From a virus: 40,389 nucleotides of DNA. Under the pieces are notes generated by a model, which did not search any database, was not told the origin of the DNA, and was given only the letters and a program-made list of their open reading frames with translations. Numbering within the stretch: position 1 is the stretch's first letter; every line of letters begins with the position of its first letter. The position numbers and the translations under genes were made by a program. Where the stretch lies: positions 1-40,389 of the IMG/VR virus record IMGVR_UViG_3300030106_002871. One strand, written 5' to 3'. Positions 1 through 40,389 of the stretch are shown piece by piece.

Positions 1-689
1 GGAATACAAACTCAGGTGCTATACAATTTAATTGTGAGTCTAACTCTCATGGTCAGATTGTAAAAGCACAACCACACTCAGCAGGTGTAACAAATGAATT
101 ACTATTACCTGCTGGATCTAATTCAACTTTAGTATCTTTAGTATCTACAGATACTTTAGAAAATAAAACTTTAACTACACCAGTTATTGCAGAAATAGAT
201 TCAGGATCTAGTATTACGTTAGACGCAACTGCAGATATAGTTTTAGATGCTGGTGGAGCAGATATTACATTAAAAGATGATGGCACAACTTTTGGTAGTT
301 TAACAAATTCTAGTGGTGAATTAGTAATTAAATCAGGATCAACACCTACTACAGCTATGACATTTAGTGGGGCTAATGTAACTTTTGCAGGAACAGTAAC
401 TATTGGATCTGCAGGTATATCAGAGGCAGAACTAGAAATATTAGATGGTGCAACAGTTACAACAGACGAGTTAAATATATTAGATGGTGTAACATCCACA
501 GCTAGTGAATTAAATATAATGGATGGTGATACATCAGCTGTTTCTACAACTTTAGCGGATGCTGACAGATTAGTCACAAATGACGCAGGCACTATGAAAC
601 AAGTAGCATTAACAGATGTTAAAACATATTTAACTAGTGCAGGATTTTCAACAGATGATCCTACAGCTTTAGCTATAGCATTAGGATAA
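1..689 (+). CDS. Tail fibre-like structural protein (3' part only)
   Basis: The reading frame is open from base 3 to the stop at 687-689, so the window cuts off the N-terminus. The protein is rich in Ser/Thr/Ala/Gly. Residues encoded at about 429-542 form three copies of a 13-14-residue unit of the form xELNILDGVTST, a repeat common in marine phage tail fibre proteins. It ends in an ADADRLVTNDAG stretch typical of fibre tails. Repetitive beta-rich fibres of this kind usually contact the host surface. It precedes a block of further tail genes on the same strand. The family is clear from the repeat; the exact position in the virion is inference. Confidence 0.75.
   Translation, partial: NTNSGAIQFNCESNSHGQIVKAQPHSAGVTNELLLPAGSNSTLVSLVSTDTLENKTLTTPVIAEIDSGSSITLDATADIVLDAGGADITLKDDGTTFGSLTNSSGELVIKSGSTPTTAMTFSGANVTFAGTVTIGSAGISEAELEILDGATVTTDELNILDGVTSTASELNIMDGDTSAVSTTLADADRLVTNDAGTMKQVALTDVKTYLTSAGFSTDDPTALAIALG
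429..542 (+). repeat. Three in-frame ELNILDG-type repeats
   Basis: Three imperfect units encode EAELEILDG, DELNILDGV and SELNIMDGD, spaced 13-14 residues apart inside the tail fibre gene. The DNA copies have diverged at many positions, so the repeat is kept at protein level. Confidence 0.8.
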
Positions 690-697
690 AATAAATA

Positions 698-725
698 TTG
701 ATTTTTTTAAAAATAACGATATAAT
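698..725 (+). promoter_or_regulatory. Candidate sigma70 promoter before a tail gene
   Basis: TTGATT (698-703) is followed after 16 bp by TATAAT (720-725), in the 60-bp gap between two tail genes. The downstream gene starts at 750 with AGGAGA just upstream. It may be an internal late promoter; AT-rich sequence makes chance -10 matches common. Confidence 0.4.
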
Positions 726-749
726 ATATAAGTAAATAGGAGATAAATA

Positions 750-1109
750 ATGGCAAATACTTTTAAAGTAGTAACTTTTGCAGCAGAACCAAATTCAGCT
801 GGAACGCCATATACAGTGTATACAACACCAAGCAGTACAACTACAGTTGTAATTGGTTTAGTGTTAGCTAATATACATTCATCTGCAGTTACTGCAGAGG
901 TAGAATTAGTTAGTGATACATCAGGAGGTGGCAGAGCAGCTACTAACGGAACATCATTTTTAGTTAAAGATGTTAATATTCCTGCAGGTAGTTCACTTGA
1001 AATTCTGTCGGGTGGTAAAGTTATACTAGAAACTACAGATGCAATTAGAATAGATTGTTCAGTTGCAGATAAAATTTCAGGAACACTGTCAATAATGGAG
1101 ATAACGTAA
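750..1109 (+). CDS. Small tail-associated structural protein
   Basis: 119 aa, preceded by a good AGGAG ribosome site at about 740. The composition (Ser/Thr/Val-rich, no Cys clusters, no membrane segment) suggests a compact all-beta protein. There is a central G-G-G-R-A loop and a C-terminal part reading KISGTLSIMEIT. It lies between tail fibre genes and ends one base before the next ATG, so it is probably co-translated with them. No named family recognised; tail role is inferred from position and composition. Confidence 0.65.
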   Translation: MANTFKVVTFAAEPNSAGTPYTVYTTPSSTTTVVIGLVLANIHSSAVTAEVELVSDTSGGGRAATNGTSFLVKDVNIPAGSSLEILSGGKVILETTDAIRIDCSVADKISGTLSIMEIT

Positions 1110-1110
1110 T

Positions 1111-1515
1111 ATGCCGTATATTGGTCAAGAACCTAGTGCAAAAGCACTTACAGCATCAGATATAGCTGACGATTTAATTACGTCTGCTAAGTTAAACTAT
1201 AGTGAAGCTACATTAACAGATCAAGCTACAGTTACTTGGGATGCTTCAACACAAGATGTATGTAAATTAACTTTAGGTGGTAATAGAACATTAGCTGCTC
1301 CTACTAATAGTACCACTGGTCAGTTTATATCAATACTTGTGATACAAGATGGAACAGGTTCAAGAACTCTATCATTTAATGCTGTATATGAATTTGCCTC
1401 AGATACAGCCCCAACATTAACAACAACAGCTAATCTAGGTGATGTATTTGTATTTAGATATAATGGATCTAAGTGGATTGAAGTTGGTAGAAATCAAGCA
1501 TTAACATTATCATAG
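1111..1515 (+). CDS. Tail fibre-type protein with MPYIG N-terminus
   Basis: 134 aa. The N-terminus MPYIGQEP is nearly the same as that of the gene at 4591 (MPYIGKQP). In marine phages this opening is common on fibre and tail-adaptor proteins and may mark an attachment segment. The rest is a beta-rich domain (TVTWDAS..., NRTLAAP..., FRYNGSKWIEVG), a pattern seen in tail fibre end domains. Start follows the previous stop by two bases. Receptor binding is a guess. Confidence 0.65.
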   Translation: MPYIGQEPSAKALTASDIADDLITSAKLNYSEATLTDQATVTWDASTQDVCKLTLGGNRTLAAPTNSTTGQFISILVIQDGTGSRTLSFNAVYEFASDTAPTLTTTANLGDVFVFRYNGSKWIEVGRNQALTLS

Positions 1516-1522
1516 GAGAATT

Positions 1523-2137
1523 ATGCACGCATTAGTAGAATCAGGATCTATCACAAAAATATTTACTAATCCTAAAGGATTTGTATTAAATAATACTCAA
1601 TATCCTGCTGATATATTTAGTAAATGGACTAAAGCTGAAAAAGAAGCCATAGGTATTTATGAAGTAATTACAGATTCAACAAATAAAAAAGATGAAGAAT
1701 ATTTTATAAATACAAATGAAGAATATAATTATGCAGATAATCAAGTTACAAGATCATGGGGAACTGCTACACCAAAAAGATTAGAGGATGAAGATGCTAA
1801 AGATCAAGATGGTAATAATATTTTAGATGAAGATGGCAATCAAGTAATTAACTATGGTTTAAAAACTATAAAAAAAAGAATTATAAAACAGCAAGCATCA
1901 AGTTTATTAGCACCTACTGATTGGTATGTAGTAAAAGCAACAGAAGTTACAGAGTATAATGTTCCTGAAAATATTACAACTTACAGAGCAGATGTAAGAG
2001 CAAAATCAAATGAAATGGAATCTCAAATAGATGCTTGTACTAATGTTGATGAACTAAAAGCATTATACGAATATACAAGACAAGAAGATGGGACGATAAC
2101 AAGACCACTAGCAGAATTTCCAGTATTGGAGAGTTAA
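1523..2137 (+). CDS. Putative tail fibre assembly/chaperone-like protein
   Basis: 204 aa with AGGAG before the ATG. The C-terminal third, LLAPTDWYVVKATE... followed by ITTYRADVRAKSNEME, matches the TDWYVIRKxE...R..IR...NE pattern of tail assembly chaperone (XkdW/Phage_tail_APC-like) domains. The N-terminal part (GFVLNNTQYPADIFSKWT) is the VxxNGxxYPxxxLxxW type common in the same proteins. The middle is acidic and lysine-rich and less conserved. Its stop overlaps the next start (TAATG). Likely helps fold or attach the fibres encoded beside it. Confidence 0.6.
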   Translation: MHALVESGSITKIFTNPKGFVLNNTQYPADIFSKWTKAEKEAIGIYEVITDSTNKKDEEYFINTNEEYNYADNQVTRSWGTATPKRLEDEDAKDQDGNNILDEDGNQVINYGLKTIKKRIIKQQASSLLAPTDWYVVKATEVTEYNVPENITTYRADVRAKSNEMESQIDACTNVDELKALYEYTRQEDGTITRPLAEFPVLES

Positions 2138-3546
2138 TGCCAATAAATAGTTTTTTATATCCAGCTAAAAATGTACCAGTAGTTTATGAAGTTGCTAACT
2201 CATTAAGGTTTAACAATGATAGTAGCGATAATTTAAGCAGAACTCCTAGTAGTGCAAGTAATAGAAGAACATTTACATTTTCAACATGGTTTAAACTTTC
2301 AGGAACAGATGGCTCATTTATTTCTGCTGGAACAGACATATCTAATGGTCCATTATTTATTATAGATATATTAAGTGGTGGTAATGAGGGAATACTAAGA
2401 ATTGAAGATACAGTAAGTGGAGATAATGTAATTGCATTAAGGACAAATAGAAAATTAAGAGATCCTAGTGCATGGATGCACATAGTCGTTGCCATAGACA
2501 CAACACAATCCACAGCAAGTGATAGAGTAAAATTATATATCAATGGAACACAGGAAACATCATTTTTAAGCAGTTATCAAACTTATCCAACTCAAAATTT
2601 AGAGTTAGCCATAAATAACACACATGAACATAGAATTGGAACAAGAGCCGCTAATACATCAGGTAAATTTTTTGATGGTTATATGTGTGAAACTGTGTTA
2701 ATTGATGGCTCGCAACTAGATCCAACATCATTTGGAGAGTTTGATAGTGACAGTCCACGAATTTGGAAACCTAAAGATGTTTCAGGATTAACCTTTGGCA
2801 CAAATGGATTTTATTTAGACTTTGAAAATGCAAGTAGTCTAGGTGCAGATGTATCAGGAAACTCTAATAATTTTACTGTAAATAATTTAACAAGTGTAGA
2901 TCAGTCAAGTGACAGCTGCACAAATAATTTTTGCACATTTAATTCAATAGTAAATGCAGCTGGAAACAATTTAACTTTATCAGAGGGTAATTTAAAAGTT
3001 ACCAGTGGAGATAATAATTGGAACTCAGCTATAGGAACTATTGCTGTAAATTCAGGCAAATGGTATTGGGAAGTTAAAATTATTAATGCAACATATAATT
3101 ATAATCATGGTGTATTTTCTTTAGATACAGGAGATATAAATAATACAGATAATCCCATGAACCAAACAGGATATAGTGGTTTTTATAATTTTGATGGTGG
3201 AGAAACTAGAATTGATAATACAGTATCTACAAGTAATTTTGGTACATTTGCAGCTAACGATATTTTGGGTTTTTATCTTAATGCTGATGACAATCAATTT
3301 ACTATTTATAAAAATGGTAGTTCTCATGTTTCTGCAACTAATTTAGGCACAGGAAGAACTGATTTAGTTCCTATTGCAGTTCATTATAATGGTGGAGTAT
3401 CAGAGTATAACTTTGGAAGTCCTAGTTTTTCAATTTCATCTGGAAATAGTGATGCTAATGGTTATGGTAATTTTGAATATTCTCCTACAATAGGTGGAGT
3501 AAATTATTATGCACTTAACACAAAAAACCTAGCGGAGTTTGGATAA
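2137..3546 (+). CDS. Tail protein with LamG-like and SPRY-like domains
   Basis: 469 aa. Residues about 15-215 look like a concanavalin A/LamG jelly roll (FTFSTWFKLS..., WMHIVVAIDTTQ..., VKLYINGTQ..., HRIGTRAA). Residues about 255-430 look like a SPRY domain (GKWYWEVKI..., NDILGFYLNADDNQFTIYKNG). The end, YYALNTKNLAEFG, is a recurrent terminus of marine podovirus tail proteins. Both domains bind carbohydrate or protein surfaces in other systems, so a receptor-contact or decoration role is reasonable. It overlaps both neighbours by one base. Confidence 0.75.
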   Translation: MPINSFLYPAKNVPVVYEVANSLRFNNDSSDNLSRTPSSASNRRTFTFSTWFKLSGTDGSFISAGTDISNGPLFIIDILSGGNEGILRIEDTVSGDNVIALRTNRKLRDPSAWMHIVVAIDTTQSTASDRVKLYINGTQETSFLSSYQTYPTQNLELAINNTHEHRIGTRAANTSGKFFDGYMCETVLIDGSQLDPTSFGEFDSDSPRIWKPKDVSGLTFGTNGFYLDFENASSLGADVSGNSNNFTVNNLTSVDQSSDSCTNNFCTFNSIVNAAGNNLTLSEGNLKVTSGDNNWNSAIGTIAVNSGKWYWEVKIINATYNYNHGVFSLDTGDINNTDNPMNQTGYSGFYNFDGGETRIDNTVSTSNFGTFAANDILGFYLNADDNQFTIYKNGSSHVSATNLGTGRTDLVPIAVHYNGGVSEYNFGSPSFSISSGNSDANGYGNFEYSPTIGGVNYYALNTKNLAEFG

Positions 3547-4571
3547 TGTCATATACTAATGGTCTCGATAATCCTGAACTTTTCTTTCAATGTAAAATCT
3601 ATACTGGAAATGGTAGCACAAATGCTATCACTTTTGATGGCGATGAAAATATGCAACCTGATTTTATTTGGATTAAAGATAGAGGAAGGAATGGTTATAA
3701 TCATGTCTTAAATGATTCTGTAAGAGGTGTAACAAAATATGTTAGATCAAATATAACTAATGATGAGGACAATTATACAGATGCAATGACTTCATTTGAT
3801 AGTAATGGGTTTACTTTAGGTGCAGATAGTCAAAATGGAGAACATAATGTTAATAGTCAAAGCTATGTAGCTTGGTGTTGGAAAAAATCGCCAACAGCAG
3901 GATTTGATATAGTTGCTTATACTGGAACTGGAAATAACGCTACTGCAAATATTTCTCACTCTTTATCAGCAGTTCCTGAATTTATGTGGATTAAATGTAG
4001 AACATCAAATAAAAATAATACTAATTATCATGTAAGTTTAGGAAATACTAAAAGTTTTTATATGGATGAAACTAATGCTGCATCAACATCTTATGATTAT
4101 TGGGCAGACACAACTCCAACTTCAAGTGTCTTTACAGTAAAAGATGATGGTAGTTATGATGAAGTTAATGCGGCTAGTGATCAAACTTTTATAGCTTGGT
4201 TATGGTCTGGCAAACAAAGTTTTAGTAAGCTAGGTTCATACATAGGAAACGGAAATGATGATGGTGCATTTGTTTATACAGGATTCCGTCCAGCTTTTGT
4301 TATGACAAAAAGAACTGATGGCATAAGTCATTGGCTTATGAAGGATAATAAAAGAGATCCATTTAATGTTTCAGATACTTTATTAGTAGCAAATGATAGT
4401 GACTCAGAGAGTAATTGGGGAACTGGTAGAAAAATTGATTTTTTAAGTAATGGATTTAAAGCTAGAAGTACATCAACAGGATTAAATGTAAGTGGATCAT
4501 CCTACATCTACATGGCTTTCGCAGAATCCCCCTTCGTAAATTCTAAGGGTATACCAACAAATGCAAGATAA
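3546..4571 (+). CDS. DUF7483-like tail protein
   Basis: 341 aa built from repeated segments of the type PDFIWIKDRG...HVLNDSVRG... and PEFMWIKCRTSNK, with VAWCWKK and IAWLWSGKQ at matching places. This W-I-K/A-W-x-W pattern is that of the DUF7483 tail domain family as I recall it; it appears twice to three times in series here. The preceding LamG/SPRY protein ends at its start, and the pair recurs together in marine phages. Likely a side-fibre or tip protein; exact role unknown. Confidence 0.65.
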   Translation: MSYTNGLDNPELFFQCKIYTGNGSTNAITFDGDENMQPDFIWIKDRGRNGYNHVLNDSVRGVTKYVRSNITNDEDNYTDAMTSFDSNGFTLGADSQNGEHNVNSQSYVAWCWKKSPTAGFDIVAYTGTGNNATANISHSLSAVPEFMWIKCRTSNKNNTNYHVSLGNTKSFYMDETNAASTSYDYWADTTPTSSVFTVKDDGSYDEVNAASDQTFIAWLWSGKQSFSKLGSYIGNGNDDGAFVYTGFRPAFVMTKRTDGISHWLMKDNKRDPFNVSDTLLVANDSDSESNWGTGRKIDFLSNGFKARSTSTGLNVSGSSYIYMAFAESPFVNSKGIPTNAR

Positions 4572-4590
4572 AATTAATTAAGGAGAATAA

Positions 4591-5559
4591 ATGCCCTATA
4601 TAGGAAAACAACCAACAGTCGGAAACTTTCAAGTTTGTGATGCTATATCCGTAGTAAATGGACAAGCAGCATATACTATGCAAGTTAATTCGACAAATGT
4701 AACACCTGAAACAGCATTTCATATGCTGGTTAGTTTAAATGGTGTATTACAAAAACCAGGTAGTTCTTTTACTATCTCAGGTTCAACAATCACTTTTGCT
4801 AGTAACTTAGCAACAGGTGATGTTATAGATTTTATAATTTTATTAGGTGACGTATTAAATATAGGCACACCTTCAGATGATACTATAACAGCAGCTAAAT
4901 TAAATAATACTATGATATCAGGGCTAACTGCATTAACTAGTGCGCCTGCAGATACTGACGAGTTTATAATTAGTGATGCTGGAACTTTAAAAAGAATAGA
5001 TGCAAGTTTAGTTGGAGGTAAAGATTTTGAATTATTAGCAACAAATGAATTATCATCTGACGCAAGTAATGTTACTTTCGATGATTTATTTACATCAGAT
5101 TTTAAAATATATAAATTTTTTATACATAGCTTAGAACCTAACACAGAAGCTGCTAGATTGAATATGCTTTATAGACAAGGTGGTTCAGATGTTACAGATG
5201 CACATTATCATTATCTAATTGGTGCAGATATTCTTTATGGTTCAGATAGTGGAAGTACAACAAACCAAGAAAAAGATGTTCATGGAAGTAAAATTGTTTT
5301 AACTTCAGAAATGAAAAAAACAGGTAATTATACAAACTCTGTTGAATTAACATTATTTAATCCTTTAGGCACTGATAGGTACAAAGCATGTATATGGCAT
5401 AATCAAAATTTTGGAAGTGTTTTAACAGATTTATCAAGAAATTATATAGGTGCAGCTATTTATGATAATAATACAACTGCTTTGTCTGGTATTAAATTTC
5501 TTATGGATAGTGGGGATATAGATAGCGGTGCTGTTTTTAAAATGTATGGACTTAAATAA
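4591..5559 (+). CDS. Tail fibre protein with MPYIG N-terminus and paralogous C-domain
   Basis: 322 aa, AGGAG before the ATG. Residues 1-90 are an MPYIGKQP N-terminal segment and a domain of the VSLNGVLQKPGSSFTISG type common in marine phage fibres. A linker ADTDEFIISDAGTLKRI follows. The C-terminal 180 residues (IYKFFIHSLEPNTEAARLNMLYR ... DSGDIDSGAVFKMYGLK) are homologous to the three whole proteins encoded next, so this is the full-length fibre of a four-gene family. Confidence 0.7.
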   Translation: MPYIGKQPTVGNFQVCDAISVVNGQAAYTMQVNSTNVTPETAFHMLVSLNGVLQKPGSSFTISGSTITFASNLATGDVIDFIILLGDVLNIGTPSDDTITAAKLNNTMISGLTALTSAPADTDEFIISDAGTLKRIDASLVGGKDFELLATNELSSDASNVTFDDLFTSDFKIYKFFIHSLEPNTEAARLNMLYRQGGSDVTDAHYHYLIGADILYGSDSGSTTNQEKDVHGSKIVLTSEMKKTGNYTNSVELTLFNPLGTDRYKACIWHNQNFGSVLTDLSRNYIGAAIYDNNTTALSGIKFLMDSGDIDSGAVFKMYGLK

Positions 5560-6177
5560 ATGTCAATCAATGTGTGCAACAACAACTCCCTATCGGCAAT
5601 CACTAGTATACCCGCAAGTATCACTGGGGGTGCTTTAAATTTAATATCTACACAAACTGCATCAAGTTCATCTACAATATCTTTTACTTCAGGAATAGAC
5701 TCTACTTACAAAGAATATATTTTTAAGTTTTATGACATACACCCAGCAACAGATGGTGCAGAATTTCAGTTTAATGGTTCTGATGACGATAGTAGCCACA
5801 GTTATGATGTAACTAAAACTACAACTTTTTTTCAATCGCAACATGATGAGGGAGGTAGTTATACAAATTTAGGTTATTTAACTGGAAATGATTTAGCACA
5901 AGGAACTGGTTTTCAAGATTTAGGAAGAAATATTGGTAATGACAACGACCAATCTTGTGTTGGTTTTTTACATTTATTTGATCCGAGTAGCATAACTTTT
6001 GTAAAACATTTTATTGCTCGTTTTAACAATGCACAAGATATAAGTTCAACTCATTATTCTGCTGAAACATATATAGGTGGATATTTTAATACAACAGCAG
6101 ATATAACAGCTATACAATTTAAATTTTCATCAGGAAATATAGACTCAGGAACAATAAAATTATATGGCGTTAGTTAA
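5560..6177 (+). CDS. Stand-alone fibre tip-like domain, copy 1
   Basis: 205 aa, starting directly after the previous stop. It shares with the next two genes the order SSSSTISFTSG-x-DSTYKEYIFKFYDIHPATDGAEFQFN, then YDVTKTTT, then FLHLFDPSS-x-TFVKHFI, and an ending SSGNIDSGTIKLYGVS. No membrane segment or signal peptide. It probably binds or decorates a tail fibre, because the same domain is the C-terminus of the upstream fibre. Overlaps the next gene by 14 nt. Confidence 0.65.
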   Translation: MSINVCNNNSLSAITSIPASITGGALNLISTQTASSSSTISFTSGIDSTYKEYIFKFYDIHPATDGAEFQFNGSDDDSSHSYDVTKTTTFFQSQHDEGGSYTNLGYLTGNDLAQGTGFQDLGRNIGNDNDQSCVGFLHLFDPSSITFVKHFIARFNNAQDISSTHYSAETYIGGYFNTTADITAIQFKFSSGNIDSGTIKLYGVS

Positions 6178-6787
6178 ATATAATAATAATAGTATAAGTA
6201 ACGTTACAGCATTAGCTAGTTTACCTAGTGGTGCTATGACACATATTAAAACTTTAACTGCAAGTTCTAGTTCTACATTGTCATTTGTACATGGTAGTAG
6301 TGATGTAGTTTTAGATTCTACATATCCTATTTATTTATTTAAATTTATTAATATTCATCCAGCATCTGATGAAGCAACTTTTCAATTTAACTTTAGTGCA
6401 GATACTGGCTCTAATTACAATGTAACAAAAACAACCACTGCTTTTGAAGCAAGGCATGAAGAAGATGATGATCCAGCAGCTTTAGGATATGATACTGGAC
6501 AAGATTTAGCACAATCTACATCTTTTAAAAATATATATGCATTTTTAGGAGCAGATGCTGATCAATCTTGTAGTGGAGAAATATTTTTATTTAATCCAAG
6601 TTCTACAACTTTTGTTAAACATTTTTTAATTAGAAATTCGGGTATTCAAGGAAATGATAGAGCAAGAGATAATCATTATGCTGGATATGCAAATACTACT
6701 TCAGCTATAGATGCAGTACAATTTAAAATGGCTTCAGGAAACATAGACGCTGGTACAATAAAACTCTACGGGATAAAGGATAGTTGA
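6164..6787 (+). CDS. Stand-alone fibre tip-like domain, copy 2
   Basis: 207 aa paralogue of both neighbours: PIYLFKFINIHPASDEATFQFNF, NVTKTTTAF, LFNPSSTTFVKHFLIRN, MASGNIDAGTIKLYGIK. Variation is concentrated in the segment between NVTKTTT and the LFNPSS motif and in the region before AGYANTTSA, which suggests these loops differ in what they bind. It overlaps the next gene by 4 nt (ATGA). Confidence 0.65.
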   Translation: MALVKYNNNSISNVTALASLPSGAMTHIKTLTASSSSTLSFVHGSSDVVLDSTYPIYLFKFINIHPASDEATFQFNFSADTGSNYNVTKTTTAFEARHEEDDDPAALGYDTGQDLAQSTSFKNIYAFLGADADQSCSGEIFLFNPSSTTFVKHFLIRNSGIQGNDRARDNHYAGYANTTSAIDAVQFKMASGNIDAGTIKLYGIKDS

Positions 6788-7404
6788 TGAGCATAGTTAC
6801 ATTAAATAATAGAGCACTTAGATCAGCAACAGCTGTAGGCACTACGACAGCATTAGGTGCTATGACTTTTATTAAAAAATTAACAGCTTCTAGTTCCGCA
6901 ACCTTATCTTTTGTTGATGGTTCTAGTTCTGTTGTTTTAGATAATACTTATAAAGAATATTTATTTACTTTTAAAGATATACATCCAGCATCTGATGGTG
7001 TTAAATTTAAATTTAATTTTTCAATAGATAGTGGGTCAAATTACAACGTAACTAAAACAGCAACTAATTTTTATGCTGGTCATACAGAAGCTGATGCAAC
7101 TGGTGGACCATCATTTGACAGTGGTTTAGCACAATCTACATCTGATGCTTTTGCAACTGTGGGAACTATTGGATCAGGTAATGATGAAAGTTGTAGTGGT
7201 TTTTTACATTTATTTAATCCATCATCTACTACATTTGTTAAACATTTCATAAGTAGTGTAACAATTTATGGATCAAATCCACAATCACAAGTAACTCATG
7301 GTGCTGGATATTGTAATACTACAAGTGCTGTAGATGCAGTAAGGTTTAATATGGAAAGCGGCAACATAGATGCTGGAGATATTTGTTTATACGGAATTAA
7401 TTAA
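6784..7404 (+). CDS. Stand-alone fibre tip-like domain, copy 3
   Basis: 206 aa, third tandem paralogue: KEYLFTFKDIHPASDGVKFKFNF, NVTKTATNF, FLHLFNPSSTTFVKHFIS, MESGNIDAGDICLYGIN. ATGATG at 6784 offers two possible starts one codon apart. It ends the fibre cluster; a small chaperone gene follows after AAGGAG. Confidence 0.65.
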   Translation: MMSIVTLNNRALRSATAVGTTTALGAMTFIKKLTASSSATLSFVDGSSSVVLDNTYKEYLFTFKDIHPASDGVKFKFNFSIDSGSNYNVTKTATNFYAGHTEADATGGPSFDSGLAQSTSDAFATVGTIGSGNDESCSGFLHLFNPSSTTFVKHFISSVTIYGSNPQSQVTHGAGYCNTTSAVDAVRFNMESGNIDAGDICLYGIN

Positions 7405-7422
7405 TAATAATAAGGAGAAACA

Positions 7423-7710
7423 ATGCCAAGATATCATAATATAAATGGCGAGAGAGTACAGTTTACAGCTGAAGAAGAAGCTGCTAGAGATGCCGAAGAG
7501 GCTGCCTGGGAAGCTGGTGCTTTAGGAAGAGCACAAGCTAATCTTAGATCTAGAAGAAATCAACTATTAGCTGAGACTGACTTCTATGCTTTATCTGATG
7601 TTACTATGTCGGATGACATGAAAACATACAGACAAGAATTAAGAGATTTACCTGAAGGTAAAGACACTGTTGAAAAATGTAATAACGCTACATTTCCAAC
7701 TAAACCATAA
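7423..7710 (+). CDS. Tail assembly chaperone-like protein
   Basis: 95 aa, strong AAGGAG site. Charged helical N-terminus rich in Glu/Ala (TAEEEAARDAEEAAWEAG), then RSRRNQLLAETDFYALSD, MKTYRQELRDLPEG and a final FPTKP. This R-x-x-R-N-x-L-L-A-x-T-D ... YRQxLRDIP ... WPxxP order is the signature of Phage_tail_APC-type tail assembly chaperones. It sits at the end of the fibre genes, where such chaperones are usually found. Acts in the host cytoplasm; not expected in the virion. Confidence 0.7.
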   Translation: MPRYHNINGERVQFTAEEEAARDAEEAAWEAGALGRAQANLRSRRNQLLAETDFYALSDVTMSDDMKTYRQELRDLPEGKDTVEKCNNATFPTKP

Positions 7711-7715
7711 TTATA

Positions 7716-7844
7716 ATGGCTCGTGTTAATTTTAAAAATTTTACACCACGACCAAAACCTAAAAAAAGACCAAGAAGACATAAAAAAAATTTAAATAAAG
7801 CAGAAAAAAGAATGACAAAAAAATATAGAAGACAGGGGAGATAA
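7716..7844 (+). CDS. 42-aa very basic protein
   Basis: Starts MARVNFKNF and continues with a Lys/Arg/Pro-rich segment (about 20 of 42 residues are Lys or Arg), ending YRRQGR. The stop shares a base with the next start (TAATG), and GGGGAG inside its 3' end is the ribosome site for that gene, so the two are coupled. The composition suggests nucleic acid binding, but no family is recognised. Confidence 0.5.
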   Translation: MARVNFKNFTPRPKPKKRPRRHKKNLNKAEKRMTKKYRRQGR

Positions 7845-9235
7845 TGGCAACACCTGATGAAACTAAATTACAAAAAGGTGCATTAGCACCTGCACAACAA
7901 GAACAAACTGGCAGTCAAAAAGCTGTTAGTTTAATTGAAAGTTTAGCTGCTGGAAAACCTAGTTTACCAACGGGATCAACTATATCACCAGTATTACAAA
8001 ATGTAAAAGCTGCTGAATTAATGCCCACTAGTGCTGGTGTTACTGCACAAACAACACCTACAGGTTTAGCAGCAAATATACCTCAAACAGCAGCAGCACC
8101 TACTATAGCTGCACCTACCACAGGATTAGCAGGAACACAGGTAACAGCACCGACAGCTGCAAGTGCTGCACAGATGACAGCACAACAAGTGTTATCACAA
8201 GTTCCTACAATGACAGCAGCAACAGGCACGTTAACACAACCTATGCAAGCTGCTCAAGGTACTGTAACAACTGATGCAACAGTTAAAGGTCAATTAGAGA
8301 GTTTACAAAATGAGGTATCAACTGCATTAGCATCAGGAAATCCTTTACCTGTATGGGCTAGAGGTGCTGCAAAAGCTACTGAAGCTGCAATGGCTAATAG
8401 AGGTTTAAGTGCTAGTTCAATGGCAGCTGAAGCGTTAGCTGAAGGTATAATGCAATCAGCTATACCTATTGCTGCACAAGATGCTGCAACATATAAGCAG
8501 ATGATATTCCAAAATCTGTCTAATAATCAACAAGCAGCAATTACAAATGCACAGTCATATCTTAGAATGGATTTGGCTAATTTATCTAATAAACAGCAAG
8601 CTAATTTACAAAATATAACCACAAGACAATCTTTTATATTATCAGATCAGGCAGCATCAAATGTTGCAGCACAATTTAATGCTACAAGTCAAAATCAAGT
8701 AAATCAATTTTATGATAAATTAAGCACAACAATTTCTGACCAAAATGCTGCTAGAATAGATGCTATGAATAAGTTTGCAGAAGCAGAAAGAAATAAAATT
8801 AATGCAGTTAATGCACAAAATACAGTTGCAGTAAATGAAGCAAATGCTAAAAGAGAAGCAAGTTTAAATCAATTTAATGCAACATTAGAAAATCAAAGAC
8901 AACAATTTAACGTTAATAATCAAAAAGAAATAGATCAATCAAATGTTGTTTGGAGAAGAGCAATTAATACAGCTAATACAGCTTCAACAAATGCTGCTAA
9001 TCAAACTAACGCACAAAATTTGTTAAATCTTTCTAATTGGGCATTGTCGTCACTATGGCAACAATGGAGAGATGAGGCATCTTGGATTAATACATCTTCA
9101 ACAAATGAGGCAAATAGAAATCACAATTTAGCTATGGCAGCATTAGAAAGATCTACAGCTTTTGAATTACAAGATCAAGCATCAAAAGATGCATTGTATC
9201 AATTAATTGGTAAATTTGGTTTTAGTTTATTATAG
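7844..9235 (+). CDS. Large Ala/Gln/Asn-rich structural protein
   Basis: 463 aa. Residues 1-150 are low-complexity Ala/Thr/Pro/Gln. Residues about 165-215 hold a WARGAAKATEAAMANRGLSASS segment. From about 220 on the chain is a long helical coiled coil rich in Gln, Asn and Ala, ending in YQLIGKFGFSLL. In podoviruses this position after the tail genes and before a very large protein is held by internal virion (ejection) proteins, which are also Ala/Gln-rich helical. No enzymatic motif is seen. Ejection role is inference. Confidence 0.65.
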   Translation: MATPDETKLQKGALAPAQQEQTGSQKAVSLIESLAAGKPSLPTGSTISPVLQNVKAAELMPTSAGVTAQTTPTGLAANIPQTAAAPTIAAPTTGLAGTQVTAPTAASAAQMTAQQVLSQVPTMTAATGTLTQPMQAAQGTVTTDATVKGQLESLQNEVSTALASGNPLPVWARGAAKATEAAMANRGLSASSMAAEALAEGIMQSAIPIAAQDAATYKQMIFQNLSNNQQAAITNAQSYLRMDLANLSNKQQANLQNITTRQSFILSDQAASNVAAQFNATSQNQVNQFYDKLSTTISDQNAARIDAMNKFAEAERNKINAVNAQNTVAVNEANAKREASLNQFNATLENQRQQFNVNNQKEIDQSNVVWRRAINTANTASTNAANQTNAQNLLNLSNWALSSLWQQWRDEASWINTSSTNEANRNHNLAMAALERSTAFELQDQASKDALYQLIGKFGFSLL

Positions 9236-9243
9236 GAGTAATT

Positions 9244-9612
9244 ATGGCAATTAGAGATGTACTTAGTAGTGCTACAAGAGGAGCAATATCTTGGGTGGGA
9301 GATAAATTAGGAGTTCCATCAGGTGTAACAGAAAAAGTAGCTGATTTAGGTGGTAAATTATTTGAAAAAAGTAACACACTAAAAGATTATGGTGATTTTG
9401 ATATAATAGATACTTCAGTTCAACCCCAAAGTTTTGGTGGTAGAATGGGATTTGTTACACCAAGAATGTCTTATGGATCAAGCAGAGGTGCAGGTTCAGG
9501 AATGATGAATCTTAAAACCCAAAATGCTGCTACATTAAATGCTGAATGGGATTATAGATTGAATCAGTATTTTTATAAAAGAAGAATTATAAAACAAAGT
9601 TTAAAAGCATAA
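9244..9612 (+). CDS. Small structural protein, unknown
   Basis: 122 aa with AGGAG upstream. The N-terminal 45 residues are amphipathic helical (TRGAISWVGDKLGVPSG). A Gly/Ser/Met-rich middle follows (GGRMGFVTPRMSYGSS) and a basic tail ends YKRRIIKQSLKA. No family recognised. Lies within the internal-virion-protein cluster and is probably part of the same complex. Confidence 0.55.
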   Translation: MAIRDVLSSATRGAISWVGDKLGVPSGVTEKVADLGGKLFEKSNTLKDYGDFDIIDTSVQPQSFGGRMGFVTPRMSYGSSRGAGSGMMNLKTQNAATLNAEWDYRLNQYFYKRRIIKQSLKA

Positions 9613-9621
9613 GGAGAATAA

Positions 9622-10113
9622 ATGAATAGATTAGGAGAGGGTGCAGGAGATCCATTTGATACACCTATACCAGGTCAAAGTTTAACAGATACACCAGGAA
9701 ACTATCCATGGGAACATCCACCTAAATTTACTAACACTAGTGAAGCTGCCGAGCATCTTTGGGAAAGAATGACTCAACCTGAATTTGCTGAACAAATAAT
9801 AGCTATGCTAGATGCTGGTGTTCCAGTAGAGGCAATAGGTAGGGTTATTTTATTAGGTGGATTTGTAAAAGGAACATTTAATCCTGATGTAGCTTTTATA
9901 ATTGCAGAACCATTAATGAAAATGATTACAACTATAGGTATGGTAGCAGAAGTTCCAAATCTTAATATTTCTATGGATGATATTGGTAACAAAAATGAAA
10001 TAAGATCAGCAGTTCAAGTAAAAGCAACTGTTGAAAAAATTGGTAAAGAAATTAAAGAAGAAATTAAACAAAAAGGTATAATGGCTAAACCAAATAAAGA
10101 GGAGTCTAAATAA
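9622..10113 (+). CDS. Structural-region protein, unknown
   Basis: 163 aa, AAGGAG before the ATG. N-terminal Pro/Gly-rich segment (DTPIPGQSLTDTPGN), a helical middle with a hydrophobic stretch (IGRVILLGGFVKGTF ... FIIAEPLMKMITTIGMV) that could touch membrane, and a Lys/Glu-rich tail. One-base overlap with the next gene (TAATG). Seen commonly next to the large ejection-type proteins of marine podoviruses; function unknown. Confidence 0.55.
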   Translation: MNRLGEGAGDPFDTPIPGQSLTDTPGNYPWEHPPKFTNTSEAAEHLWERMTQPEFAEQIIAMLDAGVPVEAIGRVILLGGFVKGTFNPDVAFIIAEPLMKMITTIGMVAEVPNLNISMDDIGNKNEIRSAVQVKATVEKIGKEIKEEIKQKGIMAKPNKEESK

Positions 10114-11252
10114 TGGCTATAGATTTCGGTAGATTTGCAAGAGGTGTTGCTACTGGTTATTTAACAGAAAAGATAAGAGACACTAGAGCAAAAGATCAAG
10201 CAATAATGAATGATATATTAACTGCTAAAAATCAATACTTTAATGTTGATAAACCACAATTTTTAAAAGAATTAAAAGAACAAGATAGTAATTTTAATTT
10301 AGCTAAAAATGCATTTAATGAACCTATAGCTAATGCATTAGCTGTAAAAGGTCTTTTAACAAATAAATCTCTTACAACAACTGTATTAAATAATTTAAAA
10401 GATAACCCTGCAGCACAAAAAGCAATATTAGCTGATGTAGAGGGAACTTATGATCAAGTAAAAACTGATGCAATTGAAGAATTTAATACTAAAAATCAAG
10501 GTTTAAAAGAATATTTTTCAAAAATACCAGGTGGTTTAGCAACTAATTTATTAGAGGTACAATTACCTGATGCAGGTAAAGATATTGCTGAAACTGGTAT
10601 AAATACAGGGGCAGTTATGGACACTCCAGCAGCTGAACCTGCAAGTGGATTTATGATGGGTGCAAGTAATGTTTATAATATAAATAAACATGGCACTGAA
10701 AGAAGAGAATTTGATACTGATTTTAAAGGAACATTTTCAAATAGAATGACTGGTGCTCCTGAAATAAATGTTGGGACAGATGATCCTAGATATGAATTGC
10801 AACAATTTTTAAAAGAGGGATTTGAAGAGGCAAGGGACAACGGTTATAAACAGGGAATATATCAATATATGACAGATAAATATATAGATACACAATTCAA
10901 AAAACAAGGTATAACAGGATATCCTACTGGATTTGATACACAACCTGAAATAAAAACTAAAGAATCTGATGTAAAAGGGGCAGTGCCTGGTGATGGTGTT
11001 AAGTTTGATACTAGCCAAATAGGTGTAAAAGAAGATGCTAACATTAATATAAAAAGTAAAGTTCCTTTAGAAGGTGGTGGTGTAAGTTCACCATCTATAG
11101 TTATTAATGATTTAAGAGAAATTATAGCTCAAATAAGTAATAGCACAACATTATCAGATGATGAAAAAAGTAAAAGAATAGATGTAGCAAGAGAAAGAGC
11201 TAAACAACAAATTGAAAAAATGGGTATAGACTCTAGTAAATTTAATTTTTAA
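10113..11252 (+). CDS. Putative internal virion/structural protein
   Basis: 379 aa, soluble, helical N-terminal half (residues about 20-150, charged with Asn/Lys) and a more open C-terminal half with many Gly/Asp turns. N-terminus MAIDFGRFARGVATGYLTEKIRD is a short amphipathic segment. No catalytic motif recognised; position between two probable ejection proteins makes the same role likely. Confidence 0.55.
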   Translation: MAIDFGRFARGVATGYLTEKIRDTRAKDQAIMNDILTAKNQYFNVDKPQFLKELKEQDSNFNLAKNAFNEPIANALAVKGLLTNKSLTTTVLNNLKDNPAAQKAILADVEGTYDQVKTDAIEEFNTKNQGLKEYFSKIPGGLATNLLEVQLPDAGKDIAETGINTGAVMDTPAAEPASGFMMGASNVYNINKHGTERREFDTDFKGTFSNRMTGAPEINVGTDDPRYELQQFLKEGFEEARDNGYKQGIYQYMTDKYIDTQFKKQGITGYPTGFDTQPEIKTKESDVKGAVPGDGVKFDTSQIGVKEDANINIKSKVPLEGGGVSSPSIVINDLREIIAQISNSTTLSDDEKSKRIDVARERAKQQIEKMGIDSSKFNF

Positions 11253-11254
11253 TT

Positions 11255-14200
11255 ATGTCTGATAATCTTTTTATTGACCTTTTACCTGAAGAAGAAAGAG
11301 GTCCAGGAAAAAATATTAACAACAATATGTTTAATGATTTACTTCCTGAAAATGATAAAAATAAAATTATAAAAAATGAATTTAAAATTTCTAATGAACC
11401 TGATAAAAAATTTTTATTAAAAGACATAACTTCTAACGATAATATTTTTAGTGATCTTTTACCTGAAAATGAAAAAGTAATTAATAATACAAAATTATTT
11501 TCTGATCCTGATACAGAATTTGGTATAAGTGATGCATTTATATTAGGATTAACTGATACTGTTCGTGGAGTAACTCAATTTGCTGGTGGTGAAAAAGTGT
11601 TTTTTATGGATGAGGATTTAAAAACACAGCAAGCTAGATTAAATAAAGCACTACAAGGTGATGGTGGTGGATTGATAGCCGCAGCATATTTTGGTGGTGC
11701 AATACTAGATCCTGTTACTTGGTTAATACCTGTATTAAGAGGTAGAAGTTTATATAAAATGGCTATGGCTGGAGGTGTTTCAGGAGGTTTAGCTGGAGCA
11801 TTAGGTTATGTAGATGAAAATGGATTATTTAAAACAAGAGCACAGCAAGCTGGTGCAGGTATCATAGGTGGTGCTATATTATCTCCAGCAATAGGTAAAA
11901 CACTTGATGCTTTAAAAGTTAGAAAAATTAACAAACTTTTAGAGGATCAAAAATTTAGTGATGAAGATATAATAAAGCTACCTGATAATTTAAAAAGAAC
12001 CATAGACTTACCTGGTGAAGAAGATATTTTTAAAGGAACTGCAAAACAATTAGCAAAAAGTAGAAAAAAAAGTAAAATAGAAGGTAGAGGAAAAGCACAA
12101 GCTATTGTTAGAGAAAAAATTAAATTAAAAAAAATTGATAGTTTAGATGGTAGACCTGGAAAAGATTCTAATAGAAATTTTATATTAAGGGGACCTAGAG
12201 AATTTTTTAAAACTATTATAGGTAACTACGTTACACCAGTAACAACACCTATATCAAAAGGTTTAAAAACATTAACACAACCTATAGCTGAAGGTGTAGA
12301 TAAATCAAAAGCATTTTATACAAAAAAAGCAAAAGGTGTATATGATGATTATTTTTCTAGAGGACCTCAAGCTGGTGAATTTGGGACTGGTGCGGCAGGA
12401 GCATTATATGGATTTGCACTACCTACAGATGAAAAAATATTTGGAGTAAATGTTCCTGAAAGTGAAGGTGGTATTTTAGAAAGATTTTCTAGGGCAGGTC
12501 TTGGGTTTATGATGGGTTTTGGCGGTGCAAAAATTGCTAAAAAAGTACAAGTTCCTGATATTATTAAACAAAGAAGAGCTAAAGCACTTGGCATGGATGT
12601 AGAAGAAGATTTAAGTGTAGCAAGCTATTTAGCTAAAAATTTTGTAGATGGATTTAAAGTTCCAAAAAAATTAAAAGAGTTAGAAACAGAAGATTTAGAA
12701 GGTCTAAAAAATAAAATAGAATTAAGTTTTTTTAGAATATATCAAGAAGCAAATCAATTAAGCACTAAAGAAAGACAAGTACTATATAACTTATTAGAAG
12801 GAGATATAAAATATAATGTTGTGCCAAAAGATTTAGCTAATATTGCTAAAAAAGCTAGAAAACAAATTACTAAAATAACGAATATGTATATTCAAGCAGG
12901 TTTGATAACAGAAGAAACTGCTTTAAGAAATATAGAAAGATACATAAAAAGATCTTATGGTGGTAAAGAACTCTCTAAAATAGGTTCTGAATTAAGAGCT
13001 AGAGGTGTTTTAGAAACTATAACACCTAATGAATGGATTAATCAATACAGCAAAACTAAGGCATTTAAATTTGATGATGCTGGTAAATTAATTCCTTTAA
13101 AGGGTCACAAAGGTTGGGAATTATTTGGTCAAGTTCAAAAGAAAAAATTTGAAGATCCTATTACAGCAACACCTGATGTAGTTAAAGATTTAATAAAAAC
13201 TGGTAGAGGAGATGAACCTATACTAACTGCTAGGTGGGAATATACAAAACAAGAACGTCTTGGTATGTCTGAGATAGAAGATGGTGCATTTGCTATTATG
13301 GAAACTGGCAGATTAATGTCACAAACTTTACCAAGATACAAATTTTATGCCGATGTAGCTGCACAAACTTTTACGAAAACTGCACCATCAGCTGATGAAA
13401 TAGCTAAACTTGATTTAGTAGAAGTTCCTAAAACTAAAAGAACAGGTACTATACAATTTACTTATGGTGATTTAGCAGGTAAATATATACCAAGAGAAGT
13501 TTACGAAAACATATTTCAAATTAATAAAATTACAGAAGGTCCAACCTTACCTGCATTTAAATTATACAGAGATTTAAATCAAGTTTGGAAAGCTAGTAAA
13601 ACTGCATGGAATCCTACAGTTCATGTAAATAATATGATTAGTAATTTAGTTTTATTAGATTTAGTTGATGGTAGTGCTAGTTTATTACCAGCTGCAGTAA
13701 AAGCATTTAATAATCAAAGCAAAGGTAAATCAGTTAAAATATTAGAAGAGGCAAGTAATCTTGGAGTATTTTCTAGTAACTATGTTAAACAAGAACTAAA
13801 AGGTGGTATACTAGATACTGATAAAATTAAACCTGCACATTATACTTATGATCCAAGTAAAGATACCATAACAAATGCTGTTGGTATGTCAAGTTTTATT
13901 TATAAAGACTTGATTAAAAAAAATAAATTTGGATTACAAAAATTATCTGATTATTATGCACTAGAAGATTCTATATTTAGATTAGCTTTATATATGGATA
14001 GAAGGAAAAAAGGATATAGTAAAGTGCAAGCTGCTCAAGATGCAAGAAAAGGTTTTATAGATTATAATATTCAAGCACCAGGTATAAATGCATTAAGAGC
14101 ATTACCTACTCCTTTTTTAGCTTATACATACAGAGTTATACCTATACTTGCAGAAACAGCTGTAGTTAGACCTTGGAAATTTGCTAAATATGCAGCATTA

Positions 14201-15040
14201 GGTTATATGTTTAATAATGCAGGTGAACTATTAGGTGAAGGTTCTCCTAAAGCAGAACGTGCATTAATGACAGAGGAAGAAAAAGGGAGAATAGGTGGAC
14301 TTCCTTTTCTACCTTTTAAAAATATAAAGTTACCAGTAGATTTTAATATTGATGAAGATAAATCAACATATATTAATTTAACTAGATTTGTTCCAGGTGG
14401 TGATATATTTGATTTAAATTCAGGAACAATACCTCTATTACCACAACCATTACAAGCTAACTTTGGTCTATTTGGAGAGGTTATGGCTCCTATGTTAGGC
14501 TTTGATTTATTTAGAGGTGATGTTATAAAAGGTCAAAACATATCTGAGTTTGAAGATTTTTCTAGTAGAGCAAAATTTGTCGCAAAAAGATTAATACCTA
14601 ATTTTCCTTTTGTTCCAGGATCTTACTCTACAGAAAGAATTGAAAGAGCAAGAAAAGATAAAACACCTTTAAGTAGAGGTGAAAGTGAAATTTTAGCATT
14701 TGCAAATACCATTGGTTTTAAAATAACTCAACCTACAATTAGTAGATTAAAAACTATAAAAACTCTTGAGTTTAGAAGAAAAATTAAAGGACTACAAGAA
14801 AAATTAAGAATTACTTACGGCAAATATGATAGAGGGCAGATATCTTTAGAAAAAAGAAATGATCAAATTTCTGAAATAGATAAACAATATGTAAAAATAA
14901 GAGATAAATTTGCTAAAGATACAAATGTTCCAATAGATTTTCAAAAAGCTGTGCCTTTAAGTGAATTTCCATCTACAATATTAGAGGCAGTTACAGGTGG
15001 AATTAAAGAACAAACAAAAAAACTATTTGATAAAGAGTAA
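11255..15040 (+). CDS. 1261-aa internal virion (ejection)-type protein
   Basis: Largest gene of the window. Residues 5-12, 25-32 and 64-71 are three copies of a hydrophobic-F-x-D-L-L-P-E motif in an Asn/Lys linker. Residues about 140-215 hold Gly/Ala-rich hydrophobic stretches (GGLIAAAYFGGAILDP, AGGVSGGLAGALGYV, AGIIGGAILSPAIG) that could insert in a membrane; a second group lies near 365-425. The remainder is charged and helical. Size, position before the lysis genes and Gly-rich hydrophobic segments fit the large DNA-ejection protein of podoviruses (T7 gp16-like role). I do not see a transglycosylase motif. Role inferred. Confidence 0.65.
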   Translation: MSDNLFIDLLPEEERGPGKNINNNMFNDLLPENDKNKIIKNEFKISNEPDKKFLLKDITSNDNIFSDLLPENEKVINNTKLFSDPDTEFGISDAFILGLTDTVRGVTQFAGGEKVFFMDEDLKTQQARLNKALQGDGGGLIAAAYFGGAILDPVTWLIPVLRGRSLYKMAMAGGVSGGLAGALGYVDENGLFKTRAQQAGAGIIGGAILSPAIGKTLDALKVRKINKLLEDQKFSDEDIIKLPDNLKRTIDLPGEEDIFKGTAKQLAKSRKKSKIEGRGKAQAIVREKIKLKKIDSLDGRPGKDSNRNFILRGPREFFKTIIGNYVTPVTTPISKGLKTLTQPIAEGVDKSKAFYTKKAKGVYDDYFSRGPQAGEFGTGAAGALYGFALPTDEKIFGVNVPESEGGILERFSRAGLGFMMGFGGAKIAKKVQVPDIIKQRRAKALGMDVEEDLSVASYLAKNFVDGFKVPKKLKELETEDLEGLKNKIELSFFRIYQEANQLSTKERQVLYNLLEGDIKYNVVPKDLANIAKKARKQITKITNMYIQAGLITEETALRNIERYIKRSYGGKELSKIGSELRARGVLETITPNEWINQYSKTKAFKFDDAGKLIPLKGHKGWELFGQVQKKKFEDPITATPDVVKDLIKTGRGDEPILTARWEYTKQERLGMSEIEDGAFAIMETGRLMSQTLPRYKFYADVAAQTFTKTAPSADEIAKLDLVEVPKTKRTGTIQFTYGDLAGKYIPREVYENIFQINKITEGPTLPAFKLYRDLNQVWKASKTAWNPTVHVNNMISNLVLLDLVDGSASLLPAAVKAFNNQSKGKSVKILEEASNLGVFSSNYVKQELKGGILDTDKIKPAHYTYDPSKDTITNAVGMSSFIYKDLIKKNKFGLQKLSDYYALEDSIFRLALYMDRRKKGYSKVQAAQDARKGFIDYNIQAPGINALRALPTPFLAYTYRVIPILAETAVVRPWKFAKYAALGYMFNNAGELLGEGSPKAERALMTEEEKGRIGGLPFLPFKNIKLPVDFNIDEDKSTYINLTRFVPGGDIFDLNSGTIPLLPQPLQANFGLFGEVMAPMLGFDLFRGDVIKGQNISEFEDFSSRAKFVAKRLIPNFPFVPGSYSTERIERARKDKTPLSRGESEILAFANTIGFKITQPTISRLKTIKTLEFRRKIKGLQEKLRITYGKYDRGQISLEKRNDQISEIDKQYVKIRDKFAKDTNVPIDFQKAVPLSEFPSTILEAVTGGIKEQTKKLFDKE

Positions 15041-15255
15041 TGGCAAAACAACCAAAAACAACTAGCGAACACCTTATATCCTTATATGGGTATATAACAG
15101 GATTAAAAAGAGAAGTATCTCAAATAAAAAATAATCATCTTAAACACTTACATGATGATGTGGATAAGTTGCATGGAAAAGTAGATACTCTACTTTATGC
15201 AATATTGGGTGGGCTAGGGGCAACAATATTAACATTAATAGGACTATTTGGCTAA
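15040..15255 (+). CDS. XhlA-like holin (haemolysin XhlA type)
   Basis: 71 aa. Residues 1-50 form a soluble coiled coil (SLYGYITGLKREVSQIKNN, HDDVDKLHGKVD). Residues about 52-70 are one C-terminal membrane segment (LLYAILGGLGATILTLIGL). This coiled coil plus single C-terminal helix is the XhlA pattern. It sits directly before the amidase and overlaps it by one base. It would open the inner membrane so that the amidase can reach the wall. Confidence 0.75.
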   Translation: MAKQPKTTSEHLISLYGYITGLKREVSQIKNNHLKHLHDDVDKLHGKVDTLLYAILGGLGATILTLIGLFG

Positions 15256-15683
15256 TGGACAAAAGAGAAAAAACGGATATAATAGTAATACATTGCACAC
15301 AAACTTCAGCAGATATGGATGTTGATGTAGACAAAGTTACAAAATGGCATAAGGATAGAGGTTTTGATACAATCGGATACCACTATTTAATTAAACGAGA
15401 CGGTACACTACAAGTAGGTAGAGATGAAGATGTTGTAGGTGCACATGCTGTCGCAGTTAATGGCACATCAATAGGTGTAGCACTAGCAGGTGGTGGCACT
15501 CCAAATATGGGTTGGGAAAATAATTTTACGCCTATACAATTTGAAACATTAAAAAGTATTATATTAAAATTAAAAGATAAATATAATATAGAAAAAATTA
15601 TAGGTCACTATCAGGTTGATGAGAAAAAAGAATGTCCATCATTTGATGTACCAGGATGGTTAGAAAAAAATGGCTTGGTTTAG
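15255..15683 (+). CDS. N-acetylmuramoyl-L-alanine amidase, T7 lysozyme type (endolysin)
   Basis: 142 aa, close in length and sequence to T7 lysozyme (gp3.5). Zinc ligands His13 (IVIHCT), His118 (IIGHYQ) and Cys127 (KECPSFD) are present, as are the catalytic-site equivalents Tyr42 (GYHYLIKRDG) and Lys125. It cleaves the MurNAc-L-Ala bond of peptidoglycan. No signal peptide, so it depends on the holin. In T7 the homologue also inhibits the phage RNA polymerase; no such polymerase is visible here, so that second role is not expected. Confidence 0.9.
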   Translation: MDKREKTDIIVIHCTQTSADMDVDVDKVTKWHKDRGFDTIGYHYLIKRDGTLQVGRDEDVVGAHAVAVNGTSIGVALAGGGTPNMGWENNFTPIQFETLKSIILKLKDKYNIEKIIGHYQVDEKKECPSFDVPGWLEKNGLV

Positions 15684-16056
15684 TTTAGCTAAGATTGCGA
15701 TCAATGCTGGAACGCACATCTATAAAAAACGTAAAGAAACACAAATGCTAATGGCAGATGCACAAAATATGCATGCTGCTAAGATGGCTCGTGGAGAGAG
15801 TGAGTATCAGGGTAAACTTTTAGAGGCTCGTCAATCAGACTGGAAAGATGAATTTGTATTAGTAATTTTAACAATTCCAATATTGGTGCTTGCATGGGCA
15901 GTTATAAGCGATGACCCTGAAGCAATGAGGAAGGTAGAATTATTTTTTGAATATTTTTCTACATTACCAAGTTGGTTTACCAATCTTTGGATACTTGTTG
16001 TAGCAAGCATTTTTGGTATAAAGGGTACACAGATATTTCGTAACGGAAAAAAATAG
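15670..16056 (+). CDS. Putative holin, 3TM/gene-transfer-agent type
   Basis: 128 aa, overlapping the amidase by 14 nt. Two clear membrane segments lie at about 63-79 (VLVILTIPILVLAWAVI) and 103-118 (WILVVASIFGIKG). The N-terminal part is a weakly hydrophobic helix followed by a charged stretch (SEYQGKLLEARQSDWKDEF). Q-S-x-W-K-D-E-F directly before the first segment is typical of the holin family of gene transfer agents and many marine phages. It probably works with, or instead of, the XhlA-like protein. Confidence 0.65.
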   Translation: MAWFSLAKIAINAGTHIYKKRKETQMLMADAQNMHAAKMARGESEYQGKLLEARQSDWKDEFVLVILTIPILVLAWAVISDDPEAMRKVELFFEYFSTLPSWFTNLWILVVASIFGIKGTQIFRNGKK

Positions 16057-16293
16057 ATGTCCGATAACAGTTTTGAACTGATAAACGAATACAAAGAACA
16101 GGTTCGTATTTTAAAACAAGAGGTGGCTGAGTTACAAGATGCAGGTAAATCTAAAGATGCAGCTAATAAAAGATGTTTACAAAAACTAGAGCATGCTAAT
16201 AAAGACTTAGAGGATGCTCAAGAAAAAATAAAAAAGTTGGAGGAAAAGAATGATAAAGAAAATATTAGAAAAGATAAAAAATCTTTGGGATAG
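16057..16293 (+). CDS. Coiled-coil protein in the lysis region
   Basis: 78 aa, starting at the base after the holin stop. Almost entirely a Lys/Glu/Gln heptad coiled coil (residues about 7-68) with no membrane segment. No family recognised. Its 3' end carries the GGAGG ribosome site of the next micro-gene. It might be a cytoplasmic partner of the holins, but nothing in the sequence proves it. Confidence 0.5.
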   Translation: MSDNSFELINEYKEQVRILKQEVAELQDAGKSKDAANKRCLQKLEHANKDLEDAQEKIKKLEEKNDKENIRKDKKSLG

Positions 16294-16324
16294 ATTTGTT
16301 GCTTGGCTTTTTAGTTGGCAATAA
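16250..16324 (+). CDS. 24-aa amphipathic micropeptide
   Basis: Frame MIKKILEKIKNLWDRFVAW..., ending SWQ. GGAGG lies 6 bases before the ATG, which is stronger than most sites here. The stop shares a base with the next ATG (TAATG). The peptide plots as an amphipathic helix with Lys on one face and Leu/Ile/Trp/Phe on the other. Its position in the lysis block makes membrane action possible. Very short, so coding status rests on the ribosome site and overlaps. Confidence 0.4.
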   Translation: MIKKILEKIKNLWDRFVAWLFSWQ

Positions 16325-16542
16325 TGAAATTATCATTGGTGCTTATTATATGTTCCGCAGTAAATACTACTTGTCTTCCGCCAATGGATACTGGTTTAAA
16401 TTATAATACTTGGTATGATTGTATGATTGGGGGTTCAGAGCAATCTATAGATTTTTTAAAATCATCTGATAAAAATCAAACTAATGAAAATAAACTATTT
16501 ATAAAATTTTCTTGTATAGAAAATATAGAAGAAATTATATGA
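16324..16542 (+). CDS. Small secreted Cys-containing protein, unknown
   Basis: 72 aa. I take the ATG at 16324, which overlaps the previous stop, over a TTG nine bases upstream. The start MKLSLVLIICSAVNTTCLPP resembles a signal peptide. Four Cys (10, 17, 33, 61) and a TWYDCMIGG motif follow. I recall this TWYDC family from marine phages, always unnamed. Likely periplasmic or membrane-attached; function unknown. Confidence 0.6.
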   Translation: MKLSLVLIICSAVNTTCLPPMDTGLNYNTWYDCMIGGSEQSIDFLKSSDKNQTNENKLFIKFSCIENIEEII

Positions 16543-16667
16543 GTTTATGGTTAAAAAAGATAATAGTAAAAGTAAGAATGAGTTATGCTGATCTTAGAGG
16601 ACATCACGGTAAAAAATGGAACTATGAACCTGGAGATTGGTATATGGGAAGAAATAAAAGAAAATGA
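16539..16667 (+). CDS. 42-aa basic microprotein
   Basis: Frame MSLWLKKIIVKVRMSYADLRGHHGKKW..., ending GRNKRK. Start and stop both form ATGA overlaps with the neighbouring genes, which is strong evidence of translation in the same message. Basic, Trp-containing, no membrane segment. No family recognised. Confidence 0.5.
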   Translation: MSLWLKKIIVKVRMSYADLRGHHGKKWNYEPGDWYMGRNKRK

Positions 16668-17065
16668 GTAAGAAACCTTTAAATATATCTGAGGAAGCTG
16701 CTGTGCAAATGCCAATGAAAACAGTTGCTAGTTTAATAACATTAGTTGCAATAGGCACTTGGGCTTTTTTTGGAGTGCAAGAAACTTTAAATCAACACTC
16801 TACTAAAATAGAATTAATGCAAAAAGATTTAGAACATAATACAGAATTTAGAATTAAATATCCTAGAGGTGAATTAGGACAATCAAGTGGAGAGGCTGAG
16901 TTATTTATGCTAGTAGAGCATATGGCAGGATTAATTGAGTCTATGGATGAAGAATTAAAGAATATGAGAAACAATAAAATTAATATTGATTTCTTAAAAG
17001 AACAAGTATCAAAGCTACAATCTGACGTAGAAAAATTAATTAGAAATGGAAATGGAGCACACTGA
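16664..17065 (+). CDS. Membrane-anchored coiled-coil protein (possible inner spanin analogue)
   Basis: 133 aa. One membrane segment at about 20-38 (TVASLITLVAIGTWAFFGV), then a soluble coiled coil (residues about 40-130) with a conserved-looking KYPRGELGQSSGEAELFMLVE segment. N-terminal anchor plus periplasmic coiled coil is the shape of an inner-membrane spanin subunit, and it is in the lysis region, but the family is usually left unnamed in marine phages. Overlaps both neighbours by 1-4 nt. Confidence 0.55.
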   Translation: MSKKPLNISEEAAVQMPMKTVASLITLVAIGTWAFFGVQETLNQHSTKIELMQKDLEHNTEFRIKYPRGELGQSSGEAELFMLVEHMAGLIESMDEELKNMRNNKINIDFLKEQVSKLQSDVEKLIRNGNGAH

Positions 17066-17280
17066 TGATAGAGTTAGTTTTTGCATTATTACTTATACAA
17101 GACCACAAAATTATAGAACATCGTTACCACGAGTCGTTATCAAAATGCCTTAAAGCAAAACGTTATGCTATGAAAGACAAAAGTACAAAAGATAGAGTTG
17201 TATATAAGTGTATTCAATCTAAGGCTAATGTAGAAGTATACATGGGCGAGAAAAAAATATTATCTTTAATAATGGATTAA
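17065..17280 (+). CDS. Small hypothetical protein
   Basis: 71 aa. Hydrophobic start MIELVFALLLI, possibly a weak signal or anchor, then IEHRYHESLSKCLKAKRYAM and VVYKCIQSKANVEVY with two Cys that may pair. One-base overlap with the gene before it (TGATG). Recurrent but unnamed in marine podoviruses. Confidence 0.5.
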   Translation: MIELVFALLLIQDHKIIEHRYHESLSKCLKAKRYAMKDKSTKDRVVYKCIQSKANVEVYMGEKKILSLIMD

Positions 17281-17421
17281 ATGAAAAGAGTTTTTAGAAA
17301 TTTATCTTATTTAAATAATTTTGCAAAAATGTTAAGAGATGCAAGATTTAGGCAACATAGATTAAATAGTAAAAAAATATACAATAGAAAAAAATATAAT
17401 ATAAAAAATATTAAGGATTAA
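17281..17421 (+). CDS. 46-aa basic microprotein
   Basis: Frame MKRVFRNLSYLNNFAKMLRD..., ending NIKNIKD, starting directly after the previous stop. About 17 of 46 residues are Lys/Arg and the C-terminal half is Lys/Asn/Tyr. An AAGGA inside its 3' end serves the next gene. No family recognised. Confidence 0.4.
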   Translation: MKRVFRNLSYLNNFAKMLRDARFRQHRLNSKKIYNRKKYNIKNIKD

Positions 17422-17423
17422 AT

Positions 17424-18092
17424 ATGTATTTAAATGCTAATATACCAGTTATAGAATGTTATGTCCGAGGTAATTATCTAAGAGATCAAAAAGATTCTCA
17501 TGATAAATACTTTGAGTGTGTAGTGTTTGGATTTACTTCTATACCTAAACAAGTACCTTTATTTCATTATATGATGACAGATGGTGGTATATGGTGGAGA
17601 GCACCCATATCTGCATTTTGTAAAAAACCAGGTGTAAAAGAACTACCATTAAACGAATTAATGTTATGGGATTCATTTAGTTATAATGTTAGTGTAACTA
17701 GATTTTATCAATTACAAGGTTGTAAAATGTTATACACTTCTAGAAGAAGAAAAGAAAGAGAAGGTACTTATTTATTTACAATTGATTGGTGTGCTGGTGA
17801 CTATAACGAATTAGATTTTGGATATGCAGAAAAACCTGACCAACATAAATGTGGTCATGTTATAGAATTAGATGACGGTAACTATGCAATTCAACCCAAC
17901 AATAGACTAAGGATTTTTGATCCTTCTATGGCTGCTGACCCTAGCAAACCTCTTATCCATAGATTAGTTAATACTAGAATATGGTCTGTCGAAGATACTT
18001 CTAAATGGATTACTGATGAAGATCAAGAAGGAAGTTATGACTATGAATATAAGGAGATGAAAGATGGCAAAAAAGAAAAGCACAGTAAATAA
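17424..18092 (+). CDS. Conserved hypothetical protein of the late region
   Basis: 222 aa, ribosome site AAGGA. A soluble, Trp/Tyr/Cys-containing alpha-beta protein with MMTDGGIWWRAPISAFCKKPG, LMLWDSFSYNVSVTRF, TIDWCAGDY and HVIELDDGNYAIQPNNRLRIFDPS motifs. I recall this protein from HTVC/HMO-2011-like phages as an unnamed conserved gene. The charged C-terminus (YEYKEMKDGKKEKHSK) overlaps the next gene. Could be a virion or morphogenesis protein; unknown. Confidence 0.6.
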   Translation: MYLNANIPVIECYVRGNYLRDQKDSHDKYFECVVFGFTSIPKQVPLFHYMMTDGGIWWRAPISAFCKKPGVKELPLNELMLWDSFSYNVSVTRFYQLQGCKMLYTSRRRKEREGTYLFTIDWCAGDYNELDFGYAEKPDQHKCGHVIELDDGNYAIQPNNRLRIFDPSMAADPSKPLIHRLVNTRIWSVEDTSKWITDEDQEGSYDYEYKEMKDGKKEKHSK

Positions 18093-18243
18093 AGCAGGTA
18101 ACTATACAAAACCTGGTATGAGAAAACGAATGTTTAATCAAATCATGGCTAGTTCAAAGGGCGGAAAGCCTGGACAATGGTCAGCAAGAAAAGCGCAAAT
18201 GCTGGCTAAAAAATATAAGGCAGCAGGTGGTGGATATAAGTAA
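18064..18243 (+). CDS. 59-aa basic protein with KPGQWSARKAQMLAKKY motif
   Basis: Starts MAKKKSTVNKAGNYTKPGMRK. The 3' half reads SSKGGKPGQWSARKAQMLA, a well-known conserved segment of short basic phage proteins of unknown function. GGAGA lies just upstream inside the previous gene. One-base overlap with the next micro-gene. First of a run of basic proteins; possibly DNA-binding or capsid-associated. Confidence 0.65.
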   Translation: MAKKKSTVNKAGNYTKPGMRKRMFNQIMASSKGGKPGQWSARKAQMLAKKYKAAGGGYK

Positions 18244-18347
18244 TGTTACATTTTATTAAAAAAATTTTAGGCATAAATAATTTAGAATATAAAATTAGAT
18301 TACTTGAAAGAAAAAACTATTGGAGAGAAAAGTATAAACATGGTTAA
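18243..18347 (+). CDS. 34-aa microprotein
   Basis: Frame MLHFIKKILGINNLEYKIRL..., ending REKYKHG. TAATG overlap with the previous gene and an eight-base overlap with the next. Amphipathic, basic. Coding status rests on the overlaps; no family. Confidence 0.4.
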   Translation: MLHFIKKILGINNLEYKIRLLERKNYWREKYKHG

Positions 18348-18468
18348 GAAAATTAAAAAAGTAGCTAAAGCACTAAAAAAAGCATCTGCTTTACATAAGA
18401 AGCAGAGTAAAGTTATTGAAAAACATATTAAAGAAATGAAATCTTATGGCAAAAAAAAGAGATCCTAA
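18340..18468 (+). CDS. 42-aa Lys-rich microprotein
   Basis: Frame MVKKIKKVAKALKKASALHK..., ending YGKKKRS; nearly half Lys/Arg and strongly helical, resembling a nucleic-acid-condensing or antimicrobial-like helix. Overlaps genes on both sides (8 and 23 nt). No family recognised. Confidence 0.45.
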   Translation: MVKKIKKVAKALKKASALHKKQSKVIEKHIKEMKSYGKKKRS

Positions 18469-18733
18469 AGTAGGTACGGGTAAAAAACCCAAGGGATCAG
18501 GTAGGAGACTTTATACAGATGAGAATCCTAAAGATACTGTTGGAATTAAGTTTGCAACTCCTGCTGATGCTCGTAAGACTGTTGCAAAAGTTAAGAAGAT
18601 ATCTAAACCATTTGCAAGAAAAATACAAATATTAACCGTAGGCGAACAACGTGCAAAAGTTATGGGTAAATCGCAGGTAGCATCTATATTTAAAAAAGGT
18701 AAAGAAGCTATAAGAAAAGGGAGAAAAACATAA
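18446..18733 (+). CDS. Basic conserved hypothetical protein
   Basis: 95 aa. N-terminus MAKKRDPKVGTGKKPKGSGRRLYTDENPKDTVGIKF is a recognisable conserved block in marine phages (KGSGRRLYTDENPxDTVxIKF). The C-terminal half (QRAKVMGKSQVASIFKKGKEA) is a basic helix. Net charge is strongly positive. One-base overlap with the next gene. Function unknown; nucleic acid or capsid contact is plausible. Confidence 0.6.
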   Translation: MAKKRDPKVGTGKKPKGSGRRLYTDENPKDTVGIKFATPADARKTVAKVKKISKPFARKIQILTVGEQRAKVMGKSQVASIFKKGKEAIRKGRKT

Positions 18734-18981
18734 TGGCACTTGCAAAAAGTCAAAGGAGTTTAAAAGCATGGGGAAAGCAAAAATGGAGAACGAAGTCTGG
18801 AAAGAAGTCTTCGGAGACTGGGGAACGATATTTGCCCGAGAAGGCGATCAAAGCCTTATCATCTGCGGAGTATGCGGCAACGACAAAAGCAAAACGCCAA
18901 GGAACAAAGAAGGGAAAACAGTTTGTGAAACAACCGAAAGGGATTGCAAAAAAAACAGCTAAATACAGGAGGTACAGCTAA
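18733..18981 (+). CDS. Basic conserved hypothetical protein (RYLPEKAI motif)
   Basis: 82 aa. Pattern S-L-x-x-W-x-K-Q-x-W-R-T-K-S-G-K ... RYLPEKAIKALSSAEYAATTKAKR ... GKQFVKQP is conserved in many phages and I believe it has a DUF number (5872 comes to mind, not certain). Highly basic. GC content is locally higher than in the neighbours, with AAGGCG/GGCAAC triplets rare elsewhere here, which could mark transfer. Unknown function. Confidence 0.6.
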   Translation: MALAKSQRSLKAWGKQKWRTKSGKKSSETGERYLPEKAIKALSSAEYAATTKAKRQGTKKGKQFVKQPKGIAKKTAKYRRYS

Positions 18982-19130
18982 TGCCAGGACATTACGGTAA
19001 AATGATGAAAAAGAAAAATGGTAGCAAAAAAGTTACTGGGAAAAGAAAAAAACTAGACATGGATAAAGACGGTAAACTTACTAAAAAAGACTTTGCTATG
19101 TTAAGAAATAAAAAGAAAAAGAAAGCATAA
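18981..19130 (+). CDS. 49-aa protein with an EF-hand-like loop
   Basis: Frame MPGHYGKMMKKKNGSKKVTG..., with LDMDKDGKLTKKDF at residues about 25-38 and a Lys tail. D-x-D-x-D-G-x-L-x-x-x-D is the 12-residue calcium-binding EF-hand loop. GGAGG lies upstream. One-base overlaps on both sides. A lone loop would need to dimerise to bind calcium well. Confidence 0.6.
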   Translation: MPGHYGKMMKKKNGSKKVTGKRKKLDMDKDGKLTKKDFAMLRNKKKKKA

Positions 19131-19261
19131 TGAGAAAAGGACTATACGCTAACATACATGCTAAAAGAAAACGTGGCGGTAAGATGAGAAAGAAAGGTGC
19201 TAAAGGTGCACCTACTGCCGCCCAGTTTAAAAGAGCAGCAATGACAGTTAAGAAAAAATAA
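19130..19261 (+). CDS. 43-aa basic protein (KGLYANIHAKRKR family)
   Basis: Starts MRKGLYANIHAKRKRGGKMR and continues KKGAKGAPTAAQFKRAAMT. The GLYANIHAKRxR...G...KGAPT block recurs in phage small basic proteins. TAATG overlaps on both sides tie it to its neighbours. Function unknown. Confidence 0.6.
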   Translation: MRKGLYANIHAKRKRGGKMRKKGAKGAPTAAQFKRAAMTVKKK

Positions 19262-19494
19262 TGGTAGCAAAGAAATATCAAAACCCCTCGGGTGGATTAA
19301 ATGAAGCAGGTCGTAGATACTTTAAAAGAACGACAGGTGCTAATTTAAAAAGACCTAGTAAGAAAGTTGGTAATAAAAGACGTGCTAGTTTCTGTGCTCG
19401 TATGAAGGGGATGAAGAAAAAATTAACATCTGCTAAAACTGCTAATGATCCAAATTCAAGAATTAATAAAGCACTTAGGGCTTGGAATTGTTAG
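19261..19494 (+). CDS. DUF6321-like basic protein
   Basis: 77 aa. Order GGLNEAGRRYFKRTTGANLKRP, RASFCARMKGMKKKL, DPNSRINKALRAWNC is the pattern of the family I know as DUF6321, with its two Cys (RASFCARM and terminal WNC). Common in large and small phages; proposed only as DNA-associated. The last 50 bases overlap the next open frame. Confidence 0.65.
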   Translation: MVAKKYQNPSGGLNEAGRRYFKRTTGANLKRPSKKVGNKRRASFCARMKGMKKKLTSAKTANDPNSRINKALRAWNC

Positions 19495-20047
19495 TTTATT
19501 ACTTATACATTCAACCATGGATGAGTTTAAAGACCACAGAAATTTTTTAAAGAAAATAAGAGAAGTAAAATCTACTTATGATCCTAATTCTTTTGAGGCT
19601 AATCTTAATGATGATTTTATTTTAACAGTAGCTACAGCTGAAACAGGTAATTTTAAATACGAAAACGCAGATACAGCTAAAAAAGCTAATAATTTTTTTG
19701 GCATACAAGCTACAGGTGATGAAAAATATATATTATCATCAGACCCTGATAAAAAAGCAAAAGTAAAAGTATATAATACTCCTGAAGAAAGTATTGAAGA
19801 TTTTTTAGAATTAATGAAAACTGGTTCTAATTTTGAAGGAGTTAGAGAATCTATTGCTATGGGTGAAGATACTATCAATTATTTTGATGGATTATCTAAG
19901 TATGCTGAAAAAGAAGATTATGCAGAATTTTTAAAAGATGTGTATATAACAAGGATTGCTAAATTAATGAATCCACAAGATGATACTGGTAGATTAATAT
20001 TACCAGTTAAAAAATCTTTAAATGAACAGATGAACAATCTAAAATAA
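19445..20047 (+). CDS. Glucosaminidase/Bax-like peptidoglycan hydrolase
   Basis: Up to 200 aa. ILTVATAETGNFKYEN carries the likely catalytic Glu, followed by NNFFGIQATGDEKYI, KVKVYNTPEESIEDFLELMKTG and LSKYAEKEDYAEFLKDVY, the order seen in Bax/FlgJ-type glucosaminidase domains. The start is uncertain: ATG 19445 gives a hydrophobic, signal-like N-terminus (LGLGIVSLLLIHST), while ATG 19517 gives a cytoplasmic form; neither has a good ribosome site. A second lytic enzyme, far from the amidase and last in the late unit. It may act at lysis or during entry. Confidence 0.6.
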   Translation: MIQIQELIKHLGLGIVSLLLIHSTMDEFKDHRNFLKKIREVKSTYDPNSFEANLNDDFILTVATAETGNFKYENADTAKKANNFFGIQATGDEKYILSSDPDKKAKVKVYNTPEESIEDFLELMKTGSNFEGVRESIAMGEDTINYFDGLSKYAEKEDYAEFLKDVYITRIAKLMNPQDDTGRLILPVKKSLNEQMNNLK

Positions 20048-20050
20048 AAA

Positions 20051-20071
20051 GGGGAGCCATAAAGACTCCCC
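20051..20071 (-). terminator. Intrinsic terminator of the early (-) operon
   Basis: Stem GGGGAG/CTCCCC (20051-20056 with 20066-20071), loop 9 nt. Read on the minus strand the stem is followed by TTTTTATTTTA. It closes the leftward operon after the gene at 20138. Confidence 0.7.
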
Positions 20072-20086
20072 TCGCAGGCAACAACA

Positions 20087-20123
20087 AGACACTTAGAGTT
20101 TTACTCTAGGTGTCTTTTTTTTT
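20087..20123 (+). terminator. Intrinsic terminator of the late (+) operon
   Basis: 13-bp stem (20087-20099 with 20103-20115, one G-U pair), TTT loop, then nine T. It lies 40 bases after the stop of the last late gene. With the opposed hairpin at 20051 it separates the two converging operons. Confidence 0.85.
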
Positions 20124-20137
20124 GGTCAACCAAAACT

Positions 20138-20374
20138 TTAAATTTTTTGTATAATCTGTTTAATATCATCTTGTAATTTTTTACCAACAGAATTAGCATG
20201 GTTAATAATCGCAGCACATAGGTTAGCTTGGTACGGAAAACCTTTTAATGCATCTCTTATTTTACCTACAGGTTTACCCCCATAGTCAATAACAATAGCA
20301 TTATTTTTATTTAAACCTATTTTTAATTCAAATAGTATACCAGTGTATTTATCTAAATTATTTTTTTCCGTCAT
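20138..20374 (-). CDS. Small early protein, unknown
   Basis: 78 aa. I choose the ATG at 20374 (MTEKNNLDKYTGILFELK) because GGGGGA lies just before it; an in-frame ATG at 20386 is also possible. Soluble, with KIGLNKNNAIVIDYGGKPVGKI and a hydrophobic C-terminal half (YQANLCAAIINHANSVGKKL). Last gene of the early operon; overlaps the next-upstream gene. No family. Confidence 0.5.
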   Translation of the reverse strand: MTEKNNLDKYTGILFELKIGLNKNNAIVIDYGGKPVGKIRDALKGFPYQANLCAAIINHANSVGKKLQDDIKQIIQKI

Positions 20375-20543
20375 GCTTTCCCCCATCTAAATTTACAGGT
20401 ATAAGTGTAGATAGAGAGTTCATCAGTTTAACAACTTCACCATATGGTCTTGTCATTAGGTATCTCATAATATCCATAAGTTTTTCTGAATCTATGTGAT
20501 ACATTCTTGGGTTAGTTTTTGGTATTTCTTTCTTTTCAGACAT
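20358..20543 (-). CDS. Small early protein, unknown
   Basis: 61 aa with GGAGG upstream. YHIDSEKLMDIMRYLMTRPYGEVVKLMNSLSTL is a conserved-looking block that I recall from pelagiphage early regions. Soluble and helical. No function known. Confidence 0.55.
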   Translation of the reverse strand: MSEKKEIPKTNPRMYHIDSEKLMDIMRYLMTRPYGEVVKLMNSLSTLIPVNLDGGKHDGKK

Positions 20544-20554
20544 CTATCCTCCTA

Positions 20555-20776
20555 TTAAAATGGTATGTCATCTTCGTTAGGATATAAGTCATCAAGAACT
20601 TTTATTTTATCTCTTGCACAAGTTATCTTCTCTAACTGTTTATCTATTTCTTCAACAAATTGTGGATGTTCACCTATACCCGCAGGTTTATCAAAGTAAA
20701 CTTGTATAGTAGCTTTTGCCACATCTATTTCTGCTTCATATTTTTTCTTTAACGCACTTACAAATACATCTTTCAT
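20555..20776 (-). CDS. Small early protein, unknown
   Basis: 73 aa. KYEAEIDVAKATIQVYFDKPAGIGEHPQFVEEIDKQLEKI is a helical hairpin typical of small marine-phage proteins; acidic end NEDDIPF. One-base overlap with the gene before it (TAATG). No function known. Confidence 0.55.
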   Translation of the reverse strand: MKDVFVSALKKKYEAEIDVAKATIQVYFDKPAGIGEHPQFVEEIDKQLEKITCARDKIKVLDDLYPNEDDIPF

Positions 20777-20961
20777 TATATTCCTCCTTTAAATTGATAG
20801 TATTTATTTTCTACTAATTCCTCATCATCAAAATAAGGATTAGTTTTTGCTGCTATAGATTGTCTAGCATCTCGTATAGTTTGATTTAGTGTTCTACCTT
20901 GACGCAGACAGCCTGCTACAAAATCTTCTACTTCTATTATAGCTTGTTTAACTTGCCCCAT
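20776..20961 (-). CDS. Small early protein, unknown
   Basis: 61 aa, MGQVKQAIIEVEDFVAGCLRQGRT... Predicted helical; the TLNQTIRDARQSIAA segment could be part of a helix-turn-helix, but this is weak. The C-terminal YYQFKGGI is preceded by acidic residues. It overlaps the DUF3310 gene by 14 nt. Confidence 0.5.
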   Translation of the reverse strand: MGQVKQAIIEVEDFVAGCLRQGRTLNQTIRDARQSIAAKTNPYFDDEELVENKYYQFKGGI

Positions 20962-21247
20962 TGCTAACCTCCTTAATTAATCTACTTAAATACCAATTAG
21001 CTTTTTGTAAGTCCTCTATTGGCTCACCTTTAAATTTATATCTAGCTACATATTTTATTATATTACCTTTTAAGTATCCATGAAACTCATCTCCCGTCAT
21101 ACAATCTTGTATAACATCAATTGTTTCTTTTTTGCCATGTAGATAATGTTTTGGTGCGTGCACATTATCAAACTTAAATTCATTTTCATAAGACATGTCA
21201 GCACTATGATCTATTTTTTTAATATAAGTACGCTTATCTCTTGCCAT
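20948..21247 (-). CDS. DUF3310 protein (T7 gp1.7-related domain)
   Basis: 99 aa. APKHYLHGKKETIDVIQDCM ... FHGYLKGNIIKYVARYKFKG ... EDLQKANWYLSRLI matches the DUF3310 pattern (HY...E.ID.I ... G...GN.IKY..R...K....DL.KA..YL). The domain is part of T7 gp1.7, reported to be a nucleotide kinase. A role in nucleotide metabolism for replication is likely but not shown by the sequence. Overlaps the metallophosphoesterase gene by 14 nt. Confidence 0.8.
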   Translation of the reverse strand: MARDKRTYIKKIDHSADMSYENEFKFDNVHAPKHYLHGKKETIDVIQDCMTGDEFHGYLKGNIIKYVARYKFKGEPIEDLQKANWYLSRLIKEVSNGAS

Positions 21248-21977
21248 ATTCCCTCCTTATAGTTTTAATGTCAATCAATTCCATATTATAATTACCATCT
21301 TTAACTTCTCTTTTAATTATTAAACCACTCCACCACATATGCTGAGTATCTCTAGCAAAATGTTCTACATGATTTAAATAACATCCAGCAGATAATGCAT
21401 GTAATTTTTTACCACCAGGTAAAGTAGAAACAGCATAATCTAATAAATGACTATGCCCTACTGTAGCAGAAACTTTATGTTTTGTCAATATAGTTCTTGC
21501 TATATTTTCACCTGATATTGCACTACCTAATATACCTGAAGGTAAATGATGGGAATAATGTATACCATCTACTACTTTAATTTTCTTGTACGGTATTTCT
21601 TGCCAGCCATATTTACTAAATTGTAAATCACTAATTTTTAGTGTTCCGTCAAGTTCAGGATTATCATCTACGAACCTATCAATCCTATCTTCATGATTAC
21701 CATGTAACATAATCTTTCTAGCTTTATGTTTACCTAGACCTTTATTAAATAAAGATAATGCTTCATGTGAATGATCCATATCTTTTTGATACCTTCTACC
21801 TTCAAAAGATTTTTTACCTCTATCATATGTAGATAGAGAATCCATACTACAAAAATCACCCATACATATTATGTGTGATACTTTAAAATCTGCAGCTAAT
21901 CTACCTGCCCACAGAAATCTTTCATTGCTTGCTTTAGGTGTACAATGAGGGTCACCTATAACTAAGTGCGTTGCCAT
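21234..21977 (-). CDS. Calcineurin-like metallophosphoesterase
   Basis: 247 aa, complete single domain. Metal ligands are visible: D9-x-H11 (IGDPHC), GD41 (CMGDF), GN94HE (HGNHED), and H175-x-H177 (VGHSH), with an upstream SHH at 142-144. These bind two metal ions in this family. Substrate cannot be told; phage members act on nucleic acid ends, nucleotides or protein phosphates. It is in the replication operon next to the DUF3310 gene, which favours nucleotide or DNA processing. Confidence 0.85.
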   Translation of the reverse strand: MATHLVIGDPHCTPKASNERFLWAGRLAADFKVSHIICMGDFCSMDSLSTYDRGKKSFEGRRYQKDMDHSHEALSLFNKGLGKHKARKIMLHGNHEDRIDRFVDDNPELDGTLKISDLQFSKYGWQEIPYKKIKVVDGIHYSHHLPSGILGSAISGENIARTILTKHKVSATVGHSHLLDYAVSTLPGGKKLHALSAGCYLNHVEHFARDTQHMWWSGLIIKREVKDGNYNMELIDIKTIRREYGKR

Positions 21978-22312
21978 TAGTTTAACTCCTTATCTCGTTT
22001 CATTTTTAAAAACTCAAGAAAATCTATAACATTAGATTCATCATCAAATTCTGCAACAGAACTAATACTAAGATCCTTATCATTTTTATGTTTATCATCA
22101 GCAAAACCTCTTAAACCCCATAGAAACGTAGAATGGGGGTCAGAAGTTGCCATTTTTATCATGCCTCTAGCTATAGTAGAACATAATTCATATTCTTCTG
22201 TAGTCATTTTAGATTTACTATCCATAATAATACCACAGTGAAAACCTTTTTGCCAAGGACTAACTATTACTTTAACTGAATTTATATAGTTTATTTTTGT
22301 TTTTTTATCCAT
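21977..22312 (-). CDS. Early protein, unknown
   Basis: 111 aa from the ATG at 22312 (MDKKTKINYINSVKVIVSPW); an in-frame ATG at 22327 inside the previous gene is also possible. MTTEEYELCSTIARGMIKMATSDPHSTFLWGLRGF is a conserved-looking block, the acidic C-terminus resembles a partner-binding tail. One-base overlap with the metallophosphoesterase gene. I recall close relatives in pelagiphages, all unnamed. Confidence 0.55.
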   Translation of the reverse strand: MDKKTKINYINSVKVIVSPWQKGFHCGIIMDSKSKMTTEEYELCSTIARGMIKMATSDPHSTFLWGLRGFADDKHKNDKDLSISSVAEFDDESNVIDFLEFLKMKRDKELN

Positions 22313-22487
22313 GCCAATACCTATCATAATTTTCTTTAGTATACTCTACTACTTTGTAGTCAAAACCTCTTTTCATACTTTTTTTAGCAAACTCATCTGC
22401 ATTTTTTTCTATACTAAATATTTCATTACTAAACATTTTATACCTTTTATCATTTTTATTTTTAAATATTACAAAATATAATATCAT
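22305..22487 (-). CDS. Small early protein, unknown
   Basis: 60 aa. ILYFVIFKNKNDKRYKMF ... FAKKSMKRGFDYKVVEYTKENYDRYW is a conserved-looking alpha-beta mini-domain in marine phages; soluble. Weak ribosome site. No function known. Confidence 0.5.
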   Translation of the reverse strand: MILYFVIFKNKNDKRYKMFSNEIFSIEKNADEFAKKSMKRGFDYKVVEYTKENYDRYWHG

Positions 22488-22517
22488 ATAGAGTTGGTGG
22501 AAAGTAGACCCCTCAAA

Positions 22518-23423
22518 CTACTTGCCACCAGCCTCCATAGTCTCATCCTTTTTAGGATTATTGACTTCAGTGTACCAAACCCATTTAGGGTTTTTACCTT
22601 TCGATTGCTGTTGCGGTAACAACTGCAATTTATCTCTTCCCCAACAAGGAAGTTTATATGGGCAGTAAGAACATACAAAACCCAAAACTCTATTACCAGT
22701 AGGTTTAGTCCTAAATGTTTCTGCAATATCTGTATAACATCTCTTAAACTCTACATTATTTTTAATAGCTTTAACATTATCTTTTGCAATCTTTAAAGCA
22801 TTTTTTTTATGTTCATCTATAGATGCTGGTGTCTCACATACAGCCCATTCACCTGTAGATTTATTTATAGCTATCCAACCACCAAATTTTTTATTTTGAC
22901 TTTCTGCATATAAAAAACCTTGTGACGCATAACCAAAGGAATCATCTTTAATAACTTCGTTAAACCCACCTGCCTCACCAAACTTTTTTTCAAAGGAATA
23001 TGGTGATGCACTTTTAATATCCCAAATCTTTTCATCAATTTCAACATCTTGTCTACCCTCAATTATATTATTATTAAATTTATATGTAACTTTTTTCTGT
23101 TCATTTTTAATATCTATTCCTGATGATTTCATAATAAACAATGCTAGTGCCTCTATTAAATCTCCAAAAGTATTTCTTACTTTTGTATTATATGGTTGAC
23201 CTTCTCCTTTTATTCCTTTAGCCTCCATTTGTAATTGACACAATGGTCTACCAACATTAGACATTCTTAACTCAAACTTATCTCTTCTTTCTTCCTCAAA
23301 CTGTCTTAGTAAGGCGTTTTTACACGCCTCACCAAACTCCTGTACAAGCCGTTTGTCTAACTTTACAGGTTCTTTAGACACCTTATCTAAGTATTTTTGA
23401 ACTCTTAATAAAATATTATTCAT
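22518..23423 (-). CDS. PD-(D/E)XK exonuclease with probable Fe-S cluster (Cas4/AddB type)
   Basis: 301 aa. Nuclease core: E91 (FGDLIEALALF), D126 (EGRQDVEID) and D135-x-K137 (IWDIKSAS), followed by a SFGYASQGFLYAES helix typical of RecB-family nucleases. C62 plus C251-x2-C254-x5-C260 reproduce the one-plus-three cysteine layout that holds a 4Fe-4S cluster in Cas4 and AddB. It should degrade DNA ends, either for host DNA recycling or recombination. Coupled (TAATG) to the putative ssDNA-binding protein upstream, a classic exonuclease/annealing or SSB pair. Confidence 0.8.
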   Translation of the reverse strand: MNNILLRVQKYLDKVSKEPVKLDKRLVQEFGEACKNALLRQFEEERRDKFELRMSNVGRPLCQLQMEAKGIKGEGQPYNTKVRNTFGDLIEALALFIMKSSGIDIKNEQKKVTYKFNNNIIEGRQDVEIDEKIWDIKSASPYSFEKKFGEAGGFNEVIKDDSFGYASQGFLYAESQNKKFGGWIAINKSTGEWAVCETPASIDEHKKNALKIAKDNVKAIKNNVEFKRCYTDIAETFRTKPTGNRVLGFVCSYCPYKLPCWGRDKLQLLPQQQSKGKNPKWVWYTEVNNPKKDETMEAGGK

Positions 23424-24280
23424 TAAGTAGATAATACTTTTTCAGGTTCATCAACAACATCCTCAACTATCTCAGCATCTATTTTATCAGATCCATTAGG
23501 TTTTTTAACCTTGGCATTATTATATGCTTGAACAACTTCTGCATTTTCTGTATCAATAGACTCTTGAAAAACTTTTAATGTTTCCATGTCCGTATCAGAT
23601 AATTGTAAATTGGCATCTGCATTTACTCCTATCTCAGGCACATAAAAAACATTACCACCGTTCTTTTGTCTTTTAGTATTAATAGAAAAAGTACAATTGA
23701 ACATAAGTTTTTTTCTTTTTTTTAGTTGATCTAGTGCAGCACTTACTGGAGAAAATCCAGTTCCTGTAACTCTATACAAAACAGGTAAGTTTTCTAAAGT
23801 ATGCTTTGCACCTTGAGCAGTTTTACCATCTTTAAACGATAATAAGCCATATACTAACTTATAACACCTAATAGTTCTTTGCTGCTCTAATTGTTCAGGT
23901 GTAAGTCTTGACCTTTCTTTAAAAGGTATCTTACCACATTTAGTACCACCTAGTATATCTATAGCCTCTTCTTTCCAGCTTTTAAATATAATAGATCTAT
24001 TAACATACTCACCTTTGACAGCATCATAATGCATGTATTGCATGGCACTAATAAATGGTCTTAATGTAACTGGCTTTCCAAATACATTTTGACCTACATT
24101 AGAATCATACGCATAAAAATGACCCACTGGTAATTGATTACCATCATCATCTTCAGGTGTTCTATTTATGGCTAGTCTAGGTATATTTGTACCTGTACTA
24201 GAACCATCATCTTGCCCAATGGCTTGCATTATTTGCTCATCAGACATACCTTTTATATTAACTAAATTATTATCAGACAT
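23423..24280 (-). CDS. Putative ssDNA-binding protein
   Basis: 285 aa, strong AGGAGG site. Core residues about 30-215 look like a beta-rich single domain (LAINRTPEDDDGNQLPVGHFYAY, GKPVTLRPFISAMQYM, YRVTGTGFSPVSAALDQL, NCTFSINTKRQKNG). The C-terminus is acidic (AEIVEDVVDEPEKV), as in phage and bacterial single-strand binding proteins, where the tail recruits partners. It lies between polymerase and exonuclease. No family is recognised directly; the call rests on context, tail and size. Confidence 0.5.
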   Translation of the reverse strand: MSDNNLVNIKGMSDEQIMQAIGQDDGSSTGTNIPRLAINRTPEDDDGNQLPVGHFYAYDSNVGQNVFGKPVTLRPFISAMQYMHYDAVKGEYVNRSIIFKSWKEEAIDILGGTKCGKIPFKERSRLTPEQLEQQRTIRCYKLVYGLLSFKDGKTAQGAKHTLENLPVLYRVTGTGFSPVSAALDQLKKRKKLMFNCTFSINTKRQKNGGNVFYVPEIGVNADANLQLSDTDMETLKVFQESIDTENAEVVQAYNNAKVKKPNGSDKIDAEIVEDVVDEPEKVLST

Positions 24281-24334
24281 TTTGTCCTCCTTTTAAATTT
24301 AATGTATACCATATTTTTAATAAAAACACAATGA

Positions 24335-24418
24335 TCATTTTGTCACATTATAAATTATTCTAATTATTGTATATAAAACATATACAATAGACATAACAAA
24401 TAATATACTATCTAACAT
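24335..24418 (-). CDS. 27-aa single-membrane-span micropeptide
   Basis: Frame MLDSILFVMSIVYVLYTIIR..., ending IIYNVTK. The ATG lies four bases before the stop of the previous gene, so it is probably translated by re-initiation. Nearly all hydrophobic with a basic end: one membrane helix. The remaining 50 bases before the next gene are AT-rich with an AGGAGG site. Coding status is uncertain. Confidence 0.35.
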   Translation of the reverse strand: MLDSILFVMSIVYVLYTIIRIIYNVTK

Positions 24419-24627
24419 AATCTAGTCTCTCCATCTATAATTTTAACTTCTAACCCATCAGCTTTTGCAAAGTATTCCCATTCTGATAAATACTCATGAC
24501 CTTTTTCTATGTACAAAGTAGTTGGGTCTATAATGCATTGATCTTTTAATGCTGTGTATTCAAGATAAGCAGAATATTGATCATCAGCATAATCATCTAA
24601 AGTTTCTAATGCCTCAAACATTTTCAT
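24412..24627 (-). CDS. Small acidic early protein
   Basis: 71 aa, ATGA overlap with the polymerase stop and GGAGGAGG-like site inside its end. Acidic and aromatic (ETLDDYADDQYSAYLEYTAL, GHEYLSEWEYFAKADG). Acidic phage proteins of this size often mimic DNA or bind host enzymes, but nothing specific is recognised. Confidence 0.5.
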   Translation of the reverse strand: MKMFEALETLDDYADDQYSAYLEYTALKDQCIIDPTTLYIEKGHEYLSEWEYFAKADGLEVKIIDGETRLC

Positions 24628-26702
24628 TTAACCTCCTCCATGTTTAACCAATTGTATCCTATTTTAAGTTCTGTGTCTAGCGGCACATTGAACTCTATTT
24701 TGTAATAATTTTTTAAAGCAGGTATTACATCTGCTGTGCCCTGTTTAAATATATTACTCATCACATCTTCTTCTCCAGGATAAACATCAGCCACTATAGA
24801 ATCGTGAACTGTATTTACAAGTAAACTTTTTACTCCTTTTTCTTTCATAAGTTTGTATATATTTATACAAGCTATAGGTACAATATCTGCTGTTGCAAAA
24901 CCTTGTACAGGATAATTTTTTATTTGTGTCCCATATGTAGAACCACCCCAAGGTGTTCTTTCCGCATATGGAAAAGAATATTCTCTACCAGTAGGTAACT
25001 TAACTCTTTTAAACCTTATAGCCTCACTTTGCAAATGATCATGCCAAGTTTTTATATCTTTATATTTTTCTAAAAATTTAGTATAATATCTTTTTTCATC
25101 TTCTGTTCCAGTTACACCACCATACAAAGGTTTAAATGTATGTGCCTTTGCATCTTGCCTTGATACACCTATAATGTCTGCAGTGTACTGGTGAACATCT
25201 ATTTTATTTTTTATATCTTCCATACCTTGTTTATCTTGTGCAAGAAACACAGCAGTTCTAAATTCTAATTGTGCAAAGTCTATCTCTAATATTTTACCAT
25301 ATTTAAATCTAGATGTAACCACTTTTCTAATAGGAAAAGTTTTACCTCTTGGTTGATTTTGAAAGTTTGGATCTCTACTTGATAGTCTACCAGTTGCAGT
25401 TATCGCTTGCATAAACTTAGGATGTAAAAAACCTTTTTCGTTTGTAAAATTTTTTAATCCTTCTACAAAGGTGTTTAAGTATGTATCAACTGCATTATGT
25501 CTAACAATAGAATCTATAAAATCTTTAAACTCTCCTTCTGCCTCTGATGCTATTTTGTTTAAAGTTATTCTATCAGTTCTAAATCCTGATTCAGCTACAT
25601 CATAAACACTTCTAGGTCTTTGCCTAAATCCTGCTATCTTTGCCATAGGTGTATACATATAGCCATCACCATCACAATCAGAACACTTTGTATAATTTTT
25701 ATATGGGCTACCATCTTTTTTTATTTTTTTAATTACACCTTTACCCTTACAAGGTAGGCATTGTTCTGCCACTGTTCTGTGTATGGTTTCTGTATTATCT
25801 GCAACTAAAGTTCTAAACTGTTGTCTAGAATATTGGGGTCTTCTTTTATTTTTTCCAGTGCTTTTATCTATACCTACATTAAATATTTTAGCCCATTGTT
25901 TTTTATCTTTTGGTTTCATAGAATATATTAACCAAGACAACTGTTCAGGACTTGATAAATTTATTTTTGTATCACCCATTTGTTTGTACACAATTTTATC
26001 TATTTTTTGTTTTAAATATGCAAACTCTGCTCTATACTCTTTTTCTACATTATGCAAATCTTCTAAATTTATATTAATACCATTACGTTCCATATCAGTT
26101 AATACAACTAAAAATTCATTCATCATTTTAATGGTCATCAATAAACCCTTATTTTTAGCCATTTTTAGATCATTCATCTGAGAATCAAATAACTTTTTAG
26201 TTATCTGTACATCTATCTTACCGTACTCTTCAACAACATCTGCAGGTATGTTTTCAAATGATACACCCCTATCCATCCACTCTTTGATTGCACTATCTTT
26301 TGAACCTATTTTTCTTCTACGACAACACATTTCTAATGTTAAACTTTTTCTTATGCCACGATTAAGAATATATTCACCTAACATAGTATCATAAACTCTA
26401 CCACTATATTTAAATCCTGATTCTAATAACCACATTAAATCAAATTTAATATTGTGTCCAACTAATAAAGTTGTCATATCTAGATACTTCTGTATCTTAT
26501 GAAAACAACCCTTATCTATCCTCTCACTGTGATTAGTAAAAAAATATTCTAATTTTTCTTGTGATCCAAATCTAGTATGAGTTGGAACATCTGCATGTAA
26601 TCCTACACTAACTAATATATTATCAGGATGAAAAGGTGATGGATCATAACCACCATTGTCAGTTTTTTGCCACGATGTTTCTACGTCTACTGTTGTTATC
26701 AT
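24624..26702 (-). CDS. polA: Family A DNA polymerase with 3'-5' exonuclease and DnaJ-like zinc insertion
   Basis: 692 aa. Exonuclease: D6-x-E8 (TVDVET), N84...FD88 (GHNIKFD), and Y160...D164 (EEYGKID). Insertion at about 310-350: C315-x2-C318-x-G-x-G and C340-x2-C343-x-G-x-G, the DnaJ central-domain zinc motif (two of the usual four repeats). Polymerase: motif A D475FAQLEFR, motif B R515-x3-K519-x3-F523-x3-YG, motif C H633-D634-S635. The residue matching E. coli Phe762 is Phe523 (T7 has Tyr). A DnaJ-like piece in PolA is known from HMO-2011. Replicates the phage genome with the helicase and primase encoded upstream. Confidence 0.95.
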   Translation of the reverse strand: MITTVDVETSWQKTDNGGYDPSPFHPDNILVSVGLHADVPTHTRFGSQEKLEYFFTNHSERIDKGCFHKIQKYLDMTTLLVGHNIKFDLMWLLESGFKYSGRVYDTMLGEYILNRGIRKSLTLEMCCRRRKIGSKDSAIKEWMDRGVSFENIPADVVEEYGKIDVQITKKLFDSQMNDLKMAKNKGLLMTIKMMNEFLVVLTDMERNGININLEDLHNVEKEYRAEFAYLKQKIDKIVYKQMGDTKINLSSPEQLSWLIYSMKPKDKKQWAKIFNVGIDKSTGKNKRRPQYSRQQFRTLVADNTETIHRTVAEQCLPCKGKGVIKKIKKDGSPYKNYTKCSDCDGDGYMYTPMAKIAGFRQRPRSVYDVAESGFRTDRITLNKIASEAEGEFKDFIDSIVRHNAVDTYLNTFVEGLKNFTNEKGFLHPKFMQAITATGRLSSRDPNFQNQPRGKTFPIRKVVTSRFKYGKILEIDFAQLEFRTAVFLAQDKQGMEDIKNKIDVHQYTADIIGVSRQDAKAHTFKPLYGGVTGTEDEKRYYTKFLEKYKDIKTWHDHLQSEAIRFKRVKLPTGREYSFPYAERTPWGGSTYGTQIKNYPVQGFATADIVPIACINIYKLMKEKGVKSLLVNTVHDSIVADVYPGEEDVMSNIFKQGTADVIPALKNYYKIEFNVPLDTELKIGYNWLNMEEVK

Positions 26703-26893
26703 TTATATCTCCTAAATATTAATCTCCAAATCCAAGATCTTGTTATACTAACAAATGTAAATATTAAAGCTATATTAATACTATCTATTATTGTTGGGTA
26801 CAATTTAAATAAAGGAAAAATAAAAATTTGTATTAAAATAGCTAATATGAATCCTGAACCCACATCAATAAAACTTTCAATTAAACTCCGCAC
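26699..26893 (-). CDS. DUF7220-like small membrane protein
   Basis: 64 aa. Pattern SLIESFIDVGSGFILAILIQIFIFPLF ... INIALIFTFVSITRSWIWRLIF fits the family I know as DUF7220 (E...N.G.G...A...Q....FP ... FT.VS..RSY..RR.F). Two membrane segments, at about 11-29 and 38-54. ATGA overlap with the polymerase start. Widespread in phages with no known function. Confidence 0.65.
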   Translation of the reverse strand: MRSLIESFIDVGSGFILAILIQIFIFPLFKLYPTIIDSINIALIFTFVSITRSWIWRLIFRRYK

Positions 26894-27699
26894 ATACCCT
26901 CACATTCGTTATTAAATAAATCTAATTGATCATCTCTTTTTTTATTTTTAAAATCTACTTGGTCTAATGGTTTTAAACTTTTATGAGTAAAAATCTCTAC
27001 ATTTTCATCTTTATTTATTTTTCTAATTTTTTTATCAAATTCTACTGCATCTTTAAATTCTTCAGGATTATTTTTTTTCATGTTAGCCCATCCAGAATCA
27101 TCTCTGTAAGGGCAGCATATGCAAGCAGACTTAACTGGTAATTTTATATTTTGTTTTTTCATATAAATTAAACAATCATTTCTAGATAAATTAGAATCTA
27201 TTAAAGGGTGTTTATTTAAAATGTATTTATCTCTTGCTGGTTTCATTCTTTGTATTTCATCTGTAGATATACCTATCCATTGCTCAACATATTTATCTTT
27301 AGGGAAATGTTTTTTATAACCAATATTGCATAGCTGTCTTATCTTTTTTCTTATAGGCTGTATTTTATAATCATTAGTACACTGCCTCATAGTCATACCT
27401 TTTTTACCTGTTAAATTATTTTTTGTAAAGAATGGTGCAACTACAAATTTATTTCCAGTTGCTGCTTTTAGTGTATCTTCTTTTATATTACCTTTTGATA
27501 CAACATAAATTGGATATGGTAAAATTGATTTTAAATAATTTAAGTATGTGTAAATACCTTTAGGCTCATACCCTGTATCTGCAAAAATAGCACAATCAAC
27601 TGGTGGTAAATCACCCCTAGCTGACATAACTGCCATAGCTGAACTTTGCACACCTGCACCTAAACTTAAAACTGTTAAAATTTTTTTTCTATTAATCAT
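26881..27699 (-). CDS. PAPS reductase-like (adenine nucleotide alpha-hydrolase fold) enzyme
   Basis: 272 aa from the ATG at 27699, chosen because AAAGGAA precedes it; a GTG at 27738 would add 13 residues. SLGAGVQSS (residues 12-20) is the PP-loop, IFADTGYEPKG the second substrate motif, MRQCTNDYKIQPI and SACICCPYRDDSGW carry conserved Cys. The family activates sulfate adenylates or thiolates nucleobases. In a phage with no sulfate assimilation genes in view, a role in DNA or tRNA base/backbone modification, or in sulfur scavenging, is possible. Located between helicase and polymerase genes. Confidence 0.75.
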   Translation of the reverse strand: MINRKKILTVLSLGAGVQSSAMAVMSARGDLPPVDCAIFADTGYEPKGIYTYLNYLKSILPYPIYVVSKGNIKEDTLKAATGNKFVVAPFFTKNNLTGKKGMTMRQCTNDYKIQPIRKKIRQLCNIGYKKHFPKDKYVEQWIGISTDEIQRMKPARDKYILNKHPLIDSNLSRNDCLIYMKKQNIKLPVKSACICCPYRDDSGWANMKKNNPEEFKDAVEFDKKIRKINKDENVEIFTHKSLKPLDQVDFKNKKRDDQLDLFNNECEGMCGV

Positions 27700-27709
27700 A
27701 AGTTCCTTT

Positions 27710-27910
27710 CTACTTCTTTCCATCAGATGGTTGAACACCTAACTCTAATAGTATCTTCCAAGAAGATCTATGTTGAAATCCACAGCTATCAAATATATGA
27801 CAAGCATGTTCTGCACTTTCTGCATTAACATAAAGTGTTACATCTGTAGCTATATTATGAAATAGATAAACTGATTTACCATTTCGTCTTTGTTTTTTCT
27901 TATACTTCAT
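27710..27910 (-). CDS. Small early protein, unknown
   Basis: 66 aa. Basic start MKYKKKQRRNGKSVYLF, then TDVTLYVNAESAEHACHIFDSCGFQHRSSWKILLELG. The A-E-S-A-E-x-A-x-x-I-F pattern looks like a small alpha-beta domain. Overlaps the helicase end by 11 nt. No family. Confidence 0.5.
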   Translation of the reverse strand: MKYKKKQRRNGKSVYLFHNIATDVTLYVNAESAEHACHIFDSCGFQHRSSWKILLELGVQPSDGKK

Positions 27911-29114
27911 ATCTACTTATACTCCTTCTAATTGTACAAACAGGTTCTCCATGATACCCATTTATTTTATTTTTACTAACACATAATGTTCTTATTTTAT
28001 TTTCTGCATCTGTATTAGAGTTCCTACCTATACCAATAATTAAATCAGCCTCTGCAGCTTTACCTGTTTTAGAGTTTTCCATTTGGTCAAATGAAATACT
28101 ATTTCTATTGTGTGCATCAGCAGATGCTTGAGATATTGCAATTACTGCACACTCTCTTCTTTTAGCTATCTCTCTAACATTAGTATAAATTTGTCTTAAC
28201 TTTTCATCTGTTCTAGCATAAGTACCTTTTACATTTATTTTGTCTAACTGATCTATAACTATTATATCAGGTTTATTTTTTTCACAATGTGCATCTATAT
28301 CTTCAATAGACCAATCAACTGTATCAAACATTTTTATATTATCTTTTATTTCATTCCATACATTTTGTGCGGTATTTTTTTCTAATAATATTTCTTCTCT
28401 TGTCATGCCAGTATACGCAGATATTGCTCTTATCTGTGTTCTTATAGCAGGTTCTTCATTTATAAATGCATGAACCTTTGCACCTTGTTCTGCAAATCCT
28501 TCAGGTCCAGCACATAGACTAACCCAAAATGCAGTTTTACCTGTTTCAGGTCTTGCAAAAGCAATCATTAAATTACCACCACCAATACCGCCTACATTCT
28601 CTTTTAATACAGGTATGTTAAATTTCCATTTAGTAGTGACATCAAGTAAACTAATAACTTCATCTATGTTAGATGTTATAGCAGGCTCTTTTTCTTCATC
28701 AATATTAGTTTTGTGTTTCTCTATCATACCTGTTATTTCTGTAAAATTAGCATCTTTACCATTAAATATTTCTGTAGCCTCTACGGCTATTCTTTGTGCT
28801 AAGTCTCTATCAGATAATATTTTTAAAATATCTTTTGCTATTTCTTTACTAGGCTCTTGTATTTCTTTTATATCTTCTACTAATTCACTAAACTTTTCTT
28901 TTGCAGCACGAGTTAACGCAGGATTAAATATTGCAGTATGTAAAGAATATAACTCGTCAACTTTTATATCATCTTCATATTTTTCGTGTGCTTTTTGTAT
29001 TGTTTCGTATAAAGAACTTACATCTCCAGCAAATACAGTTGGAGATAATATACCTTTGTGTTGTGTATAAAATTTTTTATTAAGCATTAGCCTAATCATT
29101 TGCTTTTCTATCAT
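27900..29114 (-). CDS. DnaB-type replicative helicase
   Basis: 404 aa. Residues 1-110 resemble a DnaB N-terminal domain (LMLNKKFYTQHKGIL, FAGDVSSLYETIQ). RecA-like core: Walker A ARPETGKT at 187-194, Walker B IIVIDQL with D288, then VREIAKRRECAVIAISQAS. Unwinds DNA 5'-3' ahead of PolA. Primase is a separate gene just upstream, unlike the fused T7 gp4. It overlaps a small gene at its start by 23 nt. Confidence 0.9.
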   Translation of the reverse strand: MIEKQMIRLMLNKKFYTQHKGILSPTVFAGDVSSLYETIQKAHEKYEDDIKVDELYSLHTAIFNPALTRAAKEKFSELVEDIKEIQEPSKEIAKDILKILSDRDLAQRIAVEATEIFNGKDANFTEITGMIEKHKTNIDEEKEPAITSNIDEVISLLDVTTKWKFNIPVLKENVGGIGGGNLMIAFARPETGKTAFWVSLCAGPEGFAEQGAKVHAFINEEPAIRTQIRAISAYTGMTREEILLEKNTAQNVWNEIKDNIKMFDTVDWSIEDIDAHCEKNKPDIIVIDQLDKINVKGTYARTDEKLRQIYTNVREIAKRRECAVIAISQASADAHNRNSISFDQMENSKTGKAAEADLIIGIGRNSNTDAENKIRTLCVSKNKINGYHGEPVCTIRRSISRYEV

Positions 29115-29256
29115 CTAACTCCTTTAATAAAATTTGATCTATTGTTTCTGCTATTGATTGGTCTCTTTGAGTCCAGTTATTTTTATTAGCCTCCCAAAGA
29201 TCATACTTCCATTCATTCCACTTAGCTAACATTTCTTTTTTCATCTTTTCATCCAT
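29092..29256 (-). CDS. 54-aa charged protein between primase and helicase
   Basis: Frame MDEKMKKEMLAKWNEWKYDL..., with WEANKNNWTQRDQSIAETI and a final DDRKAND. AGGAG lies ahead of the ATG. It overlaps the primase stop by 8 nt and the helicase start by 23 nt, so translation is coupled. Helical, Trp-rich. May link the two enzymes, but that is only position. Confidence 0.55.
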   Translation of the reverse strand: MDEKMKKEMLAKWNEWKYDLWEANKNNWTQRDQSIAETIDQILLKELDDRKAND

Positions 29257-30043
29257 AGAAAATACTCCTTATTTCATCTGTTTTATAATATTTAAGATCG
29301 TCTTCTATAGGTTTTACTATTACATTTTCAAATCCTGATGATCTTAAATTATTTGCCATGTCATATGATTTTGCAGTTGCATCTCTGTCTAAACATATAT
29401 ATAAATTTTTATATGGTTTGATATGATTTAAGTGTGTATCTTTTAATTTAGTACCCATTATAGCAATACCTGTTAGTATATTAGATACTGCACAAGCTGA
29501 TGGACAATCTTCTACTATCACTGCGTCATCACATATGCCGCATTTAAATGGTACATCTTTATTACCATACATAAACCATTTTGGAAAATCATTTTTATTT
29601 AATGTTCTACCTACTGCACCTACAATTTTATGAGTGTCTCTATTCTTAATTAAAAACACAACTCTATTTTGTTTTACATCATATTTAAAATCTGCTCTCC
29701 CCCAAGACCAAGACTCCCAGCAATTATTATTATTTAACCAATGCATAGCTTTATCATTAGAGTAAATGGATTGAAAACTATCGGGTAGTTCAAAATCTTT
29801 ATCCTCTATGTGTAAATCTTTATTACCATGAAAAACTTTTTGAACATAATCCATATTTTTTTCTCCTTCTTTTTTTCCTTTGGCTTTACAGGTTGCGTGA
29901 AAACAATACCAACCTATTTTATTTTCAGTAGTGTCTATTGATAATGTATTTTTATTATTACAAAATGGACAATCCATTCTTGTCTGTATATCTTTTTGTA
30001 GTGATAGTCCTTGTATTACTTGTAGTTGTTGTGCGTAATTCAA
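29249..30043 (-). CDS. DnaG-type primase (zinc finger + TOPRIM)
   Basis: 264 aa. N-terminal zinc site C25-x2-C28 ... C47-x4-C52 (MDCPFCNN, WYCFHATC). TOPRIM: E178 in VIVEDCPSACAVS and D219-x-D221 in YICLDRDAT. It makes RNA primers for lagging-strand synthesis. Shorter than bacterial DnaG and without a helicase domain, so it should work with the helicase encoded next. Overlaps its upstream neighbour by 4 nt. Confidence 0.88.
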   Translation of the reverse strand: MNYAQQLQVIQGLSLQKDIQTRMDCPFCNNKNTLSIDTTENKIGWYCFHATCKAKGKKEGEKNMDYVQKVFHGNKDLHIEDKDFELPDSFQSIYSNDKAMHWLNNNNCWESWSWGRADFKYDVKQNRVVFLIKNRDTHKIVGAVGRTLNKNDFPKWFMYGNKDVPFKCGICDDAVIVEDCPSACAVSNILTGIAIMGTKLKDTHLNHIKPYKNLYICLDRDATAKSYDMANNLRSSGFENVIVKPIEDDLKYYKTDEIRSIFYG

Positions 30044-30258
30044 TCTTTTAATTCCTCATATGTCATATTGTATTTATCTTCACCTTTTGGTGTTTTATGT
30101 TGTAGAAAATCATTGCGTTCAATTTTCATTAAATTAAATTCAAGATAATCTGCTGTCTTATTTTCTATCTGTTCTATTGTTGGTTCTACTTCAAAGGGAA
30201 TAATAGCATTAGCCTCTATTCCGTATCCTGTTACTCGTACTTTGTATCTTTTCATCAT
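30040..30258 (-). CDS. Small early protein, unknown
   Basis: 72 aa from the ATG at 30258, preceded by AAGGA; an in-frame ATG at 30273 is also possible. KRYKVRVTGYGIEANAIIPFEVEPTIEQIE starts as a beta-strand domain; the rest is charged helix (LEFNLMKIERNDFLQHK). ATGA overlap with the primase. No family. Confidence 0.5.
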   Translation of the reverse strand: MMKRYKVRVTGYGIEANAIIPFEVEPTIEQIENKTADYLEFNLMKIERNDFLQHKTPKGEDKYNMTYEELKD

Positions 30259-30388
30259 TATTTTCCTTATCATAATTTTTTTTATTTGTCAAATCATATT
30301 CATGATTAGCTTCTTTAAGAGTCATATGTCGCAGTTTGTATCCCTTGTCTTTCAACTCTTTTATTTTTTTTGGACTCCAATAATACAT
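30209..30388 (-). CDS. 59-aa early protein, overlapping frame
   Basis: I start it at 30388, where AGGAGG precedes MYYWSPKKIKELKDKGYKLR; the frame is open to 30451. WSPKKIKELKDKGYKLRHMTLKEANHEYDL reads like a small helical domain. It overlaps genes on both sides by 50-74 nt, more than usual in this operon. The strong ribosome site argues that it is real. Confidence 0.45.
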   Translation of the reverse strand: MYYWSPKKIKELKDKGYKLRHMTLKEANHEYDLTNKKNYDKENNDEKIQSTSNRIRNRG

Positions 30389-30494
30389 TTTCCTCCTGTC
30401 TGTATTTAGTATACCAAGAAGTATCTCTACCTTCTTTTTTACACCAATCATAATGATGTTCCATTATTATTCTTTTACCATCGCCATAACTCAT
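30315..30494 (-). CDS. 59-aa early protein, overlapping frame
   Basis: Frame MSYGDGKRIIMEHHYDWCKK..., then EGRDTSWYTKYRQEENV. The start makes an ATGA overlap with the gene before it, the usual junction in this operon. The last 74 nt overlap the next gene in another frame, and that C-terminal part (VLLESKKNKRVERQG) looks like shadow sequence. Probably real at least to residue 35. Confidence 0.45.
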   Translation of the reverse strand: MSYGDGKRIIMEHHYDWCKKEGRDTSWYTKYRQEENVLLESKKNKRVERQGIQTATYDS

Positions 30495-30700
30495 AGTCTA
30501 CCTTTTCTTTCTTTTCTTGTTATGTATGGTAACTTTACAACTTTATCGCAATCATTTTTTTTCTTACTTGTCCAAGTTATAACTACATGATCGTCATGAT
30601 CATTAGGTTTACCACCATATTTTATTATTGCTTTTTTTAAACTTCTAGCTTCAATAATCTTTTTATCTCCACCAGTTCTTATAAATGTATACTCTCTCAT
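30491..30700 (-). CDS. Small early protein, unknown
   Basis: 69 aa. MREYTFIRTGGDKKIIEARSLKKAIIKYGGKPNDHDDHVVITW resembles a compact beta-alpha-beta fold (the A-R-S-L-K-K-A pattern), with a basic tail YITRKERKGRL. Overlaps by ATGA at both ends. No function recognised. Confidence 0.5.
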   Translation of the reverse strand: MREYTFIRTGGDKKIIEARSLKKAIIKYGGKPNDHDDHVVITWTSKKKNDCDKVVKLPYITRKERKGRL

Positions 30701-30813
30701 CTACTCACTCCGTTTGTTAATATTTGTTTTACTATTGTTGTCCAAGGATTTATATTATTCTTAGTTGCAGTGCAAGATGTAAGAAATAATAATATAATTA
30801 TTATTCTAATCAT
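30697..30813 (-). CDS. 38-aa lipoprotein
   Basis: Frame MIRIIIILLFLTSCTATKNN..., ending NGVSR. A hydrophobic signal ends in the lipobox LTSC, with Cys14 as the acylated residue; mature chain is 25 residues. ATGA overlap with the gene after it and an 8-nt overlap with the gene before it. Lipoproteins this small in phages are usually outer spanins or superinfection-exclusion proteins; being in the early operon favours the latter. Confidence 0.55.
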   Translation of the reverse strand: MIRIIIILLFLTSCTATKNNINPWTTIVKQILTNGVSR

Positions 30814-30994
30814 TTCTTTCTAACACTCCAACACATTTATCTTTACCGTTTGGAAATCCTGTTAATTCATCTAGCATTTTATGATTATCATAACCTAATT
30901 TAATGCATGCATCTTGAATATCATCAAAAGTAAATAACATATTTTTAGTTATCTGCATCATTCCTGGTCTTGTTTCTTTTGGTATTATTTTCAT
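30806..30994 (-). CDS. Small early protein, unknown
   Basis: 62 aa. Start at 30994 chosen because AGGAGGG precedes it directly after the previous stop; the frame extends to 31021. KIIPKETRPGMMQITKNMLFTFDDIQDACIKLGYDNHKMLDELTGFPNG. No membrane segment and no recognised family. Confidence 0.5.
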   Translation of the reverse strand: MKIIPKETRPGMMQITKNMLFTFDDIQDACIKLGYDNHKMLDELTGFPNGKDKCVGVLERND

Positions 30995-30995
30995 A

Positions 30996-31178
30996 TTATC
31001 CCTCCTGCTTGCTCGTATCATCTTCTATCTTTTCAATTTTAGCTCGTATTATTTTTCTTGTATTATTTTTAAAACAATTTTTGATACAAGCATATTTTAA
31101 ATCTTCTTGTAAATCTTTTACAAAAGACTCAGACGCAGTTATATCAAATGTCATATGCAATCTTATTTTTTTATTCAT
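30996..31178 (-). CDS. Small early protein, unknown
   Basis: 60 aa. MNKKIRLHMTFDITASESFVKDLQEDLKYACIKN starts with a beta-strand then a helix, and ends in a charged segment (AKIEKIEDDTSKQEG). One-base overlap with the GP88-like gene (TAATG). No family. Confidence 0.5.
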   Translation of the reverse strand: MNKKIRLHMTFDITASESFVKDLQEDLKYACIKNCFKNNTRKIIRAKIEKIEDDTSKQEG

Positions 31179-31813
31179 TAGTGCTCCTTATAGCTTACTT
31201 GTTTAATTGAACGACTCCAACAGGCACGGCAACTACCGCACTCACCATTCTGTTTTGGTGCAGGACATTCCCTACCTACTGCAGATTTATCTTTGTGTAC
31301 ACCCGATGTCCACTTCCAAAAATTAGGTGGTGGACTATCTACTTTAATTGCTGATACACGCAAACATAAATTCTTTGGTACATCTTCTTCTTTGATGTCT
31401 TTTATAAATTGATATTCTCTTGTAGCTAACCAATGCTTTATCTGTGGTGTATGCTCACACACCTCAAATATTTTCATTAAGTGGGAAAAAGATTGTATGT
31501 CTCCTGCATCAAACCACCTATGATATCTCTTTGATTTATCTAGGTTTTTGTATTTTATGGTCAGTAACATTGACATATAATCTACCCACTCATTTAGTTC
31601 TATTGCTTTTCTTCTAACTTCGTGTGCATCAAATACATTTCTAAATACATACCTACCCTTTAATGCATAGCAAGAATGACATATAGTGCCTTTTATTTTT
31701 GCCAACTTACTACCAGTCTTACAATGCTTTGCAGATATACCCCAACCAAATGCGGGCATTTTACTAGGGTTTGATAGTGTGCCTATCTTTTTTTCTATAT
31801 CTTTAACTTTCAT
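31178..31813 (-). CDS. GP88 family protein (mycobacteriophage gene product 88-like)
   Basis: 211 aa from the ATG at 31813, preceded by GGGAG (12 bases upstream another ATG is in frame). IEKKIGTLSNPSKMPAFGWGISAKHCKTGSKLAKI, then TICHSCYALKGRYVF, RWFDAGDIQSFSHLMKI, LATREYQFI and CGSCRACW. Conserved Cys groups (C-x2-C-Y-A; C-x2-C-x2-C) suggest a metal or Fe-S site. The family is widespread in phages and I know of no proven function. Confidence 0.75.
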   Translation of the reverse strand: MKVKDIEKKIGTLSNPSKMPAFGWGISAKHCKTGSKLAKIKGTICHSCYALKGRYVFRNVFDAHEVRRKAIELNEWVDYMSMLLTIKYKNLDKSKRYHRWFDAGDIQSFSHLMKIFEVCEHTPQIKHWLATREYQFIKDIKEEDVPKNLCLRVSAIKVDSPPPNFWKWTSGVHKDKSAVGRECPAPKQNGECGSCRACWSRSIKQVSYKEH

Positions 31814-31982
31814 TTTTTCTCCCATCTTTATGTGGAAAATTTTTAAGATAATCTTTATCCCAAAAATGAACCACTATTCTACCATTTCTTTTATGAAATA
31901 TATCATAATCAGTATCTATGTTAAAATTTTCTTTAAGTCTTTTTTCAACTTCAATATACTCTATTGGTCTATTTATTTTCAT
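31803..31982 (-). CDS. 59-aa early protein
   Basis: Frame MKINRPIEYIEVEKRLKENF..., with DYDIFHKRNGRIVVHFWDKDYL. ATGA overlap with the 101-aa gene at its start and 11-nt overlap with the GP88 gene at its end. It carries that gene's GGGAG site. Soluble alpha-beta; no family. Confidence 0.55.
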   Translation of the reverse strand: MKINRPIEYIEVEKRLKENFNIDTDYDIFHKRNGRIVVHFWDKDYLKNFPHKDGRKNES

Positions 31983-32284
31983 ATTTTTAACTCTAATCTT
32001 CTTATTGCAAATCTTAATTCAGTTTGATTTATCTGTCCAGTCTTATACTTTTCAGATAACTTGTCATATAATTTAACAATATGATCTTGTGTTGTACCTA
32101 AATGATCACATATTATTTCACATGCTTTAGTTCTAAACCAGTTCCTTGATTGTTGTATCTCAGCCATACTAAGATTAGTAGACTTACTTAATTCAAATGC
32201 ATCTTCCATTGTCTGTTGAATGATAGCAATTAATACTTTTTCTTCAGGTGTTCTGTCTCTTACTTGTTTTATTGCTTTGTCCAT
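31979..32284 (-). CDS. Early protein, unknown
   Basis: 101 aa, AAAGGA before the ATG. Helical. TMEDAFELSKSTNLSMAEIQQSRNWFRTKACEIICDHLG is a block I recall from pelagiphages (QxxRxWFR...CxxLG), then LYDKLSEKYKTGQINQTELRFAIRRLEL. Some resemblance to HTH-type regulators but not convincing. Overlaps the zinc-ribbon gene by 41 nt. Confidence 0.55.
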   Translation of the reverse strand: MDKAIKQVRDRTPEEKVLIAIIQQTMEDAFELSKSTNLSMAEIQQSRNWFRTKACEIICDHLGTTQDHIVKLYDKLSEKYKTGQINQTELRFAIRRLELKI

Positions 32285-32417
32285 TTAATCCTTTTGTTGA
32301 TTTGTGTAGTCCACAAGTTGCACAGTAATATTTTTTTTCAATAACTATAACTGCTTTTGATTTACAATCATAGCATATTTTAATTGATGTGTCAATTTGT
32401 ATACTGTATTTTTCCAT
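32244..32417 (-). CDS. 57-aa zinc-ribbon protein
   Basis: Frame MEKYSIQIDTSIKICYDCKS..., then YYCATCGLHKSTKG. C15-x2-C18 ... C32-x2-C35 is a zinc ribbon. The last part (NGQSNKTSKRQNT) is shadow of the next gene. A sigma70-like promoter lies inside this frame. Could bind nucleic acid or RNA polymerase; not shown. Confidence 0.55.
   Translation of the reverse strand: MEKYSIQIDTSIKICYDCKSKAVIVIEKKYYCATCGLHKSTKGLNGQSNKTSKRQNT
32367..32395 (-). promoter_or_regulatory. Candidate sigma70 promoter inside the zinc-ribbon gene
   Basis: On the minus strand TTGACA (32395-32390), 17 bp, TATGAT (32372-32367). It would start RNA near 32360, ahead of the 101-aa gene. The -35 sits in the inverted repeat AATTGA-CACA-TCAATT. 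Confidence 0.5.
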
Positions 32418-32469
32418 AAAAATATGTTATAGTATCCTGTCGTTGCAGGGGGGTTAGTATATAGTATAT

Positions 32470-32628
32470 CTATTTATCCCAATCTCTCTTGCCCTTTAGG
32501 TGTTCCATGAGTTCTTTTCGTTTCTTCTCTTGTTCTACTTTGTTAATAATAAAATATCCAATGATTGCCCCAACTAGTAGGGCAACCATATTAAATAGGA
32601 ACATACCTAATCCGTGATAGAATGTCAT
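32470..32628 (-). CDS. 52-aa membrane protein
   Basis: Frame MTFYHGLGMFLFNMVALLVG..., one membrane segment at about 8-28, then a charged tail (KVEQEKKRKELMEHLKGKRD). One-base overlap (TAATG) with the DUF932-like gene upstream. Single-span with a cytoplasmic basic/acidic tail; function unknown. Confidence 0.5.
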   Translation of the reverse strand: MTFYHGLGMFLFNMVALLVGAIIGYFIINKVEQEKKRKELMEHLKGKRDWDK

Positions 32629-33566
32629 TATATACTTCTACCTAGATTAGCTAATGCTTTATGATAATAGAATATAAAGTGATTACTATTTATATATCTT
32701 CTAATTTCAAAGTCTCTAGCCTCCTGACTTTGTATAGTATCACGCTTACTATCAACTATCTTGTACTCTTCTTCATTCTTCTTACCAATTTTAATTGCTC
32801 TTTTATTGTGAGAACTATAATTAGTAAGTGCATTGTAGACATCATACAAAGTAGATTTACTCATATCTGTTTCTAATACTTCTTTTAATAAATTGTATTT
32901 ACTATCAGAACCATTAGAAAATGTTTTAAATATACTTTCAACATCTCCGCTAGTAAGTTTTAAACTACTATATACCTCAAAAGTATCTTGCATCTTTTCA
33001 AATGTAGTACCCATATGTTGCAATTTAAAAAAAGAGTCATCAACATCAAAGTGTGTTGTATGTTTCTTAACTGTCTCCCCTAAACTTTCAAAAGACTTCA
33101 TTCCATTTTGACAAACTAATCTAAGAAACATTGCTCTTATCTGATATACAATAGATGCATCATAACTAGATACAACTTCAATACCAAATTTTAGTTTATC
33201 TTTTGAGTCTCTAGACATTGCGTATGGACTAAACTTACTACCATCATTAAATAATATTCTTAATCTAAGATAGTTTAAGTCAGGGTGTACATTAAACTGT
33301 ATAGAAGTATCATGTAATCCAATACCATATTTTTCTAATGCATCAGATAATCCATTAAGTATCTTAGCATAAGGCACAAGTTGATATGTAGCACCATGTA
33401 AGTGTACAGCTTTATTATTTTCTGTGTCTAATACAGCGTACACTGGTTTTGTTAGTTTATGAAAGTCAGAACCTATATGCTCAATCTCATCTAAAGTAAC
33501 ATGAGTCATTGCTCTTTTATATAGGTCAGGACTATTCTCTTTTAATGTCTCTATTAATGTAGACAT
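32628..33566 (-). CDS. DUF932/DUF945-like early protein
   Basis: 312 aa with GGAGG before the ATG. NLRYLRLRILF-type strands, FGIEVVSSYDASIVYQIRAMFLRLVCQNGMKSF (the SSYDxS...LRxxCxNGM pattern) and a helical C-terminal half fit the DUF932 family of phages and plasmids. First large gene of the early operon, behind its own promoter and a 5' hairpin. Function unknown; some relatives occur with recombination genes. Confidence 0.65.
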   Translation of the reverse strand: MSTLIETLKENSPDLYKRAMTHVTLDEIEHIGSDFHKLTKPVYAVLDTENNKAVHLHGATYQLVPYAKILNGLSDALEKYGIGLHDTSIQFNVHPDLNYLRLRILFNDGSKFSPYAMSRDSKDKLKFGIEVVSSYDASIVYQIRAMFLRLVCQNGMKSFESLGETVKKHTTHFDVDDSFFKLQHMGTTFEKMQDTFEVYSSLKLTSGDVESIFKTFSNGSDSKYNLLKEVLETDMSKSTLYDVYNALTNYSSHNKRAIKIGKKNEEEYKIVDSKRDTIQSQEARDFEIRRYINSNHFIFYYHKALANLGRSI

Positions 33567-33597
33567 ATTTATCCTCCGTTGTTGGTTGGTTTAGTTT

Positions 33598-33619
33598 GTC
33601 CTGCACAACCCTGCAGGAC
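33598..33619 (-). promoter_or_regulatory. Perfect 8-bp hairpin in the 5' leader of the DUF932-like gene
   Basis: GTCCTGCA (33598-33605) pairs with TGCAGGAC (33612-33619), loop 6 nt. It lies in the ~100-nt leader between promoter and GGAGG. There is no U-run after it, so it is not a terminator; it may stabilise the message, be an RNase III site or bind a regulator. Confidence 0.55.
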
Positions 33620-33675
33620 TTGGGGAAAGTTTTGATTTTTTGAAGAGCAGTAAACTTACAACAAGGCTCTGTTAT

Positions 33676-33704
33676 TTTATAGCACAAATAGATTTGAAAG
33701 TCAA
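33676..33704 (-). promoter_or_regulatory. Sigma70-type promoter for the DUF932-like gene
   Basis: Minus strand TTGACT (33704-33699), 17 bp, TATAAA (33681-33676). RNA would start near 33669. The -35 overlaps the inverted repeat ATTTGA-CTT-TCAAAT. It sits at the 3' end of the previous gene and probably starts the main early operon. Confidence 0.65.
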
Positions 33705-33705
33705 A

Positions 33706-34170
33706 TTATTTCTGCTCAAAGTCTTCAAACTTTTTATCGTGAAGATCTTTTAATAACTTTCTTGTAAGTGGTGGGAATGTAACTTGGTAGACATCTTGTT
33801 TGTCTAAGTAGTTGAATTTCATAGCTTTTTTACCTATCAGTAAATACTTTAGTCTATGGTTCATAGGTACATTTCTAAACTTATAACCCTCTTTAATATC
33901 TAAGTCAGTGACTAGCATATTTTTATCAGGTGTAGTAGTTCTCTTCTTACCTTTTTTATAAAGTCTTTTACCAGTAGTTCCATCAACTTGAAACTTCCTA
34001 TCTTTAGTATCAAACTTCATTATTCTTTTTTCACCAACTACTTCCATTCTTTTTGGTTTCTTATAAAAAAAAGCACGACCTCTTTGTGCTTTGTATTTTG
34101 TTATCTCATCATCAACAAATAAATGTAATTCATCTTGATGAAGTATAACTGTATTTACATTAGTTAACAT
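33706..34170 (-). CDS. Early protein, unknown
   Basis: 154 aa, AAGGAG site. Basic beta-rich N-terminal half (VILHQDELHLFVDDEITKYKAQRGRAFFYKKPKRMEV), repeated KKGKKRTTTPDKN linker, then YKFRNVPMNHRLKYLLIGKKAMKFNYLDKQDVYQV. Net positive, could bind nucleic acid. The ~360-nt stretch upstream holds folded RNA candidates that would form its leader. No family. Confidence 0.5.
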   Translation of the reverse strand: MLTNVNTVILHQDELHLFVDDEITKYKAQRGRAFFYKKPKRMEVVGEKRIMKFDTKDRKFQVDGTTGKRLYKKGKKRTTTPDKNMLVTDLDIKEGYKFRNVPMNHRLKYLLIGKKAMKFNYLDKQDVYQVTFPPLTRKLLKDLHDKKFEDFEQK

Positions 34171-34199
34171 ATTGCTCCTTATATTTTATTGATTTAATT

Positions 34200-34470
34200 A
34201 ATCACCCCCCTATTATCAACAGCTTTGCCTAAATAGGGGAGCTAAAGTGGGGTAGTGACCGATAGTCAAGCTGTATACCCATGACAGTAAGTACTACCCC
34301 TAGTTGATTGTTATCGTATAGCCGTTCATTATTCTGACACTTATAATACGCTTTCTTTTTTTAGCACTAACAACAGGTTTCAGAGTAGGGCATCTTAAGA
34401 TTTATTACAATAGTAACAAGACCTACTCCCCTTGATTGCTTTGGTTAGGTTAATCCCTGCTACTAACAAA
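34200..34470 (-). ncRNA. Folded noncoding segment (long leader or ncRNA)
   Basis: No gene fits here. It is GC-richer than its surroundings and holds three nested structures: stem 34207-34214/34232-34239 (8 bp); a three-way junction closed by GGGGTAGT/ACTACCCC (34249-34256/34293-34300) with inner hairpins 34257-34267 and 34271-34287; and a stem GAGTAGG/CCTACTC (34383-34389/34422-34428) enclosing TTAC-AATA-GTAA. No U-run follows, so on the minus strand it would be the ~325-nt leader of the 154-aa gene. Strand is inferred from neighbouring promoters. Confidence 0.5.
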
Positions 34471-34502
34471 AAAGGATAGCCAACTCTCGCTGACTACCCT
34501 TT
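34468..34502 (-). terminator. Intrinsic terminator after the 85-aa gene
   Basis: 12-bp stem (34491-34502 with 34471-34482, two G-U pairs), 8-nt loop; the minus strand continues with T to 34468. It overlaps the start site of the promoter at 34504-34532, so RNA starting there lacks the outer part of the stem. Confidence 0.7.
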
Positions 34503-34503
34503 A

Positions 34504-34532
34504 GTTATAACATACTAGATTGCGTATGTCAA
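34504..34532 (-). promoter_or_regulatory. Sigma70-type promoter overlapping a terminator
   Basis: Minus strand TTGACA (34532-34527), 17 bp, TATAAC (34509-34504); start near 34497. The spacer forms an inverted repeat ACATAC/GTATGT. It would feed the folded leader and the 154-aa gene. Confidence 0.6.
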
Positions 34533-34790
34533 TTAGTTACCCTCTTGGTTTTCTTTCATATTATTTGGATTACTAGGTAATGATATTGTCATTCCGTGTT
34601 TAATCCAATCTTCTGAATCACTATTCCAATAAGTCCAACACTCTTTAAGTTTTCTCAAAGCGTGTTGTTGTTCTTGGGTGGTTTCTTTTTGTGTCCTTAT
34701 AAGATACAAAAGTTTTACCAACCAATCTTCTGTGGAAGTTTTCCATTTAAGATTCCAAGTGGTATCTATTTGTGGTTTATTATCCAACAT
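34533..34790 (-). CDS. 85-aa early protein, Trp-rich
   Basis: Strong AAGGAG site, own promoter 26 bp upstream and own terminator downstream, so it is a one-gene unit. NLKWKTSTEDWLVKLLYLIRTQKETTQEQQHALRKLKECWTYWNSDSEDW: helical with seven Trp. The first genes expressed by phages often encode such small host-modifying proteins, but no homology is recognised. Confidence 0.6.
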   Translation of the reverse strand: MLDNKPQIDTTWNLKWKTSTEDWLVKLLYLIRTQKETTQEQQHALRKLKECWTYWNSDSEDWIKHGMTISLPSNPNNMKENQEGN

Positions 34791-34815
34791 ATATGTTCTC
34801 CTTGTTGAGAACTAT

Positions 34816-34844
34816 AATATATTACAATTATTTTTCTGAGTCAA
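34816..34844 (-). promoter_or_regulatory. Sigma70-type promoter of the 85-aa gene
   Basis: Minus strand TTGACT (34844-34839), 17 bp, TATATT (34821-34816). Start near 34809, then AAGGAG and ATG at 34790. The -35 lies in the 3' end of the preceding 55-aa frame. Confidence 0.65.
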
Positions 34845-34995
34845 ATGCTTTTAACATTTCATGTAGGATTGTATCTATTTCATTTAAATCACGATACACT
34901 TCAGTATTATTGAGATACTTTATTTTTTTACTCGTAAGTATTTTAGATACTCTAGCTGTTTTTAATTCTAGTTGTTTAGCTTTTCTTTTATTCAT
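34828..34995 (-). CDS. 55-aa basic protein directly after a terminator
   Basis: Frame MNKRKAKQLELKTARVSKIL..., then VYRDLNEIDTILHEMLKAFD. Helical. It has no ribosome site: the ATG follows the U-run of a terminator after two bases. It could be made only from read-through RNA. Codon use is like the neighbours. No family. Confidence 0.4.
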   Translation of the reverse strand: MNKRKAKQLELKTARVSKILTSKKIKYLNNTEVYRDLNEIDTILHEMLKAFDSEK

Positions 34996-34997
34996 AT

Positions 34998-35027
34998 AAA
35001 AAAGGCTAGGCGATTACTCGCCTAACC
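34998..35027 (-). terminator. Intrinsic terminator ending a small RNA
   Basis: 10-bp stem (35018-35027 with 35004-35013, one G-U), GTAA loop on the minus strand, then six T. It ends the folded RNA that begins near 35162. Confidence 0.75.
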
Positions 35028-35162
35028 AATGTGGCTTAAACCCGTAACTTGTTATTATATAAGCCCTTTTATTAAGTTTGGTTATACTTAATTTAACAGG
35101 TAATTACTATTTGGGGTAGCCTCTTGACTAGCAAGGCGGACATAAAATGTCCTGTGCATCCC
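34998..35162 (-). ncRNA. Candidate small RNA with own promoter and terminator
   Basis: About 165 nt, no open frame. It begins 7 bp after a TTGACA-17-TATATT promoter and ends in an intrinsic terminator. On the minus strand the 5' part folds as GGACA/TGTCC and GCCTTG/CAAGAGGC hairpins closed by TGGG/CCCA; then ATTAAGT/ACTTAAT (7 bp) and GGCTTA/TAAGCC (6 bp) hairpins; then the terminator. It matches no RNA family I know. Confidence 0.6.
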
Positions 35163-35168
35163 ATATTT

Positions 35169-35197
35169 AATATATATTAAAAAAACCCCCATGTCAA
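35169..35197 (-). promoter_or_regulatory. Sigma70-type promoter fused to a terminator
   Basis: Minus strand TTGACA (35197-35192), 17 bp, TATATT (35174-35169). The -35 box is in the loop and 3' arm of the terminator at 35179-35213, whose T-run forms most of the spacer. Drives the small RNA. Confidence 0.7.
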
Positions 35198-35213
35198 ATT
35201 AATGACATGAGGG
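35179..35213 (-). terminator. Intrinsic terminator containing a -35 box
   Basis: 11-bp stem (35203-35213 with 35186-35196, one G-U), TTAATT loop on the minus strand, then seven T. It ends the two-gene unit starting at 35635. Confidence 0.85.
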
Positions 35214-35229
35214 CTAACCTTAGAGGGAA

Positions 35230-35430
35230 CTAAGTCTTTAAAGTTTTAATTAGTATTTCAACTTTATGGTCTAATAAATGATTATGATGACTAGCTTTTA
35301 ATTCTTCTAAACTATAACTTTTTGATGCCGCTAGTGGTATTTTATCATCATTATTTTTTTGTTTGTGTATTTTTGCTTTGTTACTAGCCCTTACAAAATC
35401 TAGGGCATTTTGGTCGTTAGGGTTTGGCAT
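35230..35430 (-). CDS. 66-aa early protein, unknown
   Basis: MPNPNDQNALDFVRASNKAK... then KIPLAASKSYSLEELKASHHNHLLDHKVEILIKTL. Basic, helical, His-rich. Overlaps the gene before it by 14 nt; terminator follows 17 bp after the stop. No family. Confidence 0.5.
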   Translation of the reverse strand: MPNPNDQNALDFVRASNKAKIHKQKNNDDKIPLAASKSYSLEELKASHHNHLLDHKVEILIKTLKT

Positions 35431-35635
35431 AGTATCCTCTTTCCATTAGATATTTATAAGCAGATTTTTTTGTGCGTGGTAAATCAGGAAACCATTTTTT
35501 TAGTACATTGATTATGCTACCACGATACATTCGTAATCCCATTCTGCTAGTTGCTTCTGTTTCTAAAGCAATCAAAGCAATATTCTTACGAAAATTATCT
35601 CGCTGCTCATCATTATTAAAAGTAATCATTGTCAT
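35417..35635 (-). CDS. 72-aa early protein, unknown
   Basis: AAGGAG before ATG 35635. MITFNNDEQRDNFRKNIALIALETEATSRMGLRMYRGSIINVLKKWFPDLPRTKKSAYKYLMERGYY. Helical, basic C-terminal half, possible DNA-binding helix (SIINVLKKWFPDLPRTKKSAYKYL), not certain. First gene of a two-gene unit with its own promoter and terminator. Confidence 0.55.
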   Translation of the reverse strand: MTMITFNNDEQRDNFRKNIALIALETEATSRMGLRMYRGSIINVLKKWFPDLPRTKKSAYKYLMERGYYAKP

Positions 35636-35659
35636 AATTAACTCCTTCGTTATGTTTAT

Positions 35660-35688
35660 ATAGTATAAAAAAAAAGGGGTTGTGTCAA
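35660..35688 (-). promoter_or_regulatory. Sigma70-type promoter fused to a terminator
   Basis: Minus strand TTGACA (35688-35683), 17 bp, TACTAT (35665-35660); TATACT at 35667-35662 gives a 15-bp spacer instead. The -35 is in the 3' arm of the terminator at 35667-35703. Drives the 72- and 66-aa genes. Confidence 0.65.
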
Positions 35689-35703
35689 ATTAACACAACC
35701 CCT
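35667..35703 (-). terminator. Intrinsic terminator containing a -35 box
   Basis: 11-bp perfect stem (35693-35703 with 35675-35685), loop of 7, nine T on the minus strand. It ends the RNA with the folded segment at 35708-35812. Confidence 0.85.
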
Positions 35704-35707
35704 ATTA

Positions 35708-35812
35708 GTGGGGAGTCTAGCAGATTAAGACAGTCATCATGATACAAGTTAAAGCTGGTTGTCCATGTTTAAGCAGCACACCGCACCAAGTATCAATATG
35801 TTAGTCCCCCAC
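35708..35812 (-). ncRNA. Folded noncoding segment between micropeptide and terminator
   Basis: No gene. GC-rich against its flanks. GTGGGG/CCCCAC (35708-35713/35807-35812) closes it; TGATAC/GTATCA (35740-35745/35790-35795) is nested inside, and GCTG/CAGC (35754-35757/35774-35777) inside that. A strong terminator follows 4 bp later on the minus strand, so it reads as the 3' part of a ~240-nt RNA begun near 35908. No RNA family recognised. Confidence 0.55.
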
Positions 35813-35816
35813 ATAT

Positions 35817-35885
35817 TTAAGCAACAAAACTGATTAATAATCCAAGCATTAACCACACCGTTGCTACATACATCATACTCTTCAT
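35817..35885 (-). CDS. 22-aa membrane micropeptide
   Basis: Frame MKSMMYVATVWLMLGLLISF plus VA. AAAGGA lies 6 bases before the ATG and a consensus promoter 30 bp upstream. One membrane helix, toxin-like in shape. Stop is 4 bases before the folded segment, so it may serve as a leader peptide for that RNA. Confidence 0.5.
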   Translation of the reverse strand: MKSMMYVATVWLMLGLLISFVA

Positions 35886-35914
35886 AACTATCCTTTTGTT
35901 TAATTAATACATAG

Positions 35915-35941
35915 ATTATAAAAAAAGTATTTTTATGTCAA
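35915..35941 (-). promoter_or_regulatory. Consensus-box promoter with short spacer
   Basis: Minus strand TTGACA (35941-35936) and TATAAT (35920-35915), both perfect, but the spacer is 15 bp instead of 17. Start near 35908, ahead of the 22-aa frame. Confidence 0.6.
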
Positions 35942-35988
35942 GCTATATCAAAGTGCCGCCCGCCTCCGACAAAGTAAATACGGTAATA

Positions 35989-36081
35989 TTAATCAAAAAA
36001 AATAGTAATAGTTATAAGCACAATTCCGCTTAATAATATTACTTTTAGTGCAATAGGTGCATTTATAAATATTTCAATCAT
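35989..36081 (-). CDS. 30-aa membrane micropeptide
   Basis: Frame MIEIFINAPIALKVILLSGI..., ending TIFFD; one membrane helix. ATGA overlap with the gene before it. Last of four chained short frames. A GC-rich stretch (35953-35970) without a gene follows it. Confidence 0.4.
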   Translation of the reverse strand: MIEIFINAPIALKVILLSGIVLITITIFFD

Positions 36082-36194
36082 TTTTTTATTTTTAAAAATC
36101 TTAATAATTTGCATATTTTACAATCGCAAAGCCAATCGTATCTATAGTAAAATAAATTATTATAATATAAAAAGTCTTTTAATTTTTTAATCAT
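36078..36194 (-). CDS. 38-aa Cys-containing microprotein
   Basis: Frame MIKKLKDFLYYNNLFYYRYD..., with a C-D-C-x2-C group at residues 23-28 and a basic end. 8-nt overlap with the gene before it and ATGA with the one after. The Cys group could bind metal. No family. Confidence 0.4.
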   Translation of the reverse strand: MIKKLKDFLYYNNLFYYRYDWLCDCKICKLLRFLKIKK

Positions 36195-36360
36195 GTTTAT
36201 ATTTTAAGTCCTTTTGCTTTTGTTTATTGAATGAGATTGTAAGTTTTTTATTTAATGTATCTTTAACAGCTTTTTTTTTAGATTGTTCTTCAGCTATAAA
36301 AAAGATTATAAAAAATAAAATTGTTACAATCATTAAAATTAAATATATAGTTGAAATCAT
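36187..36360 (-). CDS. 57-aa membrane-anchored basic protein
   Basis: Frame MISTIYLILMIVTILFFIIF..., then EEQSKKKAVKDTLNKK. One N-terminal membrane helix and a basic soluble tail. ATGA overlap with the frame before it. An A9 run encodes three Lys and could cause slippage. Confidence 0.5.
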   Translation of the reverse strand: MISTIYLILMIVTILFFIIFFIAEEQSKKKAVKDTLNKKLTISFNKQKQKDLKYKHD

Positions 36361-36461
36361 ATATTTAATTTAATTAGTTCAACCATTAAAAAGCCCCATG
36401 TTAAAATATTAAATATTAACAATGTGCTTAATAATTTATTATTTAGTAATAATTTAATCAT
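36357..36461 (-). CDS. 34-aa membrane micropeptide (possibly leaderless)
   Basis: Frame MIKLLLNNKLLSTLLIFNIL..., ending IKLNI; one membrane helix. ATG lies 7 bp after the -10 box, so RNA may start at or near the first codon. An upstream extension of the frame to 36617 has no ribosome site and looks like chance. Confidence 0.4.
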   Translation of the reverse strand: MIKLLLNNKLLSTLLIFNILTWGFLMVELIKLNI

Positions 36462-36467
36462 ATTATT

Positions 36468-36496
36468 AATATACAACTTATAAGAGTGTGTGTCAA
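36468..36496 (-). promoter_or_regulatory. Sigma70-type promoter, right-most of the early set
   Basis: Minus strand TTGACA (36496-36491), 17 bp, TATATT (36473-36468). It opens the chain of short membrane genes at 35989-36461. Confidence 0.65.
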
Positions 36497-36632
36497 ATAT
36501 GCAACACCTATGACATAAATGCCACAATTCAATCAAGGGTTGATGTTCTATAAATGTTCTAATTAGTGGGGGATGCGACAACTTGCCATAGGGGTATAAA
36601 AAAGTTAGATAAATCAATACTTATTTAAAAAT

Positions 36633-36644
36633 GCAGATATCTGC
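36633..36644. promoter_or_regulatory. 12-bp perfect palindrome
   Basis: GCAGATATCTGC in the AT-rich gap between the leftward early promoters and the rightward 291-aa gene, with TTAAAAAT on one side and TTAAAAAT on the other in direct orientation. Shape of an operator; could control either direction. Confidence 0.4.
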
Positions 36645-36683
36645 TTAAAAATAAATTTAATTAAAATTATTTTTCTAAATGAT

Positions 36684-36712
36684 TTGAAACTAAAAAAGAT
36701 TAGATGTATAAG
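36684..36712 (+). promoter_or_regulatory. Candidate sigma70 promoter of the 291-aa gene
   Basis: TTGAAA (36684-36689), 17 bp, TATAAG (36707-36712). RNA would start near 36719, giving a ~118-nt AT-rich leader before AAGGA and ATG 36837. I see no other features in the remainder of 36500-36836. Confidence 0.5.
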
Positions 36713-36836
36713 ATTTATAGTTATTAAGTTTTTTTAAATTTAATCAATTGATGGGACTATTTAAAAAAAATAACTTAGCTATTAAAAATCGTAAATAAAT
36801 TTAAGTTGTTGTTAGTTTTAACAATAAGGATACGTT

Positions 36837-37712
36837 ATGACGCTAACAAACAATGAAAAAATGCAAACTAATGTTAGTAAAATTATTGATACAATTAATA
36901 ATATTACTAAAGGAATAAATACAAATTCTAATCAGAGGCTTGAATTATTAATATCAATTCAAGACGCTGTTAAAAATGAGTATTTTAATTTGCGATATGA
37001 TATGAACCATAAAAAAATAAGCAAAAACGATTATAAGCCTGATTATAAATTGCTTAGCAATATTACAGTTACAACAGATGTGATAAAATATTGTAGAAAT
37101 GATTTTCAAGAAAATTATTTAAAGGCAACTTGGCAATCGGCAAATAGTGAAGATAAAGCTAAAATACAAGCGTTACGAGACAGTTTTAACGCTTACATTC
37201 CAATTTATCTTTATGAGAAAAAAAATAATAAGACAGAAACTTTATTTAAAAAGAATAAGTCTTATTTTGCGGGGGCTAATAATTCCTTAGTAAGGGTTAA
37301 GGGTGAATATGTTTTTAAAAATTTTAAAACACTTAATCCAACTAATGAAGATAGTAAGTCTTTAAATTTTTCTCAGCTTGATAGAGTTGGTAAAGGTTAC
37401 TTAAAAGGTGATGGTGATACTGAAAACACAAAAACAAATCCTTTTAATTTAAAACTAAAATCAATTACATCAGCAATTATAAAAGATTATAGAGACGGAG
37501 AAGACAATGGAACATCCGTTGATTTTTTTACTATTGGTGACGGTAATACTGAGGCTTTAATTAGTAAATTAACTGTAGCTTGTAACAGTTGGTTAAGTGA
37601 ATTAAGAAAACATAGAGCAGCAGCAAATCCTGATACAGCTAAACAAAAAGAAATTAATAGCGTTAAAGAAGACTTAAAAAACGCTGTTAATAATAAAAGA
37701 AAAGTAAGTTAA
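36837..37712 (+). CDS. Isolated 291-aa protein, unknown
   Basis: AAGGA site. Soluble, Asn/Lys-rich, helical N-terminus (NVSKIIDTINNITKGINTNSNQRLELLISIQDAVKNEY), a central ALRDSFNAYIPIYLYEKKNNK segment and a basic helical C-terminus (SELRKHRAAANPDTAKQKEINSVKEDLKNAVNNKRK). No Cys pairs, membrane segment or known motif. It is the only + gene between the early control region and packaging genes, with its own promoter and terminator. A regulator or host-takeover protein is possible but not shown. Confidence 0.6.
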   Translation: MTLTNNEKMQTNVSKIIDTINNITKGINTNSNQRLELLISIQDAVKNEYFNLRYDMNHKKISKNDYKPDYKLLSNITVTTDVIKYCRNDFQENYLKATWQSANSEDKAKIQALRDSFNAYIPIYLYEKKNNKTETLFKKNKSYFAGANNSLVRVKGEYVFKNFKTLNPTNEDSKSLNFSQLDRVGKGYLKGDGDTENTKTNPFNLKLKSITSAIIKDYRDGEDNGTSVDFFTIGDGNTEALISKLTVACNSWLSELRKHRAAANPDTAKQKEINSVKEDLKNAVNNKRKVS

Positions 37713-37750
37713 TAAATAAATAAACCACTAGCAACAACTTAAATTTTTTA

Positions 37751-37790
37751 AAAGGGTTAACAAAGTAATATTTGTTAGCCCTTTTTTTTT
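37751..37790 (+). terminator. Intrinsic terminator of the 291-aa gene
   Basis: 14-bp stem (37751-37764 with 37771-37784, one G-U), GTAATA loop, nine T at 37782-37790. Strongest terminator in the window. Confidence 0.9.
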
Positions 37791-37799
37791 ATCTAAATT

Positions 37800-38200
37800 A
37801 AACTTGTTATATTATAACGTAACACTTGGTTATTTATGTAGTTTCCAGGGTTTACATTAGTTACGAAATTTTACGATACCCTTAGTAATTCCAAGCGGTA
37901 ACCACCAAGGCAACCCCAAAAAAATCTAAAGCAAATTAAATAACAACTAAGTAAATACTAAGGAAACCCCAAGGGGTAGGCAGGGTGCCACCCCCCTCTC
38001 CCATATAGTATATATAGCATTGCCAGAAAATACCCAGTGTCCCTGTAAACCACTATTGGGCTATATTTTAGGGTACAATATTCCGACAATATTCCCTGGA
38101 ATACCCTAAGAGAGAATGTAAATTTACCCTGAGTATATGTGTATATGCCCCCTGGTGGGTTCCTATGAACATTATACACCCTATATTCAATTTTGTCTAT
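37800..38200. other. Structured, repeat-containing noncoding region (origin or packaging-site candidate)
   Basis: No gene is supported in this ~400-bp stretch. It contains the palindrome GTTATATTATAAC (37806-37818), CCCCAAGGGG (37967-37976), GGCA/TGCC (37979-37989), an 8-bp stem TTAGGGTA/TACCCTAA (38068-38075/38102-38109) and, inside it, two direct copies of ACAATATTCC (38075-38084, 38086-38095). GC-rich patches alternate with AT runs. Just upstream of the terminase genes, so a pac/cos site or origin is possible; a folded RNA is the alternative. Confidence 0.45.
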
Positions 38201-38239
38201 TGACATACTGTCGCATTATGCATTATTTAAAAATAAAAC

Positions 38240-38268
38240 TTGACAAAATTGATATTTATCCCTATAAT
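38240..38268 (+). promoter_or_regulatory. Perfect-consensus sigma70 promoter of the packaging/late genes
   Basis: TTGACA (38240-38245), 17 bp, TATAAT (38263-38268). Start near 38275. A second TTGACA at 38200-38205 has only a weak -10. The terminase small subunit gene begins ~140 bp downstream. Confidence 0.75.
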
Positions 38269-38415
38269 AGAACTTATATATTATTCAAAGGACACACATA
38301 CACGCACATTAAGAAAAACAACACGGGTCATCACGGATAATATATAAAATTATGCTAGATCTAGACATAAATAAAATAAAAAAACTTCCATTTAAAGAAA
38401 TAATGGAAATAATTA

Positions 38416-38835
38416 ATGCAAACCATGGATTCTACTATCATAAAACCTCAAAAAAGAAACTTAACAGATATGCAAGAAAAGTTTCTAGACGTATTGTTCG
38501 GAGAAGCAAGAGGAAACCCACGAGAAGCAGCCCGATTAGCTGGTTACTCGGAAAATAGTTATCCAAAGGTAATTAGAAATCTCAAAAAAGAGATAACAGA
38601 ATTAGCGGAGACTCATTTATCTACACACTCTGCAAAAGCAGCTACTCGGTTAACAGACCTACTAGACGAAGACGGGACCACACCACACTCTAATATTCGT
38701 CTAGCAGCTGCTAACTCAGTATTAGACAGAGTTGGTATAACAAAAAAAGATCAACTAGATGTAAATATGAAAGCTCTACATGGTATATTTATATTACCAC
38801 CAAAAGATAACCCCAAGGACAACAATGGCAGATAA
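38416..38835 (+). CDS. terS: Terminase small subunit
   Basis: 139 aa (ATG 38416; ATG 38425, MDSTIIKP, is an equally possible start, neither with a strong ribosome site). RNLTDMQEKFLDVLFGEARGNPREAARLAGYSENSYPKVIRNLKKEI is the N-terminal helix-turn-helix of the terminase small subunit family (LTxxQxxFLxxL...G...EAAxxAGY). The C-terminal half (AATRLTDLLDEDG, AAANSVLDRVGITKKDQ) is the usual oligomerisation region. It recognises the packaging site and loads the large subunit encoded ~0.9 kb downstream. Confidence 0.8.
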   Translation: MQTMDSTIIKPQKRNLTDMQEKFLDVLFGEARGNPREAARLAGYSENSYPKVIRNLKKEITELAETHLSTHSAKAATRLTDLLDEDGTTPHSNIRLAAANSVLDRVGITKKDQLDVNMKALHGIFILPPKDNPKDNNGR

Positions 38836-39031
38836 AAACTATTCTAATATTCCACCTGAATTAAAAGAAAAATTAAAAAAAATTATAGAAGAAGATTTTA
38901 CAGAAGAATCTTCTAAAAAAAAAATTAAAAAACGAGTAACAGATAAAGATTTATTTATAACTGATAAGCAGGCATCTGAAGGTAACCCTGGTGATAAAGA
39001 ACTAGGTATAGTTGTTAAACCTATAAAGTAA
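38825..39031 (+). CDS. Small charged protein in the packaging operon
   Basis: 68 aa from ATG 38825, with AAGGA just upstream (the frame is open from 38780). MADKNYSNIPPELKEKLKKI, Lys/Glu-rich helix, then a DKQASEGNPGDKELGIVVKP tail. 11-nt overlap with terS and TAATG with the next gene. No family. Confidence 0.5.
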   Translation: MADKNYSNIPPELKEKLKKIIEEDFTEESSKKKIKKRVTDKDLFITDKQASEGNPGDKELGIVVKPIK

Positions 39032-39300
39032 TGACTAAAAAAGATTCAGAAAGAAAAAAAGTATATTCTAATCAGCCTGCTTTAAATGGTGATAAAGGTA
39101 AATTTAATATAGGATTTTTTACTCCTGATGATAAATTAAAATTTAATCCTGATGAAAATGTAATTACAACTTTTAAAGAAATTAAATCAGAATTAGATCC
39201 TAATATAACATATCAAAAAAAATTAAATAAAGATACAAAACTTAATGTTGGAATATCATCTAAAGGAAAAGGTTTTATAAAAATTAAAAAAGTATTTTAG
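39031..39300 (+). CDS. Small basic protein, unknown
   Basis: 89 aa. DSERKKVYSNQPALNGDKGKFNIGFFTPDDKLKFNPDENVITTFKEIKSELDPNI and a repeated beta pattern TKLNVGISSKGKGFIKIKKVF, which looks like a small beta sheet. No family; between terminase genes. Confidence 0.5.
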   Translation: MTKKDSERKKVYSNQPALNGDKGKFNIGFFTPDDKLKFNPDENVITTFKEIKSELDPNITYQKKLNKDTKLNVGISSKGKGFIKIKKVF

Positions 39301-39587
39301 TGGAACCAATAAAAATAAATAAAGATGAAGATAGATAAAAATAATTTAGAATATTCTAACGAACATCCTAAAACTAAAAAATTATCTAAAAACCAATCTA
39401 AAAAATTAAAACTTTATGCAAGTAATGGGAAGGTAGGTGATAAATTTATGGAATATTATAACCATGATTTAGAAATGGGTTATAGTCCTAGTGCTGCTTT
39501 TGAAAGAGCAGAGATAAAGATAGAAGTAATGAAACCTAGCTATCCTGTTCCATTAAAATCAAGAAATTAAAAGATGGAACCAATAAA
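39301..39587 (+). repeat. Direct repeat of a gene start (13 bp, two copies)
   Basis: TGGAACCAATAAA occurs at 39301-39313 and again at 39575-39587. The second copy opens the 100-aa gene (MEPIKIKRR). The first, from a GTG at 39300, reads MEPIKINKDEDR and stops, which looks like a truncated duplicate. Confidence 0.6.
39325..39570 (+). CDS. Small charged protein, unknown
   Basis: 81 aa. KIDKNNLEYSNEHPKTKKLSKNQSKKLKLYASNGKVGDKFMEYYNHDLEMGYSPSAAFERAEIKIEVMKP. The G-Y-S-P-x-x-A-F-E-R-A-E segment is helical. No family; position suggests a packaging accessory. Confidence 0.5.
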   Translation: MKIDKNNLEYSNEHPKTKKLSKNQSKKLKLYASNGKVGDKFMEYYNHDLEMGYSPSAAFERAEIKIEVMKPSYPVPLKSRN

Positions 39588-39876
39588 GATTAAGAGAAGA
39601 GCTAGGACAGTTCCATTTGGTTTTAAACAATCAGAAGATCCTAATTATTTAGAACCTATTAAAGAAGAATTAGATGCTCTTAAACAAGCAAGAGAATATT
39701 CAAAGACTTGTTCATTAAGAGAGACTGCACAATGGCTACATAGAAAAACAGGAAGATACATATCACATGTCGGACTTAGAAAAAGACTTGCAAGAAATAG
39801 CACCTCCGAAACCGAAGAAAGTAATTCAACAGAAAGCCAAGAAGTCAGTCAAACAGATTCTAGCTCGCACTCGTAA
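39574..39876 (+). CDS. Putative DNA-binding protein with HTH-like segment
   Basis: 100 aa. RRARTVPFGFKQSEDPNYLEPIKEELDALKQAREY, then CSLRETAQWLHRKTGRYISHVGLRKRL, which resembles the C-terminal helix-turn-helix of resolvases (S.RE.A..L....G..IS..G...R). The last ~35 residues (Ser/Glu/Thr low-complexity) are read in the frame opposite the start of terL and may be non-conserved. May help DNA recognition by terminase. Confidence 0.6.
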   Translation: MEPIKIKRRARTVPFGFKQSEDPNYLEPIKEELDALKQAREYSKTCSLRETAQWLHRKTGRYISHVGLRKRLARNSTSETEESNSTESQEVSQTDSSSHS

Positions 39877-40389
39877 GAAAGTTGCAAAGGCAGAGCAAAC
39901 TCTACGTTCTGCTAAGATGTCTGCAGAAAATACCAAAAAGAAACTGTTAACTATTAACAAAGCACTTGATGGTAAAGATACACAACTACTTACAGAGGAC
40001 ATAATAGATAGTGCTCCGAAAAATGTACAAGAGCATATTAACCAGCAAGAAGTAATCTTTAAACCTAATTCAGGTCCACAAACAGAATTTCTTGCAGCTT
40101 CTGAAAGAGAAGTATTTTATGGTGGTGCACGAGGTGGTGGTAAATCATATGCGATGCTAGTAGATCCACTTCGATATTGCTCTAATGCAAATCACAGAGC
40201 ACTGTTAGTAAGGAGAACAATGCCTGAGTTAAGAGACTTAATACAAAAGTCTCAACTATTATACTCAAAGGCATTTCCAGGTGCAAAATGGAGAGAACAA
40301 GAAAAAGAGTGGCGATTCCCGTCAGGGGCAAAGATAGAGTTTGGTTACGCAGAGAACATGACAGACGCTTTGAGATACCAAGGTCAATC
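39767..40389 (+). CDS. terL: Terminase large subunit (N-terminal part, cut by window end)
   Basis: 207 codons seen. ATG 39767 (MSDLEKDLQEIAPPKPKK...) starts 110 nt inside the previous gene, and the frame is open from there to the window end. Residues 1-100 are a Lys-rich helical extension (QQKAKKSVKQILARTRKKVAKAE). The ATPase begins at about 105: Walker A YGGARGGGKS (residues 118-127), then RALLVRRTMPELRDLIQKS and WRFPSGAKIEFGYAE, typical of terminase large subunits. It drives DNA into the capsid and cuts it. Confidence 0.85.
   Translation, partial: MSDLEKDLQEIAPPKPKKVIQQKAKKSVKQILARTRKKVAKAEQTLRSAKMSAENTKKKLLTINKALDGKDTQLLTEDIIDSAPKNVQEHINQQEVIFKPNSGPQTEFLAASEREVFYGGARGGGKSYAMLVDPLRYCSNANHRALLVRRTMPELRDLIQKSQLLYSKAFPGAKWREQEKEWRFPSGAKIEFGYAENMTDALRYQGQ

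Follow-up and report, generated by a model that had tools for sequence, protein, structure and literature searches.

Terminator hairpins that carry the −35 box of the next promoter: putative fused terminator-promoters in a marine phage and other viruses

Two Modules Among Small Phage Genes

The window, that is, the whole stretch of DNA analyzed here, covers 40,389 of the 47,468 bp in a virus record from a marine phage. Among its products are a DNA polymerase of family A and a DnaB-like helicase. Pelagibacter phage HTVC033P is the only named DNA match in the region of the modules. Here, two intrinsic-terminator hairpins with stems of 12–13 bp and energies near −20 kcal/mol are situated on the minus strand, at 35214–35179 (module 1) and 35703–35667 (module 2) (Table 1). 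In both, a stable G+C-rich hairpin abuts a T-run on the same strand, and near-consensus −35 and −10 boxes are spaced by 17 bp, within the 16–18 bp of a sigma-70-type promoter. The spacer of module 1, tgggggtttttttaata, is 17 bp long and includes the T-run. The promoters score 11/12 (module 1) and 10/12 (module 2) over the −35 and −10 boxes, and transcripts would be expected to start near 35162 and 35653, respectively. The first-pass annotation had described module 1 as an 11-bp stem with seven T, in which TTGACA is followed after exactly 17 bp by TATATT, and had noted its recurrence with the same loop at 35660–35703. Both descriptions are correct, and TTAATTTGACA is common to the two modules. 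Two other terminators on this strand (35027–34998 and 34501–34468) lack a fusion of this type. An Rfam covariance-model scan of the window at E ≤ 1 gave no relevant match.

Table 1. Features of the two modules and the adjoining small units (z-scores of hairpins were computed against dinucleotide shuffles).
Feature	Position	Strand	Description
Module 1 hairpin and T7	35179–35214	−	GCCCTCATGTCATTAATTTGACATGGGGGT; stem 12 bp; −20.0 kcal/mol; z −6.3
Module 1 −35 box, hairpin loop/3′ arm	35192–35197	−	TTGACA, 6/6; conserved in L028, L029, and L124
Module 1 −10 box, 17 bp past −35	35169–35174	−	TATATT, 5/6
Module 2 hairpin and T9	35667–35703	−	AGGGGTTGTGTTAATTTGACACAACCCCT; stem 13 bp; −19.6 kcal/mol; z −6.5
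Module 2 −35 box, 3′ arm	35683–35688	−	TTGACA, 6/6; kept in L028 and L029 despite altered stem or −10
Module 2 −10 box, 17 bp past −35	35660–35665	−	TACTAT, 4/6
72-aa ORF, at the head of the unit presumably started by module 2	35417–35635	−	Ribosome-binding site aaggag; homologs at 24 IMG/VR loci
66-aa ORF, last gene ahead of module 1	35230–35430	−	Homologs in L028 and L029 at 95% identity
Putative non-coding RNA, presumably started by module 1 and closed by the ordinary terminator 35027–34998	34998–35162	−	No long ORF; fold more stable than in shuffles, z −3.0
22-aa hydrophobic peptide ORF, in the unit presumably ended by module 2	35817–35885	−	MKSMMYVATVWLMLGLLISFVA; HTVC033P and several contigs have similar short hydrophobic ORFs immediately ahead of fused modules

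From this arrangement, module 2 would close the unit with the 22-aa ORF and open a two-gene unit (35635–35417 and 35430–35230). Module 1 would close the two-gene unit and open a putative non-coding RNA, whose transcript would be ~165 nt long and for which a blast search against phages found no match.

ORFs of the 22-aa type lie 20–50 nt ahead of fused modules in HTVC033P (position 529 of locus L290) and in L005 (3395), L028 (3859), L029 (4858), and L031 (2592). The HTVC033P version of the peptide is MQTTLATFFWATIILLVIASLS, which is missing from the annotation of that phage. The non-coding DNA that separates module 2 from the 22-aa ORF (35816–35705, minus strand) is absent in L029; it has GTGGGG and CTCCCCAC near its opposite ends, which could pair. 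At the start of the putative non-coding RNA, ~50 nt (35162–35110, minus strand; GGGATGCACAGGACATTTTATGTCCGCC...GGCTACCCC) could fold as a junction. These ~50 nt are absent in L028 and L029, in which the non-coding stretch is otherwise near-identical and has a different insert of ~140 nt near the terminator.

Recurrence of the Module Across Viruses

A search of related phages for TTGACA within terminators, as had been proposed on first inspection, found it in relatives, in HTVC033P, and in many IMG/VR matches. Five contigs fetched via the two small proteins (L004, L005, L006, L028, and L029) have the module with other stems, such as CCCTGTGTATGCTTGACATACATGGGGTTTTTTTATATACT. At the position of module 2 in L028, the stem is recoded and the −35 box and the 17 bp are unchanged; one close relative has TAATCT where the −10 box of module 2 is TACTAT. 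The cultured pelagiphage HTVC033P has the same architecture with different stems, its T-runs lying at 641–647 and 1274–1280.

IMG/VR was scanned with the pattern TTGACA-N2-6-SSS-T6-N1-5-TATANT, which leaves the spacer free (12–20 bp) and requires no stem. At least 120 loci were found, and the spacer was exactly 17 bp in 101 of the 123 matches listed; a narrow pattern with fixed 17 bp gave 9 loci. With the scrambled hexamer TTAGCA, 20 loci were found across the whole IMG/VR collection. In RNAfold predictions, a hairpin abutting the T-run and enclosing the hexamer was present in 81 of the 109 distinct viral matches listed (27% in shuffled sequences), compared with 3/17 for the scrambled hexamer (shuffled 14%) and 35 of the 119 matches listed from bacterial genomes searched identically (shuffled 22%). 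A stricter single-hairpin criterion gave 78/108 viral vs. 18/119 bacterial matches (p = 7e-19), and after clustering 54/78 vs. 16/115 (p = 3e-15), again among the matches listed. When the T-run was replaced by an A-run in the pattern for viral promoters, the same computation found a hairpin in 7 of the 103 matches listed (7%), vs. 77/108 for the T-run. Overall, a hairpin encloses the −35 box in 71–74% of viral T-run matches and 13–29% of bacterial matches, these rates being those of samples among the matches listed and not of censuses. Bacterial and viral promoters alike can thus have T-rich or A-rich spacers, but what distinguishes the viral T-run promoters is the terminator hairpin. Crude ORF calling placed 11 of 78 hairpin modules inside an ORF of at least 100 aa; outside long ORFs, a stop codon lies a median of 43 nt before TTGACA and a start codon a median of 29 nt past the −10 box.

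Is the Overlap Due to Chance?

In AT-rich DNA, real terminators could match TTGACA and a −10 box by coincidence, and chance indeed yields many promoter-like sites in this region (82, compared with 110 in shuffles). Terminators were called with one uniform finder, those with a promoter of at least 10/12 beginning inside the hairpin were counted as fused, and permuted −35 hexamers served as the null. In the window and the rest of the record, 2 of 8 terminator hairpins are fused, against a mean of 0.02 and a maximum of 1 for the 179 other permutations of TTGACA. HTVC033P likewise has 2/8 (permutations: mean 0.02, maximum 2), the loci found by protein homology 5/32 (mean 0.04, maximum 4), and Syn19 3/17, one of them via the weak hexamer TGGACC. 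The excess over the permuted hexamers, the 20 loci of the scrambled-hexamer scan vs. at least 120 with TTGACA, the predominance of the 17-bp spacing among the viral matches listed, and the conservation of the module in cyanophages (see below) make coincidence extremely unlikely; on the permuted- and scrambled-hexamer nulls, a chance origin was rejected.

By the same criterion, no fused element was found in lambda (0/11 terminators), M13, phiX174, or SPO1 1–50 kb (0/18), which had been picked for its many small early genes, indicating that the element is not universal. The central terminator/gene III region of M13, considered as a possible precedent, has no fused promoter by the criterion used here.

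The Hairpin is Likely Selected as RNA

Several modules have TGTCA..TGACA dyads over the −35 box, and the palindrome might thus be a DNA operator over the promoter, a repressor or activator site, rather than a terminator. Such a dyad should be strand-symmetric and independent of the T-run. However, in strand-neutral dyads the stem mismatches of the viral set comprise 20 G·T and no A·C, compared with 2 and 5, respectively, in the bacterial set. Because G·T is tolerated solely in RNA of the T-run strand, this asymmetry, explicable only by such RNA, implies that the hairpin is selected as RNA. The stem sequences also vary among the modules of one phage, and the hairpin is rare with an A-run (7% of the matches listed). 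An operator is thus a very improbable reading of the palindrome. The mismatches and the compensatory changes in cyanophages support selection of the hairpin as RNA of the T-run strand, as expected of a terminator.

Conservation in Cyanophages

A homologous module is present in 282 phage records, nearly all of them Synechococcus phages. Where annotated, the module is followed by a small gene that lies either upstream of psbA or after hsp20. The first-pass annotation had named loss of the −35 box from a preserved stem as evidence against a dual element; among 18 sampled records, 16 retain TTGAC(A/G) (TTGACA 12, TTGACG 4) and the others have TTAACG and TTGAAA, and the spacing is 17 bp in 17/18. 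In the outer stem, 4 pairs show double changes across 14 distinct rows, and the covariation score is 0.215, vs. 0.094 in shuffles (0/500 as high), a signal that collapses on sliding. Of the 14 rows, four derive from the scan with the TTGACA pattern, which biases them for the −35 box; for the cultured phages, the blast query used to find the rows included the module. In the sampled records the stem varies compensatorily while TTGACR and the 17 bp mostly stay.

Fused Terminator-Promoters and Their Possible Function

We consider it very probable that the modules are fused terminator-promoters between small phage genes that are read by the host RNA polymerase. The architecture is real and recurrent, and looks to have evolved repeatedly, in many unrelated phages. 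Sequence comparison strongly supports the structural part of the earlier proposal, in which one stretch of DNA serves as both stop and start and recurs as a phage element: the support comes from independent stems, the fixed 17 bp, an RNA-strand-specific hairpin, compensatory changes, and the contrast with matched promoter controls.

Polymerase leaving the upstream small gene would make a G+C-rich hairpin followed by U7–U9 and free its RNA. The same DNA would be a near-consensus sigma-70-type promoter, with its −35 box in the hairpin loop/3′ arm, the T-run as spacer, and the −10 box directly beyond the T-run. By this layout, the next transcript would begin ~20 nt past the end of the first, without the hairpin. 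Both activities would presumably run in vivo with the host RNA polymerase, and the element would take up little space while dividing small genes into independent units. The insulation of genes and competition of termination with initiation, both suggested at first reading, are plausible.

The modules resemble intrinsic terminators in the G+C-rich hairpin followed by a T-run, in strand specificity, and in their position between co-directional genes, but the loop/3′ arm doubles as a −35 box and the T-run as a promoter spacer. They resemble sigma-70-type promoters in the TTGACA-17 bp-TATNNT layout, shortly followed by a start codon or the start of an RNA, except that the −35 box sits in the terminator that ends the unit before it. 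As at promoter A and the gene H terminator of phiX174, promoter and terminator share phage DNA. In phiX174, however, the hairpin is at the start site (annotated start 3962, hairpin 3956–3980) and the −35 box is upstream of it, whereas here the hairpin contains the −35 box and the start would lie past the T-run. An overlap of the phiX174 type was thus rejected for modules 1 and 2, whose expected starts lie beyond the T-run.

According to two reports, Escherichia coli polymerase usually remains on its template once intrinsic termination has occurred, and reinitiation at nearby promoters can follow (PMC6978380; PMC6978322); in vitro, it followed 37% of terminations, or 55% with added sigma-70 (PMC6978380). 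The fused modules are comparable, in that a polymerase left on the DNA could restart at a nearby promoter. In the accessible parts of these reports, however, the evidence is in vitro, with RNA-seq for antisense starts, the elements are separate, and a natural fused element is not described. The accessible part of a cyanomyovirus comparison likewise predicts promoters and terminators separately (PMC3037559). A phrase search of the open-access literature found no paper describing the fused element as a class. The parts are ordinary, and their fusion as a conserved class appears to be undescribed in the open-access literature searched by phrase.

Release inside the next promoter allows occlusion, hand-over, or plain space economy. 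It is tentatively suggested that polymerase still on the DNA after termination is favored to restart at the fused promoter, although we hold this to be unlikely. Still more doubtful is a general, repeatedly evolved phage punctuation in which the terminating polymerase passes straight to the next promoter; if it existed, chains of tiny transcription units could fire sequentially without antitermination. Pure economy, in which both parts are real and overlap merely from the shortness of phage intergenic space, with no regulatory effect, departs from the fused terminator-promoter in function only, and we rate its chances as even. The intergenic distances are short and each part is ordinary by itself; the recurrence of the exact geometry with unrelated stems speaks against it without being decisive, as any promoter needs the 17 bp and geometry alone is no proof of coupling.

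As a regulatory part, the fused terminator-promoter would be compact, and it is apparently shared by many unrelated phages. In annotation, it is easy to discard a −35 box that lies within a terminator, and the small intervening units, such as the possible non-coding RNA and the 22-aa peptide, get missed. The culturable HTVC033P, Syn19, and S-RIM2 provide natural sites at which to test polymerase restart, so far studied mainly in vitro, and the element is a potential ready-made stop-start part for synthetic circuits.

A Second Overlap Geometry and Other Features

In a second overlap geometry, TTGACA-17-TATAAC/TATATT is directly followed by a conserved hairpin, AAAGGGTAGTCAGCGAGAGTTGGCTATCCTTTTTTG. 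Such sites lie in the window at 34532–34467 (minus strand), in HTVC033P (L290) at ~2065–2130, and in L004 (5823), L028 (5323), L029 (5984), and L031 (3761). The expected start would be within the 5′ arm of the hairpin, as for promoter A of phiX174; upstream transcripts would end there and new ones escape.

Divergent promoters are found at 38171–38268, with a perfect TTGACA-17-TATAAT at 38240 on the plus strand and TAGACA-17-TATAAT at 38199 on the minus strand. On the minus strand at 34812–34795, directly past a promoter-like TTGACT-17-TATATT at 34844, a small hairpin (GTTCTC-AACAAG-GAGAAC) covers the likely ribosome-binding site of the ORF at 34790–34533.
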